Source of the DNA: Kaistella pullorum
Lineage (GTDB): Bacteria; Bacteroidota; Bacteroidia; Flavobacteriales; Weeksellaceae
DNA: 64,000 nt
Assembly (NCBI RefSeq): GCF_014837035.1
Contig: NZ_JACSPS010000003.1
Span: 186,001 to 250,000, forward strand
Direction of reading: 5' to 3'
In this document: positions 1-64,000 of the stretch, piece by piece
How positions within the stretch are numbered: the stretch's first letter is position 1
How the letters are laid out: each line of letters starts with the position of its first letter
Program-made: the position numbers and the translations under genes
Notes under the pieces: model-generated
Database searches by the model: none
The model's input: the letters and a program-made list of their open reading frames with translations, nothing else
What the model was told of the DNA's origin: nothing

Positions 1-207
1 TTGATCGATGTAATGAAAATGAACAACACCATCTCGCCCGAAAATGAAAAAATAGTAGAAGAAGTATTTCTTCGTGGAGATTTGGTAAAATTTGCCAAAA
101 CTTTTCCGGATCAGGATACAATGCAAAAAGATTTCAGTGATATGCGCGGATTTGTGAAAAGATCATCAAAAGATCTGGAAGTTGAACAACTTAGAACAGG
201 CGTGTAA
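1..207 (+). CDS. C-terminal fragment of a Bat-operon protein (5' end off the window)
   Basis: The reading frame is open from the first base and ends at TAA 205-207, so only about the last 68 residues are present. The tail is acidic and helical, with a V-F-L-R-G-D-L-V-K-F-A-K segment. That resembles the C-terminus of the small membrane proteins (DUF4381-like) lying between the DUF58 gene and batA in many Bacteroidota. The stop overlaps the batA start by one base (TAATG), so the two genes are translationally coupled. The TTG at base 1 is probably not the true start. The assignment rests mostly on position. Confidence 0.6.
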   Translation: MIDVMKMNNTISPENEKIVEEVFLRGDLVKFAKTFPDQDTMQKDFSDMRGFVKRSSKDLEVEQLRTGV

Positions 208-1211
208 TGAAGTTGGATTTACTCAATTTTGAATTTTTCAGTCCGTGGTTTTTGCTGCTGTTTGTAGCACTGATCCCTCTGCTGGTGCGTGATATCAGTT
301 CAAAGAAAATTGAAGGCATTAAACTTCCGACCACACAGAACATGACCGAAAACCGTGGAATAGTCTTCATTCTGTCTTTTCTTAAATTCACCAAATACGT
401 CATCCTTTTGGCCCTCATCATTGCAATGGCGCGGCCGCGCACATTTACGATTTCCCAAAACACCGATGACACGAAAGGGATAGACATCATGCTGTCCATC
501 GATGTTTCTTTGAGTATGCTGGCGCGCGATCTGGAACCCGACCGTCTTACCGCCTTACAGAATATCGCGAAAAAATTCGTTGAAAACCGGCCGGTTGACC
601 GGATCGGATTGGTCACTTACTCCGGCGAAGCTTTTACAAAAGTTCCGCTCACGTCGGATCACGCCGTGCTGTTGGAAGAACTTGATAACCTGAATCCGCT
701 CGAGCTGCAGCCCGGAACCGCGATCGGTGAAGGTCTTTCGGTAGCGGCGACACACCTTCGCCACAGCAAAGCGAAATCGAAAATCATCATTTTGATGACT
801 GACGGTGTGAATACGATCGAAAACGCGATGCCCGCACAGGTGGGAGCACAGTTGGCCAAAAGCAATGACATCAAGGTCTATTCAATCGGGATTGGTACTA
901 ATGGATACGCGCTGATGCCGACACACACCGATATTTTTGGGGATTTGGTCTTCAATGAAGTCGAAGTGAAGATTGATGAGCCCGTACTGCGGGAAATTGC
1001 ACAAACCACGGGCGGCAAATACTTCCGCGCCACATCAAATGACAGACTTTCTGAGATATATGCTGAAATAGACCAGCTTGAAAAATCGGAGTTGCTCAAC
1101 GCAAAACTTTATAATTATGAAGAATATTTCAGGTTATTTTTGTGGATTGCGCTGGCAACACTGCTGTTGGACGCACTGCTGCGTTGGGTTTTGTTTAAAT
1201 TTTTAAACTAG
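207..1211 (+). CDS. batA: BatA, von Willebrand factor A domain membrane protein
   Basis: This is a 334-residue BatA-type protein of the Bacteroides aerotolerance operon. Hydrophobic segments lie at about residues 12-28 and 60-75, and a final one near 309-327, which places the VWA domain in the periplasm between membrane anchors. The metal-dependent adhesion site D-V-S-L-S is at residues 99-103, and the later MIDAS threonine and aspartate regions are recognisable. It overlaps the preceding stop by one base and is followed 11 bases later by a second VWA gene, the usual batA-batB order. In the family BatA is linked to stress tolerance and envelope integrity; its biochemical role is not settled. 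Confidence 0.92.
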   Translation: MKLDLLNFEFFSPWFLLLFVALIPLLVRDISSKKIEGIKLPTTQNMTENRGIVFILSFLKFTKYVILLALIIAMARPRTFTISQNTDDTKGIDIMLSIDVSLSMLARDLEPDRLTALQNIAKKFVENRPVDRIGLVTYSGEAFTKVPLTSDHAVLLEELDNLNPLELQPGTAIGEGLSVAATHLRHSKAKSKIIILMTDGVNTIENAMPAQVGAQLAKSNDIKVYSIGIGTNGYALMPTHTDIFGDLVFNEVEVKIDEPVLREIAQTTGGKYFRATSNDRLSEIYAEIDQLEKSELLNAKLYNYEEYFRLFLWIALATLLLDALLRWVLFKFLN

Positions 1212-1222
1212 AGTAAACGGAT

Positions 1223-2230
1223 ATGAATTTATATCTTGGCAATTATTGGTATTTACTTTTGCTGTTGCTGCTGCCGCTGCTCGGGTACCTTGCATTCCGT
1301 TTTAAAAGGTGGAAACAGCACCGCCAGAATATATTTGCAGAAACCCGGTTCCGGGAAGAACTTTTCCGTAAACGCAGCGGTTTCGCTAAGTTTTTCCCCT
1401 TTTTGTATCTGCTCGCTTCACTTTTTCTTATCTTAAGTATCGTGGATTTGCTGGGCGGCTCAGAAGAAGTGGAAACCAACCAGAAAATGAACAACGTGAT
1501 CTTCATGCTGGATGTTTCAAATTCAATGAATGCCCAGGATGTCGAGGAAAATCGACTTTCGCAGGCGAAGAATATCATCGTGAATACCATGCAGCGCATG
1601 ACCAATGATAAGGTGGGAATCGTAGTATTTGCCGGAGAGGCAGCATCCATAATGCCTCTGACAACCGACTTCACAGCCGCTGAAACTTACATAGGAGGAA
1701 TTGATACGAATGTGGTGAAAATTCAGGGAACAGATTTCTTAAGGGCCATGCAGACCGCGGCGATAAAATTTAAGAATATTGCTAAAGGATCGCGAAAAGT
1801 GGTTTTGCTGAGTGACGGCGAAGATAACGAGGGCAATGACAAAGCAGCCGCCAGGCTCGCTAAGAAAGAAGGCATTACCATTGTTTCGGTGGGCATAGGG
1901 ACTGAAGAAGGCGCACCCATCCCGGAATATGTTTTCGGTCAGTTGATGGGTTACAAAAGCGGTCTTTCAGGTCAGACTGTTATTTCAAAAAGACAGTCAA
2001 ACGCACTTATCAATTTAGCGGCGGACACCGGTGGCAGCTATATTGACGGAAACAATATGGAAAGTGCGGTGGTACAGATCGACGATGCACTTGCTAAAGC
2101 CGGCGGAGCGGGCAGCACGATGGTCAAATCACAGAATGCAGTGCACTATTATCAATACTTTCTCGGCTTATCAATCTTCTTCTTTTCGATAATTTATTTG
2201 TTGAATCCGCGCCAGGATCTTAATATTTAA
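1223..2230 (+). CDS. batB: BatB, von Willebrand factor A domain membrane protein
   Basis: A 335-residue paralogue of the preceding gene. Two N-terminal transmembrane segments (about 8-24 and 58-76) precede a VWA domain whose MIDAS motif D-V-S-N-S is at residues 97-101. A final hydrophobic helix lies at about 312-328. The L-L-S-D-G-E-D-N segment is typical of this VWA subfamily. It is 11 bases from batA and about 90 bases from batC. BatA and BatB are thought to form a membrane complex with BatC and BatD, but the partnership here is inferred from operon structure. Confidence 0.92.
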   Translation: MNLYLGNYWYLLLLLLLPLLGYLAFRFKRWKQHRQNIFAETRFREELFRKRSGFAKFFPFLYLLASLFLILSIVDLLGGSEEVETNQKMNNVIFMLDVSNSMNAQDVEENRLSQAKNIIVNTMQRMTNDKVGIVVFAGEAASIMPLTTDFTAAETYIGGIDTNVVKIQGTDFLRAMQTAAIKFKNIAKGSRKVVLLSDGEDNEGNDKAAARLAKKEGITIVSVGIGTEEGAPIPEYVFGQLMGYKSGLSGQTVISKRQSNALINLAADTGGSYIDGNNMESAVVQIDDALAKAGGAGSTMVKSQNAVHYYQYFLGLSIFFFSIIYLLNPRQDLNI

Positions 2231-2305
2231 CAAACTCTGCGCATTAAGGGCAAGCTTTTAACCCAAATTTAACAGATAACATTATTCTATTAACAATTAA
2301 ACGGA

Positions 2306-2313
2306 TAATTTTG
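2306..2313 (+). promoter_or_regulatory. -7 box (TAATTTTG) upstream of batC
   Basis: The octamer matches the Bacteroidota consensus TAnnTTTG and ends five bases before the batC ATG at 2319. No clear TTG is seen 19 bases upstream. If used, it would start a nearly leaderless mRNA for batC-batD independently of batAB. Confidence 0.45.
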
Positions 2314-2318
2314 CAACA

Positions 2319-3059
2319 ATGATGTCAAAGTACCTTTTCATGCTGATTTTCACTGCTTTTGCGGGCAATTTTGTGTTTGCACAGGAGAACTATAACACAT
2401 TGGTTCATGAAGGCAACAAAATGTTCGACAAGAGCGATTTCGAAGGTGCATCGGGAAAGTACATGAGTGCCATAAAAAATAATGCTAAAGATTTTACGGC
2501 TCATTACAATCTCGGCAATGCACTTTACAAACAGAAAAAATACGAAGAGGCGAAGGCTGAGTACGTGAAAGCAAATGAGCTGGCCACAAATCTGGCTGAC
2601 AAAGCGGCGTCACTTTACAATTTGGGTAATGCGCATATGCAGAGCAACGACTCCCGCAGTGCGGCTGATTATTATAAACAGGCGCTGAAACAGGATCCTT
2701 ACAATGAAACGATCCGCAAAAATTATGAGATTGCGATGCTGAAAGAAAAAGAGAAGCAGCAGCAAAAAGACCAAAAAAACAAATCCGGTGGTGGCGGAAA
2801 TGATCAAAACGAGGATCAAAATCAGGGACAAAATCCTGGCAATACTCCGCAGAACCAAAACGGAAGCGGGCAGAAAAATAAGGGTGAAGGTGAAGGAGAT
2901 GATCCTAATCAAAATAAAAACGACAACTCAGGCAAAATGCCAAAGGACCTCGAAAACTCAATATTTAACCGCGTAGAAAACAAAGAACGAGAAACCGCCA
3001 AGCGGATCTTAAACAAAAACTCCTATTCGATGCCGCAAAGCAACGAAAAGGACTGGTGA
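2319..3059 (+). CDS. batC: BatC, exported tetratricopeptide-repeat protein
   Basis: This 246-residue protein begins with a signal peptide ending near F-V-F-A-Q (about residue 22). TPR-like helical repeats run from about 26 to 145 (for example A-H-Y-N-L-G-N-A-L-Y and S-L-Y-N-L-G-N-A-H-M). A low-complexity linker rich in Q, N, G, K and D follows at about 147-207, then a short charged tail ending in K-D-W. This is the BatC (or fused BatC/E) pattern: a periplasmic TPR scaffold beside the VWA proteins. Two ATG codons in a row begin the gene, and the first is used here. The stop overlaps the batD start. Confidence 0.88.
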   Translation: MMSKYLFMLIFTAFAGNFVFAQENYNTLVHEGNKMFDKSDFEGASGKYMSAIKNNAKDFTAHYNLGNALYKQKKYEEAKAEYVKANELATNLADKAASLYNLGNAHMQSNDSRSAADYYKQALKQDPYNETIRKNYEIAMLKEKEKQQQKDQKNKSGGGGNDQNEDQNQGQNPGNTPQNQNGSGQKNKGEGEGDDPNQNKNDNSGKMPKDLENSIFNRVENKERETAKRILNKNSYSMPQSNEKDW

Positions 3060-4792
3060 TGAAATTAAAATTTTACTTCATACTATTTTTTCTAGCTGCC
3101 CTGCACATTCGGGGACAGGTTACACTGGAGGTTACAGAAGTGAAGGAAACACGTGTTAACCAACGGTTTAACCTTAGCATTATGCTGCAGATAAGTGGCG
3201 AAAATATGCAGCAGGAAACCCCGCTCCGCCTTCCTGACCTTTCAAAATTTGATATTGTCGGTACCGCTTCCGAGCAGAATACCGTGGTACTCGATGCGCG
3301 CAAAGGTGAGATCATCAACCAGATGGTCTATCAGTTTGTGTTGAGCCCGAAGCAGGCCGGTAAGATAAAGATCGGTTCAGTTCTGGTAACGGTAAACGGC
3401 AAAATTTACAAGACGGAGCCCTTTGAAATGACCGTTCGCGAAAGTGAAAAAATAGCTGCCGCCCCGGATCCTGTAATTGACGAGAACGTCTATCTTAATA
3501 TGGAAATCCGCGACCGTTCAGTGTACAAAAATGAACCGACTGTTGCTGTTCTCCGCGCCTACAGCCGTGATTATGGCAGTTTTCGGAAGGTACGGAACAT
3601 ACAGTTTCCCCAGCAGAAAAATGTCCAAATCCAGCCAGTGAGTTTAAATAAACCGGAAATAGAAACACGCTCGGGCCTCGCATCACAGGTTTTGGCCGTC
3701 TTCCTGATATTTCCGTCCGAAAGCGGATCCATAGACATCACTCCGGCTACAGCTTCAATTGCGCGCAGCACAAAAGAAAAAATTGTTTCAAATAGTGTCC
3801 GTCTGAACGTAAAGAAATTGCCCGCCGGGATGCCCGCAAATTTTAAGAACGCGGTGGGAAATTTCGAAGTTTCACTTGTGAAGAACGACCCGGCTACAGT
3901 TCCGGAAATAGATCAACCCGTAAATGTGACGGTAAAACTTAGCGGGGCCGGAAATCTGCGCTCCGTGCGTATGCCGAAGTTGTTGTCGTCTGAGAATTAC
4001 GTTTTTTATAAGCCTACAATTACATCAAATACACGTGCCGAAGAGGACAAACTCTTTGGAACAATAACCGCGGATTATGTAGTCATTCCGAAAAAACCCG
4101 GCCCTATTAACGTCCTGCTCGAGAATTTCTCCTATTTCAATCCTGAAGACCAGAACTATGTTGAACTTGGCCCGCAAAGTCTTGCATTGGACGTGAAAAC
4201 GCATCAGCAGGTGCTCGACGCAAAAAGTACACTTGAGCGGGTGAATGATTACACAAACAACGTTCTCGAAACTGTGAACACGCCAGTGCTGCAGACCCAA
4301 AACCTTAAAGTAAAAAATCCGAAAAAAATCGACTGGAAAATTGTATTCCTTAATCTTGGAATCCTGGTTGCGGCTGTATCGCTCTTCCTACTGTTCCGCC
4401 GGAAATGGAATCAGCGCAAACCCGCGTTAGTGGAAGCCTACAAACCGATAATGACTGTTGCAGAAACAGAAGAAATCATCAAACGCAACCTTCAATACAA
4501 CTTTTCCGATGGTATTGAATATTTAAAATTCCTCTCAAAAAATAATGAATCTGCAAAGTTCTTTGAAACCTATCAGGATATGGTTTTGAAGATCAAAGAG
4601 AAATTTAATGCTGCAAATGAGACCGATTTCCGAAAAATACTGGCGGAGAAATTCGGACAAAGTGCTGCAGAGGAATACCGCCTGATCTCGGAAAAAGTAA
4701 AAATCGAAAAGTACTCGCCGCTGCAGACGCAGGAAAGTCTTACTAAACTTTGGGAAGACATCGCTGCGCTGTTTCAAAAAATTGCATTCTAA
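3059..4792 (+). CDS. batD: BatD, oxygen-tolerance family protein
   Basis: A 577-residue protein. The signal peptide ends near H-I-R-G-Q. Long beta-rich extracytoplasmic repeats of the BatD type follow, then one transmembrane helix at about 424-443 (I-V-F-L-N-L-G-I-L-V-A-A-V) before R-R-K, and a cytoplasmic helical tail of about 130 residues. I chose the ATG at 3059 because it overlaps the batC stop (TGATG); a GTG one codon earlier is possible. This gene ends the Bat operon here. BatD is thought to be the large periplasmic partner of BatA/BatB. Confidence 0.9.
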   Translation: MKLKFYFILFFLAALHIRGQVTLEVTEVKETRVNQRFNLSIMLQISGENMQQETPLRLPDLSKFDIVGTASEQNTVVLDARKGEIINQMVYQFVLSPKQAGKIKIGSVLVTVNGKIYKTEPFEMTVRESEKIAAAPDPVIDENVYLNMEIRDRSVYKNEPTVAVLRAYSRDYGSFRKVRNIQFPQQKNVQIQPVSLNKPEIETRSGLASQVLAVFLIFPSESGSIDITPATASIARSTKEKIVSNSVRLNVKKLPAGMPANFKNAVGNFEVSLVKNDPATVPEIDQPVNVTVKLSGAGNLRSVRMPKLLSSENYVFYKPTITSNTRAEEDKLFGTITADYVVIPKKPGPINVLLENFSYFNPEDQNYVELGPQSLALDVKTHQQVLDAKSTLERVNDYTNNVLETVNTPVLQTQNLKVKNPKKIDWKIVFLNLGILVAAVSLFLLFRRKWNQRKPALVEAYKPIMTVAETEEIIKRNLQYNFSDGIEYLKFLSKNNESAKFFETYQDMVLKIKEKFNAANETDFRKILAEKFGQSAAEEYRLISEKVKIEKYSPLQTQESLTKLWEDIAALFQKIAF

Positions 4793-4806
4793 TCAAAATA
4801 TTTTTA

Positions 4807-4814
4807 TATTTTTG
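4807..4814 (+). promoter_or_regulatory. -7 box (TATTTTTG) upstream of marC
   Basis: A TAnnTTTG match lies 18 bases before the marC ATG. A TTG lies about 22 bases further up at 4782-4784, slightly too far for the usual spacing of 19. The marC gene therefore probably has its own promoter after batD. Confidence 0.45.
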
Positions 4815-4832
4815 AGAAATTAATAATTCCAG

Positions 4833-5429
4833 ATGTTTGAATTTTTCTCCTTTAAAGAAACGCTTACCGCTACGATGGTTCTTTTTGCAGTGATCGATAT
4901 TGTCGGCTCTGTACCGATTATTGTCAGTTTAAAGAAAAAGTTTGGACATATAGAATCAGAAAAGGCCGCACTTGCCTCAATGTTTCTGATGATCGCGTTC
5001 CTGTTTATCGGAAATAAAATTTTGAAGTTTATTGGCGTAGATGTGAATTCATTTGCAATCGCAGGTGCGATTGTTATTTTCATTATCGCACTCGAGATGA
5101 TTTTAGGTATCGAAATCCACAAAAACCAGGAAGCAAAGTCTGCTTCCATCGTACCCATCGCATTTCCACTGATCGCCGGTGCCGGAACGCTGACCACCAC
5201 CCTCTCGCTGCGCGCAGAATTTCACGATATCAATATCATTTGCGGCATTGTGCTCAATACACTTTTCGTATATTTGGTGCTGAAATCAGCAAACTGGATC
5301 GAGAGAAAACTTGGCGAAGGTACGCTTCAGGTTTTGCAGAAAGTCTTCGGAATCGTGCTGTTGGCCATCGCCATCAAACTTTTCACAGCGAATTTTGCGC
5401 AGCTCTTCAGTATGTACGTTAATTTTTAA
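4833..5429 (+). CDS. MarC family integral membrane protein
   Basis: A 198-residue, very hydrophobic protein with about six membrane helices. It matches the MarC/YchE family in length and in segments such as F-A-V-I-D-I-V-G-S-V-P (near residues 18-28) and the P-L-I-A-G-A-G-T-L-T-T loop near 110-120. MarC proteins were once linked to multiple antibiotic resistance, but that role was not upheld; their substrate is unknown. The small membrane-protein gene begins 10 bases after the stop and is probably co-transcribed. Confidence 0.9.
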   Translation: MFEFFSFKETLTATMVLFAVIDIVGSVPIIVSLKKKFGHIESEKAALASMFLMIAFLFIGNKILKFIGVDVNSFAIAGAIVIFIIALEMILGIEIHKNQEAKSASIVPIAFPLIAGAGTLTTTLSLRAEFHDINIICGIVLNTLFVYLVLKSANWIERKLGEGTLQVLQKVFGIVLLAIAIKLFTANFAQLFSMYVNF

Positions 5430-5439
5430 TACCACAGAA

Positions 5440-5634
5440 ATGCATCTTTACTATAAAATATTCCTCGCACTGTTCGTAATTTTTATCGGGTTCAATATCT
5501 ATTCGATGGATTGGGACCTTGGTTTATGGCATGAGGAAAACGCTAAATTCATCCTTTCTTTTGCGGCAGCTGTCATCGGAATCATCGGTGTTTTCGTATT
5601 GCACACAATGAGCAAATTCGCTGCAAAAAAATAA
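5440..5634 (+). CDS. Small two-helix membrane protein
   Basis: A 64-residue protein beginning at ATG 5440 (M-H-L-Y-Y-K). It has hydrophobic helices at about 5-20 and 38-57 and a short acidic loop with W-D-L-G-L-W-H-E-E. An upstream in-frame extension overlapping marC exists but lacks a credible start. It follows marC by 10 bases, and a hairpin terminator lies about 50 bases after its stop. I do not recognise a named family. Confidence 0.7.
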   Translation: MHLYYKIFLALFVIFIGFNIYSMDWDLGLWHEENAKFILSFAAAVIGIIGVFVLHTMSKFAAKK

Positions 5635-5684
5635 GCCTTATTCGTCTTACTTATTATTTCGCGGAACTGTTTTTCGGAAAATAA

Positions 5685-5713
5685 AAAAGCTAAATCTGTC
5701 CGATTTAGCTTTT
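5685..5713. terminator. Bidirectional hairpin terminator
   Basis: A perfect 12-bp stem (AAAAGCTAAATC / GATTTAGCTTTT) with a 5-base loop. A-rich and T-rich flanks serve both strands. It separates the marC pair (plus) from the convergent diphosphomevalonate decarboxylase gene (minus). Confidence 0.85.
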
Positions 5714-5733
5714 ATTCAGCGTCAATTTACATT

Positions 5734-6786
5734 TTAAAAATTCATCACATCCTTTACTACGCCGCCATTCTGCGTGTGCGGCAAAAGTTCACGTATAATA
5801 AATGTTTTGATTTCTTCTTCCGTGCCGTTTGAAGGGAAAAGAAGATGAACATTCGCACCCGCGTCCAGCGTGAAAAACAGCGGCAAACCGGTTTCTTCAC
5901 GGAATTTCCAGATGGCATTTATTACGTTTAGCGTACCGTTTTTCATCAGGATAAACGCTGGATCACTCATCATCATCATCGCGTGAAGCGTCAGCGCTTC
6001 GTGCTCCACAAGTTTAATGAAACCGTGCAGATCGCCTTCCTTTAGGATGGTCTTTAATATCTTGAAGTTAGTATGTGCCTCTGCAAACCGCGATTCAGCA
6101 TACGGATTCGTATTCATCAATCCGTGGCCTACCGTGGAGCTCACAGATTTCTCGCCTTCGTGAATCAGTAGAACCCAGTCATTGAAATTGCGGAAAACCG
6201 AATGCACATCTTCACCTGGATACTGCACAGCAAAGAAATCCGAACTTTGCGCCACTTCAGATGTTTCGCCCCAAACCACAAGGCCGTCATAAAGGCTTCT
6301 GCACGCGCTGCCACTGCCAAGTCTGGCGAGAAAACTGGCTTTTTTCAGTCTGAAGTTGTGTGTTTCGGCAGCTGAGAACTTTTCGTCCAGATCCATCAGA
6401 CATTTTGCAATGGCGCCAAAACCAGAGGCTGAACTTGCAATGCCCGAGCTGTGTGGAAAGGTATTTTCGGTTCGGATGATATATTTTCCACTTAAGATCC
6501 AGGGCAGGTATTTTTCAATCGACTGAAAGAATTTTTCAATCTTCGAGGCAAATTTCAGCTCTTCATTACCTCCTAAAAATGTTTGTACCGAAAATTTTTC
6601 GTCAGCGAAAAATTCCATTTCGGTATTGGTACGGCAGTTGTTGAGCGTATAACTGATACTGGGGTTGGCCGGAATCTGACCTTCATATTTCCCCCAATAT
6701 TTTATCAGCGCAATATTAGACGGGCAGGTTTGAACGGAAACCGCATTGTGTAGATTGTATGTTTTATTCGGGATAAAGTCTGTCAT
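5734..6786 (-). CDS. mvaD: Diphosphomevalonate decarboxylase
   Basis: A 350-residue GHMP-family enzyme catalysing the ATP-dependent decarboxylation of mevalonate diphosphate to isopentenyl diphosphate, the last step of the mevalonate pathway. Visible signatures are S-N-I-A-L-I-K-Y-W-G-K (23-33), N-P-S-I-S-Y-T-L (41-48), the GHMP phosphate loop P-H-S-S-G-I-A-S-S-A (111-120), and L-D-A-G-A-N-V-H (307-314), whose aspartate is the expected catalytic residue. It is last in a long leftward gene run, 64 bases after the acyl-CoA ligase. Use of mevalonate rather than the MEP pathway fits several Flavobacteriia. Confidence 0.95.
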   Translation of the reverse strand: MTDFIPNKTYNLHNAVSVQTCPSNIALIKYWGKYEGQIPANPSISYTLNNCRTNTEMEFFADEKFSVQTFLGGNEELKFASKIEKFFQSIEKYLPWILSGKYIIRTENTFPHSSGIASSASGFGAIAKCLMDLDEKFSAAETHNFRLKKASFLARLGSGSACRSLYDGLVVWGETSEVAQSSDFFAVQYPGEDVHSVFRNFNDWVLLIHEGEKSVSSTVGHGLMNTNPYAESRFAEAHTNFKILKTILKEGDLHGFIKLVEHEALTLHAMMMMSDPAFILMKNGTLNVINAIWKFREETGLPLFFTLDAGANVHLLFPSNGTEEEIKTFIIRELLPHTQNGGVVKDVMNF

Positions 6787-6850
6787 TTTTAATGTTTGGT
6801 GGCGTTAACAGGGTTTGATTTTCAGCTTAATTTAATTCAAAAACAAAAAA

Positions 6851-8614
6851 TTAATGCTCATACATGCGGTCAATCAGTTGCTCATATTTCTGAAGCACTA
6901 CATTGCGTTTCACTTTCAGCGTCGGTGTGATTTCCCCTGAATTCACCTCAAATTCGGCCGGCATGATGACAAATTTTTTCACCTTTTCAAATCCTGAGAG
7001 TCCTTTCTGGATTTCCTCCAGTTTCTCGCGGTAGAATTCTTTGATCTTTTCGGAGTTTACCAGTTCAGGCCAACTAGTGAAAGGCAGATTCATCCGTGCG
7101 ATTTGCTCTTTTAAAGCTTCGAAATTCGGAATGATGAGTGCTGTAACGAATGGTTTTCCCTCCGCAACAATCATTGCCTGAGAAATATAATTGCTGTTAG
7201 ACAACAGGTTTTCAATGGGTTGTGGCGTCACATATTTGCCGTTTGAGGTCTTCATAAGATCTTTTATACGGTCTGTGATGATAAGGTTTCCGTTCGCGTC
7301 AAATTTTCCGGCATCGCCAGTTCTGAACCAACCGTCATCGGTAAAAACAGCTGCGGTTTCGTCCGGAAGATTGTAGTAGCCTTTCATGATACCGCTTCCT
7401 TTTGCTAAAATCTCGTCGTTCTCGCCAATTTTAATCCGGGTATCGCCAAGCGGAATCCCCGCACTTCCATGTTCGTAGTGCTCAAAAGGAAATGCTGTAA
7501 GCGTCGCGGTAGTTTCGGTAAGTCCGTAACCCACGGTCATATGTACACCGATGGCATCAAAGAACCTCGTCACCTCCGGTGAAACTGATGCGCCACCGCA
7601 AGGCATGAACCAAAGTCGACCACCCATCTTGTTTTTGATCTTATTGAAAACCAGCGCGTCTGCTACTTTATTCTTTAATTTTGATGAAAGAGGAATTGAG
7701 TATCCGAGTCGTTTCCGCTCAGCGGTTTCAGTTCCGGTCTTTATGGCCCAATTAAAGATCTTACGCTTTGAAGATGAACCGTTTTGCACCATCTCGTTCA
7801 CGCCCGCGTAAATTTTCTGGTAGAAACGCGGCACCGCACACATCATCGTAGGCCGAACCTCCGTGAGTGCATGGGCGATAAGTTTTGTATTTTCAAGGAA
7901 ATAAACCTTCGCGCCGCCGTACAGCGATAAAAGTGTCCAGCTGCGTTCGAAGACATGCGTCAAGGGCAGGAAAGCGAGTGACGTTTCATTTTCGAAATTT
8001 TTAAATTTAAAAAAATCAAAATGTGCCTTGATCGCATTGTGGAAGTTGCCGTGCGTCAGCATCACACCTTTCGGCACGCCTGTGGTGCCGGATGTGTAGA
8101 TAATCGTGGCGAGATCATCATCATTTTTCTCCGTTATATCAATATTTTCAGCGCCATCTTTGATGAAATCCTGAAAATAGTGGCTGCGGTCTTTTTTAAT
8201 CCAAACTGATTTTTTTGCCACTATAATCTGCTCCAGCGTGCTGTCTTTAAGTAAAATTTCAAACGCGGCGGCGTATTGCTCCTGATTGCCTACCAGGATC
8301 ATTTTAGATTCGGAATCTTTAATGATATATTCAGCCTGTTCACCGTTATTTGTGGAATAAATCGGTACTGATACAGCGCCGAGTGACATCAAAGCAAGAT
8401 CAAAGACTATCCATTCCGCAGAGTTATCAGAATAGATCGCGACTTTGTCATTTTCTGCGATCCCGGCAGTACGCAGTGCGTTCGCTGTCTTAAAGATCAC
8501 GCGGCGGAAGTCCAGCCAGTTGAGTTCCTTCCACTCCTCTTTTTTCTTAAAGCCAATGGCAGGTCTGGTGCGGAACTTTTCTGTATTTGTATTTATAAAT
8601 GAAGCAAAATTCAT
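6851..8614 (-). CDS. Long-chain acyl-CoA synthetase (AMP-binding family)
   Basis: A 587-residue ANL-superfamily ligase of the FAA1/FadD type, activating fatty acids to acyl-CoA through an acyl-adenylate. The AMP-binding P-loop I-I-Y-T-S-G-T-T-G-V-P-K-G is at residues 171-183. V-G-Y-G-L-T-E-T-T-A and the G-W-F-R-T-G-D hinge follow. D-R-I-K-D-L-M-K-T-S-N-G-K carries the catalytic C-terminal lysine region. The gene starts 9 bases after the SDR gene stop, so the two are almost certainly co-transcribed. Exact chain-length preference cannot be read from sequence. Confidence 0.93.
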   Translation of the reverse strand: MNFASFINTNTEKFRTRPAIGFKKKEEWKELNWLDFRRVIFKTANALRTAGIAENDKVAIYSDNSAEWIVFDLALMSLGAVSVPIYSTNNGEQAEYIIKDSESKMILVGNQEQYAAAFEILLKDSTLEQIIVAKKSVWIKKDRSHYFQDFIKDGAENIDITEKNDDDLATIIYTSGTTGVPKGVMLTHGNFHNAIKAHFDFFKFKNFENETSLAFLPLTHVFERSWTLLSLYGGAKVYFLENTKLIAHALTEVRPTMMCAVPRFYQKIYAGVNEMVQNGSSSKRKIFNWAIKTGTETAERKRLGYSIPLSSKLKNKVADALVFNKIKNKMGGRLWFMPCGGASVSPEVTRFFDAIGVHMTVGYGLTETTATLTAFPFEHYEHGSAGIPLGDTRIKIGENDEILAKGSGIMKGYYNLPDETAAVFTDDGWFRTGDAGKFDANGNLIITDRIKDLMKTSNGKYVTPQPIENLLSNSNYISQAMIVAEGKPFVTALIIPNFEALKEQIARMNLPFTSWPELVNSEKIKEFYREKLEEIQKGLSGFEKVKKFVIMPAEFEVNSGEITPTLKVKRNVVLQKYEQLIDRMYEH

Positions 8615-8623
8615 GTACTCTGT

Positions 8624-9628
8624 TTATTTTTTGAGGTCTGATATATAATTTTCGAGATGAAAATCTAAGCTTTCGGTCACCGGAATGAAATCATAACCAA
8701 GCGTTTGCCGAATTTTCTTATTTGAAATATTGGATAAACCGTCCACCGTGTCGATACTCACTTTATTTACCATCCTCAAGGCCGGGAAAAACCAGCCAAA
8801 AAGGATCGCAAACACCTGAACTATTTTAAGTAAAGGACGTTGGATAACTTTCGGAGCATCCTTTCCAAACTTTCGCCGAACGTAGGTTCCAACTTCATGA
8901 AAACGCCTGTTTTCGGACACCAAGATGAACCTTTCGCCGTAAATTTCCCTTTCCATCAGTTCAACCGAAATTTTAGCCACGTCCCGAACATCGATGTAGG
9001 AGGCTCCGCCCGCAAAAGTGACGCCGCGCAGCAGATTTTTAAACAGTAAACCACTGCTTGAATCCCAATTTCCGGAACCAATGATAACGCCCGGATTTAC
9101 AATCACAGTTGAAAGACCTTCGGCCTCGGCGCGCCAAACTTCCATTTCGGAAAAGTGCTTTGAAACTGCATAAGTGGAATGATCGAGTTTCGTATTATAA
9201 TCGCAGGTTTCGTCGGTTTCACCCTGCTCATTCACACCGTCGAGTACTGCGACAGAACTAACGAAACAGAACTTTTTTACGGATGAGTTCTCACAGGCTG
9301 TCAACAGATTTTTGGTACCGTCAATATTCGTTTTGAACATTTGTTTTGAAAGATTCGGATCAAAACTTACGGTAGCAGCGCAGTGATACACTTCAGTAAT
9401 GCCTTCTAAAACCTCCTCCAAGCCGAATAAATCATTGAAATCTACGTCGACCCAGTCAATCCGGGAAAAAAGTTCGTCACTGTTTTCTGCGTAAAAACGG
9501 AGCGATTCGCGCACTTCCTGAAGGTTGCTGGTGGTCCGTTTTGCGGCACGTACAGCTTTTCCGCGCCGGAGAAGTTCCAGAACGATTACTCTGCCAAGAA
9601 TTCCGGTAGCACCAGTGACTAAAACCAT
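8624..9628 (-). CDS. NAD(P)-dependent epimerase/dehydratase (extended SDR)
   Basis: A 334-residue extended short-chain dehydrogenase. The nucleotide-binding T-G-A-T-G-I-L-G-R is at 5-13, the V-S-S-V strand near 123-126, and the catalytic Y-x-x-x-K at Tyr153/Lys157 (Y-A-V-S-K). It resembles the dihydroflavonol-4-reductase-like and 3-beta-HSD-like group, so the substrate is uncertain. Location just upstream of an acyl-CoA synthetase hints at lipid or isoprenoid metabolism, but this is only context. Confidence 0.88.
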   Translation of the reverse strand: MVLVTGATGILGRVIVLELLRRGKAVRAAKRTTSNLQEVRESLRFYAENSDELFSRIDWVDVDFNDLFGLEEVLEGITEVYHCAATVSFDPNLSKQMFKTNIDGTKNLLTACENSSVKKFCFVSSVAVLDGVNEQGETDETCDYNTKLDHSTYAVSKHFSEMEVWRAEAEGLSTVIVNPGVIIGSGNWDSSSGLLFKNLLRGVTFAGGASYIDVRDVAKISVELMEREIYGERFILVSENRRFHEVGTYVRRKFGKDAPKVIQRPLLKIVQVFAILFGWFFPALRMVNKVSIDTVDGLSNISNKKIRQTLGYDFIPVTESLDFHLENYISDLKK

Positions 9629-9663
9629 CTTAAGGTGTAAGTTTTTAAAATTGGTGGCAAATG

Positions 9664-10449
9664 CTAAATTTTTTGGTCAAAAATAAAATCCTTCACCACT
9701 TCAGCGAAGTCTTTCGGATTTTCCGCCTGTACCCAATGCCCAGCATTTTCGATCTTTACGATAGACGAGTTCGGAAACTGCTGCTTGATCTGAAACTCAT
9801 CCTGTGGCAGGATATAGTTAGACTCCGCTCCGGCGATGAAAAGTGTGTCGCCGGCGAACACGCCGAATTTAATCGCATTTGAAACAAATTCACTGTATTT
9901 TTCGGCCAATGTTTTAAGGTTAAACCTCCAGTTAAGCGTTTTGTCGTCCGTCCAGTAAAGATTTTTCGTCAAAAACTGAATCACCGATTTCTGCGGTATA
10001 TACTGTTGCAGAACTTCTTCCACATCTTTGCGGGATTCTACTTTATTAAAATCTACACTTTGCAGCGCTTTGATAATACCCTGATGATGCGGTGGATACG
10101 CTTTCGGCGTAATGTCTACCACGATGAGTTTGGCTACTTTCACGGGAAAATTGATCGCGAACTGCATCACCGCCTTTCCACCTAAGGAATGACCTAATAA
10201 ATTGACTTTCTGGAAATTATGATATTCCATATAATGCAGAATGTCATTACTCAAAGATTCATGCGTCATCTCTTCCGAATGAAAACTCTTGCCGTGGTTT
10301 CTCAGATCGATCAGATGAACCGGAAAATACTCGCCCATTTCCTTTCCGAAACTTCCCCAGTTGTCGAGCATTCCAAACAACCCGTGAAACACCAAAAGCG
10401 GAATTCCGGCCTTATCTTCACCGTAGATTTTCGAATGTAGAATTTGCAT
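9664..10449 (-). CDS. Alpha/beta-fold hydrolase (YbfF-like)
   Basis: A 261-residue alpha/beta hydrolase. F-H-G-L-F-G (21-26) is the oxyanion loop. The nucleophile elbow G-H-S-L-G-G is at 86-91 with Ser88. The catalytic histidine is in N-A-G-H-W-V (His238). The organisation matches the YbfF esterase group (I-D-L-R-N-H-G-K-S). Gaps of about 35 bases on both sides place it in the same leftward operon as pdxJ and the SDR gene. The substrate is unknown. Confidence 0.9.
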   Translation of the reverse strand: MQILHSKIYGEDKAGIPLLVFHGLFGMLDNWGSFGKEMGEYFPVHLIDLRNHGKSFHSEEMTHESLSNDILHYMEYHNFQKVNLLGHSLGGKAVMQFAINFPVKVAKLIVVDITPKAYPPHHQGIIKALQSVDFNKVESRKDVEEVLQQYIPQKSVIQFLTKNLYWTDDKTLNWRFNLKTLAEKYSEFVSNAIKFGVFAGDTLFIAGAESNYILPQDEFQIKQQFPNSSIVKIENAGHWVQAENPKDFAEVVKDFIFDQKI

Positions 10450-10485
10450 ACATTAGTTTTAATTATTTAAGGACGTCCAGATACC

Positions 10486-11205
10486 TTACCAAACGGCAAG
10501 TCTCTTCAGATAAGCCTGAACGGTATTTTCCAGTCCCATGTAGAGCGCTTCTGAAATCAATGCGTGACCGATTGAAACTTCAAGAAGGTTTGGGATATTC
10601 TGCGCAAAATATTTTAAATTCTCAAGGCTAAGATCATGTCCGGCATTCACTCCGAGGCCCAGGCGTTCGGCTTCGCGCGCAGTTTCCACATACGGTAAAA
10701 CAGCGGCTTCCGGGTCATTTAGGTACATTCTCGCATACGCCTCGGTATAAAGTTCGATTCGGTCAGCTCCTGTTTCCTGTGCGTGCAATACCATTTCCGG
10801 ATCGGGGTCGAGAAAAATGGAAGTACGGATTCCCGCCGCCTTGAATTCGGCGATTACATTTTGAAGAAAACCTTTATGAACACGGCAGTCCCAACCTGCA
10901 TTTGAAGTGATGGCGTCTTCTGCGTCGGGGACCAAAGTGACCTGCTCCGGTTTTATTGCTAAAACCAAATCAATGAACGGACGGTGCGGATTTCCTTCGA
11001 TATTAAATTCAGTATGAACCAAAGGTTTTAGGTCATAAACATCCTTTCGCGTGATATGGCGTTCGTCCGGACGTGGGTGAACTGTAATTCCCTGTGCGCC
11101 AAACTCCTGCAGCTTCACAGCAGCTTCGGTAACGCTAGGCAATTCGCCACCGCGCGCATTGCGTATCGTGGCTATTTTATTGATATTTACACTAAGCTTT
11201 GTCAT
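10486..11205 (-). CDS. pdxJ: Pyridoxine 5'-phosphate synthase
   Basis: A 239-residue TIM-barrel enzyme condensing 1-deoxy-D-xylulose 5-phosphate with 3-amino-2-oxopropyl phosphate to make pyridoxine 5'-phosphate, the last ring-forming step of DXP-dependent vitamin B6 synthesis. Diagnostic segments are [10 protein letters not shown] near the start, H-P-R-P-D-E-R-H-I (43-51), and [10 protein letters not shown]. It begins 3 bases after the mechanosensitive channel stop. The need for deoxyxylulose phosphate is notable beside a mevalonate gene: the organism must still make DXP for B6 or thiamine. Confidence 0.96.
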
Positions 11206-11208
11206 TTT

Positions 11209-12474
11209 TTAAGAAATTTTTGCGATCTGAATGATTTCAAGATCAAACTCTTTTGAAGCCACCAACAGGTGATCGAAAATATCAGCCTGAATGCCTTCAT
11301 ACGTCACCCAGGTAGAATCGTTCGTAAAACAGTAAATCTCGAGCGGCATACCATGCGGAGTATTTTCGAGCTGACGAACCATCAGCGTGCCCGACTGATC
11401 GATATGCGGACTGTTTTTCAGATAGTTAAAAACATACTCCCGGAAAACACCGATATTGGTCAGCTGGCGGCCGTTGATCACCAGTTCAGCGTTCGGCATA
11501 TTTTGGCGAGCTTCGGTCATCTCAGTCTTTTTTTCGAGCAGATAATCTGTGATCAGGTTAATCTTTAATAATTTCTCGAGTTCCTCAACATCAATAAACT
11601 TAAAGGAATTAATATTAAAAATAATCGAACGCTTTATACGGCGCGTATTACTTTCAGACATCACCTGGATGTTCTTAATTTCGGTCGTCAGCAAATCATA
11701 AGTTGGAATGGTAGAGATCGTTTTATCGAAATTCTGAATTTTTGTTGTTAAAAGGTTGATATCCAAAATATTTCCTTCCAGATTATATTTTGGGATTCCG
11801 ATCCAGTCGCCGACTTTCAGATTTTTTGAAGTGGCAACATGAATTCCTGTGATAAAACCCAAAATGGTATCCCGGAAAACCAGCACCAAAACTGCGGTAA
11901 TAGCTCCCAGACTTCCCAGAATCGCAGAACCGCTGATCCCAAAAATAACACTGATTGCTACAACTGATGCTACAAAAATTCCAAATATTTTCACGGTTTG
12001 TGAAACAGCGTTGAGGGCGATGATTTTATAGAAATCCTGCTGAATGATAAAGTAATTCCGGAATGCACTTAAACTGCGGTACAGCATTCCAGCAACGACG
12101 AAAACAATGGCTAGACCAATCATCCTTTCCAAAAAGATAAAACTTTTCGGATGGCGGCCATAAAAAAAGGAATCAACGGAGAAACTGGCAAATAATACTG
12201 CAATAATGTGTGCAAAAGAATTGGTGATTTTCGCCACATAAATAGATTTCATCACCGGGTGTTTATCGTTGTCGTACAACAACTTAAAAACACTGTTGAT
12301 TATCAGTTTAACCACCAAATCAACTAAATAAATCAACCCTGCAAAAACAACAAATTTAGCTAGAATCTGAACCAGTGTCGCCCAATTACTTGGAACATTG
12401 TCTTGGATAAAAAAATGAATAGCGTCACTTATCGCCTGTAAAAAATTTCTAGTATTTGTCAGTTCGTCATTCAT
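11209..12474 (-). CDS. Mechanosensitive ion channel (MscS family)
   Basis: A 421-residue MscS-type channel. Several membrane helices fill the N-terminal half. The pore helix is rich in G, A and V (near A-I-L-G-S-L-G-A-I-T-A-V-L-V-L-V-F-R-D-T). The beta domain follows with V-G-D-W-I-G-I-P and a C-terminal mixed region. It resembles the larger YbdG-like MscS proteins. I chose ATG 12474 rather than an in-frame ATG 19 codons upstream, because a TAnnTTTG box ends just five bases before 12474. The gene is first in the leftward run leading to pdxJ. Confidence 0.88.
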   Translation of the reverse strand: MNDELTNTRNFLQAISDAIHFFIQDNVPSNWATLVQILAKFVVFAGLIYLVDLVVKLIINSVFKLLYDNDKHPVMKSIYVAKITNSFAHIIAVLFASFSVDSFFYGRHPKSFIFLERMIGLAIVFVVAGMLYRSLSAFRNYFIIQQDFYKIIALNAVSQTVKIFGIFVASVVAISVIFGISGSAILGSLGAITAVLVLVFRDTILGFITGIHVATSKNLKVGDWIGIPKYNLEGNILDINLLTTKIQNFDKTISTIPTYDLLTTEIKNIQVMSESNTRRIKRSIIFNINSFKFIDVEELEKLLKINLITDYLLEKKTEMTEARQNMPNAELVINGRQLTNIGVFREYVFNYLKNSPHIDQSGTLMVRQLENTPHGMPLEIYCFTNDSTWVTYEGIQADIFDHLLVASKEFDLEIIQIAKIS

Positions 12475-12479
12475 TACAG

Positions 12480-12487
12480 CAAAAATA
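12480..12487 (-). promoter_or_regulatory. -7 box (TATTTTTG) upstream of the MscS-like gene
   Basis: On the minus strand TATTTTTG ends five bases before the ATG at 12474. It lies inside the longer alternative reading frame, which argues for the shorter protein. No TTG is seen at the -33 position. Confidence 0.45.
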
Positions 12488-12539
12488 AGAAATCCGTTTG
12501 TGTTTAGACGATTAATGCCTACTTTTAACAAAACTTACC

Positions 12540-13025
12540 ATGGATTATACACTGATTAATGTCGCCAGTCTCGTACTCCTCGTGCTGGGTTTGCTGGGAA
12601 CCTTCTTGCCGGTTTTGCCCGGTTTATTGCTGAGTCTGTGCGGTTTGCTGATTTATAAATTCGGCACAGACGCACCCTTGCCGATGGCTTACGTCTGGAT
12701 TTTCTCCGCACTCACGCTGGTGTCAATAATTCTGAACTATGTGATACCCGCACGCACCACGCGTAAATATGGCGGCACACGTTGGGGCAGTATCGGATCG
12801 GTAATCGGTACCTTTGCCGGAATGTTTTTTATCCCGGTTCCATTCGGGTTTCTGATTGGGATGTTTCTTGGTGTTTTTGTTGGCGAACTTTTACACGACG
12901 CCAAGGACAAAAAGAAAGCCTGGAACTCTACAAAAGGTGCCCTGATTGGCTTTATATACGGGACTGGTTTTAACTTCATCGTCGGGTTGGCAATGTTTTT
13001 GGTAGTAATCTTCGATATGTTTTAA
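12540..13025 (+). CDS. DUF456 family membrane protein
   Basis: A 161-residue hydrophobic protein with three or four glycine-rich membrane helices, matching the DUF456 pattern. It has L-L-G-T-F-L-P-V-L-P-G-L-L-L-S early and G-G-T-R-W-G-S-I-G-S-V-I-G mid-protein, then a glycine-zipper-like G-x-x-x-G stretch. It is divergent from the MscS-like gene and is followed 11 bases later by a lipoprotein gene. The function of the family is unknown. Confidence 0.88.
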   Translation: MDYTLINVASLVLLVLGLLGTFLPVLPGLLLSLCGLLIYKFGTDAPLPMAYVWIFSALTLVSIILNYVIPARTTRKYGGTRWGSIGSVIGTFAGMFFIPVPFGFLIGMFLGVFVGELLHDAKDKKKAWNSTKGALIGFIYGTGFNFIVGLAMFLVVIFDMF

Positions 13026-13036
13026 AACCTACCACC

Positions 13037-13639
13037 ATGATCCACAGACTATTAATTACAGGAATCAGCGTTCTAACGATAGCTGCCTGCCAAAACAAAA
13101 TGACACAGGAAGAAAGCAATATAGTGCCTGAAACAGCCACTGTAAACCGTGTACCGCAGAAAAGCACGGAACCCGAAATGTCCGTAGGTCTTCCTCCGGA
13201 TAATGAAGCGGTGGAAATCTCTAGAAAAGAACAAACCGAAACAGCAACTGATATGACCGGCGTAATCTACCTCAACGAAGGCGAAAAAAGGTTCATCAAA
13301 GAATACGAGATGAATGTAACCTTCAAACGGATGGTGGAAGACAGCCGCTGCCCTGAAGGTGTAAATTGTATCTGGGCCGGCGTCGCCGTTGCAGAAGTGG
13401 AAATGATGGGTCTTTACACAAGGCCGGTCACTATGCAGATCAGTACGATGAGTGACGCTAAAAAAGGATATTCAAAAACGCAGGACTTCAACGGAAACAC
13501 AGTTTCGCTGGTCAGTGTAACTCCACAAACCACGTCTTCAAAAGGATTTAAGGATCTTGCGGGCAAATACAAGATCGGACTTAAAATAACCAAAGGCAGC
13601 GGTGGAGATCAGACCACCCAACGCACTACCACGCGATAG
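13037..13639 (+). CDS. Predicted lipoprotein of unknown function
   Basis: A 200-residue protein with a lipoprotein signal (L-T-I-A-A-C, lipidated Cys18). A disordered Thr/Glu-rich linker reaches to about 75. A compact beta-rich domain follows, with E-D-S-R-C-P-E-G-V-N-C-I-W-A-G (two cysteines that could form a disulphide). The C-P-x-G-V-x-C-x-W-A-G signature recurs in uncharacterised Bacteroidota lipoproteins by my recollection. Its last 14 bases overlap the end of ung on the other strand. Confidence 0.75.
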   Translation: MIHRLLITGISVLTIAACQNKMTQEESNIVPETATVNRVPQKSTEPEMSVGLPPDNEAVEISRKEQTETATDMTGVIYLNEGEKRFIKEYEMNVTFKRMVEDSRCPEGVNCIWAGVAVAEVEMMGLYTRPVTMQISTMSDAKKGYSKTQDFNGNTVSLVSVTPQTTSSKGFKDLAGKYKIGLKITKGSGGDQTTQRTTTR

Positions 13640-14267
13640 GTTTCTTATCGCGGGATTCAAGATACGTATTGATCTTAGAGAAAGGTCTGCTTCCATAAAA
13701 TCCGCGATAAACGGAAAAGGGCGACGGATGCGCAGATTTTATCACCAAATGTTTAGCCTCGTCAATCAGCGAGGCTTTTTTTTGGGCAAATGCGCCCCAT
13801 AAAACGAAAACCACGTCCGCTTTGCGGTCTGATATTTCTTTAATGATATGATTGGTAAATATTTCCCAGCCTAAATCTTTATGTGAATTCGGGGAGTGCG
13901 CCTTTACCGTAAGTGTAGCGTTGAGCAGCAGAACGCCCTGTTTTGCCCAATCTTCAAGTTCGGTTCTTGTTCGCGTGATTCCGAGATCGTATTTTAATTC
14001 GGTAAAAATATTTTTAAGTGATGGCGGCGCAGAAACCTGTTCAGAAACCGAAAAACACAATCCATTCGCCTGAAAATCATTATGATAAGGATCCTGACCA
14101 AGGATTACCACTTTCACCTCTTCAAACGGCGTAAGTTCGAGCGCGCGGAAAATCTGATATTTAGGTGGGAAACATTTTGAATTTGAGTATTCTCTTTTCA
14201 CGTTTTGCCACAGATTCTCGAAATAAGCACTGTTTTTTATTGGAGCGAGGATTTCTGTCCAGGTCAT
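13626..14267 (-). CDS. ung: Uracil-DNA glycosylase
   Basis: A 213-residue family-1 uracil-DNA glycosylase, which removes uracil from DNA to begin base-excision repair. The water-activating loop G-Q-D-P-Y-H-N is at 57-63 (catalytic Asp59), C-F-S-V stacks on uracil (71-74), and the minor-groove loop H-P-S-P-F-S begins at His180. Length and motifs are complete. It converges with the lipoprotein gene and overlaps it by 14 bases. Confidence 0.97.
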   Translation of the reverse strand: MTWTEILAPIKNSAYFENLWQNVKREYSNSKCFPPKYQIFRALELTPFEEVKVVILGQDPYHNDFQANGLCFSVSEQVSAPPSLKNIFTELKYDLGITRTRTELEDWAKQGVLLLNATLTVKAHSPNSHKDLGWEIFTNHIIKEISDRKADVVFVLWGAFAQKKASLIDEAKHLVIKSAHPSPFSVYRGFYGSRPFSKINTYLESRDKKPIAW

Positions 14268-14326
14268 TTTTTAAAGATTTAAATTGAATGGTTGCGGCTG
14301 AACGCACAAATTGGTTTTGAATACTG

Positions 14327-14334
14327 CAAAAATA
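14327..14334 (-). promoter_or_regulatory. -7 box (TATTTTTG) upstream of ung
   Basis: A TAnnTTTG match on the minus strand, 59 bases before the ung ATG. The -33 element is not clear. Confidence 0.35.
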
Positions 14335-14463
14335 AGGTATAGTTTGAAAACTGAGTTTCGAAAGGAAAGTTCAAAACTTTTCAACGAAAGCCACCAAATA
14401 AAACTTCGCCTTTACTAAATTACGGACTAGCAACCAACATCACCTCATCTGTAAAAATCTCAT

Positions 14464-14471
14464 TAAATTTG
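14464..14471 (+). promoter_or_regulatory. -7 box (TAAATTTG) upstream of mutS2
   Basis: TAAATTTG ends four bases before the GTG start at 14476, suggesting a leaderless transcript. No TTG is seen at -33. Confidence 0.45.
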
Positions 14472-14475
14472 TACT

Positions 14476-16626
14476 GTGCATATAACCAAAGACCAATTAG
14501 AGGAACTCGAGTTCCCTGAACTGCTGGCGGAAATCTCGCCGTTCGCGTTCTCACCCAAAACTGCCCAGAAAATTGAGGAACTTCGGCCAATCTCGCTTGA
14601 GGAGGCCGAAATTGCTTTAAATAAAGTATCAGAATTTGTTTCAAGTTTTGAAAGCGATAACGCGATTCCATTCAGCGAGTACGAAGATATAGAAGCAGAA
14701 CTTAAGGTGATGGCAATCGAGAACTACAGGCTCGATAACGCTTCATTTATCAAGATTAAAAGCCTAACGGAACAGATCGGTAAACTCCAGAAATTTCTGC
14801 CCACCTACGGCCAATTGTTCCTGAACTTAAGCAATGACGTCAAAAAACTAGATTTCAGGAAAGAGATTGTGGTAAAGATCGATGCGGTTTTCAACCGTTT
14901 TGGCGAGGTAAAAAGCGAAGCGTCACCCGAACTCAGGATACTTCGCACAGAAATCTCCCATGCGCGAAAAACCATCCAGGAAAATTTTAACAGAGCACTG
15001 ACTGCGCTCTCTTCCACAGATTTCCTTGAAGACATCCGCGAAAGCATCATTGAGGACATCCGCGTCTTAGCGGTAAAATCCGGATACAAAAAACGGGTTC
15101 CAGGCCGAATTCTGGGCGTTTCAAAAACCGGCTCAATCACCTATATCCAACCGGAATCTGTGGTGAAGCATCATTTCAAACTTCGCGAAAACCTTGAAGA
15201 GGAAAAGAAAGAGGTAGATAAAATCCTGCGCAGACTCACCGCCGAAATCGCAGAATTTCAGCCTGAACTATCAGATTATCAAACGTATATCTTCGATCTC
15301 GACCTTACGCGCGCGAAAGCAAAATTTGCGAAAAAAATCGGTGGCATTTTGCCGAAAATCAACCATCACAAAACGCTGCGGTACGTGAATGCCTACCATC
15401 CGCTGCTGCTGTTGCGAAACCGCGCGGAAAACAAAGAAATCTATCCGCAGACCTTTACGCTCACCGAACATAACCGTATTCTGTGTATTTCGGGGCCGAA
15501 TGCAGGCGGAAAGTCAATTACTTTAAAAACGGCAGGATTGCTTCAACTCATGATTCAGAGCGGGATTTTGGTACCGGTTCATCCTAAATCCGAGATGTTT
15601 TTCTTTGACCGGATCATGACCGACATCGGCGACAATCAATCGATCGAAAACCATCTTTCCACGTATTCATCGCGACTCAAGAAGATGTCACACATCATTC
15701 GCGAGGCTGATGAGAACACACTTCTGCTCATCGACGAATTCGGCACGGGATCAGACCCGGAACTGGGTGGCGCGTTGGCTGAAAGTTTCCTCGAACATTT
15801 CTACAAAAAGAAAAGTTTCGCCATTATCACCACGCATTATACCAACATCAAATTGGTGGTAGAACAACTCCCGAATGCTCAGAACGCCGCGATGTTATTC
15901 GACGAAAAAACGCTGGAACCACTCTACAAACTTGAAGTGGGGCAAGCCGGAAGTTCATTCACTTTTGAAGTGGCTCAAAAAAATAAGATTCCGAATTTTA
16001 TTATCAATTCCGCCAAGAAAAAGGTGGAACACGACATCGTAAATTTGGATAAGACGATCGTGAAGCTTCAGCAGGAAAAATTTGAAGTTGAAAAACTTAA
16101 ATCCAACCTTACCGAACAGAAAGAATCAACTCAAAACAAGAAGGAAAACCTTGAAAAACTGAACGAACAGCTGCAGCAGAAACTCTTCAATTTCCAGAAA
16201 CTATACGAAGAGGAACACCGCAAACTGCAGTTTGGCGGCAAGATCGAAGGATTTATCGACGCTTACGTCAAAGGGAAATCGCGCAAGGATGTGGTGAAAG
16301 ATTTTGTGAAAATTCTGGAACAGGAAAAATTCCGCAAGTTAGGTTCCGACAAAGACGAAAGCAAGAAAATGCAGATCGTAAAACGCAAAATTACGCAGCA
16401 GCTGAAAAAGGAAAACGTACAGGAAAAAATTGCCGAAACCCACGAAAAACTCGAAGACAAGCGGGTGAAAGAGCGCGCGGTATGGCTGAAAATCGGGCAA
16501 CGAGTGCGGATTGCCGGAAGTACGAGCGTCGGAACCATCGAAAAAATCGAGAAAAACCAGAAAGTCACCGTGAATTACGGTACTTTCAAGACGCAAATTT
16601 CAGCGGACGAGCTGGAGCGGATTTAA
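14476..16626 (+). CDS. mutS2: MutS2-type ATPase lacking the Smr domain
   Basis: A 716-residue MutS2 family protein starting at GTG. An N-terminal helical lever/clamp region leads into the ABC ATPase. Walker A G-P-N-A-G-G-K-S is at 340-347, Walker B L-L-L-I-D-E-F-G-T-G-S-D with the signature region follows, then T-T-H-Y. A long coiled coil (about 530-650) and a small beta domain end the protein at D-E-L-E-R-I. The C-terminal Smr nuclease domain of Bacillus MutS2 is missing. Family members act on recombination intermediates or stalled ribosomes. The defence island begins about 320 bases downstream. Confidence 0.93.
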   Translation: MHITKDQLEELEFPELLAEISPFAFSPKTAQKIEELRPISLEEAEIALNKVSEFVSSFESDNAIPFSEYEDIEAELKVMAIENYRLDNASFIKIKSLTEQIGKLQKFLPTYGQLFLNLSNDVKKLDFRKEIVVKIDAVFNRFGEVKSEASPELRILRTEISHARKTIQENFNRALTALSSTDFLEDIRESIIEDIRVLAVKSGYKKRVPGRILGVSKTGSITYIQPESVVKHHFKLRENLEEEKKEVDKILRRLTAEIAEFQPELSDYQTYIFDLDLTRAKAKFAKKIGGILPKINHHKTLRYVNAYHPLLLLRNRAENKEIYPQTFTLTEHNRILCISGPNAGGKSITLKTAGLLQLMIQSGILVPVHPKSEMFFFDRIMTDIGDNQSIENHLSTYSSRLKKMSHIIREADENTLLLIDEFGTGSDPELGGALAESFLEHFYKKKSFAIITTHYTNIKLVVEQLPNAQNAAMLFDEKTLEPLYKLEVGQAGSSFTFEVAQKNKIPNFIINSAKKKVEHDIVNLDKTIVKLQQEKFEVEKLKSNLTEQKESTQNKKENLEKLNEQLQQKLFNFQKLYEEEHRKLQFGGKIEGFIDAYVKGKSRKDVVKDFVKILEQEKFRKLGSDKDESKKMQIVKRKITQQLKKENVQEKIAETHEKLEDKRVKERAVWLKIGQRVRIAGSTSVGTIEKIEKNQKVTVNYGTFKTQISADELERI

Positions 16627-16686
16627 GGTAAATTCCTTCAATCTACATAACTTAATCAGGTCTCCTTTGGGTATGGCTTCGGAACA

Positions 16687-16763
16687 GTTCGGGTCTTGTT
16701 CGGAAGATATGGTTCTTTTCCGAACAAAACCCGAACAAGACCCGAACAAGACCCGAACAAAAC
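16687..16763 (+). repeat. Four tandem 11-bp repeats with an inverted copy upstream
   Basis: Four exact-length units CCGAACAA(A/G)AC occupy 16720-16763 in the order A, G, G, A at the variable base. At 16687-16703 lies GTTCGGGTCTTGTTCGG, the perfect reverse complement of two alternative 17-base stretches (16731-16747 and 16742-16758), so two mutually exclusive hairpins are possible. The stretch between mutS2 and the restriction gene (16627-16943) holds this array, and I see no gene in it. Confidence 0.85.
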
Positions 16764-16943
16764 CTATGAAATTCTGAACATTATACGGCGCGTGTATTTG
16801 CGTAAAAAAGTCTGGTGATTTGGCTTTAAACAGTACGCTAAGGAAACACAAAAGTATTTGGGCTTCAACATCAAACTTCTATTTTATCTGTCATCTTGCA
16901 TAGCGGAAGTGAATTACTTACTTTTAGAAATCTAAATGCCTAT

Positions 16944-19883
16944 ATGTTTCAGAAGACGATAATTAAGAAATACCTCAAAACACAGGACTCACAAACCTTA
17001 CAGAATAAATGGATTGACTTTCAGAACCATTTTCACAACCCTAATATTCAGGAGAATATCCGAAATTCGAAAGAAGAACAGTATCAGGAAGGTTTTCTAC
17101 GGGATCTGTTTGTGGATATCTTCGGTTATACCCTGAATCCAACAGTTGGTTTCAACCTTACGACTGAACTACGCAACATTAAGGATGCTAAAAAAGCAGA
17201 TGGTGGAATTCTCATTGAAGAAAATGTGGTTGGGGTGATCGAACTGAAAGGAACGAATACAACCGATCTTGGAAAAGTAGAACAGCAGGCATTTAATTAT
17301 AAAAACAACCAAACGGGTTGTGTGTACGTTATCACCTCCAACTTTGAAAAGCTAAGGTTTTATATCGATGACTCAGTTACCTTCGTAGAATTCAACTTAT
17401 TCGACCTTAAACTGGATGATTTCAATCTGCTCTACCTTCTTCTATCTTACGAGAATATCAAAAACAATATTCCGAAGAAAATCAAAGATGAATCCCTGAG
17501 TCAGGAAGATACGATCACTAAAAAACTTTATAAAGATTACTCGCTTTTCAAGCGGGAACTTTTCCAAAATCTGGTGGAACTTAATCCTGATTCCGACCAA
17601 CTTGAACTCTTTAAGAAAACACAAAAGCTACTCGACCGCTTACTGTTTCTGTTCTTTGGGGAAGACCGTGGTTTATTACCTCCCAACTCTGTAAGACAGA
17701 TTCTTGAACAGTGGAACAAACTTAATGAACTTGATGAGTGCGTCCCGTTATACAACCGCTATAAAAAATACTTCGGTTATCTAAACACAGGTTACAAGGG
17801 AAAGCACCACGATGTATTCGCTTATAATGGTGGACTCTTCAAAGCCGATGAGATTTTAGACCATGTTAAGATTGATGACCAACTGCTTTATAAACACTCC
17901 CTGAAACTTTCGGAATATGATTTTGCAAGTGAGGTCGATGTAAATATATTGGGACATATCTTTGAAAATTCCCTGAATGAAATCGATGAAATTAAATCCC
18001 AATTAGAAGGAAAGGAAGTAGACAAATCGAAAACCAAAAGGAAAAAAGACGGTGTATTCTATACTCCGAAGTACATCACTAAATATATCGTAGAAAATAC
18101 GGTTGGGAAACTGTGTGAAGAAAAGAAGACCGACTTTGGGATCATTGAAGAAGATTACTTCACCGACAAAAAACGTCAGCAGAAGACCAAAGAAAACCTT
18201 CTAAAGAAACTCGATGATTATCGTGAATGGTTACTGCATATTACCATTGTAGATCCTGCATGTGGAAGTGGTGCGTTTCTGAATGAAGCACTGAATTTCC
18301 TGATTGAAGAACATCAGTACATTGATGAATTGGAATCCAAACTTACAGGATCTTCCATCTCATTCAGTTACCATTCGGAAAGTATCCTCGAGAATAACTT
18401 GTTTGGCGTGGATCTGAACGAAGAAAGTGTTGAGATCGCCAAACTTTCCTTATGGCTTCGCACCGCAGAACCGAACCGAAAGTTGAACAGCCTGAATGAT
18501 AACATTAAATGCGGAAACTCGCTGATTGATGATCCTGAGATCGCAGGAAATAAAGCATTTAAATGGGAAGATGAATTTCCTCAGGTTTTTGCTAAAGGTG
18601 GTTTTGATGTGGTGATTGGGAATCCGCCGTATGGAGTAAATATTACCGATGGAAAAGATTTTTTTTCGACCTATTATAAAAGTACGGAAGGTCCTTTTGA
18701 ATTATATAAGTTTTTTATCGAGAAATCTTTAACTCTTTTGAAATGTAATGGTTTTTTAGGTTTCATTACACCTGACACTTGGATAAACTTGAGTTATTTT
18801 AAGAAATTAAGGAATTTAATTTTTAATAATTATAGTCTTTATAAATGTTCGGAATCACTTTATAATATTTTCTCCGATGCCGTAGTGGATACATCAATTT
18901 TTATTATACACAACAGAATTCCATCCAACTATGCATTCATACGCATTGGGAAAAACTTAATGGATGAATTTGTGGCAGTGATTACAAATAAGGGCGACGA
19001 TTTTATATTAAATTTTAAACCGACGTCATCTATAATTGAAAAACTTAATAACATTAAAAACACATTGGGTAGTGTAACAGAAATATGGCGTGGAATGTCA
19101 GCGTACGGAGCCAAGAACGCAGATAGACCTTATAATAGTTTAACTCAAGATACAGAGTTTCATCGCAGATTGTTGAATGGTGGAGATATAGGGAAATATA
19201 TCGTTAAGTGGAATAATGAGTACATTAAATTCGGCAAATGGTTACATCGACCGCGACCCCAATACATTTATGATAATCCTAAAATTCTTATTCAAAGAAT
19301 TAGAAACCCCAAAATGAAACAGCGAATTGTCTCTGTTCTTGATGAGGATCAGTATGTAAGTAGTGATGGTTTATCAAACATTCTAATTAAAGATCCAAAT
19401 AACATCTCCTTAAAGCCAATACTTGGTATACTCAATTCTAAATTAATCAACTATTGGTTTTCCTACCATTTTTATGATGTGAATATCAAACCTGAACAAT
19501 TAAGAGTAATCCCATTAGCAGAAAATATAGATTGTTTAGAGGTAATAGTGAATAAAATCTTGGACATAAACAAGGATCTACAAGAAATCTCAGGAAAATT
19601 CCAAAGAAACCTTCAGCGGGAATTCTCACTTGAAACCTTACCGAAGAAACTCCAAAGTTGGGATCAATTGTCTTACGCAGATTTCCTGAAAGAACTCGCC
19701 AAACAAAAAGTAACCCTTTCCCTTTCACAAAAATCCGAGTGGGAAGATTATTTCGAAACGGAGAAGAAAAAGGTGTTGGAGATAAAATCCCAAATAGATG
19801 CTACCGACAAAGAGATTGATCAGATGGTTTATGAACTGTATGGTTTGACTGAGGAGGAGATTAAGATAGTGGAGAACTCTTAA
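16944..19883 (+). CDS. Fused restriction-methyltransferase (type IIG / Eco57I-like)
   Basis: A single-chain restriction-modification protein of about 979 residues. An N-terminal PD-(D/E)xK nuclease is indicated by Asp86 (K-A-D-G-G) and E100-L-K102. The N6-adenine methyltransferase has motif I D-P-A-C-G-S-G-A-F at 437-445 and the catalytic N-P-P-Y starting at Asn560. The presumed target-recognition region is about 700-900, and a charged helical tail ends E-L-Y-G-L-T-E-E-E-I-K. I prefer ATG 16944; an ATG 16 codons earlier is possible. From about 18650 the DNA becomes very AT-rich, suggesting exchange of the recognition part. Modification and cutting are inferred from family. Confidence 0.88.
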   Translation: MFQKTIIKKYLKTQDSQTLQNKWIDFQNHFHNPNIQENIRNSKEEQYQEGFLRDLFVDIFGYTLNPTVGFNLTTELRNIKDAKKADGGILIEENVVGVIELKGTNTTDLGKVEQQAFNYKNNQTGCVYVITSNFEKLRFYIDDSVTFVEFNLFDLKLDDFNLLYLLLSYENIKNNIPKKIKDESLSQEDTITKKLYKDYSLFKRELFQNLVELNPDSDQLELFKKTQKLLDRLLFLFFGEDRGLLPPNSVRQILEQWNKLNELDECVPLYNRYKKYFGYLNTGYKGKHHDVFAYNGGLFKADEILDHVKIDDQLLYKHSLKLSEYDFASEVDVNILGHIFENSLNEIDEIKSQLEGKEVDKSKTKRKKDGVFYTPKYITKYIVENTVGKLCEEKKTDFGIIEEDYFTDKKRQQKTKENLLKKLDDYREWLLHITIVDPACGSGAFLNEALNFLIEEHQYIDELESKLTGSSISFSYHSESILENNLFGVDLNEESVEIAKLSLWLRTAEPNRKLNSLNDNIKCGNSLIDDPEIAGNKAFKWEDEFPQVFAKGGFDVVIGNPPYGVNITDGKDFFSTYYKSTEGPFELYKFFIEKSLTLLKCNGFLGFITPDTWINLSYFKKLRNLIFNNYSLYKCSESLYNIFSDAVVDTSIFIIHNRIPSNYAFIRIGKNLMDEFVAVITNKGDDFILNFKPTSSIIEKLNNIKNTLGSVTEIWRGMSAYGAKNADRPYNSLTQDTEFHRRLLNGGDIGKYIVKWNNEYIKFGKWLHRPRPQYIYDNPKILIQRIRNPKMKQRIVSVLDEDQYVSSDGLSNILIKDPNNISLKPILGILNSKLINYWFSYHFYDVNIKPEQLRVIPLAENIDCLEVIVNKILDINKDLQEISGKFQRNLQREFSLETLPKKLQSWDQLSYADFLKELAKQKVTLSLSQKSEWEDYFETEKKKVLEIKSQIDATDKEIDQMVYELYGLTEEEIKIVENS

Positions 19884-19923
19884 GAAAATAAAAGGAAATA
19901 AAAAACATAAGAAAAACACTGAT

Positions 19924-20649
19924 ATGGAAAAACAAGATTTTAAATTCTATTATGAATTTTATAAATTAGACAGCAACGGCAGATCTATTGAAATTGAGAA
20001 CTCCGTTCCGTTCGATCATGATGATTTAGAATACACAAAAGGGGAAATTGTATATTATCTAGATGTCCTCGATGATATAAATGAAAATGATGTCGCTATC
20101 GTAACATATACCGATGGCATTGGTGGGAAAGTTATTGAAGCGAAAGTTTACATTGATAATAGGTGGGAAGATTTAACAGACTCTGAATTCTTGACCTCAA
20201 ATAAATTCCTTCACATTACTACGTCCGAACAATTTTCCTATTTACCACCTGTAAATACACTGTATAAGAAACCAAAAGTAGAAACTTGGGACGATATTAT
20301 AAAAAATTTCAGAGCATTTCAGGAAATAGATAATGGAGACAATTCCCAAACATTTCGTAAATACTCACAGTTTTTTCATTGGTATTATTGGCCTGAAGAA
20401 GAACTGTTTGCTCCAAGTAAATTTTTAGGATACAAAGATACTACCATCGCCAATTATGATTCATCGGGATCAGGTGGCGAAACCCAAAATGCGTTATCTA
20501 AATTTTTCACAAAGCTTGATAAAAACTCAGATGAATTTAAAAGGTTATACCGCGAGTTACAACAAGTCTCTAAGAACAATTTTAAAAAAGATTTGAGTTA
20601 TAAAATCCTCGATGGCAAAGGAGGGATCTATATTCCAAAAACCAATTAA
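19924..20649 (+). CDS. Uncharacterised protein of the McrBC-like island
   Basis: A 241-residue soluble acidic protein that I cannot assign. The N-terminal half (1-110) looks beta-rich (Y-Y-E-F-Y-K-L-D, then E-I-V-Y-Y-L-D-V-L-D-D). The second half has F-H-W-Y-Y-W-P-E-E-E-L-F-A-P-S-K-F-L-G-Y-K and D-T-T-I, then S-G-S-G-G-E-T-Q-N-A-L-S-K-F-F. From memory, similar F-x-P-S-x-F-x-G-Y segments occur in other restriction-associated proteins. It lies 40 bases after the restriction-methyltransferase and 2 bases before the McrB-like gene, so it is probably a component of the latter system. AT-rich like its neighbours. Confidence 0.7.
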   Translation: MEKQDFKFYYEFYKLDSNGRSIEIENSVPFDHDDLEYTKGEIVYYLDVLDDINENDVAIVTYTDGIGGKVIEAKVYIDNRWEDLTDSEFLTSNKFLHITTSEQFSYLPPVNTLYKKPKVETWDDIIKNFRAFQEIDNGDNSQTFRKYSQFFHWYYWPEEELFAPSKFLGYKDTTIANYDSSGSGGETQNALSKFFTKLDKNSDEFKRLYRELQQVSKNNFKKDLSYKILDGKGGIYIPKTN

Positions 20650-20651
20650 GC

Positions 20652-22925
20652 ATGGATTTTTTTACTGCAAACGACTTTGAATTACTGAAAGTGCATTCAG
20701 GTAAATTAAAGACCCCTGAGGATAATCACACCTACGCAGATCTAAAAAAAATATATGATAAGGTATATTTTTGGTCTACCTTGGTTAAAGATGAAATGTT
20801 CCCTAATGGAGCGGTTAAAATAACTCGGAAACCAACCAATCAAGCCAACATTTTTGAATGGTACCATTGGGCCAAACTTTATCCAACTCAAAGCGATTTA
20901 GATTACAAGAAACTTGCAATAACACTAAGTATTGAATCAGGAACCAAGTTGGTTGTAAAAATTGATACTGTCGGTGTTTTAGAAAACGATCCTTTACGAA
21001 AGTGGTATTACAATTTCAGAAAAAACAACAGCATTGTAAAGGAGTTTACCTTCAAGGATCTCAAGGATTGGGATAGTTTGAAAACCATGACGATTGAGCA
21101 TATCAATTCTATTCTACCGCATTTTAAAATTCTGAAAGAGGAGTTACTTACTTTAGCATCAAGCAATCAAACCAACCATTGGATTTTCCAAGGAAATCCC
21201 GACTATTACGATGTTGTTGGTGCATTAACAAATACGTCCATTACAAGTTGGAAGGTAGCCGCTCACAAGGACAAAATAAAAATTGGTGACAAGATAATAT
21301 TATGGCTTACAGGTGGTGAATCGGGAGTTTACGGTTTGGGGGAAGTAACATCAGATGTAGGTAAAATAGTTGAAAATGAAGAGGAACTTAGTTTTTACAA
21401 AACACAGCACAATCCCAACGAAGACCGAGTTCAAATAAAAATCACCCACAATCTTGTTAAGAACCCGATCTTATCTAATCAGATCAAAGAAAATTCAATT
21501 CTGTCTTCATTGAAAGGGGGGAATCAGGGAACAAATTTTTCAGCAACCCAAGAACAATACGACGAACTTATTAAAATTTCACAGTTAGAAACATCAGTAA
21601 TGAACCATCCACTTAACCAAATCTTGTTCGGGTGTCCTGGGTCGGGAAAGACCTACTCCACTAAAAAACTCGCGGTAGAAATCATTGAAGATCGACAATT
21701 TGGTAATACACAGGAGGATCGTGAAGATATCCTAAAGCTTTACGATCATTATTACGAGTTAAAACAAATCAGATTCACCACTTTTCATCAGAGTTTGGGG
21801 TATGAGGATTTTATTGAAGGGATTAAACCTAAAACTATAGATCATAAAGTAATTTATGAGGTAGAGGATGGGATATTCACGAAGATTGCTTCTAAAGCAC
21901 AGGACAATTGGTTAAACTCCCAATCCACAAAAACCAATCATATATCTTTCGAAAACGCTTTGGAAAAACTTAAAGATGAATGGGAGGAGGACAATAATAT
22001 CAAATTCCCGTTAAAAACAAAGGGAAGCGACTTTACAATTATATCTTTTAACGAAAAAAACTTAAGGTTCAGGAAAGCGAGCGGAGGAACCGCACACACG
22101 TTAAGCTTTAAAACGATGAAAGAACTCTTTTATGGGGAAAGAAACCACACTAATCACGGTGTAGGTATTTATTATCCTTCAATTATCGATAAACTAAATT
22201 CCTATTCAGATGATACAATAACGACCAAAACTCTTGACCGTTATGTGCTCATTATGGATGAAATCAACCGTGGTAATATTTCTGCAATCTTTGGAGAACT
22301 GATTACCCTCATTGAAGATGACAAGAGATTGGGAAGCAAAGAATCCATTGAAGTCATACTTCCTTACAGCAAAGAAAACTTTGGTGTACCGCCCAACCTT
22401 TATCTTATCGGAACAATGAATACTGCAGACCGTAGTGTTGAAGCATTGGACACCGCATTAAGAAGGAGATTTTCTTTTACCGAAATGAAGTCGGATCCTC
22501 AGGTTCTTCTGACAGCACATGAGCATGAGGGTACAATACCCGAAACCAATATCAATTTAATTTCTCTGCTTGAAACCATCAATAAACGGATCGAACTGTT
22601 GGTGGATAAAGATCATCAAATTGGACATTCATATTTTATTTCAGTTAACACTTTACCTGATTTAAAATATACCTTCAAGAACAAAATTATCCCATTGTTG
22701 GAAGAGTATTTCTACGGTGATTTCGGGAAAATCGGTTTGGTGTTGGGTGACCGTTTCGTGACCGCATCAACTGCGCATGAGAACAAAAAGATCCTTGCCA
22801 ACTTCAAGGGGTACGATGATGTTGATTTCCTTACCGACAAGAAAATATATGAGTTTTCGGATATTGAGTTGATGAATCCCTCAGATTTCATTTCAATTTA
22901 CCAACCCATTTCTATTCCTGCTTAA
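20652..22925 (+). CDS. McrB-like AAA+ GTPase with an EVE domain
   Basis: A 757-residue protein. An unassigned N-terminal domain (1-170, with E-W-Y-H-W) is followed by an EVE domain at about 176-310 (N-H-W-I-F-Q-G-N-P, then D-K-I-I-L-W). A McrB-type AAA+ motor then has Walker A G-C-P-G-S-G-K-T at 327-334, Walker B V-L-I-M-D-E-I-N-R-G-N, and the McrB signature M-N-T-A-D-R-S at 589-595. EVE domains bind modified bases, so this subunit probably recognises modified DNA and translocates it to the McrC nuclease. It overlaps mcrC by one base (TAATG). Substrate modification is unknown. Confidence 0.92.
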   Translation: MDFFTANDFELLKVHSGKLKTPEDNHTYADLKKIYDKVYFWSTLVKDEMFPNGAVKITRKPTNQANIFEWYHWAKLYPTQSDLDYKKLAITLSIESGTKLVVKIDTVGVLENDPLRKWYYNFRKNNSIVKEFTFKDLKDWDSLKTMTIEHINSILPHFKILKEELLTLASSNQTNHWIFQGNPDYYDVVGALTNTSITSWKVAAHKDKIKIGDKIILWLTGGESGVYGLGEVTSDVGKIVENEEELSFYKTQHNPNEDRVQIKITHNLVKNPILSNQIKENSILSSLKGGNQGTNFSATQEQYDELIKISQLETSVMNHPLNQILFGCPGSGKTYSTKKLAVEIIEDRQFGNTQEDREDILKLYDHYYELKQIRFTTFHQSLGYEDFIEGIKPKTIDHKVIYEVEDGIFTKIASKAQDNWLNSQSTKTNHISFENALEKLKDEWEEDNNIKFPLKTKGSDFTIISFNEKNLRFRKASGGTAHTLSFKTMKELFYGERNHTNHGVGIYYPSIIDKLNSYSDDTITTKTLDRYVLIMDEINRGNISAIFGELITLIEDDKRLGSKESIEVILPYSKENFGVPPNLYLIGTMNTADRSVEALDTALRRRFSFTEMKSDPQVLLTAHEHEGTIPETNINLISLLETINKRIELLVDKDHQIGHSYFISVNTLPDLKYTFKNKIIPLLEEYFYGDFGKIGLVLGDRFVTASTAHENKKILANFKGYDDVDFLTDKKIYEFSDIELMNPSDFISIYQPISIPA

Positions 22926-24193
22926 TGAGTTCTAAAAACTTCATACAGGTTTTTGAATACCAAAAATTAAAAATTGGTGAAGATGGTTTTTCAGAGAATC
23001 ATTTAAACTCTCTCGTGAAATTTAATGAGAAAAACGGGAACAAATATTTTACACCGATCTACAGGGGTGTGCAATTTAACAGTTATGTGGGGGTAATCCA
23101 GGTTGGTGGGTTAACAATCGAAATCCTCCCCAAAGCGGATAACTCAGATCACCCCAATAAACAATTGTGGCAAAGTGTATTACTTAATATGCTGAGGGTA
23201 TGTAAACACATCCAAGTTGATACGGTATCCGAAACAGGACTGAAAAGAAAGAACAATTCTATTCTTGAAGTTTATTTTGAACTCTTCATCCGTGAAGTAG
23301 AACAGTTGGTGAAGAAAGGGTTGATTAAGAAATACCGTAGGGTTGAGAATAATCAATTAACATTGAAAGGAAAATTAGTTTTCTCAAGAGATATTCAGAA
23401 AAACTTAATTCACAAAGAACGGTTCTATTGTGAGCATCAGGTTTATGATAAAGACCATCAAATCCATCAAATCATCTTTCAAGCTTTGAAGATCGTCGAT
23501 ACGTTGCTGAGCAATAGACTAAAAGACAGGGTTAAAAGATTACTTTATGAGTTTAATGATTTCACGGTTAGGGAATTTACAGCCAAACAATTTCAGGACC
23601 TTAAATTGGACCGTAAATCCAAGACATATTCCAAATCCCTAGACATTTCGAAGATGTTGATTCTGAATTATTCTCCAAACTTAAATTCAGGTCAGGATCA
23701 GATGTTAACCTTACTGTTTGATATGAATAAATTATGGGAGGAATACATCTACCGTATTTTACAGAAACATCATGACTCAAATCTGTATGAAATCAGTGCA
23801 CAGTCACAGGATAAATTTTGGGAAAACAAGACCATCCGTCCCGACATTGTAATTAGAAATAACAAAGAAACCTTTGTCATAGATACAAAATGGAAAATTG
23901 TAGATAGCAACAATCCTGCAGATGATGACCTGAAACAGATGTTTGCCTACAATCTCCATTGGAAGTCGAGCAAGAGCATACTATTGTATCCGAAAATCAC
24001 TCAGGAAGACTCCAAATTCGGAAGATACCATCACAAGCCATATAGATTGTCCGACGATACTTTTCAAGAGGTAGAAAACTACTGTAAGGTCGGCTTCTTA
24101 TCTGTTGTTAGAGATGGTGCATTGCGAGATTCTGAAATTTTAGCAGAAGAAATATTTTTAAAGTTGCAGTCGGTGTTAAAACAAAACTACTGA
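22925..24193 (+). CDS. mcrC: McrC-like restriction endonuclease subunit
   Basis: A 422-residue McrC family protein. The N-terminal beta domain that contacts the McrB ring (I-Q-V-G-G-L-T-I-E-I-L-P-K, about 56-68) precedes helices and a C-terminal PD-(D/E)xK nuclease: R-P-D-I-V-I with Asp307, then I-D-T-K with Asp320 and Lys322. McrC binds the McrB hexamer, stimulates GTP hydrolysis and cuts DNA. Its start overlaps the McrB stop. It is the last gene of the island before tRNA-Phe. Confidence 0.92.
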   Translation: MSSKNFIQVFEYQKLKIGEDGFSENHLNSLVKFNEKNGNKYFTPIYRGVQFNSYVGVIQVGGLTIEILPKADNSDHPNKQLWQSVLLNMLRVCKHIQVDTVSETGLKRKNNSILEVYFELFIREVEQLVKKGLIKKYRRVENNQLTLKGKLVFSRDIQKNLIHKERFYCEHQVYDKDHQIHQIIFQALKIVDTLLSNRLKDRVKRLLYEFNDFTVREFTAKQFQDLKLDRKSKTYSKSLDISKMLILNYSPNLNSGQDQMLTLLFDMNKLWEEYIYRILQKHHDSNLYEISAQSQDKFWENKTIRPDIVIRNNKETFVIDTKWKIVDSNNPADDDLKQMFAYNLHWKSSKSILLYPKITQEDSKFGRYHHKPYRLSDDTFQEVENYCKVGFLSVVRDGALRDSEILAEEIFLKLQSVLKQNY

Positions 24194-24240
24194 AATGTTT
24201 GATAATTTTTTAAAATCGTGCAAAGAACGTGCAAGGGCAT

Positions 24241-24272
24241 AAAAAAAGTCACCTACAAAATTGTAAGTGACT
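24241..24272 (-). terminator. Terminator of tRNA-Phe
   Basis: On the minus strand AGTCAC/GTGACT and TTGTA/TACAA pair with one internal mismatch. A run of seven T follows. It lies 11 bases beyond the tRNA 3' end. Confidence 0.75.
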
Positions 24273-24282
24273 GATTTAAGAG

Positions 24283-24355
24283 TGGTTTCTCCAGGAATCG
24301 AACCAGGGACACATGGATTTTCAATCCATTGCTCTACCAACTGAGCTAAGAAACC
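24283..24355 (-). tRNA. tRNA-Phe (GAA)
   Basis: A 73-base cloverleaf on the minus strand. The acceptor GGTTTCT pairs with AGAAACC followed by discriminator A. The D arm is G-C-T-C-A-G-T-T-G-G-T-A-G-A-G-C. The anticodon stem GGATT/AATCC frames the loop with anticodon GAA. The T arm contains GGTTCGATTCC. CCA is not encoded. The 3' end faces the defence island, a common insertion orientation, though no att duplication or integrase was found. Confidence 0.97.
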
Positions 24356-24381
24356 GCCTTCATTACCGTAGTAAAGTGGTG

Positions 24382-24412
24382 CAAAAGTAAGCATTTACGC
24401 TATTGGCTCCAA
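24382..24412 (-). promoter_or_regulatory. Promoter of tRNA-Phe
   Basis: On the minus strand TTG (24410-24412), 20 bases, then TACTTTTG (24382-24389), 26 bases before the tRNA 5' end. This fits the Bacteroidota TTG-N19-TAnnTTTG pattern well. Confidence 0.7.
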
Positions 24413-24448
24413 ATTTATTCCGGTAAAATTTTAATGCAAAGCAAAAAC

Positions 24449-26281
24449 CTATTGATTCTCAGCCGCATTATTTTCTTCTTTGCGCATTTGCTCGCTCATT
24501 TCTTCGAGTACCGGCTTTATTGTACTCTCGGGGAGATCACTGATTCGGATATACATCAGCCCGTCGATCGCGTCATTAAAGCTAGGATCTACGTTAAAAG
24601 AAATCACTTTTGCGTTCTGCTTGATGTATTTTTTAATCAAAACCGGCATCCGCATTTCGGGTTCCAGATCATCGATAATTTTGTCGAGCTTGTTAAGGTC
24701 AGACTCCATTTCGTCGAAGAACAGATGTTTGTCGCGGTCTTTCAGTTTTACTTTGAATTCCTTTTTAGGGTGGATATACTGCGCCACTGCAGAATCGTAA
24801 TAGTGCGAACGCATAAACTCGATCATCAGCGATTTTGAAAATTCCGAGAATTTATTGGAGATACTCACACCGCCCATCAGGAATTTGTGTTCCGGATTTC
24901 TAAGACATACGTGCACGATGCCGCGCCACAAAAGGAATAGCGGCAAGGGCTTCTGCTGATACTCAGACGAGATGTAGGCACGGCCCATCTCTATCACTTT
25001 GCGGAAAAACGGTCTCAGTTCCTGGTCAAACTCAAACAAAGAACTCGTATAGAATCCTTCGATGCCGTGTTTTTTCATCACCTCGCTGCCCAGCGCCATG
25101 CGGTAGGCGCCCACGAGTTTTCGGGCGTTGGCATCCCACAGGAACAGATGGTGGTAGTATTCATCATAGCGGTCCAGATCGAACGGAAGATTGCTCCCCT
25201 CACCTATCTTGCGGAAAGTGAGTTCGCGCTGCCGGCCTATTTCACGCATAATGGACGGAATTTCGCCGTATGTAGTAAAATAGAGTTCGTAATTCCCGTT
25301 GCGGAAGAGCATTTTGTCGCCAAGTAATGCGATTTCTTTCTCAATGTCATCCTGCGGCGTCTCATCAATGATATTCTGAACTACATTTTCCTCCTTCATG
25401 ATCGGGAAATTCAGTTTCAGATTGGGTAATTTGAGCTGTTCAGCAATAGATTTCCGCTTTTCGTAATACGATTTCAGCATGTATATTTTGTTCTGCAGAA
25501 ATTCGCCCATTTCCTCGATCGTATCGTGATCTTCAAGCGCACGCGTCGGCACGGGTTTCCCGACGCGGATGCGTATTGGTTTTTCGCGTTTGTGCATCAT
25601 TTCGGCCGGCAACATTAAAGTCTGAAGTTCCGGATGCAGTTTTGCGAGTTGGTAGAAAAGACGACTGTTCTTGGCGTGGAAATACATCGGAACCACGGGC
25701 ACTTTCGCCGCTTTTATAAGTTTAAGAGCCGGTTTTTCCCACGCACGGTCATGTATTTCATTAAAGTCATTATTCTTGTTCGAAACCTCACCGGCGGGGA
25801 AGATGCCGACGCAGCCGCCGTTTTGGAGATGTTTAAGTGTTTCGCGCATTCCGGCCGCACTGCTGCGCACTTCCTTTCTGCTTTCAAAAGGATTTACAGG
25901 AATCACGTAAGGTTCCATGGGTTTAATCTTTTCGAGGAGGAAATTGCCCATCACTTTGAAATCGGGCCTGATTTCGGTTAAGACTTTAGTCATCAGAATA
26001 CCGTCAATAGCGCCAAGCGGATGATTCGATACCAAAATGAAAGGTCCTGTTTTAGGGATTTTCTCCAAATCTTCCTCGAACACGATATATTTCAATCCAC
26101 GCTCGCGGACGAATGCATCAAAAAAATCTTTGCCTTTCTTGTCTTTTAAGATATCATAAAGCTTATTTACCTCCGATATTTTTGTAAGCCGCATGATGGC
26201 CGATGCCACCGGATTCTTCAGAAAACCAAGACGGTTCAGGCCTGCCGCGGCGATCAGGTCGTTTTCAGTGATGAGACTCAT
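24449..26281 (-). CDS. Two-domain acyltransferase (PlsC + GNAT-like), OlsF-like
   Basis: A 610-residue fusion. The N-terminal half is a PlsC-type acyltransferase with S-N-H-P-L-G-A-I-D-G (85-94) and F-P-A-G-E-V-S further on. The C-terminal half (about 330-600) resembles the OlsB/GNAT hemolysin-like acyltransferases (G-A-Y-R-M-A-L-G, then E-M-G-R-A-Y-I and L-W-R-G-I). This architecture matches OlsF, a bifunctional ornithine-lipid synthase known from Flavobacterium and Serratia. Making an aminolipid (N- then O-acylation) is inferred; the amino acid used is not shown. It is 16 bases downstream of the aspartokinase gene on the same strand. Confidence 0.75.
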   Translation of the reverse strand: MSLITENDLIAAAGLNRLGFLKNPVASAIMRLTKISEVNKLYDILKDKKGKDFFDAFVRERGLKYIVFEEDLEKIPKTGPFILVSNHPLGAIDGILMTKVLTEIRPDFKVMGNFLLEKIKPMEPYVIPVNPFESRKEVRSSAAGMRETLKHLQNGGCVGIFPAGEVSNKNNDFNEIHDRAWEKPALKLIKAAKVPVVPMYFHAKNSRLFYQLAKLHPELQTLMLPAEMMHKREKPIRIRVGKPVPTRALEDHDTIEEMGEFLQNKIYMLKSYYEKRKSIAEQLKLPNLKLNFPIMKEENVVQNIIDETPQDDIEKEIALLGDKMLFRNGNYELYFTTYGEIPSIMREIGRQRELTFRKIGEGSNLPFDLDRYDEYYHHLFLWDANARKLVGAYRMALGSEVMKKHGIEGFYTSSLFEFDQELRPFFRKVIEMGRAYISSEYQQKPLPLFLLWRGIVHVCLRNPEHKFLMGGVSISNKFSEFSKSLMIEFMRSHYYDSAVAQYIHPKKEFKVKLKDRDKHLFFDEMESDLNKLDKIIDDLEPEMRMPVLIKKYIKQNAKVISFNVDPSFNDAIDGLMYIRISDLPESTIKPVLEEMSEQMRKEENNAAENQ

Positions 26282-26297
26282 AGTTATTATCTGGTTA

Positions 26298-27536
26298 TCA
26301 GTTGGTTATTAGCTGTACAGTTTTTTTTGAGATTTGCTCTAAGAGGATGGTCTTACCATTATAGAAAGTATGCAATTTTTGCAAATCGGCGTTCCGAACC
26401 GTAAAAAGTGAAACATTTTTCACTGTTTCCGTACTGAAATGCTGCGAAAGTTCACGTTCCAGATCGCTGATTTTTTCATATTTATCTTCCAGGCAGAGCG
26501 CAAGCGAAATGGCCGAATTCTGCATTAGCGAGACTTTAATTTTAAACTTCGCGAGCATTGAAAAAATCTGGCTCATGTGATCTTCCGCAATGAAGGAGAA
26601 ATCGCGCGTCGCGATGCGCATCAGATGCTGGTTTTCTTTTAATATAAATGACTCGATATAGCAGTTCTGATCGGTTTCTCCCACCTTTGTTCCCGGCATT
26701 TCAGGCTGAAGAAAAGATTTCACGTAAAACGGAATGTTCTTTTGCTGTAATGGCTGCAAAGTTTTGGGGTGAATTACCGACGCGCCATAATACGCCATCT
26801 CGATTGCTTCTTCATAAGAAATATTCGGAAGGAGCGAGACATTTTCAAATTTTCGGGGATCGCCGGTCATCACGCCGGGCACATCTTTCCAGATCGTTAC
26901 CGTTTCAGCATTCATACAATAGGCAAAAATGGCTGCTGAATAATCGGAACCTTCACGACCGAGAGTGACGGTAAAATTGTCATCTTCAGAACCTATAAAA
27001 CCCTGTGTCACATAGCTTTGCGATTGATTCAGTCTTGAAATATTTCTTTGGGTGTCATCCCAGCTTATCACACCTTCGCGATAGGTGCTGTCGGTTTTAA
27101 TGAGCTCTCGGGCATCAAGCCATTGATTATCAAAACCTTGATCATTCAGGTAAGCGCTGAGTATTTTTGAGGAAACAATTTCGCCACTACTCACCACCTG
27201 GTCATAGACAAAACTGAAGTTGGGCGACTTGTTCCGGCCTAAAAACTCTTCTACCTCGTCGAAAACGGCGGTCATTTTAGCGAATATCTCATGACTTTCG
27301 TCGAAGAGCCTTTGCGAAATAGCTGTATGATTTTCTTTAATCTTTGAAAGTTCAGTCGCGAAATCCTGTTTAGCAAAATACAGTTCTACCACTTTTTCAA
27401 GTGCATTCGTTGTTTTTCCCATCGCAGATACTACAAGCACACACTGCTCAAATCCCTGTGATTTCAGTACACTCCCCACATTTTTAACGCTTTCAGCATC
27501 TTTCACTGAAGCTCCACCAAACTTGTAAACTTTCAT
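26298..27536 (-). CDS. lysC: Aspartate kinase
   Basis: A 412-residue monofunctional aspartokinase phosphorylating L-aspartate, the first step toward lysine, diaminopimelate, threonine and methionine. The N-terminal K-V-Y-K-F-G-G-A-S-V is diagnostic. T-L-G-R-E-G-S-D-Y-S-A-A and the V-P-G-V-M-T-G-D-P segment form the nucleotide site. The C-terminal part (about 300-400) is a degenerate ACT pair that would give allosteric control. Length is slightly below typical LysC. Confidence 0.93.
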   Translation of the reverse strand: MKVYKFGGASVKDAESVKNVGSVLKSQGFEQCVLVVSAMGKTTNALEKVVELYFAKQDFATELSKIKENHTAISQRLFDESHEIFAKMTAVFDEVEEFLGRNKSPNFSFVYDQVVSSGEIVSSKILSAYLNDQGFDNQWLDARELIKTDSTYREGVISWDDTQRNISRLNQSQSYVTQGFIGSEDDNFTVTLGREGSDYSAAIFAYCMNAETVTIWKDVPGVMTGDPRKFENVSLLPNISYEEAIEMAYYGASVIHPKTLQPLQQKNIPFYVKSFLQPEMPGTKVGETDQNCYIESFILKENQHLMRIATRDFSFIAEDHMSQIFSMLAKFKIKVSLMQNSAISLALCLEDKYEKISDLERELSQHFSTETVKNVSLFTVRNADLQKLHTFYNGKTILLEQISKKTVQLITN

Positions 27537-27600
27537 TTAATAATAGATTATGTGTACGTCCGATGTTTAACACTAGTTTTCACACCGCAAATACCGGGGT

Positions 27601-27608
27601 CAAAATTA
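27601..27608 (-). promoter_or_regulatory. -7 box (TAATTTTG) upstream of aspartate kinase
   Basis: A minus-strand TAnnTTTG match 64 bases before the lysC ATG, in the divergent region between lysC and fbp. No clear -33 TTG. Confidence 0.35.
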
Positions 27609-27783
27609 TCAATTTGCGCCGACATACGAAAAAGAAGGGTTGATGACAGAATATATCTTTATTCTTTCAAAACTTTAAAAATATATAATGTACGCCGGCG
27701 GTTTTATTCTTCGCTGAAGCCGCAAACATGGCTAAAAATCAAAGAATTTTTCCGAAATTTGAAACATAACAAAAAGAAAAAAA

Positions 27784-28800
27784 ATGCCAGAACAGAATTT
27801 TCAGACCCTCGGGGAATTTATTATCGACAAACAGGAAGATTTTCAATATTCCACGGGTGAACTCTCCCGCTTACTGAGTGCGATCCGGCTTGCTTCCAAA
27901 GTGGTGAACCGCGAAGTAAACAAGGCCGGAATTGCAAACATCATCGGACAGTCTGGCAATGAAAACATACAGGGCGAAGAACAGCAGAAGCTAGATGTTT
28001 TGGCGAATGAGATCTTCATTGAAGCGCTTTCTCAGCGTGAAGTAGTCTGCGGGATCGCATCGGAGGAAAGCGATGATTTCATCGATGTGCGTTGTGGTTC
28101 AAATGCCCACTTAAGTAAATATGTCGTGTTGATCGATCCCCTCGACGGTTCTTCAAACATTGACGTTAATGTCTCAGTAGGAACTATTTTTTCGATTTAC
28201 CGACGTGTCACCGAGCCCGGAACACCGGTTGCGCTGGAAGATTTCCTTCAAAAAGGCGTTAATCAGGCTGCCGCAGGATACGTGGTTTATGGCTCCTCAA
28301 CGATGATTGTTTACACCACCGGAAATGGCGTGAACGGTTTTACACTTGATCCAAGTCTTGGCACTTATTATTTGTCTCATCCGAATATGAAATTCCCGGA
28401 AACAGGAAAAATTTACTCCATCAATGAAGGGAATTACATCAAATTTCCGCAGGGTGTGAAAAATTATATTAAATATTGCCAGCGCGAGGAAGAAGACAGA
28501 CCTTATACTTCACGTTATATCGGCTCCTTGGTTTCAGATTTCCACCGGAATATGATCAAAGGCGGCATTTACATTTACCCTTCTACATCGCAATCCCCGA
28601 ACGGAAAACTCAGGCTTTTGTATGAATGCAATCCGATGGCTTTCCTTGCCGAGCAGGCGGGCGGAAAATGTACCGATGGCTTCCAGCGCATCCTCGAGAT
28701 TCAGCCGACCGAGCTTCACCAGCGTGTACCGTTTTTCTGCGGCAGCTCTAAAATGGTGATGAAGGCCGAAGAATTCATGCAAAATGCCGCTCAGCAATAA
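27784..28800 (+). CDS. fbp: Fructose-1,6-bisphosphatase, class I
   Basis: A 338-residue class I fructose-1,6-bisphosphatase, which hydrolyses fructose 1,6-bisphosphate in gluconeogenesis. The metal site [10 protein letters not shown] is at about 119-128, preceded by E-E-S-D. The substrate-binding [10 protein letters not shown] and L-Y-E-C-N-P-M-A-F follow. Length is normal. The next gene starts on the base after its stop codon, so the two are co-transcribed. Confidence 0.96.
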
Positions 28801-29811
28801 ATGGAGGCAAGTTTTTTCTCATTTGTTCTGAACTTTAAAAGACCCGGTGGTACGTCGCGGGGTGTTTTACATATCAAAGAAACTTTCATTCTGAAAGTTA
28901 CGGACGGTCACAGAACAGGAACCGGTGAGTGCGGACTTTTTCGCGGTCTGAGTGCGGATGATGTGCCCGAATACGAAGAAAAACTCGCGTGGCTTTGCCA
29001 AAATATCGATGCAGATACCAAAACCCTTGCGAAGGAACTCCGCGAATTTCCGTCGATTTGGTTTGGATATGAGCAGGCGATCTTAAATCTAAAACATGGT
29101 GGAAAACTTTATTTTCCAAGTGATTTTACTCAGGGTGAAGCTTTCATAAAGATCAACGGTCTGATCTGGATGGGTGATGTGGAGTTCATGCAGAAGCAAA
29201 TTCAGGAAAAACTTTCAGCAGGTTTTGATTGTTTAAAATTAAAGATTGGCACCGATTGGTCTTCCGAAAAAAAAATCCTCAAACAACTTCGCCAAGACTT
29301 TCCACCGCAACAGCTCGAACTTCGGGTAGATGCGAACGGCGCATTCACACCTGAAGAGGCAAAAAAAGTTCTGCACGAACTGGCTGAACTGGAAATTCAC
29401 TCCATTGAGCAACCAATAAAAGCCGGGAATACCGCGCAGATGCGCAAACTGTGCTCAGATTCGCCAACTCCAATCGCACTCGACGAGGAACTTATCGGCG
29501 TTTTTGATTTTGAAGCTAAAAAGGCATTATTAGAAACTGTTAAACCACACTTCATCATCCTGAAACCATCACTGGTGGGCGGTTTTGCAGGTTCAGATGA
29601 GTGGATTGCAATTGCCGAAGACCTGGGAATTGGCTGGTGGATCACGTCTGCCCTCGAAAGCAATATCGGTTTGGCGGCCATTGCGCAATATACGTTCACC
29701 AAAAATCCTGGAATACCGCAAGGTCTGGGAACTGGCGGACTTTTCACCAACAATTTTGAAACACAGCTTTTCCTTGAAGGTGATGAACTTTGGACAAATC
29801 CCGTCGGCTAA
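28801..29811 (+). CDS. menC: o-Succinylbenzoate synthase (enolase superfamily)
   Basis: A 336-residue enolase-superfamily enzyme, most like MenC, which dehydrates SHCHC to o-succinylbenzoate in menaquinone synthesis. The catalytic K-x-K is in L-K-L-K-I-G. Metal ligands are in V-D-A-N-G-A-F, I-E-Q-P and L-D-E-E-L, with the second lysine in L-K-P-S-L-V-G-G. Its ATG directly follows the fbp stop. Dipeptide epimerases share the fold, so the call is not absolute; the short length and S-L-V-G-G favour MenC. Confidence 0.87.
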   Translation: MEASFFSFVLNFKRPGGTSRGVLHIKETFILKVTDGHRTGTGECGLFRGLSADDVPEYEEKLAWLCQNIDADTKTLAKELREFPSIWFGYEQAILNLKHGGKLYFPSDFTQGEAFIKINGLIWMGDVEFMQKQIQEKLSAGFDCLKLKIGTDWSSEKKILKQLRQDFPPQQLELRVDANGAFTPEEAKKVLHELAELEIHSIEQPIKAGNTAQMRKLCSDSPTPIALDEELIGVFDFEAKKALLETVKPHFIILKPSLVGGFAGSDEWIAIAEDLGIGWWITSALESNIGLAAIAQYTFTKNPGIPQGLGTGGLFTNNFETQLFLEGDELWTNPVG

Positions 29812-29869
29812 ACTGTTTGTCACAACATCAGAATAATGCAGAATTCAAACAAAAAAAGTGAATTACATT

Positions 29870-30601
29870 CTAAAAACGGTACCCAAGTGAAAGCCCGCTT
29901 CTCACACCGGCCCACGGACCGTCAACATTGATATTTGCGCCATTTGCATCTGTGGCAACCGTATATTCCACAAACGGAATGTCCAGATCTTCAATTTCGG
30001 TTTTCAGTTCGGCTTGTTCAGCAGGCGTCAGCGCACGCGGCGATCTTGCACGGAAATCTCCTTTTCCACCACCATAATGACCACCAGCGATCCAAAAATC
30101 CAGCACCCAGCTGTCCGTTTTTCCTAAAAACCACTGTGCCCCTACCATCAGGCCGGCACTGTTTCCCTTAGCCTGTCCGGAAATCGACATCGGTACTGTA
30201 TCACCGGAAAAATCGACATCAAGTACTACATTTTCAGCATCGAACGTGGTGTGGCGATAGTAAGGCGCGAAATAGAAACCTTTTCCATATCCCTGTCCCA
30301 AATAGATCCGCGGCTCTATCGTAAAATGGCTCTGCGAAATCTCGATATCCTCAAACTCCGTGTCCTTGATAAAGCTGTTGCTGAACGGAATTCCTCCTTT
30401 TGCCACGGTACCATAGCCTACTGACACTGAAAAACGCTTATTGATGATGCGTTCATAAGTGAGGTTAACGTTCCGGAATGCGTAAGCAGTCACATTGGTC
30501 TTCACAATGTTCATTTTCGGGGCAGCTTCAGACCCAATTTCAGGCTCTGTCTGCGAAAACAGTGCAGCTGGCATCATCACTGCCAATAATAAAGTTCTCA
30601 T
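29870..30601 (-). CDS. Predicted outer-membrane beta-barrel protein
   Basis: A 243-residue exported protein. The signal peptide ends near L-F-S-Q (residue 17). The mature part has alternating hydrophobic strands with aromatic girdles (N-I-V-K-T-N-V-T-A-Y-A-F-R-N-V-N-L-T-Y-E) and ends in Y-R-F, typical of a barrel C-terminus. It resembles DUF3575-type barrels of Bacteroidota. No specific role can be given. Confidence 0.75.
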   Translation of the reverse strand: MRTLLLAVMMPAALFSQTEPEIGSEAAPKMNIVKTNVTAYAFRNVNLTYERIINKRFSVSVGYGTVAKGGIPFSNSFIKDTEFEDIEISQSHFTIEPRIYLGQGYGKGFYFAPYYRHTTFDAENVVLDVDFSGDTVPMSISGQAKGNSAGLMVGAQWFLGKTDSWVLDFWIAGGHYGGGKGDFRARSPRALTPAEQAELKTEIEDLDIPFVEYTVATDANGANINVDGPWAGVRSGLSLGYRF

Positions 30602-30784
30602 GGTTTAATTTTTTTTAGTTTTTATAGAAACGCACTTTGCGTAGGTCTCTTTAATCAAAATTAAAAATTTTTAGCATTGGATGCATATTATTTAATCAGA
30701 TATAACATTCTTAAACAATTAAAAATAATTCAATAGGAAAACAACTGCAGCACATTTACATTTAGAGGTATAGCCTAAAATCCG

Positions 30785-30792
30785 TAAATTTG
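30785..30792 (+). promoter_or_regulatory. -7 box (TAAATTTG) upstream of glnS
   Basis: A TAnnTTTG match 19 bases before the glnS ATG. TTTA rather than TTTG lies about 20 bases upstream (30761-30764). Confidence 0.5.
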
Positions 30793-30811
30793 CGTGTATT
30801 AGAATTCTAAA

Positions 30812-32485
30812 ATGGACGAAGAAAAAAAACCGCTCAACTTTATTGAGCATATCATCGAGGAAGATTTAGCCAACGGTTTTTCTAAAGACCAACTGCGCTT
30901 TCGTTTTCCGCCGGAGCCCAATGGCTACCTGCACATTGGCCACACCAAAGCGATTTGCATCAACTTTGGTTTGGGTGAAAAATACGGAGCGCCTGTGAAT
31001 CTTCGGTTTGATGACACCAATCCTGAAAAAGAAGAACAGGAATTTGTAGATGCCATAAAAGCCGACATCAAGTGGCTGGGCTTTACTTATGACAAAGAAT
31101 TATACGCATCCGATTATTTTGAACAGCTCCACGATTGGGCCGTACAGATGATAAAGGACGGAAAAGCATACGTAGATGAGCAAACTTCAGAGGAAATTAC
31201 TGCGCAGCGTAAAAGCCCATTTGAAGACGGCATCGAGTCTCCTTACAGAAACCGTCCGGTAGAAGAAAGTTTAGAACTTTTTTCTAAGATGAAAGCCGGC
31301 GAGTTTCCTGAAGGGGCCATGTCTCTCCGTGCGAAAATAGATATGTGTTCACCCAACATGAACATGCGCGACCCTGTTATGTACCGCATCCTTCGGCGTC
31401 CGCACCACCGTACGGGTGACAAATGGAAGATCTATCCAATGTACGACTGGGCGCACGGGCAGTCTGATTATATCGAGCAAATCTCTCATTCACTGTGTTC
31501 GCTGGAATTCGAAAACCACCGACCTCTCTACGACTGGTATCTTGACCAGGTTTATGATGATAACAAAGTACGGAACAAGCAGCGCGAATTCGCGAGGATG
31601 AACGTGTCATACATGATTACTTCGAAAAGAAAACTGCAGCGTTTGGTGGCTGAAAATGCCGTTACCGGGTGGGATGATCCGCGGATGCCGACTATTTCGG
31701 GCATGCGTAGACTCGGTTATCCGCCGGTGGCCATAAAAAATTTCATTGACCGTGTAGGCGTTGCCAAACGTGAAAACCTCATTGATATCCAACTTCTTGA
31801 GTTTTTTGTACGTGAAACTTTAAACAAAACCGCAACACGTGTGATGGCGGTGGTAGATCCGGTGAAACTCATCATCACAAACTATCCTGAAAACGGAGAA
31901 GAATGGTTGGAGACTGAGAACAATCCGGAAGACGAAAATGCAGGATCGCGCCAAATTCCTTTTTCACGCGAACTTTATATTGAACGCGAAGATTTCAAAG
32001 AAGAAGCAGGAAACAAATTTTTCAGACTTAAAATTGGTGGTGAAGTACGTTTAAAATCGGCGTATATCATTAAAGCAGAAAGCGTTGACAAAGATGAGAA
32101 TGGCGAAATAACCACAATCTACGCCGCGTACGACCCGAAAAGTCGCTCAGGGAGCGGAACTGAAGAGAGCTTGCGAAAAGTGAAAGGAACACTGCACTGG
32201 GTTTCTGCTCAGCACGCACTGCCTGTGGAAGTAAGAATCTACGACCGACTCTTTACAACGCCGCAGCCCGATGCAGAAAAAGAAGCTGATTTCATGGAGT
32301 TCCTGAATCCGGAAAGTTTAAAAATTGTAAAAGGTTTTGCCGAACCATCTCTTGCAGAGGCCGAAACCGGCGCGCCCTATCAGTTTCAGAGAATCGGATA
32401 CTTCACGAAAGACCGAGATTCAACAGCCGAAAACCTGGTTTTCAGCCGTACCGCGACACTGAAAGACAGTTATAAACCCGAATAA
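30812..32485 (+). CDS. glnS: Glutaminyl-tRNA synthetase
   Basis: A 557-residue class I aminoacyl-tRNA synthetase charging tRNA-Gln. P-P-E-P-N-G-Y-L-H-I-G-H has the HIGH motif at 41-44. The KMSKS equivalent is M-I-T-S-K-R-K. The N-terminal F-R-F-P-P-E-P and R-F-D-D-T-N-P confirm GlnS rather than GltX. The C-terminal beta-barrel anticodon-binding domains follow. A strong terminator sits just after the stop. Direct glutamine charging suggests no dependence on GatCAB for Gln. Confidence 0.97.
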   Translation: MDEEKKPLNFIEHIIEEDLANGFSKDQLRFRFPPEPNGYLHIGHTKAICINFGLGEKYGAPVNLRFDDTNPEKEEQEFVDAIKADIKWLGFTYDKELYASDYFEQLHDWAVQMIKDGKAYVDEQTSEEITAQRKSPFEDGIESPYRNRPVEESLELFSKMKAGEFPEGAMSLRAKIDMCSPNMNMRDPVMYRILRRPHHRTGDKWKIYPMYDWAHGQSDYIEQISHSLCSLEFENHRPLYDWYLDQVYDDNKVRNKQREFARMNVSYMITSKRKLQRLVAENAVTGWDDPRMPTISGMRRLGYPPVAIKNFIDRVGVAKRENLIDIQLLEFFVRETLNKTATRVMAVVDPVKLIITNYPENGEEWLETENNPEDENAGSRQIPFSRELYIEREDFKEEAGNKFFRLKIGGEVRLKSAYIIKAESVDKDENGEITTIYAAYDPKSRSGSGTEESLRKVKGTLHWVSAQHALPVEVRIYDRLFTTPQPDAEKEADFMEFLNPESLKIVKGFAEPSLAEAETGAPYQFQRIGYFTKDRDSTAENLVFSRTATLKDSYKPE

Positions 32486-32492
32486 ACCAACC

Positions 32493-32524
32493 AAATCCTT
32501 TCGCCATCGAAAGGATTTTTTTTT
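32493..32524 (+). terminator. Terminator after glnS
   Basis: An 11-bp perfect stem (AAATCCTTTCG / CGAAAGGATTT) with loop CCAT, followed by a run of nine T. Transcription of glnS should end here. Confidence 0.9.
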
Positions 32525-32630
32525 AATACAAGCGACTTTGAATATTTTAACAGTATTTAAAAGCGCGTAAAACCCTAAAAGTTTTTTCCCGTCGTAATTA
32601 TATTTTAACTTCGCCTAAATTTTTTTTATC

Positions 32631-33806
32631 GTGATCAGAAACCTATTATTATTCATCATACTCCTCGTTTCCGCCAACTTTTACGCGCAGGAAAGCATAA
32701 ATTTTGAAAAAGGTAACTTCAAAGAGATTCTGGCGAAAGCCAAAAAAGAAAAGAAATTGGTATTCTTAGACGCATTTGCGGTGTGGTGCGGCCCGTGCAA
32801 GATGATGGAGAAAAATATCTTTCCTTTGCCGGCCGTTCGCGATTACTACAATGCCAACTTTATCAATGCTAAGATCGACATGGAAAAAGGTGAAGGCATC
32901 GGGATTGCGCAGCAGTACGGTGTACGTTCTTACCCGTCTTATCTTTTCCTCAATGGTGACGGCGAAGTGGTGAAACAGACCATCGGTTATATGGGTGAGG
33001 AGGCTTTCCTGGCTTTTGCGAAGGAAGCAAACAATCCGAAATACGCCACATCTTCCATCAAAGAACTTTTTGAAAAAGGTGAATTTTCGCCCGAATTTTT
33101 ACTGAACATGATGCAGCTTTACGCACAGAGCAATTTTCCTTTGGCGCAAAAAGCCTCGGAGCGTTATTTTGACGTTAAGAAAAACCAACCACTCACTCAG
33201 GAAGAAGTCGGAATGCTGCTTTATTTTACCAAAGCGGTTTCAGATAAAAATTACAGCACCTTCCAGACGAGAAAAAGCGAGATCGTAGCTTTCATCTCAG
33301 AGGATGTCTATAAGCAGTTTGACACCAATATAAAGATTTCAAACCTGCTCGAAAAAGCAGTAAATACAAAGACAGGACTGATTGATGACGATGTTTTTTA
33401 CAAAGGAGCAATTCCGCTAGTAGGAACTGAAGAGGCCGAAACGGCGCTTTACCGCACAAAAGTGATCATGTATGCAAATGCGGGTCATTTCGCGGAGTAC
33501 GAGAAAGCGGCATTGAAATACTATTCAAAATCAGAAAATTTCTCGCAGGACGAACTGCTGCAGGCTGCTTTTATTTTCAGTGAACACGTCGATAACCCCG
33601 CGTCGCTTCGCAAAGCACAGGAATGGGCAGAAAAATCGGTGATGCTGGCTGAAACACCTGAAAACACGTATGTTCTGGCAAAACTTTATGCCAAGACAGG
33701 TCAGAAAGATAACGCAAAGACCTATGCGGAATCATCCGTTCATCTATCAGAAACACAGGGCAAAGACGCCACGCGTGCCCAACAACTTCTTCAAACATTA
33801 AATTGA
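32631..33806 (+). CDS. Exported thioredoxin-fold protein with helical C-terminal region
   Basis: A 391-residue protein starting at GTG. The signal peptide ends near N-F-Y-A-Q (residue 20). A thioredoxin-like domain (about 25-140) has W-C-G-P-C at Cys53/Cys56 and the cis-proline loop V-R-S-Y-P-S-Y. A helical TPR-like region (about 150-390) follows, with alanine-rich repeats near the end. It is probably a periplasmic thiol oxidoreductase. Its stop overlaps the start region of the next gene. Confidence 0.85.
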   Translation: MIRNLLLFIILLVSANFYAQESINFEKGNFKEILAKAKKEKKLVFLDAFAVWCGPCKMMEKNIFPLPAVRDYYNANFINAKIDMEKGEGIGIAQQYGVRSYPSYLFLNGDGEVVKQTIGYMGEEAFLAFAKEANNPKYATSSIKELFEKGEFSPEFLLNMMQLYAQSNFPLAQKASERYFDVKKNQPLTQEEVGMLLYFTKAVSDKNYSTFQTRKSEIVAFISEDVYKQFDTNIKISNLLEKAVNTKTGLIDDDVFYKGAIPLVGTEEAETALYRTKVIMYANAGHFAEYEKAALKYYSKSENFSQDELLQAAFIFSEHVDNPASLRKAQEWAEKSVMLAETPENTYVLAKLYAKTGQKDNAKTYAESSVHLSETQGKDATRAQQLLQTLN

Positions 33807-33817
33807 CCGAACCCATT

Positions 33818-34447
33818 TTGAAAAAAATAATCCTTGTGCTGAGCCTGATAGCATGCGCCATCCTGCCCGCGCAAACAACCCCGGAGAGTACCGACAATCA
33901 GGTCTACGTGAAAGCAAATGCCGTTTTTTTACCCATCGGGATGCTCAATGCCGCGGCAGAATTCCAGGTAGGTGAAAAAACCACCCTTCAGCCTGAGATT
34001 TTCATTTCACCGTGGAAATCCTTCCTTGGAAAATATGCGCAGATATACATGCTGGGTTTTGATGTGCGGCACTATTTTTCCGAGGCATTTAAGCACTTTT
34101 ACGTAGGTGCGAACATCACCGCAGCGCGCTACAAGATGCAGAAATACAACTACTGGTCGGACGGACCTTTCCAGTACGAGCCAGATGCACCGATTTACGT
34201 CACTTCTGAACTGTACCAGGATGGTTACACATTTTTTCTCGGCGCCGTAGCCGGCTATCAGTGGCAGATCAGTGACAAGTGGAATATTGACGCCTTTCTT
34301 GGCGGTGGTACTGCCCAAAGTTTCTACAAAGGTTTTCACAAAACAATGGGTGTGCGCTACGATACCGATCCTGACCGAGAATACAACCGCAGCGGAGAAC
34401 TGGTACCCTACCGTGGCGGCCTCATGATTTCCTACAAAATCCGATAA
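33818..34447 (+). CDS. Predicted outer-membrane protein (DUF3575-like)
   Basis: A protein of about 209 residues with a signal peptide K-K-I-I-L-V-L-S-L-I-A-C-A-I-L-P-A-Q. I place the start at TTG 33818, immediately before that classic charged start; another TTG five codons earlier overlaps the thioredoxin stop. The mature part has barrel-like strands (V-K-A-N-A-V-F-L-P-I-G-M-L-N-A-A-A-E-F) resembling DUF3575. It ends I-S-Y-K-I-R. The small membrane protein follows after 3 bases, so three genes (32631-34654) form a unit. Confidence 0.75.
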   Translation: MKKIILVLSLIACAILPAQTTPESTDNQVYVKANAVFLPIGMLNAAAEFQVGEKTTLQPEIFISPWKSFLGKYAQIYMLGFDVRHYFSEAFKHFYVGANITAARYKMQKYNYWSDGPFQYEPDAPIYVTSELYQDGYTFFLGAVAGYQWQISDKWNIDAFLGGGTAQSFYKGFHKTMGVRYDTDPDREYNRSGELVPYRGGLMISYKIR

Positions 34448-34450
34448 AAA

Positions 34451-34654
34451 ATGGATATTAAAAGTAAAAAATACTGGCTGATCGCGGCCATCACTTTCAT
34501 CGTCCTTTTCCTCATGAACTATTTGGGAAATGACCAGGCCGACAGGCTCGAGCGTGCGCTGATGACCGCCGCGGCGGGCGTGGTGGGCCTCACCATCGGC
34601 ATGTGGTTCGTCTTTAGGAACTCTAAGGATGACACCTACCACGATTTCGACTGA
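34451..34654 (+). CDS. Small two-helix membrane protein
   Basis: A 67-residue protein with a charged start (M-D-I-K-S-K-K-Y-W) and hydrophobic helices at about 9-24 and 37-55. It ends in an acidic tail (D-D-T-Y-H-D-F-D). Three bases from the preceding barrel gene, so in the same operon. No family recognised. Confidence 0.7.
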   Translation: MDIKSKKYWLIAAITFIVLFLMNYLGNDQADRLERALMTAAAGVVGLTIGMWFVFRNSKDDTYHDFD

Positions 34655-34660
34655 TCTTTT

Positions 34661-34735
34661 TTGGGCGGACATTTCCCGCTGTCCGCTGTATCCCGCCGCG
34701 GCGGGGATGCCGCTTCCATCGGGGCCGCAGACCGT
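34661..34735 (-). repeat. Structured intergenic element, copy B
   Basis: On the minus strand this GC-rich stretch reads GCCCCGATGGAAGCGGCATCC (34705-34725), then a 12-base palindrome CCGCCGCGGCGG, then GATACAGCGGACAGCGGG (34675-34692). It shares both conserved arms with copy A at 35850-35937 on the plus strand, with a different apical hairpin. It lies in the gap before dusB. It is probably a member of a dispersed family; no coding potential. Confidence 0.75.
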
Positions 34736-34825
34736 CTCTAATTCCACATTCCGTTTTGGATCGAAAGTACTCCGTTTACGTTCTGCCGTACTTTACGTTC
34801 TGCCGGAGAGTTTCCGCATATTTGG

Positions 34826-34833
34826 TATCTTTG
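34826..34833 (+). promoter_or_regulatory. -7 box (TATCTTTG) upstream of dusB
   Basis: TAnnTTTG ending four bases before the dusB ATG, again implying a leaderless mRNA. No -33 TTG at the right spacing. Confidence 0.45.
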
Positions 34834-34837
34834 CACC

Positions 34838-35827
34838 ATGATAAAAATCGGGAATATAGAGCTGCCGGAATTTCCGTTATTGCTCGCACCAATGGAAGAT
34901 GTTTCAGACCCGCCGTTCCGCCGGCTTTGCAAAATGCACGGTGCTGATCTGATGTATTCCGAATTCATTTCTTCCGAAGGTCTCATTCGCGATGCGATGA
35001 AAAGCCGCAAAAAACTCGATATTTTCGATTACGAAAGACCTGTCGGCATCCAGATTTTCGGTGGTGATGAAGAAGCGATGGCGCTTTCCGCGAAAATAGT
35101 GGAAACCGTAGAACCCGACCTGGTAGACATCAACTTTGGCTGCCCGGTAAAAAAGGTAGTTTGCAAAGGCGCCGGCGCCGGCGTTTTGAAAGACATCGAC
35201 CTGATGATAAAACTTACGAAAGCCGTGGTGAATTCCACACACCTTCCCGTTACCGTAAAAACGCGGCTTGGATGGGATACAGAAGGTATCAATATCATGG
35301 AAGTAGCTGAAAAGCTGCAGGATGCGGGTGTAAAAGCGCTAACGATTCACGCGCGAACCAGAGCACAAATGTATAAAGGTGAAGCCGATTGGAATTACAT
35401 TCACGCTGTTAAGAACAACCCGAATATTGAGATTCCTATTTTTGGCAACGGCGATGTAGATTCTCCACAAAAAGCGCTGGAATACAAACAAAAATACGAT
35501 TGTGACGGCATCATGATCGGTCGCGGTGCCATCGGTTATCCGTGGATATTCAATGAGATCAAACACTTTTTCGAAACCGGAGAGATTTTACCCGAACCCA
35601 CGATTACAGACCGTCTGCTCGCCGTGCGTCAGCACGCCGAGTGGAGCGCAGAATGGAAAGGTGAAAGACTCGGACTGATCGAAATGCGCCAACATTACAG
35701 CAATTATTTCCGCGGTATCCCGCATTTCAAAGATTTCCGCCGGAAATTCCTGGAGGTTTTCACGCTCGGGGAAATGGATGGGGTCATCGCTGAAGCCGCT
35801 GACTTCTACAAAGAGTTTTCTTATTAA
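34838..35827 (+). CDS. dusB: tRNA-dihydrouridine synthase B
   Basis: A 329-residue flavoenzyme reducing uridine to dihydrouridine in the tRNA D-loop. L-A-P-M-E-D-V-S-D near the start binds FMN. The catalytic cysteine is in N-F-G-C-P-V-K-K (Cys102). V-K-T-R-L-G-W, H-A-R-T-R-A-Q and G-N-G-D-V plus I-G-R-G-A-I-G-Y-P complete the barrel. It is flanked on both sides by copies of the same structured intergenic element on opposite strands. Confidence 0.95.
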   Translation: MIKIGNIELPEFPLLLAPMEDVSDPPFRRLCKMHGADLMYSEFISSEGLIRDAMKSRKKLDIFDYERPVGIQIFGGDEEAMALSAKIVETVEPDLVDINFGCPVKKVVCKGAGAGVLKDIDLMIKLTKAVVNSTHLPVTVKTRLGWDTEGINIMEVAEKLQDAGVKALTIHARTRAQMYKGEADWNYIHAVKNNPNIEIPIFGNGDVDSPQKALEYKQKYDCDGIMIGRGAIGYPWIFNEIKHFFETGEILPEPTITDRLLAVRQHAEWSAEWKGERLGLIEMRQHYSNYFRGIPHFKDFRRKFLEVFTLGEMDGVIAEAADFYKEFSY

Positions 35828-35849
35828 GTACTGTATTTTATTTGCCGCG

Positions 35850-35937
35850 GAAATCCCTAGCCCTGATTGCAGCGGCATCCTTTTTTGACGAGGAACGAGG
35901 AGAAAAAGATACAGCGGAAAGCAGGTACCCGGCTCCT
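35850..35937 (+). repeat. Structured intergenic element, copy A
   Basis: Downstream of dusB: GCCCTGATTGCAGCGGCATCC (35860-35880), a variable middle T6-GACGAGGAACGAGGAG-A5, then GATACAGCGG and AAAGCAGG (35908-35925), ending GGCTCC. Complementary segments (AGCC/GGCT, CCTG/CAGG, ATC-TTTTT/AAAAA-GAT) suggest a stem with an apical hairpin. The conserved arms match copy B on the other strand. I recall similar strings from intergenic regions of Flavobacteriia, but could not check. Confidence 0.75.
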
Positions 35938-35992
35938 GAATTACTGTAACTTTCAGGGGAGAACACTTACTAATCATTAAAACATTTTTTAA

Positions 35993-36901
35993 ATGCTTAG
36001 AGCAAATCACGTCACCAAGACATACAACGCCGGTAAGAAACTGGCATTAGAAGATTTCTCAATCGAGGTTCCGGAAGCCAGTATCTACGGTCTTCTTGGT
36101 CCCAACGGTGCCGGCAAAACTACTTTTATCCGCATCATCAACCAGATAACGCAGGCAGACTCCGGCGAGGTTTTCATAAACGGCCAGAGGCTGAATCCTG
36201 ATCACATCCGCCAGATCGGGTATATGCCCGAAGAGCGTGGACTCTACAAAAACATGTCGGTGGGCGACCAGATCCTTTACTTTGGCGAACTGAAAGGAAT
36301 GAGCAAAAATGATGCGCTGAACCAGGCAAAATACTGGTTCGAACAACTGCAGATTGACCAGTGGTGGAAGAAAAAACTGAGCGAACTCTCAAAAGGGATG
36401 GCACAGAAGATACAGTTTGTAGTGACTGTGCTGCACCGCCCGAAACTTTTGATTCTGGACGAACCTTTCTCAGGTTTTGACCCGGTGAATGCGAATCTGA
36501 TCAAAGACGAAATACTCAACCTGAAAAATAATGGCACCACGATCATCCTTTCCACGCACCGCATGGAAAGTGTGGAAGAAATGTGCGATTCTGTGGCATT
36601 GATCGACCATGCGAAGAAAGTACTTGACGGTAAAGTCTTCGATGTGCGTGAACAGTTTAAGAAAAATATATTCGGCGTAACGCTGAGCGAAGTGAATATG
36701 GAAGATCTTGAAATTTTTAAGTCTCAATTTGAAGTGAACAATTTCACGGAGCGCAACAACCTTGTTTCATTCGACCTTAAAACCGGTAATGAGCAGAATT
36801 TGCTTTTGAATGAACTGATGAAAATCGGAAAAATCCGCACGTTTGATGAGAAAATTCCGAGCATGAACGAAGTTTTCATCAATGCCGTAGCAAGGAGGTA
36901 G
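35993..36901 (+). CDS. ABC transporter ATP-binding protein
   Basis: A 302-residue ABC ATPase of the NatA/CcmA-like group. Walker A G-P-N-G-A-G-K-T-T is at 36-44, the signature L-S-K-G-M-A-Q-K near 132, and Walker B L-L-I-L-D-E-P-F-S-G-F-D-P follows. A C-terminal extension of about 80 residues (DUF4162-like) is typical of exporters with ABC-2 permeases. The permease gene follows after 76 bases. The substrate is unknown; NatAB-type sodium export is one possibility. Confidence 0.92.
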   Translation: MLRANHVTKTYNAGKKLALEDFSIEVPEASIYGLLGPNGAGKTTFIRIINQITQADSGEVFINGQRLNPDHIRQIGYMPEERGLYKNMSVGDQILYFGELKGMSKNDALNQAKYWFEQLQIDQWWKKKLSELSKGMAQKIQFVVTVLHRPKLLILDEPFSGFDPVNANLIKDEILNLKNNGTTIILSTHRMESVEEMCDSVALIDHAKKVLDGKVFDVREQFKKNIFGVTLSEVNMEDLEIFKSQFEVNNFTERNNLVSFDLKTGNEQNLLLNELMKIGKIRTFDEKIPSMNEVFINAVARR

Positions 36902-36977
36902 CGGATGGCTGATTGCATTTGGCGGAATCGGAGTAAAAGAAAGAGCGGCAAGCATTTAATAATTATTGAAATTTGAA

Positions 36978-38294
36978 ATGAAAAATATTTTCCTCATCAC
37001 AAAACGCGAATATCTTACGCAGGTCAAGAAAAAATCCTTCATCATCCTGACGCTGCTGGCGCCGGTGCTCATGATTGGTTTTGGTGTGCTGATCGCATTT
37101 ATGTTCAAAGCTAACGAAAGTTCAAGCACCTTCAACGTCATCGATAAAAGTGGCCTTTTCGTATCTAAACTTAAAAGCGACGAGTCTGTAAAATATGTTT
37201 TCGTACCTAAGGAGAATGAGCGGGCACTCAGTTCCACGCTGAAAGATATGGAAGGAATCGAAGGGTTGCTGATCATTCCCGAGCTGCAGGAGAATGATTT
37301 TGAAAACCTGCAGAACAACACCAAACTGCTGCTCAACAAGAAAATCGGCATGGATACGAAACAGCGTGTGACGAAAGATTTAACGGAAGTCATCAAACAG
37401 GAAAAAATAAAGACGCTCGGCATTTCGCAGGATCAGATCGTGAATCTCGACAAAAGTTTCGCGCTGAAAACCGAAAATGTGGTAGATAAGAAACAGGCAG
37501 ATACCGACCTCGATTTTGGTGTGCGTTCCGGCCTCAGCATGGTATTGATGTACGCCGTCTTCATGTTCATCATCATCTACGGTGTGCGTGTGATGCGCAG
37601 CGTTCTCGAGGAAAAAAACAACCGCGTGGTAGAAATCATCATCTCATCGGTGAAGCCTTTTGAACTGATGATGGGCAAAATCCTCGGTGTGACACTGGTC
37701 GCACTTACACAGTTCAGCATTTGGATTACCATGTCGGTTTTAGGTGCGATAACGCTGAATACAGGCTTTGCCACTATGCAGAAAGACCTCCCAGTAGGTG
37801 CCGAATCTGCGGCGGCGATGGAAAAATTCGATTTTAAACAGGTTGCGGGTGAGATCTCGCATATCCTTCTTGACATGAATTTTGCGCTGATTATCTTCGT
37901 TTTCATCGTGTTTTTCCTGTTGGGCTACATCTTTTACAGCTCGATGTATGCGGCAATTGGTTCGGCGGTGGACAATGAAACCGAGACGCAGCAGTTTACG
38001 CTGTTTGCCATCGTGCCGCTCATGCTCGGCATGTACGGCAGTTTCACGATTATGAACAATCCGGAAGGGCCGCTGGGTTTCTGGCTTTCGATAATTCCTT
38101 TCACGTCGCCGGTGGCGATGATCGCGCGTATTCCGTTTGGCGTACCGGCGTGGCAGATCGCACTTTCAATGATATTACTGGTAGTTTCGACGCTGCTCAT
38201 GATCTATATTGCCGCGAAAATTTACCGCGTCGGTATTCTGATGTACGGAAACAAAGCGAGCGCGAAGGAGATATGGAAGTGGATCAGGAGCTAA
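36978..38294 (+). CDS. ABC-2 type permease (NatB-like)
   Basis: A 438-residue membrane subunit. One N-terminal helix (about 18-40) is followed by an extracytoplasmic domain of about 150 residues, then five or six helices (about 180-430), the NatB/ABC-2 layout. The segment E-E-K-N-N-R-V-V-E-I-I-I-S-S-V-K-P is the coupling region characteristic of the family. I chose ATG 36978 over a TTG four codons upstream. It pairs with the preceding ATPase. Confidence 0.9.
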   Translation: MKNIFLITKREYLTQVKKKSFIILTLLAPVLMIGFGVLIAFMFKANESSSTFNVIDKSGLFVSKLKSDESVKYVFVPKENERALSSTLKDMEGIEGLLIIPELQENDFENLQNNTKLLLNKKIGMDTKQRVTKDLTEVIKQEKIKTLGISQDQIVNLDKSFALKTENVVDKKQADTDLDFGVRSGLSMVLMYAVFMFIIIYGVRVMRSVLEEKNNRVVEIIISSVKPFELMMGKILGVTLVALTQFSIWITMSVLGAITLNTGFATMQKDLPVGAESAAAMEKFDFKQVAGEISHILLDMNFALIIFVFIVFFLLGYIFYSSMYAAIGSAVDNETETQQFTLFAIVPLMLGMYGSFTIMNNPEGPLGFWLSIIPFTSPVAMIARIPFGVPAWQIALSMILLVVSTLLMIYIAAKIYRVGILMYGNKASAKEIWKWIRS

Positions 38295-38386
38295 ATGATT
38301 TTAATCACGCAGGTATTTTTTTTTCGATTGATGGAATTATTTTCTGTAATTTGGCTGAATTGGCAGCTTCACACATTTAATTCTTT

Positions 38387-39061
38387 ATGAAAAAATATTT
38401 CCTAATTGCGCTGGGCGTTTTATTGTTAAACTCATGTGCTACCACGCTTCTTACAGACAAGGACGTCAGTCCTGCAGAAGTTAAAAATATTTCATACCAC
38501 GAACCAATTTCGTTCATCAATCTTATTGAAAAAGGAAATCAGGCTAAACTGAATGATTCGCTATCCCACGTTTCTACGGTGATTTTAGATTCAATCATAA
38601 AAAATTCAGGCCACCCGAAGGTCAGCAAAAGATTAGATGTTACCGAGCAGAAACTTAAAATGCGTCTGGAAAATGACTTGCTTAAGACCGTGAGTGAAAT
38701 CCGGAAAGTCAATAAATTAGAAGCTGTGAAAACGACAGCTTTAATGGACTCGGTGGTTAAAAGCGAAAATCAGCGGTTTGCCCTCTTTGTAATTAATTCC
38801 GGTTTTGCGCGAAGAAAGAACAATTACGGCAATCAGATTGTGAAAGGAATTGGAGTAGGAATTCTAACGATGGGTATATATACACCCGTTCCTATAAAAG
38901 CCACAACTTCTACCTACGCGATGATTTATGATGCGCAAAAAAGTTCGGTGGTTTTCTTTAATTATCTTCCTGCAATTGAAAGATCTCCGGTGGATAAAAA
39001 AAACTTGAGTAACATTTACTCTCTTCTTTTCGATAAATATTACAATGCAGAAAAAAAATAG
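38387..39061 (+). CDS. Predicted lipoprotein of unknown function
   Basis: A 224-residue protein with a lipoprotein signal (L-L-L-N-S-C, Cys18). A long helical, charged region spans about 40-140. Then a hydrophobic glycine-rich stretch (V-K-G-I-G-V-G-I-L-T-M-G-I-Y-T-P-V-P) resembles part of a membrane-associated hairpin. The tail is lysine-rich. I do not recognise a family. It is closed by a bidirectional terminator at 39091-39122. Confidence 0.7.
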   Translation: MKKYFLIALGVLLLNSCATTLLTDKDVSPAEVKNISYHEPISFINLIEKGNQAKLNDSLSHVSTVILDSIIKNSGHPKVSKRLDVTEQKLKMRLENDLLKTVSEIRKVNKLEAVKTTALMDSVVKSENQRFALFVINSGFARRKNNYGNQIVKGIGVGILTMGIYTPVPIKATTSTYAMIYDAQKSSVVFFNYLPAIERSPVDKKNLSNIYSLLFDKYYNAEKK

Positions 39062-39090
39062 ATAACTGCAGAAAAATTTAGTGGCCGTAA

Positions 39091-39122
39091 AAAATCCCAT
39101 CAAACTCAATTGATGGGATTTT
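39091..39122. terminator. Bidirectional hairpin terminator
   Basis: A perfect 13-bp stem (AAAATCCCATCAA / TTGATGGGATTTT) with a 6-base loop between convergent genes. It serves the lipoprotein gene (plus) and the envelope operon (minus). Confidence 0.9.
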
Positions 39123-39143
39123 TGTAAATATTTAAGTTTTTAT

Positions 39144-39800
39144 TTACTGAAAAATATAACTCAGACCAAGGCTGAAGACCTGCTCGGTCTTGCGTTTCGA
39201 AATATTCGGGTCGCTGCCGTTTTCGCTCATCAGACCTTTGTAGGTATTGCTGAGTCCGAAATCGTAACGGCTGGTGATTTCAAACTGACGCTTTAGCGAA
39301 AATCCAACTCCAATGCCCAGCGCAAAATTGAAAGACGAAGCTTTTCCGTTCACCTCGCCCTCACCTTCTACGGTATAGCGTTGTGGTGCATTCTTGATAT
39401 TTTGGCTCATCAGAAAATTAAATTTCGGACCGGCCATCGCAAAAAATTCGGTTTCAGCTTCAGAAAGATAGGCCTTAAAATAGACCGGTACACTGATGTA
39501 GTTATTAGCATATACCGCGTCATAGCCCGGATAAGCTTCTGCATCTTTGTCCTTACCTGTTTCGCCGGCACCCAGATATTCAATGCCGGGCTGTAGGTAA
39601 AACTGGTCACTGCTGTCTACCGGAATAAGTGCCAAGACTCCTCCAAAACCCGAATAAATAGGACCCGAAGGATTGTGCGCGTTGGTCACCCGCGAATACG
39701 TACCGCCGGCTGTGAGGCCGAAACGCGTGCTGCGTAAATCAATCTGCGCGGCCACAAAAGTAGCTGCGCAGAGTGCTGAACTGATTAGTAGTTTTTTCAT
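39144..39800 (-). CDS. Outer-membrane beta-barrel protein (PorT-like)
   Basis: A 218-residue exported protein. The signal peptide ends F-V-A-A-Q (residue 19). The mature part has amphipathic strands (F-G-L-T-A-G-G-T-Y-S-R-V, F-Y-L-Q-P-G-I-E-Y, F-A-M-A-G-P-K-F-N-F-L) of the outer-membrane beta-barrel/porin family common in Bacteroidota. It ends L-S-Y-I-F-Q. It lies 18 bases after sucD and is probably co-transcribed. Confidence 0.82.
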   Translation of the reverse strand: MKKLLISSALCAATFVAAQIDLRSTRFGLTAGGTYSRVTNAHNPSGPIYSGFGGVLALIPVDSSDQFYLQPGIEYLGAGETGKDKDAEAYPGYDAVYANNYISVPVYFKAYLSEAETEFFAMAGPKFNFLMSQNIKNAPQRYTVEGEGEVNGKASSFNFALGIGVGFSLKRQFEITSRYDFGLSNTYKGLMSENGSDPNISKRKTEQVFSLGLSYIFQ

Positions 39801-39818
39801 ATTTGTGTTTGTGTGTTT

Positions 39819-40691
39819 TTAGCCTAAAACCTTGGCAACGGTAGAACCGATCTCCGCCGGAGAATCTACTACGTTAATCCCGTTTTCGCGCATGATGGCC
39901 ATTTTCGCCTGTGCAGTATCTTCATCACCACCTACGATAGCACCTGCGTGGCCCATTGTACGGCCTTTTGGCGCAGTCTGACCTGCGATGAAACCTACAA
40001 CAGGCTTCGTAGAACCGCTTTCTTTGTACCATCTTGCAGCTTCCGCCTCCAGGTTTCCACCGATTTCACCAATCATTACTACGGCCTCAGTTTCCGGATC
40101 GTTGATGAAAAGTTCCAATGCTTCTTTTGTCGTAGTTCCGATGATTGGGTCACCACCGATTCCGATCGCTGTAGAAACACCGAAGCCGGCTTTCACAACC
40201 TGATCAGCTGCTTCGTAAGTTAAAGTTCCCGATTTCGAAACGATACCTACTTTACCTTTTTTGAAAACAAATCCTGGCATGATACCGATCTTGGCTTCAT
40301 CAGAAGTGATGATACCCGGGCAGTTTGGCCCGATGAGGCGTGTTTCGCGGTCTGCGATGTATGCTTTCACCTTCACCATATCTTCCACCGGAATACCCTC
40401 TGTGATACACACGATTACTTTGATACCCGAATCTGCAGCTTCCATAATAGCGTCAGCAGCAAATGCAGGCGGTACAAAAATAATAGAAACGTTCGCTCCT
40501 GCTTTTTCTACAGCATCTGCCACAGTGTTGAACACTGGCTTCCCAAGGTGCTCAGAACCGCCTTTTCCAGGGGTTACACCACCTACTACGTTGGTTCCGT
40601 ACTCAATCATCTGCTGTGCATGGAAAGTTCCTTCGTTACCGGTAAAACCCTGTACAACTACTTTAGAATCTTTGTTTACTAATACTGACAT
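39819..40691 (-). CDS. sucD: Succinate-CoA ligase, alpha subunit
   Basis: A 290-residue TCA-cycle subunit interconverting succinyl-CoA and succinate with ADP or GDP phosphorylation. N-terminal [12 protein letters not shown] binds CoA. G-P-N-C-P-G and the phosphohistidine loop [10 protein letters not shown] (His248) are intact. The beta subunit gene (sucC) is not in the window. It follows the exported-protein gene in the envelope operon. Confidence 0.97.
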
Positions 40692-40747
40692 GTTTATGTT
40701 TTTTATATTTTTAATTAATTCAATTATACTTCCTGAACACTACAAAG

Positions 40748-41308
40748 TTACAACTCTTCATACTTCTTCAGAATACTCAGTACGCCCTCCCTGTCAACTT
40801 TCATTTGTTCGATGTCCGGTGCCAGCGATGGTTGTGCCGCGGTAATGATGGCGAGTTTTTTCTTCATACTGTTAAAAAGTCCTACATTCTCTCTTTTACC
40901 TTCTTCATTTACGAAAATATCGGTCATCTGCACAGAACCATCATACCCGTGCGGATAGTAGTCGCGGTACCATTTTATCTTGCCATCGTAAATAACTTCG
41001 TAAAGCCTGCTTCTACCGGGCAGTATGTTCTCGAATCTTCTCTCATTATTCTTAAAATCAGTAAAAAGAAGACTTTTCACAGTAGTGGCGCGCACTTTCT
41101 CGGTTTTCCCAGTGGCGTTGATTTTTGTGAGCTTCTCATTAAGTGATAGTTCATTGAGTAGATCCGGCCAGAACATATTGGTTACTACCCTCAGCTTCAC
41201 ATTCACAGTATCATTTTCCCAGGTGACGAGCTTTGCATCAAGCTCCTTTCTCTGAGAAAAAAGCATTGAAAATGAACCAATCAAGAAAAGGAGTGTTAGT
41301 TTTTTCAT
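40748..41308 (-). CDS. Exported protein of unknown function
   Basis: A 186-residue protein with a signal peptide (L-L-F-L-I-G-S-F-S-M-L-F-S-Q). The mature part is basic with mixed strands (K-W-Y-R-D-Y-Y-P-H-G-Y-D-G) and a helical tail (M-K-V-D-R-E-G-V-L-S-I-L-K-K-Y). Its start is one base from the end of the acyltransferase gene upstream, so it belongs to the lipid A/EF-P/SucD operon. I do not recognise a family. Confidence 0.72.
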   Translation of the reverse strand: MKKLTLLFLIGSFSMLFSQRKELDAKLVTWENDTVNVKLRVVTNMFWPDLLNELSLNEKLTKINATGKTEKVRATTVKSLLFTDFKNNERRFENILPGRSRLYEVIYDGKIKWYRDYYPHGYDGSVQMTDIFVNEEGKRENVGLFNSMKKKLAIITAAQPSLAPDIEQMKVDREGVLSILKKYEEL

Positions 41309-41309
41309 T

Positions 41310-42209
41310 TTATAAATTCTTGAGTTTTACCTCCTTTCTAAGATACTGCTTGAATTCTTCTGCGATCGGGCCGAAATAGGTTCCTTTTTTCAGATCGCGG
41401 TTTACGCCACATTTTGCCAAAAGCACAGTTCCTTTTTCCACGCGCACGCCGGATGCCATACCTACCTGCCCCCAGATTGTCACCTCATCTTCGATGATGC
41501 AGCAGCCCGCGATACCGGTTTGCGATGCGATAAGCACCTTTTTCCCGATAATGGTGTCGTGGCCGATCTGTATTTGGTTGTCTAAAACAGAACCTTCGCC
41601 AATCACCGTAGAATCGGTCACACCACGGTCAATTGTGCAGTTGTTTCCAATTTCAACATTATCCTCAATCACTACATTTCCGACGGATATAAGTCTGTCG
41701 AAATTGCCGTTAAGTTTTCTGTAATAGAAAGCGTCGCCGCCTAAAACGGTCCCGCTTTGGATGATGACATTATCACCAATCACCGTTCGGTCGCCTAGGA
41801 CCACATTTGGAAAAATAATACAGTTCTTTCCGATTTTTACATCATTTCCAATCACCACACTTGGATGAATTTGGCTGTCATCGCCGACTTCAATATCGTG
41901 AAGCTGTTCGGCAAAGTTGTAAATCCGGGTAAAATGCGTATTGATCAGATTAAAATCACGAAACGGATCATCAGAAATGATCAAAGCTTTTCCCTGCGGA
42001 CAAGCCACCTCACGATCGATCAAGATTACCGTAGCCGCAGAGTTAAGGGCTTTGTCGTAATATTTCGGATGATTGACGAATACGATATCACCCGCGCGAA
42101 CCCTGTGAATCTCATTGGTGCCGAAAACCGCAAAATCTGCCTCTCCCACGTAGCGCGCACCAACGAGGTCTGTAATTGATTTTAATGTTTGAGGCTGATT
42201 GAAAGTCAT
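41310..42209 (-). CDS. Second LpxD-like hexapeptide acyltransferase
   Basis: A 299-residue left-handed beta-helix acyltransferase of the LpxD family, shorter than the LpxD at 45069-46103. The N-terminal uridine-binding-like domain (1-100) is followed by hexapeptide repeats ([14 protein letters not shown] and many I-G-x-x-x units). The catalytic-type H-x-x-x-I-G histidine is visible in [10 protein letters not shown]. It lies 31 bases after efp. Having two LpxD-like genes in one operon is common in Flavobacteriia by recollection; this copy's acceptor is uncertain. Confidence 0.85.
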
Positions 42210-42240
42210 TTTTCAGGTTCTATGGGTTAGTTCGGGCAGG

Positions 42241-42804
42241 TTATTTTACTCTTTCGAGGTAAGAGCCTTCTTCTGTGTTTACTTTGATCTTGTCTCCAGC
42301 TTCGATGAAAAGCGGTACCATGATGCGTGCACCTGTTTCCACGATCGCGTTTTTCAGCGCGTTGGTTGCGGTGTTGCCTTTCACTCCCGGATCAGCTTCG
42401 ATAACATCAAGATACACTGTTGGCGGGATTTCAGCAGAAAGTGGCGATTCATCAGCTTCTTTAAGGATGATTGTCACCTCTTCGCCCGGCTTCATGAACT
42501 GTGAATTCTCGATCATGTCTTTATTAAGATAAATCTGAGAAAAATCGTCATTATTCATGAAGTGGAAACCGTTTTCGTCATCATACAGATACTGGAATTT
42601 TCGGGTGATCACTTTCACCTCATCTATTTTATGACCGGCAGAAAAAGTATTTTCAAGCACTTTTCCGTTGGTTACCGATTTCATTTTGGTTCTCACGAAT
42701 GCAGGTCCTTTACCCGGTTTTACGTGAAGGAATTCAATGATTTTAAAAATATCATTGCTGAACTCGATGCACATTCCTTTTTTGATATCGTTGCTTGTCG
42801 CCAT
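42241..42804 (-). CDS. efp: Translation elongation factor P
   Basis: A 187-residue EF-P, which relieves ribosome stalling at polyproline stretches. The KOW-like N-terminal domain has the tip loop V-K-P-G-K-G-P-A-F-V with the modifiable position at about Lys32. Two OB domains follow, ending near the G-D-K-I-K-V-N-T-E-E-G-S-Y signature. Placement between lpxA and an LpxD-like gene is recurrent in Flavobacteriia. Confidence 0.97.
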   Translation of the reverse strand: MATSNDIKKGMCIEFSNDIFKIIEFLHVKPGKGPAFVRTKMKSVTNGKVLENTFSAGHKIDEVKVITRKFQYLYDDENGFHFMNNDDFSQIYLNKDMIENSQFMKPGEEVTIILKEADESPLSAEIPPTVYLDVIEADPGVKGNTATNALKNAIVETGARIMVPLFIEAGDKIKVNTEEGSYLERVK

Positions 42805-42889
42805 TTATTTTTAAATATAATTTTTTAATGTTTTAATTTGTCGGCAGTTGGAGTCTGATTTAGTTTAAAAGATTGAACTGTGAACCCTT

Positions 42890-43678
42890 CTACTCCTTAC
42901 CCGTTCCGTATCCTTTCACGATTCCGCGGGGTGAATTTCTGATAAATTCCAGAATTTCATCGCGTTCCACGGTTGGAAGCATTTCTTTCTCAATATAGCT
43001 GCTCGCCTGCGACACATTCATTTTCATCTGAAAAATGGCGCGGTATATTTTCTGGATTTCGAATATTTTATCGTTGGTAAAACCACGTCTGCGTAAGCCT
43101 ACGGAATTGATTCCGGCATAGGTCATCGGTTCGCGCGCAACTTTCACATAAGGCGGAATATCTTTTCGCACAAGCGTTCCACCCGAAATCATCACATGTT
43201 TACCAATTTTTCCGAACTGATGAACTGCTGAAAGCCCTCCCATCACGGTATAATCACCAATTTCTACATGACCCGCGATTCCGCAGCCGTTTACGATGAT
43301 TACACCGTTCCCGATTACACAGTCGTGCGCAATGTGCGAAGTGGCCATGATGAGACAGTCGCGGCCAAGTTTTGTATAGCCGAGCGCTTTCGTGCCACGG
43401 TTTACTGTGACACATTCGCGGATTGTCGTATTATCACCGATGATTACCTGCGTATCTTCACCGTCAAATTTCAGGTCCTGCGGGATAGCTGAGATCACGG
43501 TTCCGGGAAAAATCCGGCAGTTTTTACCAATCCTTGCACCGTCCATAATCGTCACATTCGGCCCGATCCAGGTGCCTTCGCCGATCTCTACATCGCCCGC
43601 AATCGTGGTAAACGGTTCTACGATTACGTTTTTCTTGATCTGTGCGCGTTTGTCTACGGCGGCTAACTGATGTACCAT
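42890..43678 (-). CDS. lpxA: UDP-N-acetylglucosamine acyltransferase LpxA
   Basis: A 262-residue hexapeptide-repeat enzyme adding a 3-hydroxyacyl chain to UDP-GlcNAc, the first step of lipid A synthesis. N-terminal A-A-V-D-K-R-A-Q and many I-G-x-x-x repeats build the beta-helix. The catalytic histidine region is S-H-I-A-H-D-C-V-I-G (about 112-121). The C-terminal helical part completes the trimer subunit. It starts on the base before the LpxC-FabZ stop codon and is therefore coupled. Confidence 0.95.
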   Translation of the reverse strand: MVHQLAAVDKRAQIKKNVIVEPFTTIAGDVEIGEGTWIGPNVTIMDGARIGKNCRIFPGTVISAIPQDLKFDGEDTQVIIGDNTTIRECVTVNRGTKALGYTKLGRDCLIMATSHIAHDCVIGNGVIIVNGCGIAGHVEIGDYTVMGGLSAVHQFGKIGKHVMISGGTLVRKDIPPYVKVAREPMTYAGINSVGLRRRGFTNDKIFEIQKIYRAIFQMKMNVSQASSYIEKEMLPTVERDEILEFIRNSPRGIVKGYGTGKE

Positions 43679-45076
43679 TTAGTCCACTTTATTTTTAGCC
43701 ACCTGAGCCATTAATTCAGCTTCTACCACGATGCTGTCTCCCACGTAGCCATAGCCCTGCATGTGTACAATTCCGCGTCGGATTGGCGAAATGAGTTCAA
43801 TCTTAAAGACCATCGTATCGCCCGGCACTACTTTCTTCTTGAATTTTACCTTATCGATCTTAATGAAGTAGGTTGAATAATTCTCAGGATCCGGAACGCT
43901 GGCAAGAACCAGAATACCACCCGTTTGTGCAAGTGCTTCCACCTGCAAAACACCGGGCATCACAGGCTCTTTAGGAAAATGACCAACGAAGAACGGTTCG
44001 TTCATCGTGACATTCTTAAGGCCGACCACATGCGAATCTGAAAGCTCCAACACCTTGTCAATCAATAAGAATGGCGGACGGTGAGGCATCAGGCGCATGA
44101 TTCCGTTGATATCGTAAACCGGTTCTTTGCTGATGTCGATATCAGGTACATTTTTCTTTTTCTGGAGTTTCCACTGGCGGTTCAGTTTTTTTGCAAACTG
44201 CGTGTTCACAAAGTGCCCGGGCTTGTTTGCAATCACTTTACCTTTAATCTTAACTCCTACAAGCGCCAAATCACCGATTACATCGAGTAATTTGTGACGG
44301 GCAGCTTCGTTGGGGTAATTTAATGTCAGGTTATCTAAAATTCCGTTCGGACGAATCGCGATGTCGTCTTTTCCGAAGGCTTTTTTAAGTTTTTCGCCCG
44401 TTTCCGGAGTCAGTTCTTTATCTACGTAAACAATCGCGTTGGAGATGTCGCCACCTTTGATGAGACCTGCATCCAGCAACATTTCGAGTTCGTGGAGGAA
44501 ACTGAAGGTTCGTGCGGAAGAAATTTCTTCTTTAAATTCTGAAATATCTTTAAGTGTCGCATTCTGCGTCCCCAAAACCTTTGTTCCGAAATCTACCATC
44601 GTCGTCACCTCATAGGTTTCGGATGGTATAATTGTAATTTCCGAGCCAGTAACCGGATCTACATAATTCAAGACTTCTTTCACTATCAGATACTCGCGGT
44701 CCATTTTCTGTTCCTCGACGCCCGCTTTTTCGATGGCTTCCACGAAAAATTTAGCAGAACCATCCATGATCGGAGGTTCAGCGCTGTTCATCTCAAGGAA
44801 TGCATTATCGATATCACAACCTACCAGTGCAGCCAGCAGGTGTTCACAGGTATGAATGCGTACGCCAAGTTTCTCAAGTGTAGTGCCACGTTCGGTGGTG
44901 GTAACGTAATTTACATCGGCTTCAACCTGCGGTTTTCCTTCAAGATCGGTACGTACAAATACAAAGCCGGTATTTTCTTTCGCCGGTTTTATGGTAAGGG
45001 TAACTTCTCTACCTGTATGGAGCCCGATTCCGCAAAGCGAAACTTCCTGTTTTAGCGTTTTTTGTTTATCACTCAC
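43679..45076 (-). CDS. Bifunctional LpxC-FabZ (deacetylase / hydroxyacyl-ACP dehydratase)
   Basis: A fused protein of about 465 residues. The N-terminal LpxC (zinc deacetylase committing lipid A synthesis) has S-L-C-G-I-G-L-H-T-G, H-T-C-E-H-L-L-A-A-L with the zinc histidine, and A-R-H-K-L-L-D-V-I-G-D. The C-terminal FabZ has L-M-P-H-R-P-P-F-L-L-I-D and G-H-F-P-K-E-P-V-M-P-G with its catalytic histidine. The fusion is typical of Bacteroidota. I chose GTG 45076, whose codon overlaps the lpxD stop (GTGAGTGA); an upstream ATG would add ten residues. Confidence 0.95.
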   Translation of the reverse strand: MSDKQKTLKQEVSLCGIGLHTGREVTLTIKPAKENTGFVFVRTDLEGKPQVEADVNYVTTTERGTTLEKLGVRIHTCEHLLAALVGCDIDNAFLEMNSAEPPIMDGSAKFFVEAIEKAGVEEQKMDREYLIVKEVLNYVDPVTGSEITIIPSETYEVTTMVDFGTKVLGTQNATLKDISEFKEEISSARTFSFLHELEMLLDAGLIKGGDISNAIVYVDKELTPETGEKLKKAFGKDDIAIRPNGILDNLTLNYPNEAARHKLLDVIGDLALVGVKIKGKVIANKPGHFVNTQFAKKLNRQWKLQKKKNVPDIDISKEPVYDINGIMRLMPHRPPFLLIDKVLELSDSHVVGLKNVTMNEPFFVGHFPKEPVMPGVLQVEALAQTGGILVLASVPDPENYSTYFIKIDKVKFKKKVVPGDTMVFKIELISPIRRGIVHMQGYGYVGDSIVVEAELMAQVAKNKVD

Positions 45077-46103
45077 GGTCGTCAATATTTTTTGAATTTT
45101 CTTCAAGTTTGCTGATGCGTTTCACAATCTCTGTAAAGTTGCGGAAATGCACGTAGTTTCGTCTGTATTCGCTGGCGTTGATCGCTGGCGATCCATAAAG
45201 CACTTCGCCGTCTTTTGCGCTGGAATTCACACCGCTCTGTGCCTGGATCTTTACCTGGTTACCAATCTGGATATGACCTACAACACCGACCTGGCCACCA
45301 ATCTGGTTCCAGTCTCCGATGATGGTAGAGCCTGCAATGCCGGCCTGAGCTGCAATCACATTATTTTCACCGATCTTCACATTATGCGCGATCTGGATAA
45401 GGTTGTCTATCTTGGTGCCTTTGCCAATAATTGTGGAGCCGATGGTTCCGCGGTCAATACTGCAGTTTGAACCAATTTCCACATGGTCACCCAAGACTAC
45501 ATTGCCAAGTTGTGGAATTTTTTGGTAACCGTCTTTGGTAGGTTGGAAACCAAAGCCGTCTGAACCGATAACGGTATTTGAATGGATCACACAGTCATCA
45601 CCTACCACGCAGTAATCGTAAATCCTTACGCCACTGTAGATGATACAGTTTTTGCCGATTTTTACATTCTTACCAATGTATACATGTGGGTAAATTTGGC
45701 TCTCATCACCGATTTTCACGTTTTCAGAAACACAGGTGAAGGCACCAACATAGACATTTTCACCTACACTGGAAGTTTCGTGAAAAACTGCACCCTGCTC
45801 TATGCCACTTCTGCGACCCTGCATCTCTTTGTACAGGTTCATCAGTACCTGAAAAGACAGATACGCATCTTCTACAGCAATGATGGTAACCGGGTAATTT
45901 GTCTCAGTAAGAAGGCGCTCTGATACGATAAGTACCGAGCATTTTGCACTTTTTATAAAACCGGAAAACCGCTCTTGTGCAATAAACGAAAGGTGGCCGG
46001 GCTCACAGCTTTCAATTGGCGAAACACCCGTAATGATGGCATTTTCGTCGCCAATGATCTTTCCGTCAATGAATGCTGCAATCTGCGATGCGGTAAACTC
46101 CAT
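45069..46103 (-). CDS. lpxD: UDP-3-O-(3-hydroxyacyl)glucosamine N-acyltransferase
   Basis: A 344-residue LpxD, the third enzyme of lipid A synthesis. An N-terminal uridine-binding domain (M-E-F-T-A-S-Q-I-A-A-F-I-D-G) precedes the hexapeptide beta-helix and C-terminal helices. The catalytic histidine is in L-I-Q-I-A-H-N-V-K-I-G. I chose ATG 46103 because a strong promoter with both elements lies just before it, overlapping the first codons of a longer frame. Its stop overlaps the LpxC-FabZ start. Confidence 0.95.
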   Translation of the reverse strand: MEFTASQIAAFIDGKIIGDENAIITGVSPIESCEPGHLSFIAQERFSGFIKSAKCSVLIVSERLLTETNYPVTIIAVEDAYLSFQVLMNLYKEMQGRRSGIEQGAVFHETSSVGENVYVGAFTCVSENVKIGDESQIYPHVYIGKNVKIGKNCIIYSGVRIYDYCVVGDDCVIHSNTVIGSDGFGFQPTKDGYQKIPQLGNVVLGDHVEIGSNCSIDRGTIGSTIIGKGTKIDNLIQIAHNVKIGENNVIAAQAGIAGSTIIGDWNQIGGQVGVVGHIQIGNQVKIQAQSGVNSSAKDGEVLYGSPAINASEYRRNYVHFRNFTEIVKRISKLEENSKNIDDRE

Positions 46104-46109
46104 ATCGTG

Positions 46110-46139
46110 CAAAGATAGGAAAATCCCAATTATTGCCAA
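46110..46139 (-). promoter_or_regulatory. Strong promoter of the lipid A operon
   Basis: On the minus strand TTG (46137-46139), exactly 19 bases, then TATCTTTG (46110-46117), then six bases to the lpxD ATG at 46103. This is a full match to the Bacteroidota sigma-A consensus and fixes the start of lpxD. Confidence 0.8.
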
Positions 46140-46164
46140 TATTTTTTAACGCCGGCACGCACGC

Positions 46165-47376
46165 CTAAATTTCTCTTGGAAAGGCAAGAATATACTTGGT
46201 GTTCAGCTCATTGATCGCTGATGAGAGGATCTGGTTTTCTGATTTTTCCAAAGTTATCTTACTGCCGTCTTTTTGCAGCAAATAAATCGGTTGACGCTCA
46301 GTGTTGTACGGAAGCAGGCTTATTGAGATCTGGTCAACCAGTTGCGCGCCCTTTTCAGTATTGAAAACGGCGTTTGTCCGTTCAATTTTATCTTTGATGA
46401 AATTTTCGGAAAAACGCTGTGAAGAAATAATGGTGCGCGGAAAACTGCGGCCGATCACGCATTTGCACAGATAGCTCAGCAGCAGATCATCATGCCGCGT
46501 CCAGTTCTTCATCGCCTGGATAATATCAGTATCGTCAAGTTCTGTAAAGCGCGCGATATCCTCGTCTGTTGCCTCTGCAGACTGGTTTCGGTGTAGAAAA
46601 TAATTTAGGTTTTCTGAGGCTGACAAATCTATACCCTGCTGAACCAAAGCTTTTGCGCGCGATAAAATCTTAACCAAAAGATGCTCCGCCAACGCCGAGG
46701 TTTTGTGATAATAAACCTGCCAGTACATGAACATCCGGGCTGTAAGGAAATTTTCGATCGAATAAATCCCTTTTGCATCGATGACCAACTCGTCATCAGC
46801 CACATTCATCATCGAAATAATGCGCTGCGTATTCACATTGCCTTCAGAAACGCCGGTATAGAAACTGTCGCGCTTCAGATAGTCGAGCCTGTCAACATCG
46901 AGCTGCGAGGAAATCAACTGATTGAAGAATTTCCGGTGATATTTACCTTTAAACATTTCAATTGCCATTGAAAGTTCGCCATTAAACTCAGAATTCAGTT
47001 TATCCATCAGCAACAGCGATAGTTTTTCGTGATGCCAACTGTCCATCAGCATATTTTCAAGCGCGTGCGAAAACGGTCCGTGCCCGATATCATGCAGCAG
47101 AATAGCCAGCATCGCCGATTTTTCTTCAGTTTTGGAAATCTCCACGCCTTTCAGTTTCAGCGTTTCGATAGCGGTAAACATCAAATGCATCGCGCCCAAT
47201 GCGTGATGGAAACGCGTGTGGGTTGCGCCTGGAAAAATGAGATTTAATAAGCCGGTTTGTGAAATCCTGCGTAAGCGCTGAAAAAAAGGATGCTCTATTA
47301 CATCATACAAAATTTCATAAGGAATTTTAATAAATCCGTAAACCGGATCGTTGATTATCTTGAGTTTATTCGTCAT
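46165..47376 (-). CDS. HD-domain phosphohydrolase
   Basis: A 403-residue HD superfamily protein. The metal site is in H-A-L-G-A-M-H-L-M (first His) and L-L-H-D-I-G-H-G-P-F-S-H-A-L-E (HD pair at about 90-104), with a later L-D-V-D-R-L-D-Y-L-K-R-D aspartate. It resembles the dNTP triphosphohydrolase-like YdhJ/SAMHD1-type group. Substrate is not determinable. It lies upstream of lpxD on the same strand, but lpxD has its own promoter. Confidence 0.88.
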   Translation of the reverse strand: MTNKLKIINDPVYGFIKIPYEILYDVIEHPFFQRLRRISQTGLLNLIFPGATHTRFHHALGAMHLMFTAIETLKLKGVEISKTEEKSAMLAILLHDIGHGPFSHALENMLMDSWHHEKLSLLLMDKLNSEFNGELSMAIEMFKGKYHRKFFNQLISSQLDVDRLDYLKRDSFYTGVSEGNVNTQRIISMMNVADDELVIDAKGIYSIENFLTARMFMYWQVYYHKTSALAEHLLVKILSRAKALVQQGIDLSASENLNYFLHRNQSAEATDEDIARFTELDDTDIIQAMKNWTRHDDLLLSYLCKCVIGRSFPRTIISSQRFSENFIKDKIERTNAVFNTEKGAQLVDQISISLLPYNTERQPIYLLQKDGSKITLEKSENQILSSAINELNTKYILAFPREI

Positions 47377-47410
47377 ATTTTCAGCTTGATTATCCGCCTG
47401 ATAGCGGCTT

Positions 47411-47418
47411 CAAAAATA
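47411..47418 (-). promoter_or_regulatory. -7 box (TATTTTTG) upstream of the HD-domain gene
   Basis: A minus-strand TAnnTTTG match 34 bases before the ATG at 47376. No clear -33 element. Confidence 0.4.
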
Positions 47419-47521
47419 CTGATAATAATGCAGAATTCAGTTTTGCGAGCGGCCGGAATATGAGCTATTTATTTAACGGAATTTTAACTGCTTTTAAATT
47501 AAACTTGGGAATCTTTGTTTG

Positions 47522-47529
47522 TATTTTTG
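47522..47529 (+). promoter_or_regulatory. -7 box (TATTTTTG) upstream of porX
   Basis: A TAnnTTTG match 62 bases before the porX ATG. The nearest TTG candidates are at poor spacing. Confidence 0.35.
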
Positions 47530-47591
47530 AAAACTTTAAAGTAAATTATCAAATACTTTAAGTAATTAATAAAAAAAATTTAAACAACTTT

Positions 47592-49133
47592 ATGGCAAAA
47601 TTGATATGGATTGATGATGAAGTAGATTTACTAAAGCCTCATATTGTCTTTCTCGAAAATAAAGGATACAAAGTTTCACCCGTAAACAATGTAAACGAAG
47701 CGCTGGAAATGATCGAAAAAGAAAATTTTCAGCTCGCACTGCTCGATGAGAACATGCCCGGAATTGCGGGTCTGGAAGCCATACCGATGATTAAAAACAT
47801 CGATTCGGCAATAAAGATTGTGATGGTAACGAAAAATGAGGAAGAACAAATTATGGAGCAGGCCATCGGTTCGCAGATTGCAGATTATATCCTGAAACCT
47901 GTAAATCCAAACCAGGTTTTGCTTTCACTGAAGAAAAACCTGCAGGAAGACACTCTTGTTGAACAAAAAACCATTCTGGAGTATCAGCAGGAATTCCGCA
48001 ACCTTTCTATGGAACTGTCTTACATGAAAACATTTCAGGATTGGGCGGAGTATTACAAGAAAATCCTGAACTGGGAAGTGAAATTCGACAAGGTTTTCGA
48101 TAATGAATTTGCAGATTTGCTGCAATCTCAAAAAGAGGAAGCCAACATCCAGTTTTCAAAATTCATTGAAAACAACTACGAAGAATGGCTTCAGAGCAAT
48201 GATAAGCCGATAATGAGCCATACGCTCTTCAAGGACAAAATAAAACCTGAAGTCGAAAAAGACAAGGTGCTTCTGCTGATGATCGACAATCTGCGCTACG
48301 ACCAGTGGAAAGTCATCGAACCTCTTTTTACTAAATTTTACAACAAAACATCTGAGGATTACTATTTCAGCATTCTGCCGACAGCTACGCAGTATGCGCG
48401 AAACTCCTTCTTTGCCGGACTTTTGCCTTCAGAAATTGAAAAAAGATTTCCGCAGTTTTGGTTTAATGACAACGAAGAAGGCAACAAAAATGAGCATGAA
48501 CGCGACTTCCTGGAAGACCAGATGAAACGCTTAGGCCTTTCGGGCAAGTCTATGAAGTACCTTAAAATTCTGAATGCGGATTTTGAACGTAAGATCTTAG
48601 ACGATTTTAATCAGCACAAAAACAACGATTTACTTGTAATTGTTTACAACTTTATCGATATACTTTCACATGCCAAAACCGACAACGTAATCGTAAATCA
48701 ACTGATCCGTGATGACAAAACCTTCCGTTCACTTACGTACAACTGGTTCGAGAATTCGTCGCTGATTAAACTTATAAAACAGGCTGCTGAAAATGGTTTT
48801 AAACTCGCCATCACCACGGATCACGGCACGATTTACGTCAAAAAACCGAGCAAAGTAGTCGGTGACCGCGAAACATCTACCAACATCCGTTACAAAACCG
48901 GGCGTAGCCTTACGTACGAAAACAACGATGTCTGGGCCATTTCGAACCCTGAAAAACTGTTTTTACCGAAAGGAAACCTGAGTTCAAAATATATTTTCGC
49001 GAAGAACAATACGTTTTTGGCCTATCCGAAGAATTACAACCACTTTGTGAATTATTATAAGGAAACCTATCAGCATGGCGGGATCTCGCTTGAAGAGATG
49101 ATCATCCCCATCAGTATCTTAGAACCCAAATAG
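47592..49133 (+). CDS. porX: PorX response regulator with PglZ-type phosphatase domain
   Basis: A 513-residue two-domain regulator. The receiver domain (1-120) has the acidic pair Asp8/Asp9, phospho-acceptor Asp52 (L-L-D-E-N-M-P-G), Thr80 and Lys102. A helical linker leads to a PglZ/alkaline-phosphatase-superfamily domain with L-L-M-I-D-N-L-R-Y-D-Q-W and T-T-D-H-G. This is PorX, which with PorY controls type IX secretion and gliding genes in Bacteroidota; the PglZ domain of PorX is reported to act on oligonucleotides. No PorY kinase is adjacent. A terminator follows. Confidence 0.95.
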   Translation: MAKLIWIDDEVDLLKPHIVFLENKGYKVSPVNNVNEALEMIEKENFQLALLDENMPGIAGLEAIPMIKNIDSAIKIVMVTKNEEEQIMEQAIGSQIADYILKPVNPNQVLLSLKKNLQEDTLVEQKTILEYQQEFRNLSMELSYMKTFQDWAEYYKKILNWEVKFDKVFDNEFADLLQSQKEEANIQFSKFIENNYEEWLQSNDKPIMSHTLFKDKIKPEVEKDKVLLLMIDNLRYDQWKVIEPLFTKFYNKTSEDYYFSILPTATQYARNSFFAGLLPSEIEKRFPQFWFNDNEEGNKNEHERDFLEDQMKRLGLSGKSMKYLKILNADFERKILDDFNQHKNNDLLVIVYNFIDILSHAKTDNVIVNQLIRDDKTFRSLTYNWFENSSLIKLIKQAAENGFKLAITTDHGTIYVKKPSKVVGDRETSTNIRYKTGRSLTYENNDVWAISNPEKLFLPKGNLSSKYIFAKNNTFLAYPKNYNHFVNYYKETYQHGGISLEEMIIPISILEPK

Positions 49134-49166
49134 TTTTTTTCATAGTTTATTTAATTTGGGTTGCGA

Positions 49167-49201
49167 GGCGGAAAAAATCAATGATTTTTTCCGCCTTTTT
49201 T
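49167..49201 (+). terminator. Terminator after porX
   Basis: GGCGGAAAAAATCA and TGATTTTTTCCGCC are perfectly complementary around one base, followed by a run of T. It ends porX transcription just before the xth promoter box. Confidence 0.85.
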
Positions 49202-49235
49202 GTGGCCAGATACTACCAGAGCAAACTTCAATCGT

Positions 49236-49243
49236 TATTTTTG
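49236..49243 (+). promoter_or_regulatory. -7 box (TATTTTTG) upstream of exonuclease III
   Basis: A TAnnTTTG match 19 bases before ATG 49263. It falls inside a longer in-frame extension, which therefore is unlikely to be translated. Confidence 0.5.
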
Positions 49244-49262
49244 TAGCTCAATAAAAACCAAC

Positions 49263-50027
49263 ATGAAAATCATTTCCTACAATGTAAACGGCATCCGCGC
49301 CGCATTTACCAAAAATTTTGTGGGCTGGCTTCAGCAGGCCGATCCGGATATTGTCTGCATTCAGGAAAGCAAGGCAGGCAACGACCAGATCGACATTGAG
49401 GCGCTTGAAAAAGTGGGCTACAAAAGTTACTGGCACTGCGCGCAGAAAAAAGGCTATTCGGGCGTAGGAATCGCTTCCAAACAAGAACCGATTCACGTAG
49501 AATACGGTTGTGGCATAGAACATTATGATTCTGAAGGCAGGATAATGCGTGCAGATTTTGAAGATTTTTCGGTCATTTCGGTCTATGTTCCGTCGGCCAG
49601 CAATATCGAACGGCTCGATTTCAAGATGGAGTTCTGCTACGATTTTTTAGCTTACATTAAAAATTTAAAGAAAACCATTCCAAACCTTATTATATGTGGC
49701 GATTTCAACATTTGCCATAAGCCTATTGATATCCACAATCCTGAAGGTTTGAAAAACGCCTCCGGATTCTTACCGATTGAGCGGGAATGGATGTCGAAGT
49801 TCATTGAAGAATGCGAAATGACCGACTCTTTCCGGTATTTCAACGATCAACCCCACTATTATACGTGGTGGAGCTACCGGCAGAACTCGCGTGAGCGCAA
49901 CAAAGGCTGGCGGCTTGATTATCATTTCGTTTCGAAAACCCTGGAGCCAAAACTATCACGCTCTGTTATCTTAAAAGAGGTTTTTCATTCCGATCATTGT
50001 CCGATTCTTCTGGAATTGACGCCGTAA
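49263..50027 (+). CDS. xth: Exodeoxyribonuclease III
   Basis: A 254-residue AP endonuclease/exonuclease III of the ExoA type for base-excision repair. K-I-I-S-Y-N-V-N-G-I-R-A at the start, the metal ligand in I-Q-E-S-K, C-G-D-F-N-I-C-H, W-R-L-D-Y-H-F-V-S and S-D-H-C-P-I with the catalytic Asp/His are all present. I chose ATG 49263; a frame extending 21 codons upstream overlaps the promoter box. Confidence 0.96.
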   Translation: MKIISYNVNGIRAAFTKNFVGWLQQADPDIVCIQESKAGNDQIDIEALEKVGYKSYWHCAQKKGYSGVGIASKQEPIHVEYGCGIEHYDSEGRIMRADFEDFSVISVYVPSASNIERLDFKMEFCYDFLAYIKNLKKTIPNLIICGDFNICHKPIDIHNPEGLKNASGFLPIEREWMSKFIEECEMTDSFRYFNDQPHYYTWWSYRQNSRERNKGWRLDYHFVSKTLEPKLSRSVILKEVFHSDHCPILLELTP

Positions 50028-50383
50028 CGGGTTTTCGCTAAAAATTTTCCACCTTTACAGGCTCCTTTATTTAGGATAAGGTTCAAATCAGCTAAATCGC
50101 ATTATAATATACGCATAAACGCAATATTATAAATATTTGTTAATACATAATACGTTATGTGTTATTATCAACATGTTGGTACGTCGTTTGATACGGTTTA
50201 AATTAAGAATCCGAACTGAAGTATTTGTTTCCCATCGGATATTTAGTTTGGATTAATTCCCGCTTATTTCTTTAAATATTTTCGTTCCCACCAGATTCTG
50301 AATGCTATAGGTTCAGAATAATTTTGGATGAAATAGGAAACTCTAAGCGGGCGGTTAATAACATTAAAAAAAACAGTAGCATT
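50028..50383. other. Intergenic region with inverted repeats before the glycan cluster
   Basis: 356 bases without a credible gene, very AT-rich in the middle. An 8-bp inverted repeat TATAATAT (50103-50110) / ATATTATA (50124-50131) and a second, ACATAA (50145-50150) / TTATGT (50155-50160), lie about 220-280 bases before the glycosyltransferase. They could be operator or UTR structures; no good TAnnTTTG box was found close to the gene. Confidence 0.5.
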
Positions 50384-51475
50384 ATGGAAACGCACGCACC
50401 TAAACCAAAAGCGAATCCCGAATATGACATGATAGTATTCTGTCATCTCCGTTGGGATTTCGTTTACCAGAGACCTCAACACATTATCAGCCGTTTGGCT
50501 AAAGATTACAGAATCCTGGTTGTGGAAGAACCACAACCTACAAGGCTGAATGGCAACTCACCACTTGAAGTCCGGGAGATTACGCCGAATATTCACGTTT
50601 TCCGCCCACCGGTACAAAGCATCAAATCTATCGGTACTTTCTTAAAAAAACATCTTAAAAAACAGACTTTTCCAGTAGGTTGGTTCTACTCTCCTGCCTT
50701 TGTTCCTGTGTTGGAGTATCTGGACTTTGAAACCGTGGTTTACGACTGTATGGATGAACTTTCATTGTTTAAAGGTGCTTCAGCCGAACTTATTTCGCAG
50801 GAAAAACAACTTTTGGCAGCTGCAGATATCGTCTATACTGGCGGAAAATCGCTTTATGAATCTAAAAAACAAAAACACCACAACGTCTTCTGTTTCCCAA
50901 GTTCCGTAGATATTGAGCATTTCGCCAGCGAAAACAGTACAGAAATTTCCCTTCCGGATGACCTGAAAGATATACCAACCCCAATTGTGGGTTATTACGG
51001 AGTGATTGATGAGCGGATTGACCTTGACTTGCTTAAAGAAACTGCCGCAAAATGCCCGGATACGTCATTTGTAATGATTGGGCCATTATGCAAAATCGAA
51101 GACCACGATCTCCCACGCGCGGAAAACATCCATTACCTCGGCATGAAGAGTTACGAAGAACTACCACAGTACCTTCACTTCTTCGATGTGGCGATGATGC
51201 CTTTCGCCTTAAATGATTCTACCAAATACATCAGCCCTACCAAAACACTGGAATATATGTCGGCGTATAAACCGATTATTTCAACAAAAGTTCGCGATGT
51301 AATGCGCGATTACAGCAACTGTATCGCACTGATCGATGATGCAGAAGATTTCGCAAAAGCAATCTCGGAAGCTCCGGAAAGAGATCTTTCTGAGTATGGC
51401 CAGATTCTGGAAAAAACATCGTGGGACGCAACTGCGGCGCAAATGAGTTCAATCATCCAAAAAGCAACCGCATGA
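50384..51475 (+). CDS. Glycosyltransferase (GT-B fold)
   Basis: A 363-residue cytoplasmic glycosyltransferase. The N-terminal half has M-I-V-F-C-H-L-R-W-D-F-V-Y-Q-R-P-Q-H, a start typical of a family of GT-B enzymes often next to UDP-galactopyranose mutase. The C-terminal half has V-G-Y-Y-G-V-I-D-E-R, F-V-M-I-G-P-L and Y-I-S-P-T-K-T-L-E-Y-M-S-A, which binds the sugar nucleotide. I chose ATG 50384; an upstream start is possible. Its last bases overlap the glf start (ATGA), so it probably uses the product of Glf. Confidence 0.88.
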   Translation: METHAPKPKANPEYDMIVFCHLRWDFVYQRPQHIISRLAKDYRILVVEEPQPTRLNGNSPLEVREITPNIHVFRPPVQSIKSIGTFLKKHLKKQTFPVGWFYSPAFVPVLEYLDFETVVYDCMDELSLFKGASAELISQEKQLLAAADIVYTGGKSLYESKKQKHHNVFCFPSSVDIEHFASENSTEISLPDDLKDIPTPIVGYYGVIDERIDLDLLKETAAKCPDTSFVMIGPLCKIEDHDLPRAENIHYLGMKSYEELPQYLHFFDVAMMPFALNDSTKYISPTKTLEYMSAYKPIISTKVRDVMRDYSNCIALIDDAEDFAKAISEAPERDLSEYGQILEKTSWDATAAQMSSIIQKATA

Positions 51476-52614
51476 CAGAGGTAGATATTTTGATCGTAGG
51501 AGCGGGCATCTCCGGGGCTACACTTGCGGAGCGTTACGCCAGCATCGGAAAAAAAGTTCTGATAATCGAAAAACGTGATCACATTGCGGGTAACTGTTAT
51601 GACTATTACGACGAAAATGGCATTCTGACCTCGAAATACGGCGCTCATCTTTTCCATACCAACGAACAGGACGTTTGGCAATATATAAATCAATTTGGTG
51701 AATGGTATCCGTGGGAACATCGTGTGGTCGCCAGAGTGGATGACAAAACAGTTCCAATACCTGTAAATATCACGACCGTAAATACATTATTCGGCACCAA
51801 CATCACCTCAGAAGAGGAAATGAAAAAGTGGCTTGACGAAAACCGTGTAGAATTTTCTCCTGCTAAAAATGGTGAGGAAGCTGTTCTGAACCGTGTAGGT
51901 CCAGTACTTTATGAGAAAATGTTTAAACATTACACCAAAAAGCAGTGGGATAAATATCCTGCAGAACTTCACGCCTCGGTTCTCGAGAGAATTCCGGTGC
52001 GTACCAATTATGACGACCGCTATTTTTCCGACGAGTTTCAGGCTTTGCCTAAGGGCGGCTACACGAAAATCTTTGAAAAGATGCTTGACCATCCGAATAT
52101 CACTGTTTTGCTGAATACAGATTATTTTGATGTGAAAGATCAGTATCGGGGTTATGAAAAATTGTTCTACACCGGCCCTGTTGACCGCTTTTTTGAGTTT
52201 AAAACTGAATTGGAAAAACTCGAGTATCGTTCGATAAATTTCGTAACCGAACATTTGGATCAGGAATATTTCCAGGAATGTAGCGTCGTAAATTATCCGG
52301 GTAATGAAGTAGAATTCACAAGAATTGTTGAATATAAACATTTCGGAAATCAGAAGTCCAAGAAAACCAGCATTGTAAAGGAGTTTACAGTGGATGAAGG
52401 CGAGCCGTACTACCCTGTACCTAATGAAAAAAATCAGCTGATCTACGAAAAATATAAGGAGGAAGCAGACAAACTTACAGACGTTTACTTTGTTGGCAGA
52501 TTGGCAAACTACAAATATTTCAACATGGATCAGGCATTTAAGAATGCTTTGGATTTATTCTCTTCACTGGAAACCAAAAATCTGGAACATCATGTTGCAG
52601 GAACCACTTTTTAA
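51472..52614 (+). CDS. glf: UDP-galactopyranose mutase
   Basis: A 380-residue flavoenzyme converting UDP-galactopyranose to UDP-galactofuranose. The FAD fold starts V-G-A-G-I-S-G-A-T-L-A-E-R-Y-A and continues I-E-K-R-D-H-I-A-G-N-C-Y-D. K-Y-G-A-H-L-F-H-T-N, the Y-T-K-K-Q-W segment and G-R-L-A-N-Y-K-Y-F-N-M-D-Q near the end are diagnostic. The start ATG overlaps the glycosyltransferase stop. The gene implies a galactofuranose-containing glycan. Confidence 0.96.
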   Translation: MTEVDILIVGAGISGATLAERYASIGKKVLIIEKRDHIAGNCYDYYDENGILTSKYGAHLFHTNEQDVWQYINQFGEWYPWEHRVVARVDDKTVPIPVNITTVNTLFGTNITSEEEMKKWLDENRVEFSPAKNGEEAVLNRVGPVLYEKMFKHYTKKQWDKYPAELHASVLERIPVRTNYDDRYFSDEFQALPKGGYTKIFEKMLDHPNITVLLNTDYFDVKDQYRGYEKLFYTGPVDRFFEFKTELEKLEYRSINFVTEHLDQEYFQECSVVNYPGNEVEFTRIVEYKHFGNQKSKKTSIVKEFTVDEGEPYYPVPNEKNQLIYEKYKEEADKLTDVYFVGRLANYKYFNMDQAFKNALDLFSSLETKNLEHHVAGTTF

Positions 52615-53713
52615 AAGCTATCTCATCGGAGGTTTTGAATGTGCTGATCACATCAACCGCCACGGCGTTCGTGTGAATCTGCTTAAAGAAACCCAGCATG
52701 ACTTACGCGTTGAAGAAGATTTCCGCCTGCTGCAGGAGCTTGATATCAAAACTGTTCGCGAAGGAATCTGCTGGAGCCAAGTGGAAAAAATGCCGTATGA
52801 ATATGATTTTTCTGAAGTTTTACAACGTTTGAACGCAGCTCAGAAACTGGGGATGCAGGTCATCTGGGATTTGATTCATTTCGGATATCCGGACGGTCTT
52901 TTCCCCACACATCCACAGTTTGCACCTCGTTTCGTGGGACTTTGCCGTGCATTTGCTGAATTTTACAGAAAGAATGCATCAGATCCGCTCCTAGTGGTGC
53001 CCGTAAACGAGATCAGTTTTCTTTCCTGGTTTTCCGGGGAAGACCGTGGAACAGTTCCCTACGCAGTGCATAGCGGTTGGGACATTAAGTATCATCTTTG
53101 CAGAGCAGCAATTTCAGGAATTGAAGCATTAAAGGAAATCCTACCAGACTGTAAGATCGTGATGGTAGAACCCTTAGTAAAGATTCACTGCAACGGTGAT
53201 GAGCCTGAACACCTGATCCGGAAAAACGAATATCAGTTTGAAGCCATGGATATCATCGGCGGCAGACTTTGTCCGGAATTAGGCGGGAAAGATGAATATC
53301 TTGAAATCTTAGGCTTTAATTATTACTGGAACTGCCAGTGGAAAGGTGAAGGCGAAAGTTTATGCTGGCCGAACCCGGACCGCACACCCCTGCATGAACT
53401 GCTGCTTTCGGCTTACGAACGCTACCGCAAACCGATGTTTCTCTCAGAAACCGGACACTTTGGGGAAGGCAGAGGCATGTGGCTCGAAGAAATTGCCAAC
53501 GAATGTCGAATAGCACATGAAAAAGGCATTGATTTTCACGGAATCTGCCTGTATCCGGTGACCGACAGACCCGATTGGGATAATTTGCAACACTATCACA
53601 ATTCCGGAATCTTTGATTTCGACCTGGCTGGGAACCGCATTCCTAATGAAGAATATATGGCTGCAATCTTAAAGCATCAGGATGAACTTGCCGGCACATC
53701 GGCCTATTACTAA
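52592..53713 (+). CDS. Glycoside hydrolase, clan GH-A-like
   Basis: A 373-residue TIM-barrel protein similar to GH1-type glycosidases. The acid/base glutamate is probably Glu140 in V-P-V-N-E-I-S-F, and the nucleophile Glu286 in F-L-S-E-T-G-H. No signal peptide is seen, so it acts in the cytoplasm. I chose ATG 52592, overlapping glf by 23 bases, which suggests coupling. A hydrolase coupled to UDP-galactofuranose synthesis is unusual; it may trim or transfer sugars. The substrate is unknown. Confidence 0.82.
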   Translation: MLQEPLFKSYLIGGFECADHINRHGVRVNLLKETQHDLRVEEDFRLLQELDIKTVREGICWSQVEKMPYEYDFSEVLQRLNAAQKLGMQVIWDLIHFGYPDGLFPTHPQFAPRFVGLCRAFAEFYRKNASDPLLVVPVNEISFLSWFSGEDRGTVPYAVHSGWDIKYHLCRAAISGIEALKEILPDCKIVMVEPLVKIHCNGDEPEHLIRKNEYQFEAMDIIGGRLCPELGGKDEYLEILGFNYYWNCQWKGEGESLCWPNPDRTPLHELLLSAYERYRKPMFLSETGHFGEGRGMWLEEIANECRIAHEKGIDFHGICLYPVTDRPDWDNLQHYHNSGIFDFDLAGNRIPNEEYMAAILKHQDELAGTSAYY

Positions 53714-53734
53714 AAACATTAAAAAATCACTAAA

Positions 53735-54205
53735 ATGGACACTTCAAAAAAAATAATCGGCATCACTTTCAGCTGTTTTGATCTGCTGCACGCGGGTCAT
53801 GTACGTATGCTTGCGGAAGCTAAGCAACAGTGTGACTATCTCATCGTGGGTCTTCAAACCGATCCTACAATTGACAGACCTGAAAAAAACAAACCTACAC
53901 AGACCGTTGTGGAACGTTATATCCAGCTGAAAGGCTGCAAATACGTGGATGAAATTGTTCCTTATACCACCGAAAAAGACCTTGAAGATATTCTGAAACT
54001 CTACCCAATCGACGTGCGTATAATTGGCGTGGAGTACAAAGACAAAGATTTTACCGGCCGCGATTTTTGTGAAAAGAAAAACATCAAACTTTATTATAAC
54101 GAACGGAATCACCGTTTTTCAAGCACCAATTTGCGTAAAGAGGTCTTCAAGCGTGAAAGTCTAAAGCTAAATTCCGTCAACGGCGCTACGCAAACCATCA
54201 ACTGA
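53735..54205 (+). CDS. Cytidylyltransferase-like nucleotidyltransferase
   Basis: A 156-residue nucleotidyltransferase with the H-x-G-H motif in D-L-L-H-A-G-H-V (His19, His22) and a C-terminal R-F-S-S-T-N-L-R-K signature of the TagD/RfaE-C type. Its closest type is glycerol-3-phosphate cytidylyltransferase, but other alcohol phosphates are possible. It lies 21 bases after the hydrolase gene. It may activate a building block for the same glycan. Confidence 0.88.
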   Translation: MDTSKKIIGITFSCFDLLHAGHVRMLAEAKQQCDYLIVGLQTDPTIDRPEKNKPTQTVVERYIQLKGCKYVDEIVPYTTEKDLEDILKLYPIDVRIIGVEYKDKDFTGRDFCEKKNIKLYYNERNHRFSSTNLRKEVFKRESLKLNSVNGATQTIN

Positions 54206-54230
54206 CGGATTATTTCGAACAAAAATTGTG

Positions 54231-54887
54231 ATGAAAAAATTCATCTGGCAAAATAGCCTGGCCATCGTGTTTTTTGCACTTTTCGTATTTGCGATGGCCG
54301 GTCAAATGTACTTTGGTTTTCAGGAGCATAACAAAGAAATCGCAGATTGGGGAGGCTCGCCGGAGACTTTCACGCAATATTTAGCTTCGGGACATTTCAT
54401 TGAAGCCACGTTTGAGAATTGGGAAAGTGAATTCCTGCAGATGGCGCTTTATGTTTGGTTCACAATATTTCTCCGCCAGAAAGGATCATCAGAATCGAAA
54501 AAACTGGATGGGGAAAACGAAGTTGACCGCGAACCTTCACCAAACCGAAAAGATGCACCGTGGCCGGTAAGAAAAGGTGGAATTTGGCTGAAACTGTACG
54601 AGAATTCGCTCACGATTTCACTAATGATCCTTTTTATACTGTCTTTTGCACTTCATGTGTATGGAAGTATTAAAGACGCCAATACCGAGAATGTTCTGTT
54701 GGGAAATCCGCCTGAAAAACTGAGTGAATATCTTTTGGGCTCGAGGTTATGGTTTGAATCTTTCCAGAACTGGCAAAGCGAATTTCTTTCGATTTTTGGA
54801 ATTGTGGTAATGTCCATATACCTGCGGCAGAAAGGTTCCTCCCAATCAAAACCCGTGGACGCACCGCATTCTGAAACGGGAGATTAA
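54231..54887 (+). CDS. DUF6766-like membrane protein with internal duplication
   Basis: A 218-residue protein built from two similar halves. Each has a membrane helix beginning at N-S-L, then a short extracytoplasmic loop, F-x-N-W-x-S-E-F, a second helix, and a tail Y/F-L-R-Q-K-G-S-S-x-S-K. The halves are about 7-92 and 122-209. It resembles DUF6766 proteins, often near stress genes. Start at ATG 54231 (a GTG lies one codon earlier). It follows the cytidylyltransferase by about 25 bases. Function unknown. Confidence 0.75.
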   Translation: MKKFIWQNSLAIVFFALFVFAMAGQMYFGFQEHNKEIADWGGSPETFTQYLASGHFIEATFENWESEFLQMALYVWFTIFLRQKGSSESKKLDGENEVDREPSPNRKDAPWPVRKGGIWLKLYENSLTISLMILFILSFALHVYGSIKDANTENVLLGNPPEKLSEYLLGSRLWFESFQNWQSEFLSIFGIVVMSIYLRQKGSSQSKPVDAPHSETGD

Positions 54888-54911
54888 CTGTATTCATTTA
54901 AATATAAAAAG

Positions 54912-54937
54912 CACTCTATTTTTTGGAGTGTTTTTTT
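54912..54937 (+). terminator. Possible terminator after the DUF6766 gene
   Basis: A short stem CACTC / GAGTG with a 9-base loop followed by seven T. The stem is weak, so confidence is limited. Confidence 0.45.
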
Positions 54938-55087
54938 CTGCGTCAAACAGCAAACTTTTTTATGCTTAAAAAGTTTGTTACCGTCGCAAGATATTTTGAC
55001 CTCTAACGGTCGTATCAGATTCATTATCAGAGGATAGTGGCACCAGATTTGTTTATCAGACAACATTAATTTAAAAAAAATACTATT

Positions 55088-55615
55088 ATGGCAAAGACTG
55101 CAAGTTCGCAGGTAAAACCTGCAAGTGATGCTGCTGACAGCTTACGTGAATTCTTAGTGGATGGTCTAAAAGACCTTTATTGGGCTGAAAAAGCACTCAC
55201 GAAAGCTTTACCCAAAATGGCTAAAAACGCTACTTCCCCGAAGCTTCAGGAATCCATTAACAAACATCTAACTGAAACTGAAAACCAGATCACGCGGCTT
55301 GAAGGCGCTTTTAAAGCACTTGGCGAAAAAGCTAAAGCAGAAAAGTGTGATGCGATGGACGGACTGATAAAAGAGGCCGAAAGCATCATGAAAGAGACTG
55401 AACCAGGCGCGGTGCGCGATGCAGCCATCATTGCCGCGGCACAGAAGGTGGAACACTACGAAATAGCGTCTTACGGTACAATGGCGACATATGCGAAGCT
55501 ATTGGGCGAGAAAGAAGCGCTGCAACTCCTTAAAGAGACCCTTTCAGAGGAAAAAACCTGTGATTCTGACCTTACCAAGCTTGCCGTGTCAGAAATCAAT
55601 ATCAAAGCGAAATAA
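55088..55615 (+). CDS. DUF892 (YciF/YciE-like) ferritin-fold stress protein
   Basis: A 175-residue helical protein. After a flexible start, L-R-E-F-L-V-D-G-L-K-D-L-Y-W-A-E-K-A-L begins a four-helix ferritin-like fold, and Q-K-V-E-H-Y-E-I-A-S-Y-G-T supplies E-H-Y-E metal-type residues. DUF892/YciF proteins are induced by osmotic and other stresses in other bacteria. It follows the glycan cluster on the same strand by 200 bases, so it is probably a separate unit. A strong terminator follows. Confidence 0.92.
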   Translation: MAKTASSQVKPASDAADSLREFLVDGLKDLYWAEKALTKALPKMAKNATSPKLQESINKHLTETENQITRLEGAFKALGEKAKAEKCDAMDGLIKEAESIMKETEPGAVRDAAIIAAAQKVEHYEIASYGTMATYAKLLGEKEALQLLKETLSEEKTCDSDLTKLAVSEINIKAK

Positions 55616-55632
55616 TCGCCGTATAAAACGTC

Positions 55633-55667
55633 AAAAGCCGGTTTCGTAAATTACGGAACCGGCTTTT
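55633..55667. terminator. Bidirectional hairpin terminator
   Basis: A 17-bp stem (AAAAGCCGGTTTCGTAA / TTACGGAACCGGCTTTT, one G-U pair) between convergent genes. It serves DUF892 (plus) and rlpA (minus). Confidence 0.9.
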
Positions 55668-55687
55668 GATTTTAAACTTGGGTAAAT

Positions 55688-56059
55688 TTAGTCGACTATT
55701 TCATATTCAACCGGCATGGTGCCTCTGGAGGTGTTGCCTATTGAATCGAACGCTGCTTTTGAAAGATCTAAAGCTCTGGAAGAATGAAACGGCCCACGGT
55801 CGTTGATCTTTACTTCGATGCTTTTGCCCGTACGGAGGTTTGTAACTTCTACAATGGTTCCGAAAGGGAGCGTTCTGTGCGCGGCGGTAAGCTTTCTGTT
55901 ATTGAAAATTTCTCCGCTTGCTGTTTTCCTACCGTTAAACTTATCGTGGTAGAACGATGCAAAACTTGTTTTGGCATCATTGGCATTATACTTGTTGAAA
56001 GAATAAATACCAAGTGTTGAAATCATCGCTATGATTAGGAGTAATCCTCTTTTCATCAT
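55688..56059 (-). CDS. RlpA-like DPBB-domain protein
   Basis: A 123-residue exported protein. An N-terminal hydrophobic signal/anchor (L-L-L-I-I-A-M-I-S-T-L-G-I-Y) is followed by a double-psi beta-barrel of the RlpA type: A-S-F-Y-H-D-K-F-N-G-R-K-T-A-S-G-E-I-F-N, T-L-P-F-G-T-I-V-E-V-T-N and I-N-D-R-G-P-F. The catalytic-type aspartate of RlpA lytic transglycosylases is in N-D-R-G-P. There is no SPOR domain. It probably acts on peptidoglycan. Confidence 0.9.
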   Translation of the reverse strand: MMKRGLLLIIAMISTLGIYSFNKYNANDAKTSFASFYHDKFNGRKTASGEIFNNRKLTAAHRTLPFGTIVEVTNLRTGKSIEVKINDRGPFHSSRALDLSKAAFDSIGNTSRGTMPVEYEIVD

Positions 56060-56089
56060 GTTGAATTATTTTTATTGGTTTTGACTCTG

Positions 56090-56118
56090 CAAATTTATTC
56101 CTTAAACCACTTTTGCAA
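56090..56118 (-). promoter_or_regulatory. Promoter of rlpA
   Basis: On the minus strand TTG (56116-56118), 18 bases, then TAAATTTG (56090-56097), 30 bases before the ATG. A good Bacteroidota promoter. Confidence 0.6.
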
Positions 56119-56320
56119 CAATTGATAGGTTAAAGTCCGTTAAGCATTTCTTAAAATTTTGTTAAGAAACCTTCTAAACCGTTTATTGACGGGAAACCAC
56201 AGTCTTTCTTAATTTATGTTAAAACCATGTGTTAAATGTTAACAAAATTAACAGTTAAGCGCATAGTTAAGCGAAAATCATCAATTAACTACTTAAAGAT
56301 CAAACCCTTACGTAAATAAA

Positions 56321-56349
56321 AATAACTCCGGATATTCTCCGGAGTTATT
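56321..56349 (-). terminator. Terminator after rimO
   Basis: A perfect 12-bp stem (AATAACTCCGGA / TCCGGAGTTATT) with a 5-base loop. On the minus strand it is followed by TTTTATTTA. Confidence 0.85.
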
Positions 56350-56410
56350 GTGTGAAAATTTTGTATTTAAACGAAAATTTTGCGCAAATAATGACAATTC
56401 TGCACCCCAA

Positions 56411-57715
56411 TTAGCCAACAACCTCGCCGTAAAGATCAAACTCTTCAGCAGATGTAATCTTGATATTGGCAAATTCACCAATACTTAAATAGGTATTTTC
56501 CGCTGAGACGAGTACTGTATTATCAACATCCGGAGAATCGAATTCAGTTCGGCCTACAAAATAGTTTCCTTCTTTACGGTCGAAAATACAGCGGAATGTC
56601 TTCCCTACCTTTTCCTGGTTCTTCTGCCATGAAATCTGAGATTGCAGCTCCATGATCTCTTCTACACGCGCTTCTTTCACTTCCTGCGGCACATCATCCA
56701 CCAGTTCGTAAGCTGTGGTATTTTCTTCATGCGAGTAGGTAAAACAGCCTAAACGGTCGAAACGCTGTGTTCTGACCCACTCTTTCAGTTCCTGGAAACG
56801 TTCTTCAGTCTCACCCGGAAAACCAACGATAAGTGTTGTTCTGATCGCCATATCCGGCACTTTCTCGCGGAATTTATCTAAAAGCGCATTCGTCTTTTCA
56901 TGTGAAGTTCCACGTTTCATTGCTTTCAGGATATCTGAATTGATATGCTGCAGCGGAATATCGATATAGTTACAGACTTTTGGTTCATTTTTAATGATTT
57001 CCAGTACATCTTCCGGAAAACCCGTTGGGAAAGCATAATGAAGCCTGATCCACTCGATTCCTTCTACTTTCACTAATCTCAGAAGCAAATCTCCGAGTGC
57101 ACGTTTTTTATAGATGTCAAGCCCGTAATACGTCAGGTCCTGCGCGATTAAAATCAATTCTTTCACGCCTTTTTTAGCCAGTTTTTCGGCTTCAATGACA
57201 AGATTTTCAATCGGTGTTGAGATGTTCTTTCCTCGCATCAGCGGGATCGCACAGAACGAGCACGGGCGGTCACAACCTTCGGCAATCTTAAGGTAGGCGT
57301 AATGTTTCGGCGTGGTAGTAAGCCTTTCGCCGACCAATTCATGCTTATAATCTGCACCTAAATGTTTAAGTAAAATCGGAAGATCACGCGTGCCGAAATA
57401 CTGGTCAACATCCGGAATTTCACGCACCAAATCCGGTTTGTAACGCTCTGAAAGACATCCCGTAACGAAAACTTTTTCTACTTCGCCGCGGTTTTTGGCT
57501 TCAACAAAATCAAGGATCGTGTTGATAGATTCTTCCTTGGCATTATCTATAAATCCGCAGGTGTTAATCACCACAATGTCGCCGCGGTCTTCGTGCACCA
57601 CTTCTTTTCCGTTCGCCTGGAGCTGGCCCATCAGCACTTCGGAATCGTACACGTTTTTGGAGCAGCCCAGTGTGACGATGTTTATTTTCTTTTTTCCTGT
57701 TGATTTCGTTCTCAT
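56411..57715 (-). CDS. rimO: Ribosomal protein S12 methylthiotransferase
   Basis: A 434-residue radical-SAM methylthiotransferase acting on an aspartate of ribosomal protein S12. The N-terminal UPF0004 domain has cysteines 18, 53 and 87 for the auxiliary cluster. The radical SAM motif C-D-R-P-C-S-F-C has Cys148, Cys152 and Cys155. A C-terminal TRAM domain follows (about 370-434). The motifs A-I-P-L-M-R-G and G-F-P-G-E-T-E-E-R-F favour RimO over MiaB. Confidence 0.95.
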   Translation of the reverse strand: MRTKSTGKKKINIVTLGCSKNVYDSEVLMGQLQANGKEVVHEDRGDIVVINTCGFIDNAKEESINTILDFVEAKNRGEVEKVFVTGCLSERYKPDLVREIPDVDQYFGTRDLPILLKHLGADYKHELVGERLTTTPKHYAYLKIAEGCDRPCSFCAIPLMRGKNISTPIENLVIEAEKLAKKGVKELILIAQDLTYYGLDIYKKRALGDLLLRLVKVEGIEWIRLHYAFPTGFPEDVLEIIKNEPKVCNYIDIPLQHINSDILKAMKRGTSHEKTNALLDKFREKVPDMAIRTTLIVGFPGETEERFQELKEWVRTQRFDRLGCFTYSHEENTTAYELVDDVPQEVKEARVEEIMELQSQISWQKNQEKVGKTFRCIFDRKEGNYFVGRTEFDSPDVDNTVLVSAENTYLSIGEFANIKITSAEEFDLYGEVVG

Positions 57716-57760
57716 AATTTATAGAATGCATACTGGCGGGACCAGCAATTTTGATGGGTG

Positions 57761-57768
57761 CAAATTTA
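57761..57768 (-). promoter_or_regulatory. -7 box (TAAATTTG) upstream of rimO
   Basis: A minus-strand TAnnTTTG match 45 bases before the rimO ATG. No well-spaced TTG. Confidence 0.4.
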
Positions 57769-57771
57769 GGA

Positions 57772-57807
57772 ATAAAAAAAAGACTTTAGGTCACCACCCA
57801 AAGTCTT
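57772..57807 (-). terminator. Terminator of the polysaccharide operon
   Basis: On the minus strand AAGACTTT / AAAGTCTT with inner GGT/ACC pairs and one mismatch, followed by a run of T. It ends the rfb gene cluster and insulates rimO. Confidence 0.88.
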
Positions 57808-57831
57808 CATAATTATTTAATTATAAAGCAT

Positions 57832-58689
57832 TTATACCAGCGCTTTCAGATAGTCGCCGTAGCCGCTTTTACCGTATTTCTTGGCAGACTCGAACAACTG
57901 TTCTTTATTAATTAAACCTTTGCTGTAAGCGATCTCTTCAATACAGGAGATCTTGAAGCCCTGTCTTTTCTCCAGAACTTTCACAAATTCTGAAGCTTCG
58001 TGCAGCGAATCGAATGTTCCGGTATCGAGCCATGCGGTTCCGCGCGACATAACGCCAACTTCCAGCTGCCCTTTTTCCAGATAAATTCTGTTAACATCCG
58101 TAATCTCGAGTTCCCCACGTGGTGAAGGTTCAAGATTTTTCGCGATTTCAACCACGGAATTATCGTAAAAATAAAGTCCGGGAACAGCATAATTCGATTT
58201 TGGTTCTGCCGGTTTTTCCTCAATTGACACCGCTTTGAAATTCTCGTCAAATTCCACCACTCCATATCTTTCAGGATCTGAAACCTGATACGCGAAAACG
58301 CAACCGCCTACAACGTTGGTTTTTGACGCCAACAACTTCGGCAAACCCGCACCGTAAAAGATATTATCGCCCAAGACAAGCGCCACAGAATCATCACCGA
58401 TGAATTCTTCACCCAAGATAAAAGCCTGTGCCAGTCCGTCCGGGCTCGGTTGCACTTTGTACTGAATATTGCAACCGATTGCCGAACCGTCGCCCAAAAG
58501 TTTTATAAAACCTTCCTGGTCATGCGGTGTGGTGATAATCAGGATATCTTTGATACCTGCCAGAAGCAAAGTAGAAAGCGGATAGTAAATCATCGGTTTG
58601 TCATAAACCGGCATGAGTTGCTTGCTGACCGCGATGGTTAACGGATATAGTCTGGTGCCGGAGCCGCCGGCGAGGATAATTCCTTTCAT
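57832..58689 (-). CDS. rfbA: Glucose-1-phosphate thymidylyltransferase
   Basis: A 285-residue nucleotidyltransferase making dTDP-glucose. [17 protein letters not shown] starts the protein. [18 protein letters not shown] and G-D-N-I-F-Y-G are diagnostic of RfbA/RmlA. I chose ATG 58689, which overlaps the rfbB stop by one base (TAATG); the frame runs 20 codons further up but within rfbB. Confidence 0.95.
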
Positions 58690-59768
58690 TAGTTGTATTG
58701 TTGATCGTAATATTTCTGATAATCTCCCGAAGTCACATTCTCCAACCATTCGTTGTTTTCTAAGAACCAGTCAATTGTTTTTGCAAGACCCTGTTCAAAT
58801 GTTACAGACGGAAACCAGCCGAGTTCTTTGTTAAGTTTGGATGCATCGATTGCATAGCGCTTATCGTGTCCTGGTCTGTCTTTCACGTAGGTAATCAGCT
58901 TTTCTGAATGACCGGCAGGGTTGCCGAGTTTTTCATCCATCTGCTTGATGAGTTCTTTCACCAAATCAATATTCTGCCATTCATTAAAGCCACCGATATT
59001 GTAGGTTTCGCCGGTTTTTGCCTCAAAGAAGATCTGATGGATGGCTTTGGCGTGATCAATTACAAAAAGCCAGTCGCGGGTATATTTTCCGTCACCATAG
59101 ATTGGCAGCGGTTTTCCGTTTAATATGTTTGAAATACAAAGCGGAATCAGTTTTTCCGGAAAGTGATTCGGACCATAATTATTAGAACAGTTCGATACGA
59201 TAAACGGCATTCCGTACGTGTTTCCATAAGCGCGCACCAAATGGTCGGACGCCGCTTTACTCGCTGAATACGGCGATTGTGGATCGTAAGCGGTAGTTTC
59301 TAAAAAGAAACCTGTTTCGCCCAAACTTCCGTACACCTCATCCGTCGAAACGTGATAAAACAGATTTTTACGCGTTTCATCAGGGAAATTTCCGTGCTGG
59401 TGGTCCGGATTTAAGGTCCAGAATTCGCGGCAAAGATTGAGCAGGTTCGCGGTTCCGTTTACGTTGGTATTGATGAACGCGTTTGGATCTGTGATGCTTC
59501 GGTCCACATGGCTTTCTGCTGCGAGATGCAACACAGCCTCCGGATTGTGTCTTTCGAAAACAGTTCGAAGTTCGTCAACTTTTGTGATATCGGCTTTTTC
59601 GAAAACGTAATTGGGTTCGTTTTCGATGTCTTTTAAATTTTCAAGGTTTCCGGCGTAGGTCAAAGCATCGAGGTTGATGATTTTTTTGTCGGGATTGTTC
59701 TTCACGAACTCTCGAACGACGTGCGAACCTATGAATCCGGCACCGCCGGTGATGATAATGGTTTTCAT
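58689..59768 (-). CDS. rfbB: dTDP-glucose 4,6-dehydratase
   Basis: A 359-residue SDR dehydratase making dTDP-4-keto-6-deoxyglucose. [10 protein letters not shown] is the NAD site. [19 protein letters not shown] and the [10 protein letters not shown] catalytic region are typical of RfbB/RmlB. It lies 27 bases after rfbC and overlaps rfbA by one base. Confidence 0.96.
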
Positions 59769-59795
59769 TTAATGAATGAATTTCGGAATGTTGTT

Positions 59796-60341
59796 TTAAA
59801 AATTCTGGGATGAAAATGCAGGCAGAGTCCGGTCTTTTTCAGACAGGAGGATATCTTCAGGTGCCAGTTTCCAGTCGATGTTCAGATCGGGGTCGTTCCA
59901 GATCACGCTACCTTCCGAGTCTTTGTTATAAAAATTATCGCATTTGTAGCTAAAAATTGCGGTATCACTCAACACTGAAAATCCATGGCCAAAGCCGCGC
60001 GGCACATACAGCTGCATCTTGTTTTCGGGTGTTAGTTCAAGCCCGAACCATTTCCCAAACGTAGCCGAATCTTTCCTTAAATCTACCGCCACATCGTAAA
60101 CCTTACCTTCAAGGCACGATACGAGCTTTGCCTGTGCATGTTGGCCCTTCTGTAAGTGAATGCCGCGCAGCACGCCGTGCGACGACTTTGAAATATTGTC
60201 CTGCACAAAATGTCCGTTGAGACCGGTGAGCTGTTCAAATTTAGCTTCGTTGAATTTTTCATAAAAGTAGCCGCGTTCGTCTTCTATCACGGTTGGTTCT
60301 ATAATATAGCAGTCTTTAAGAGGTGTTTCTGTTATTTTCAT
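59796..60341 (-). CDS. rfbC: dTDP-4-dehydrorhamnose 3,5-epimerase
   Basis: A protein of about 181 residues of the RmlC cupin family. I-E-P-T-V-I-E-D-E-R-G-Y-F-Y-E-K-F, Q-D-N-I-S-K-S-S-H-G-V-L-R-G-I-H (with the catalytic histidine) and P-R-G-F-G-H-G-F are diagnostic. I chose ATG 60341, one base beyond the preceding oxidoreductase; an upstream ATG would overlap it. The 4-reductase RmlD is not seen in this window. Confidence 0.94.
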   Translation of the reverse strand: MKITETPLKDCYIIEPTVIEDERGYFYEKFNEAKFEQLTGLNGHFVQDNISKSSHGVLRGIHLQKGQHAQAKLVSCLEGKVYDVAVDLRKDSATFGKWFGLELTPENKMQLYVPRGFGHGFSVLSDTAIFSYKCDNFYNKDSEGSVIWNDPDLNIDWKLAPEDILLSEKDRTLPAFSSQNF

Positions 60342-60342
60342 A

Positions 60343-61356
60343 TCATTCGGTTGAGGCGTATATTTTTTCAATGATTTTCAAGACTTTCACGCTGTCGTCA
60401 GTTGTGGTTTGAATTGTCTTCCCATCGCGCAAAAACTCGATAACATTCTGGTATAAATGATGGTGATTCTGTGCCGACCCTTTGAAAGTACCATAGTCAT
60501 TCGCACCACTGGTTTCGGGCAGTATTGGCGCTTCGTAATCACGGATCAGGCATTTCTGAACCTCATTCATATACTGCCCACCAATCTTTATGGAGCCAAA
60601 CTCGGCCAGCACGGTAAGTGAACTTTCGAGATTTTCATGGTATGTAGAAGTTGAAAAAGTAAAACTTCCCATTCCACCCGACACGAAATCGAAGGTAATG
60701 ATTCCGCTGTCTTCAAATTCTGTAAGATCTTCGTGATTGAAATCTGCAAACTTTGACTTAATATTTGAGATATCGCCAAAAAGCCAGTACATGATATCCA
60801 GATAATGCGAAAACTGTGTGTATAATGTTCCACCATCGAGATTTTTCGTTCCGCGCCACGAACCTTTGGCATAATAATGCTCGTTCCTGTTCCAAAAACA
60901 CGAAACCTGTACCATGTAAATTTTGCCCAGAACATTTGCATTCATGATCTCTTTCAGCCACACTGCAGGCGGCGAAAAACGGTTTTGCATCACCGGAAAA
61001 ACATGCACGTTATATTCAGCAGCGAGTTTTTGAAGTTGGAGTGCTTCCTCTGAACACAACGCAATTGGCTTTTCGATGATTACATGGCAACCATTTTCGA
61101 TCAGCTCTTTTGCCTGCTCGAAATGAAGACCGTTTGGTGTACAAACGGCGACGATATCAGCCGACAGGCCGCTTTTCAAAAAATCTTCAAGGCTGAGAAA
61201 TGTGGGTACATCCGGCAAATTAAGAATAGATTCTGTGGCAAATTTAGGGTCAATAAGCGCTATCAGCTCACAACCTTCAACCTGCAGTACCATTTCGGCA
61301 TGTTTCTTCCCTATATGTCCGTAGCCCAGGATGGCTATTTTCTTATTCTCAACCAT
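60343..61356 (-). CDS. Gfo/Idh/MocA family oxidoreductase
   Basis: A 337-residue NAD-dependent sugar dehydrogenase. The Rossmann motif I-L-G-Y-G-H-I-G-K-K-H is at about 9-19, and E-K-P-I-A-L carries the conserved Lys. The C-terminal sheet has G-T-K-N-L-D-G-G-T-L-Y-T-Q-F-S-H-Y-L-D. This resembles WlbA/WbpB-type UDP-GlcNAcA 3-dehydrogenases of O-antigen loci. The substrate is not proven. Confidence 0.87.
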   Translation of the reverse strand: MVENKKIAILGYGHIGKKHAEMVLQVEGCELIALIDPKFATESILNLPDVPTFLSLEDFLKSGLSADIVAVCTPNGLHFEQAKELIENGCHVIIEKPIALCSEEALQLQKLAAEYNVHVFPVMQNRFSPPAVWLKEIMNANVLGKIYMVQVSCFWNRNEHYYAKGSWRGTKNLDGGTLYTQFSHYLDIMYWLFGDISNIKSKFADFNHEDLTEFEDSGIITFDFVSGGMGSFTFSTSTYHENLESSLTVLAEFGSIKIGGQYMNEVQKCLIRDYEAPILPETSGANDYGTFKGSAQNHHHLYQNVIEFLRDGKTIQTTTDDSVKVLKIIEKIYASTE

Positions 61357-61454
61357 TAAAAATCATTGGGATTGTACTTCCCGTATAAATATAAGATTAA
61401 AATTGAGTTTTGGCATCCGAAAAATTAAAAAATCTACCGTATCTGTAATTTAAA

Positions 61455-62456
61455 TTAAAGCACGGTAATCTGCTTTTTAACTGAATATTTTAAATAAAAA
61501 TAGATCGCAACCAGAGGCAGCAATATCCATACAGCCAGGACGGCGCTAGTGGATTGTGACCCGATGACAAAGATATTGATCAGAACCTGAACAGAGGCAT
61601 AAACGCCACTTACCGCAAGGTGTGAAACTTTTTTTTCGTTTGCATAAAGCTGATAAAGATGCCGGCGGTGCGCTTTGAAAATATTTTCTCTCAGTTTAAG
61701 TCTTTCCAGAATTGTAGCGATCACTTCTACACCATAAACTGCCAGAAACAGGATCCATTTGAAATCACTGGTTTTTATGATTAACAGTGCCAGCAACGCA
61801 GTAATCCAGAATGCGATACCCATGCTGCCGATGTCACCCATAAAGCAGCGGGCTTTTTTGCGGAAATTGAAGAAAAGAAAAACGAGGCACGCAATGGCCG
61901 GATAGATAATAAATGCCGGAGTCACAAAATCGACTACATTTTCGTTCACATAGAAAAGCGCAGCCAGGACTCCCAAACTGTAAAGACCTGTAATCCCGTT
62001 GATTCCGTCCACAAAGTTGTAAGCATTAAGGATGCCTATGATCAGAATATACACCATTGGAATTGCCCAAAGTGGCAGCACCACAAAGGCATCTACAAAG
62101 AACAGCAGAAAAGTGACAGATGCAATATGAAAGATAATTCTGATGCGGGTGGACAGATCCAGAATGTCATCAATAAAACTGATGGCACAAATAAGCAATA
62201 ATCCGGTGCCGAAAAGCCTGTAATCATATGTACCAAAAAGCTGCACATATTCAGGATGGCCAACCCACCGTGCGGAAAGCACCGTTGCAAAGAACAGCAG
62301 AAAGGCCGCCGGAAATACGATACCGCCACCACGGATCGTCACTTCTGAATGCGCGCTGCGATGGTTGGGTTTATCAATGATATTGTATTTATCGGCGATC
62401 TTGAAATAAGCCAACATCAAAAGAACAAGCAAGATGGTCACGATGATATACTCCAT
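61455..62456 (-). CDS. WecA-like polyprenyl-phosphate sugar-phosphate transferase
   Basis: A 333-residue GT4/MraY-WecA integral membrane enzyme with about ten helices. H-R-S-A-H-S-E-V-T-I-R-G-G-G-I, the D-D aspartates in F-I-D-D-I-L-D, N-A-Y-N-F-V-D-G-I-N-G-I and M-G-D-I-G-S are the catalytic signatures. It attaches the first sugar phosphate to undecaprenyl phosphate and starts the polysaccharide repeat unit. It overlaps the SDR gene by one base. Confidence 0.93.
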   Translation of the reverse strand: MEYIIVTILLVLLMLAYFKIADKYNIIDKPNHRSAHSEVTIRGGGIVFPAAFLLFFATVLSARWVGHPEYVQLFGTYDYRLFGTGLLLICAISFIDDILDLSTRIRIIFHIASVTFLLFFVDAFVVLPLWAIPMVYILIIGILNAYNFVDGINGITGLYSLGVLAALFYVNENVVDFVTPAFIIYPAIACLVFLFFNFRKKARCFMGDIGSMGIAFWITALLALLIIKTSDFKWILFLAVYGVEVIATILERLKLRENIFKAHRRHLYQLYANEKKVSHLAVSGVYASVQVLINIFVIGSQSTSAVLAVWILLPLVAIYFYLKYSVKKQITVL

Positions 62457-63352
62457 TATTTCTTAAAGCTTTTAATGGTTTTGATAAGACCTTCTTCAGC
62501 TGAAAGAGGCAGTTTGTCGATACCGAGGGCGGATTTTATTTTTGCGTTGGAAACTTCAAGATTTGAAGTGAGTTTCCCAATCTTTTCCTCCACCAGGTCT
62601 AAACCTACGGCCGAAAAAACCTTAGTGATGCTTTTTATCAGGCCTGCAGGAATATTCAGTGAACGCGGACTTTTGTGCAGTGTCTTATACATTAAATCTA
62701 CAAGCGACGCCGTAGAAATAGGTTCGTCATCGCTTACATTAAATGTTGAGGATGACAAATCAGGATTTTGAATAAGTTGCTGAATGACAGACCGTAAATT
62801 ATCAATTGCAAGATAAGAACGCCGGTTCTCTATTGCAGCAAATGGATAAGGAATGCCTTTCTCAGCGATCTTGTAAAGTGTCTTCAGATTGCCCGTATCA
62901 CCCGGTCCGTGAATAAGGCAAGGTCTTAAAATAAATAATCTTTTTCCAGCCGGCAGTGATATTTTCGACAACAGTTCTTCGGCCAAGAGCTTTGATTTGC
63001 CATACGGCGTTACCGGTTTTGCAGGCGTCTGTTCGGTTACAATATGATCTGAACTGTCTACGACTGCTTTAATGCTGCTTATGAAGATAAAATCCCTGAT
63101 GTCTGACTTCAGAAACGCCTTGAAAACTTCTTCCGTAAGATAAGCGTTGACTTTGAAGTACTCTTCTTCCGAATCTACTGTACCTGAATCTTTCTCGATT
63201 CCGGCAAGATGTACAAGTGCATCACAAGTGTCATCCAGTTGCCAACCCGCTTCCCGAACGGAAAGCGTACGAATCTCCACACCTTCCTGCTCAAAAAGAT
63301 GTTTTAAATTTCTGCCGACAAATCCTGATGCACCTGTAATTAATATCCTCAT
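62456..63352 (-). CDS. NAD-dependent epimerase/reductase of polysaccharide synthesis
   Basis: A 298-residue extended SDR. T-G-A-S-G-F-V-G-R-N is at 6-15. V-H-L-A-G-I, I-S-S-I-K-A-V and P-Y-G-K-S-K-L (Y-x-x-x-K) follow. SDRs paired with WecA-like transferases in O-antigen loci (WbpV/WbpL type) reduce 4-keto sugars to QuiNAc or FucNAc; that role is inferred from context. It overlaps its neighbours at both ends. Confidence 0.85.
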   Translation of the reverse strand: MRILITGASGFVGRNLKHLFEQEGVEIRTLSVREAGWQLDDTCDALVHLAGIEKDSGTVDSEEEYFKVNAYLTEEVFKAFLKSDIRDFIFISSIKAVVDSSDHIVTEQTPAKPVTPYGKSKLLAEELLSKISLPAGKRLFILRPCLIHGPGDTGNLKTLYKIAEKGIPYPFAAIENRRSYLAIDNLRSVIQQLIQNPDLSSSTFNVSDDEPISTASLVDLMYKTLHKSPRSLNIPAGLIKSITKVFSAVGLDLVEEKIGKLTSNLEVSNAKIKSALGIDKLPLSAEEGLIKTIKSFKK

Positions 63353-64000
63353 ATAGCACTGTTATGCTTTTCCACCAGATCTTCAAAGCGAACAAACTGG
63401 TAATCATTCCGTTGTAAAATTTTTATTAGCCGGTGTATTTTGGTCTCAACCGATTTTCTACCACGTCTGAATCTAAATTTCGTCAATAAACCTGTTCCTT
63501 CAGGTTCTTTAATATTATAATTTCTTGAAAATTCAAAGGGGTGAATATAGAAAAAATAATTTTTCTGCGCATTAAGCAATTTAGACATCAAATATTTTGT
63601 CAGCATCCACGGTAATATCCTGATATAGCCGCCTCCAGATACCGGAATATTTTTATTGCGGACATTTACGGTAGTGGTTTCAAATTCATAAAAGCCGTCA
63701 ATACGGTAAATATCATCAGCAAGCTGTTCAAAATCAGCTACATCAAGATCGCCATACAACTCATGATTATTGAAGTTGATCTTGCTCGCGTCATAAGTCA
63801 ATCCAAGTTTGCGCAAAATTTCGAGCCTTTCACGGTCTAAACTGAAACAGGGCGCACGGAATCCTTTTACATCATAGTTTAAATGCTCCTTGAATGCTGC
63901 GACAGATTTTATAGTATCTTCTTCGAACTCTTCAGCGGTCATCAGCAGCGGTCGGCGGTGATGATAGGAGTGCAAAGCGATTTCATGTCCGTCCGCGACG
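63349..64000 (-). CDS. Polysaccharide deacetylase (DUF3473 type), 5' end off the window
   Basis: The reading frame stays open through the right edge, so the N-terminus is missing. The visible part begins G-H-E-I-A-L-H-S-Y-H-H, the metal-binding HSxxH motif of NodB-type deacetylases, then F-R-A-P-C-F-S-L. The C-terminal region G-G-G-Y-I-R-I-L-P-W, then F-Y-I-H-P-F-E-F, matches DUF3473, found in deacetylases of polysaccharide export loci. The protein would remove acetyl groups from a surface glycan. It overlaps the SDR gene by four bases. Confidence 0.9.
   Translation of the reverse strand, partial: VADGHEIALHSYHHRRPLLMTAEEFEEDTIKSVAAFKEHLNYDVKGFRAPCFSLDRERLEILRKLGLTYDASKINFNNHELYGDLDVADFEQLADDIYRIDGFYEFETTTVNVRNKNIPVSGGGYIRILPWMLTKYLMSKLLNAQKNYFFYIHPFEFSRNYNIKEPEGTGLLTKFRFRRGRKSVETKIHRLIKILQRNDYQFVRFEDLVEKHNSAI

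Follow-up and report, generated by a model that had tools for sequence, protein, structure and literature searches.

The window, a 64 kb stretch of Kaistella pullorum DNA, carries a putative dusB gene (34838-35827, plus strand), a tRNA-dihydrouridine synthase-like reading frame that owes its name to the initial annotation. It is preceded by a 67-aa reading frame (34451-34654, plus strand) that stops just before the first of two structured elements; many relatives show a comparable frame ahead of dusB, and the upstream gene differs in some dusB loci. Two copies of a conserved element had been placed on opposite strands flanking dusB, and both their positions and the quoted arms were reproduced in the window sequence. 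The accompanying guess that they might belong to the Flavo-1 motif turned out to be right: both match the Rfam family RF01705 above its gathering score of 42 bits. Copy A, which is sense to both neighbours, matches at 35855-35932 of the plus strand (57.2 bits, E 8.2e-10), and copy B, which is antisense to both, at 34668-34730 of the minus strand (47.8 bits, E 3.3e-7). These E values, which refer to a search of the 64 kb window with 4227 families, are far beyond chance, and no other Flavo-1 match was found in the window at an E of 5 or lower. By identity, copies A and B are thus members of an ordinary Rfam family. Rfam matches to IsrM (49124-49200, plus strand) and ncr1175 (39089-39160) elsewhere in the window score far below their cut-offs and are probably due to chance.

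The Flavo-1 match corresponds to an inner core, which is enclosed in outer sequences, here called shells, that fall outside the Rfam model. Copy A with its shell extends from TAGCC to CGGCTCCT (35858-35937, plus strand), as judged from the sequence and the Rfam match, with probable shell ends taken from the comparison of copies. Its core consists of a 5' arm (35862-35880) and a 3' arm (35908-35925), both delimited by the Rfam alignment and pair counts, and of a tip (35881-35907) that recurs in other species. The comparison of shell classes suggests an outer stem between AGC (35859-35861) and GCT (35932-35934), followed by CCT; this stem is absent from single-sequence folding predictions. Copy B with its shell and an A-run occupies 34657-34730 of the minus strand, with a core 5' arm at 34704-34723 and a core 3' arm at 34675-34694. 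By comparison, its outer stem would pair GCGG (34725-34728) with CCGC (34665-34668), and would be followed by CC (34663-34664) and the A-run (34657-34662). The same shell recurs in another copy of the genome (L015) and at a relative's dusB locus (L118). Constant arms with a variable apical hairpin had been proposed for both copies, and this reading is correct. The further description of their middles as unrelated and self-complementary applies only in part to copy A, the tip of which is paired only through a T-run and an A-run: its inner GACGAGGAACGAGGAG is no ordinary palindrome. It is not random either, as it occurs with at most one mismatch in 14 places in 10 out of 60 genomes.

Four shell classes and one further form were distinguished. 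Class I consists of TAGCC, the core, about 30 nt and TTGCTCCTAAA; class II, to which copy A belongs, of TAGCC, the core and GCTCCTGAAA; class III pairs, for example, GCAAT with ATTGC or GCGTG with CACGC and has an extra hairpin; class IV, that of copy B, pairs GCGG with CCGC; and the further form pairs GCGCC with GGCGC. Shells terminate in CC or CCT, and an A-run frequently comes next. When 87 elements were sorted by pattern, with at least two copies mis-sorted (L016 of K. pullorum and G017:C6:482), 47 fell into class I, 21 into class II, 9 into class III and 3 into class IV, and 7 stayed unsorted. The same kinds of shells also contain a second core, GAACGG..TGTTTGAGCTC ... GCGAGTAGTG (12 distinct examples), for which Rfam listed nothing at E 0.1 or better at the five dusB loci bearing it; at least one copy of it scores weakly as Flavo-1 (28.9 bits). 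The exact pattern of this second core was found 1 to 7 times each in 32 of 36 genomes of the genus, in none of 24 genomes from outside the genus, and never in the reversed control. In several class I copies, a strand ahead of TAGCC looked by eye as if it could pair with one downstream of the core; a pseudoknot or ribozyme-like fold of these shells is not claimed on such by-eye pairing.

The suggestion that the element is under selection for RNA or DNA structure is upheld by covariation. When 26 copies are aligned, 97.4% of 544 cells are paired, compared with 73.7% in shuffles and with 44.5 to 57.4% when the partners were slid. The worry that there might be no covariation proved unfounded, as 136 cells changed on both sides, 6 changed on one side only, and 14 are unpaired. 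RNAalifold was also applied in the structure analysis. A structure above shuffled controls was thus supported by covariation, but not by the folding energy of single copies: against dinucleotide shuffles, the sense strands of copies A and B gave z-scores of 0.27 and 0.64 as RNA, and -0.30 and 0.94 as DNA. All z-scores lay between -0.62 and 0.64 as RNA, with one exception on the antisense strand of copy A (-1.45), and between -0.30 and 1.38 as DNA. As single copies fold no better than shuffles, folding energy was dropped as a proof of structure.

The arms covary almost without wobble. In 87 of 88 model-found elements, those that could be parsed, the arm helices comprise 679 Watson-Crick, 4 G-T and 13 other cells of 696. 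Since these copies came from a structure model, the count was redone on arms found by sequence (97 five-prime arms, of which 83 with a partner were kept and 14 without one were dropped). It gave 412 Watson-Crick, 2 G-T and 1 other of 415 cells, where independence predicts 56.7 G-T. As yardsticks, 37 tRNAs of the relative G017 have 66 G-T of 792, and 286 predicted terminators have 168 G-U of 2591 pairs (465 of 3633 when shuffled). The tips of 83 elements have 31 G-U of 993 pairs (323 of 2741 in shuffled tips), which is only a twofold difference from terminators; it is the arms that stand out. The arm helices are broken by four conserved mismatches, which are G.A in 87, 86, 84 and 87 of 87 elements. 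Helices of RNA accept G-U pairs and usually change by way of them. Covariation through all four pairs almost without wobble therefore fits selection or repair at the DNA level, and the evidence leans to DNA rather than RNA as the pairing molecule.

Far from being limited to two copies, Flavo-1 has 39 matches in the K. pullorum genome (G000) at E 0.001 or better, 33 of them over the cut-off, and this number may be low because 150 of 492 first-look candidates were scored. All 36 searched genomes of the genus, K. pullorum included, have matches (5 to 62 each), as do 42 of the full set of 60 genomes covered by the same search and at least 28 of 198 in a survey of the phylum in which 22 candidates were scored per genome; the taxonomic range, Bacteroidetes, is the same as that of RF01705. 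With 39 copies, about 0.7 pairs at a spacing of 1.2 kb are expected by chance according to our arithmetic, so that the special meaning attached to the pair around dusB finds no support. We read the flanks of dusB in 24 same-genus loci (260 nt upstream of the start and 220 nt downstream of the stop), and only the K. pullorum locus and L118 of G010 have an element on both sides. A dusB-specific role was rejected on account of the near-chance spacing and the double flanking in only 2/24 loci.

A class II element lies within 220 nt downstream of dusB in 8 of the 24 loci, and none was seen in the other 16. Its core is Flavo-1 in G000 and G013, a c form below the cut-off (34.1 bits) in G003, the second core in G006, G008, G010 and G012, and, by eye, a diverged second core in G016. 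Seven of the 3' ends were readable, and they read TTCCCGGCTCC in six and TACCCGGCTCC in G000. A tree of 25 dusB genes leaves one origin and several origins of this downstream element unseparated. Upstream of dusB, the shell of copy B occurs in 1 of 23 other loci (G010), with a different core subtype and tip.

Site retention between species is established by two genome comparisons. For the close pair G018 and G017, 15 of the 46 copies of G018 were compared: 14 are at the same site in G017, and the remaining site is a partial deletion there. The core differs at two of the shared sites (L229 and L241) and the tip at one (L221). Over the 14 loci, identity is 95.1% in the 5' arm, 92.6% in the 3' arm and 80.1% in the tip, so tips change most; it is 85.9% in the 5' flank and 92.8% in the 3' flank, which include coding sequence, and the arms are not clearly more conserved than the flanks, so that this comparison does not by itself argue for selection on the arms. 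In the second comparison, 30 of the 39 K. pullorum copies were taken and 25 were placed in G017. The matching interval holds an element in 12 cases, is short and without an element in 8, has an odd hairpin in 1 (L018), and is long without a listed element in 4. Judged by eye, the shell class agrees in 11 of the 12 shared intervals (the exception being L003), and the core subtype differs in 7. Clearly, cores or tips have changed within retained shells: sites in common mostly keep their shell class, and their core or tip may be replaced, among others by the second core. A clean insertion with target duplication was not seen, there being no clean empty site in the 15 G018/G017 comparisons, and the 8 empty intervals of G017 are too diverged from K. 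pullorum to show the element ends.

It is equally established that near-identical cores occupy different sites in different species. Copy A is identical in 79 of 80 positions to a copy at G017:C7:23915, a different site; the dusB of G017 is on C6 and is not followed by an element. The 14 places with the tip of copy A (at most one mismatch, 10/60 genomes) are all within the genus. Among the eight loci read, two are beside dusB (G000 and G032), six have class II shells, one (L373) has a class I shell, and one (L372) resembles class I on its 3' side and has an interrupted arm; a further case, in G022, lies 98 nt beyond dusB by coordinates. The occurrence of the same tip at different sites and in more than one shell indicates copying or exchange in the past. 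At L372 (G005:C2:552179), which has the same tip as copy A, a short palindromic stretch breaks up the 3' arm. The intergenic region G017:C8:256807-257510 contains a degenerate repeat of about 70-90 nt (AAATT.GCCGCTAAAAGC..GAATTTTT-like), which was also glimpsed upstream of several other elements.

The orientation of the elements to genes is mixed, with an antisense excess. Out of 57 loci (58 were given and one was dropped; gene calls were crude), 26 copies are antisense to both neighbours, 9 are sense to both and 22 are mixed; among 42 copies of G017 the corresponding numbers are 14, 8 and 20. With respect to replication, 22 of 31 copies of G017 follow the direction of the bias, in regions set by eye after the skew had been seen and with 11 of the 42 copies omitted (10 on a contig without clear skew and 1 on a short contig). 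The dnaA gene of G017 is away from the skew switch. In three complete genomes, a maximised permutation test gave p values of 0.04 (G032), 0.59 (G012) and 0.21 (G019). The replication-strand bias is therefore weak and no more than hinted at.

Taken together, these results are best explained by a chromosomal, non-autonomous DNA-hairpin repeat that spread in the past, is now mostly inherited vertically, and exchanges its cores in place. We regard this explanation as having an even chance of being correct, and do not go higher because the conservation of arms relative to flanks was weaker than first noted; the failure to find an enzyme or a clean insertion, the folding energies of single copies, the weak strand bias, the presence of some G-U in tips and the coincidence of several 5' transcribed regions with Flavo-1 matches in F. 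psychrophilum (PMC9723704) also count against it, and the absence of G-T could also reflect palindrome repair in an RNA gene. Copies A and B would then be members of a dispersed chromosomal palindromic DNA repeat with Flavo-1 as its inner hairpin. Its purine-rich strand would fold into a rod of short Watson-Crick helices, broken by the conserved G.A mismatches and capped by the variable tip, and this rod would be enclosed by an outer stem ending in CC or CCT, often with an A-run. The acting molecule would most likely be single-stranded or extruded DNA, not a transcript, and past copying or exchange may have been carried out by a putative enzyme recognising the folded strand. A stronger reading is possible, but rather doubtful: Flavo-1 would then be no RNA, but would belong to a set of interchangeable DNA-hairpin cores (forms a, b and c of Flavo-1, a short form, and the genus-restricted GAACGG...TGTTTGAGC form), which a replication-linked process or a putative recombinase that recognises hairpins would swap in long-lasting shells. 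The nearly wobble-free covariation, the shells and the in-place core change are new relative to the Rfam family and deserve a second look. The shells, the second core and the DNA reading go beyond the description of Flavo-1 in Rfam (RF01705) and in the accessible text of PMC2864571, and no proposal that Flavo-1 acts as DNA was found in the open passages and listings consulted on Flavo-1/RF01705. If the folding molecule is DNA, annotating dozens of Flavo-1 small RNAs per genome misleads, and the enzyme of a dispersed DNA-hairpin repeat with exchangeable cores is still to be found. Additionally, wobble-free covariation is a simple test that could be applied to further RNA families for which comparative genomics is the sole source.

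Known systems resemble this putative DNA-hairpin repeat in part. In integrons, attC sites act as a folded single strand with conserved arms, unpaired bases and a variable terminal structure. The likeness to Flavo-1 lies in the folded strand, the conserved arms and the variable tip, and is one of resemblance; no cassette array was noticed. MITEs are likewise non-coding, dispersed and palindromic; they have terminal inverted repeats with target duplication, which the sites compared did not reveal for Flavo-1, and no parent transposon was found. The repeats of REP/RAYT systems are, according to the available text of PMC6006769 and PMC3733652, likewise short, palindromic and intergenic, with mismatched stems and tens of copies per genome; in contrast to them, Flavo-1 has no link to Y1_Tnp beyond chance, and the GT[AG]G tetranucleotide is missing from the hairpin foot of copies A and B. 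G-T pairs, nearly absent from Flavo-1 arms, are "often observed" in GTAG repeats as described in the text seen of PMC3733652, which suggests that many of those act as RNA. Single-stranded DNA and RNA have been weighed against each other for another motif, STAXI, in the part of PMC2864571 consulted. As for mobile replicons, two queries against 72,556 plasmid records returned nothing beyond short matches attributable to chance (E 0.02 or worse), a single query of 50,697 phage records returned no match, and two exact arm patterns, representing two core forms only, had no match in viral contigs.

The main alternative is that Flavo-1 acts as RNA, either as a structured small RNA or as an untranslated-region hairpin that is, for example, bound by a protein. 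Sheared G.A pairs stabilise RNA too, so the conserved mismatches are also compatible with it. Rfam lists Flavo-1 under the type "Gene; sRNA", and Weinberg et al. (2010), in the accessible text of PMC2864571, regarded it as "probably" RNA, not cis-regulatory and not a switch. In Flavobacterium psychrophilum, the text available of PMC9723704 reports that several 5' transcribed regions coincide with Flavo-1 matches, but also that these are indistinctly sense or antisense and that many are outside transcribed regions; this evidence is mixed as regards transcription, and its orientation part counts for DNA. As only 2 of the 415 arm cells are G-T, where independence would give 56.7 and tRNAs have 66 of 792, and as the orientation is mixed with an antisense excess, we consider an RNA unlikely. 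A host landmark, that is, a site in chromosomal DNA to which a nucleoid, replication or repair protein binds and which is kept for its use rather than as a parasite, would account for the long retention of sites, for the absence from phages, viral contigs and, beyond short chance matches, plasmids, and for the hint of strand bias in G017 and G032. Such a landmark appears improbable in view of copy numbers from 5 to 62 between congeners, of a strand bias that is not clear in G012 and G019, and of the 8 out of 25 placed copies that face a short, element-free interval in G017. A transcription terminator or an insulator between genes is very improbable. The 3' end of the element lies a median of 37 nt from the stop codons of opposing genes (36 cases, crude gene calls), and in 5/47 class I copies the 3' part (GGAGCAAC...GTTGCTCC or similar), beside an A-run, resembles by eye a terminator for the opposing strand (L003 of K. 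pullorum, L033, L036 and L037 of relatives, and G017:C10:32511). Against this, neither strand of copies A and B has a T-run immediately behind the hairpin, and, read along the upstream gene, the T-run of copy B comes ahead of its hairpin.

It is also quite unlikely that Flavo-1 is the REP of a Bacteroidetes-type RAYT (TnpA-REP subclass 2.6) and is mobilised by the RAYT protein. According to the text seen of PMC6006769, genes of this subclass are flanked by atypical hairpins that lack the usual GTAG foot and have copies elsewhere in the genome, so the lack of such a foot in copies A and B does not speak against this subclass. A Flavo-1 match was found by Rfam at only 2 of 36 scanned Y1_Tnp loci, one of them below the cut-off, where Flavo-1 density predicts about 1.7 by our arithmetic. 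The scan was limited to one Pfam family and a few genomes per relative, with L107-L110 and the remaining Y1 matches outside it; it included YIHQNP, YVHQNP and YIHNNP proteins (L092, L093 and L103). Moreover, Flavo-1 has 42 matches in G017 and 46 in G018, two genomes in which Y1_Tnp has none. That such a link is detectable by a scan follows from Acido-Lenti-1 (RF01687), which was found beside Y1 genes. On this near-chance association, the Y1 transposase/RAYT link was set aside and kept as a weak rival to the non-autonomous DNA-hairpin repeat. The single Y1_Tnp match of K. pullorum (G000:C21:170549-170890) is in a 155-aa frame with YIKNQQSHH, which resembles the motif of the poorly known subclass 1.2 as given in the accessible part of PMC6006769.

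The Acido-Lenti-1 matches themselves lie upstream and on the other strand, 35, 101 and 43 nt from the edge of the Y1_Tnp match in three genomes, two of these three close cases being below the cut-off, and 837 nt away in a fourth genome (G052:C34:30827-30872, G042:C21:32243-32287, G008:C1:226923-226967 and G030:C1:2159890-2159935). Altogether, 30 Acido-Lenti-1 matches were found in 13/60 genomes, most of them not near a Y1 match. Instead of an RNA, Acido-Lenti-1 may be the end hairpin of a transposon or REP. At G001:C14:42936-43205, four tandem matches of equal score are spaced 75 nt apart.
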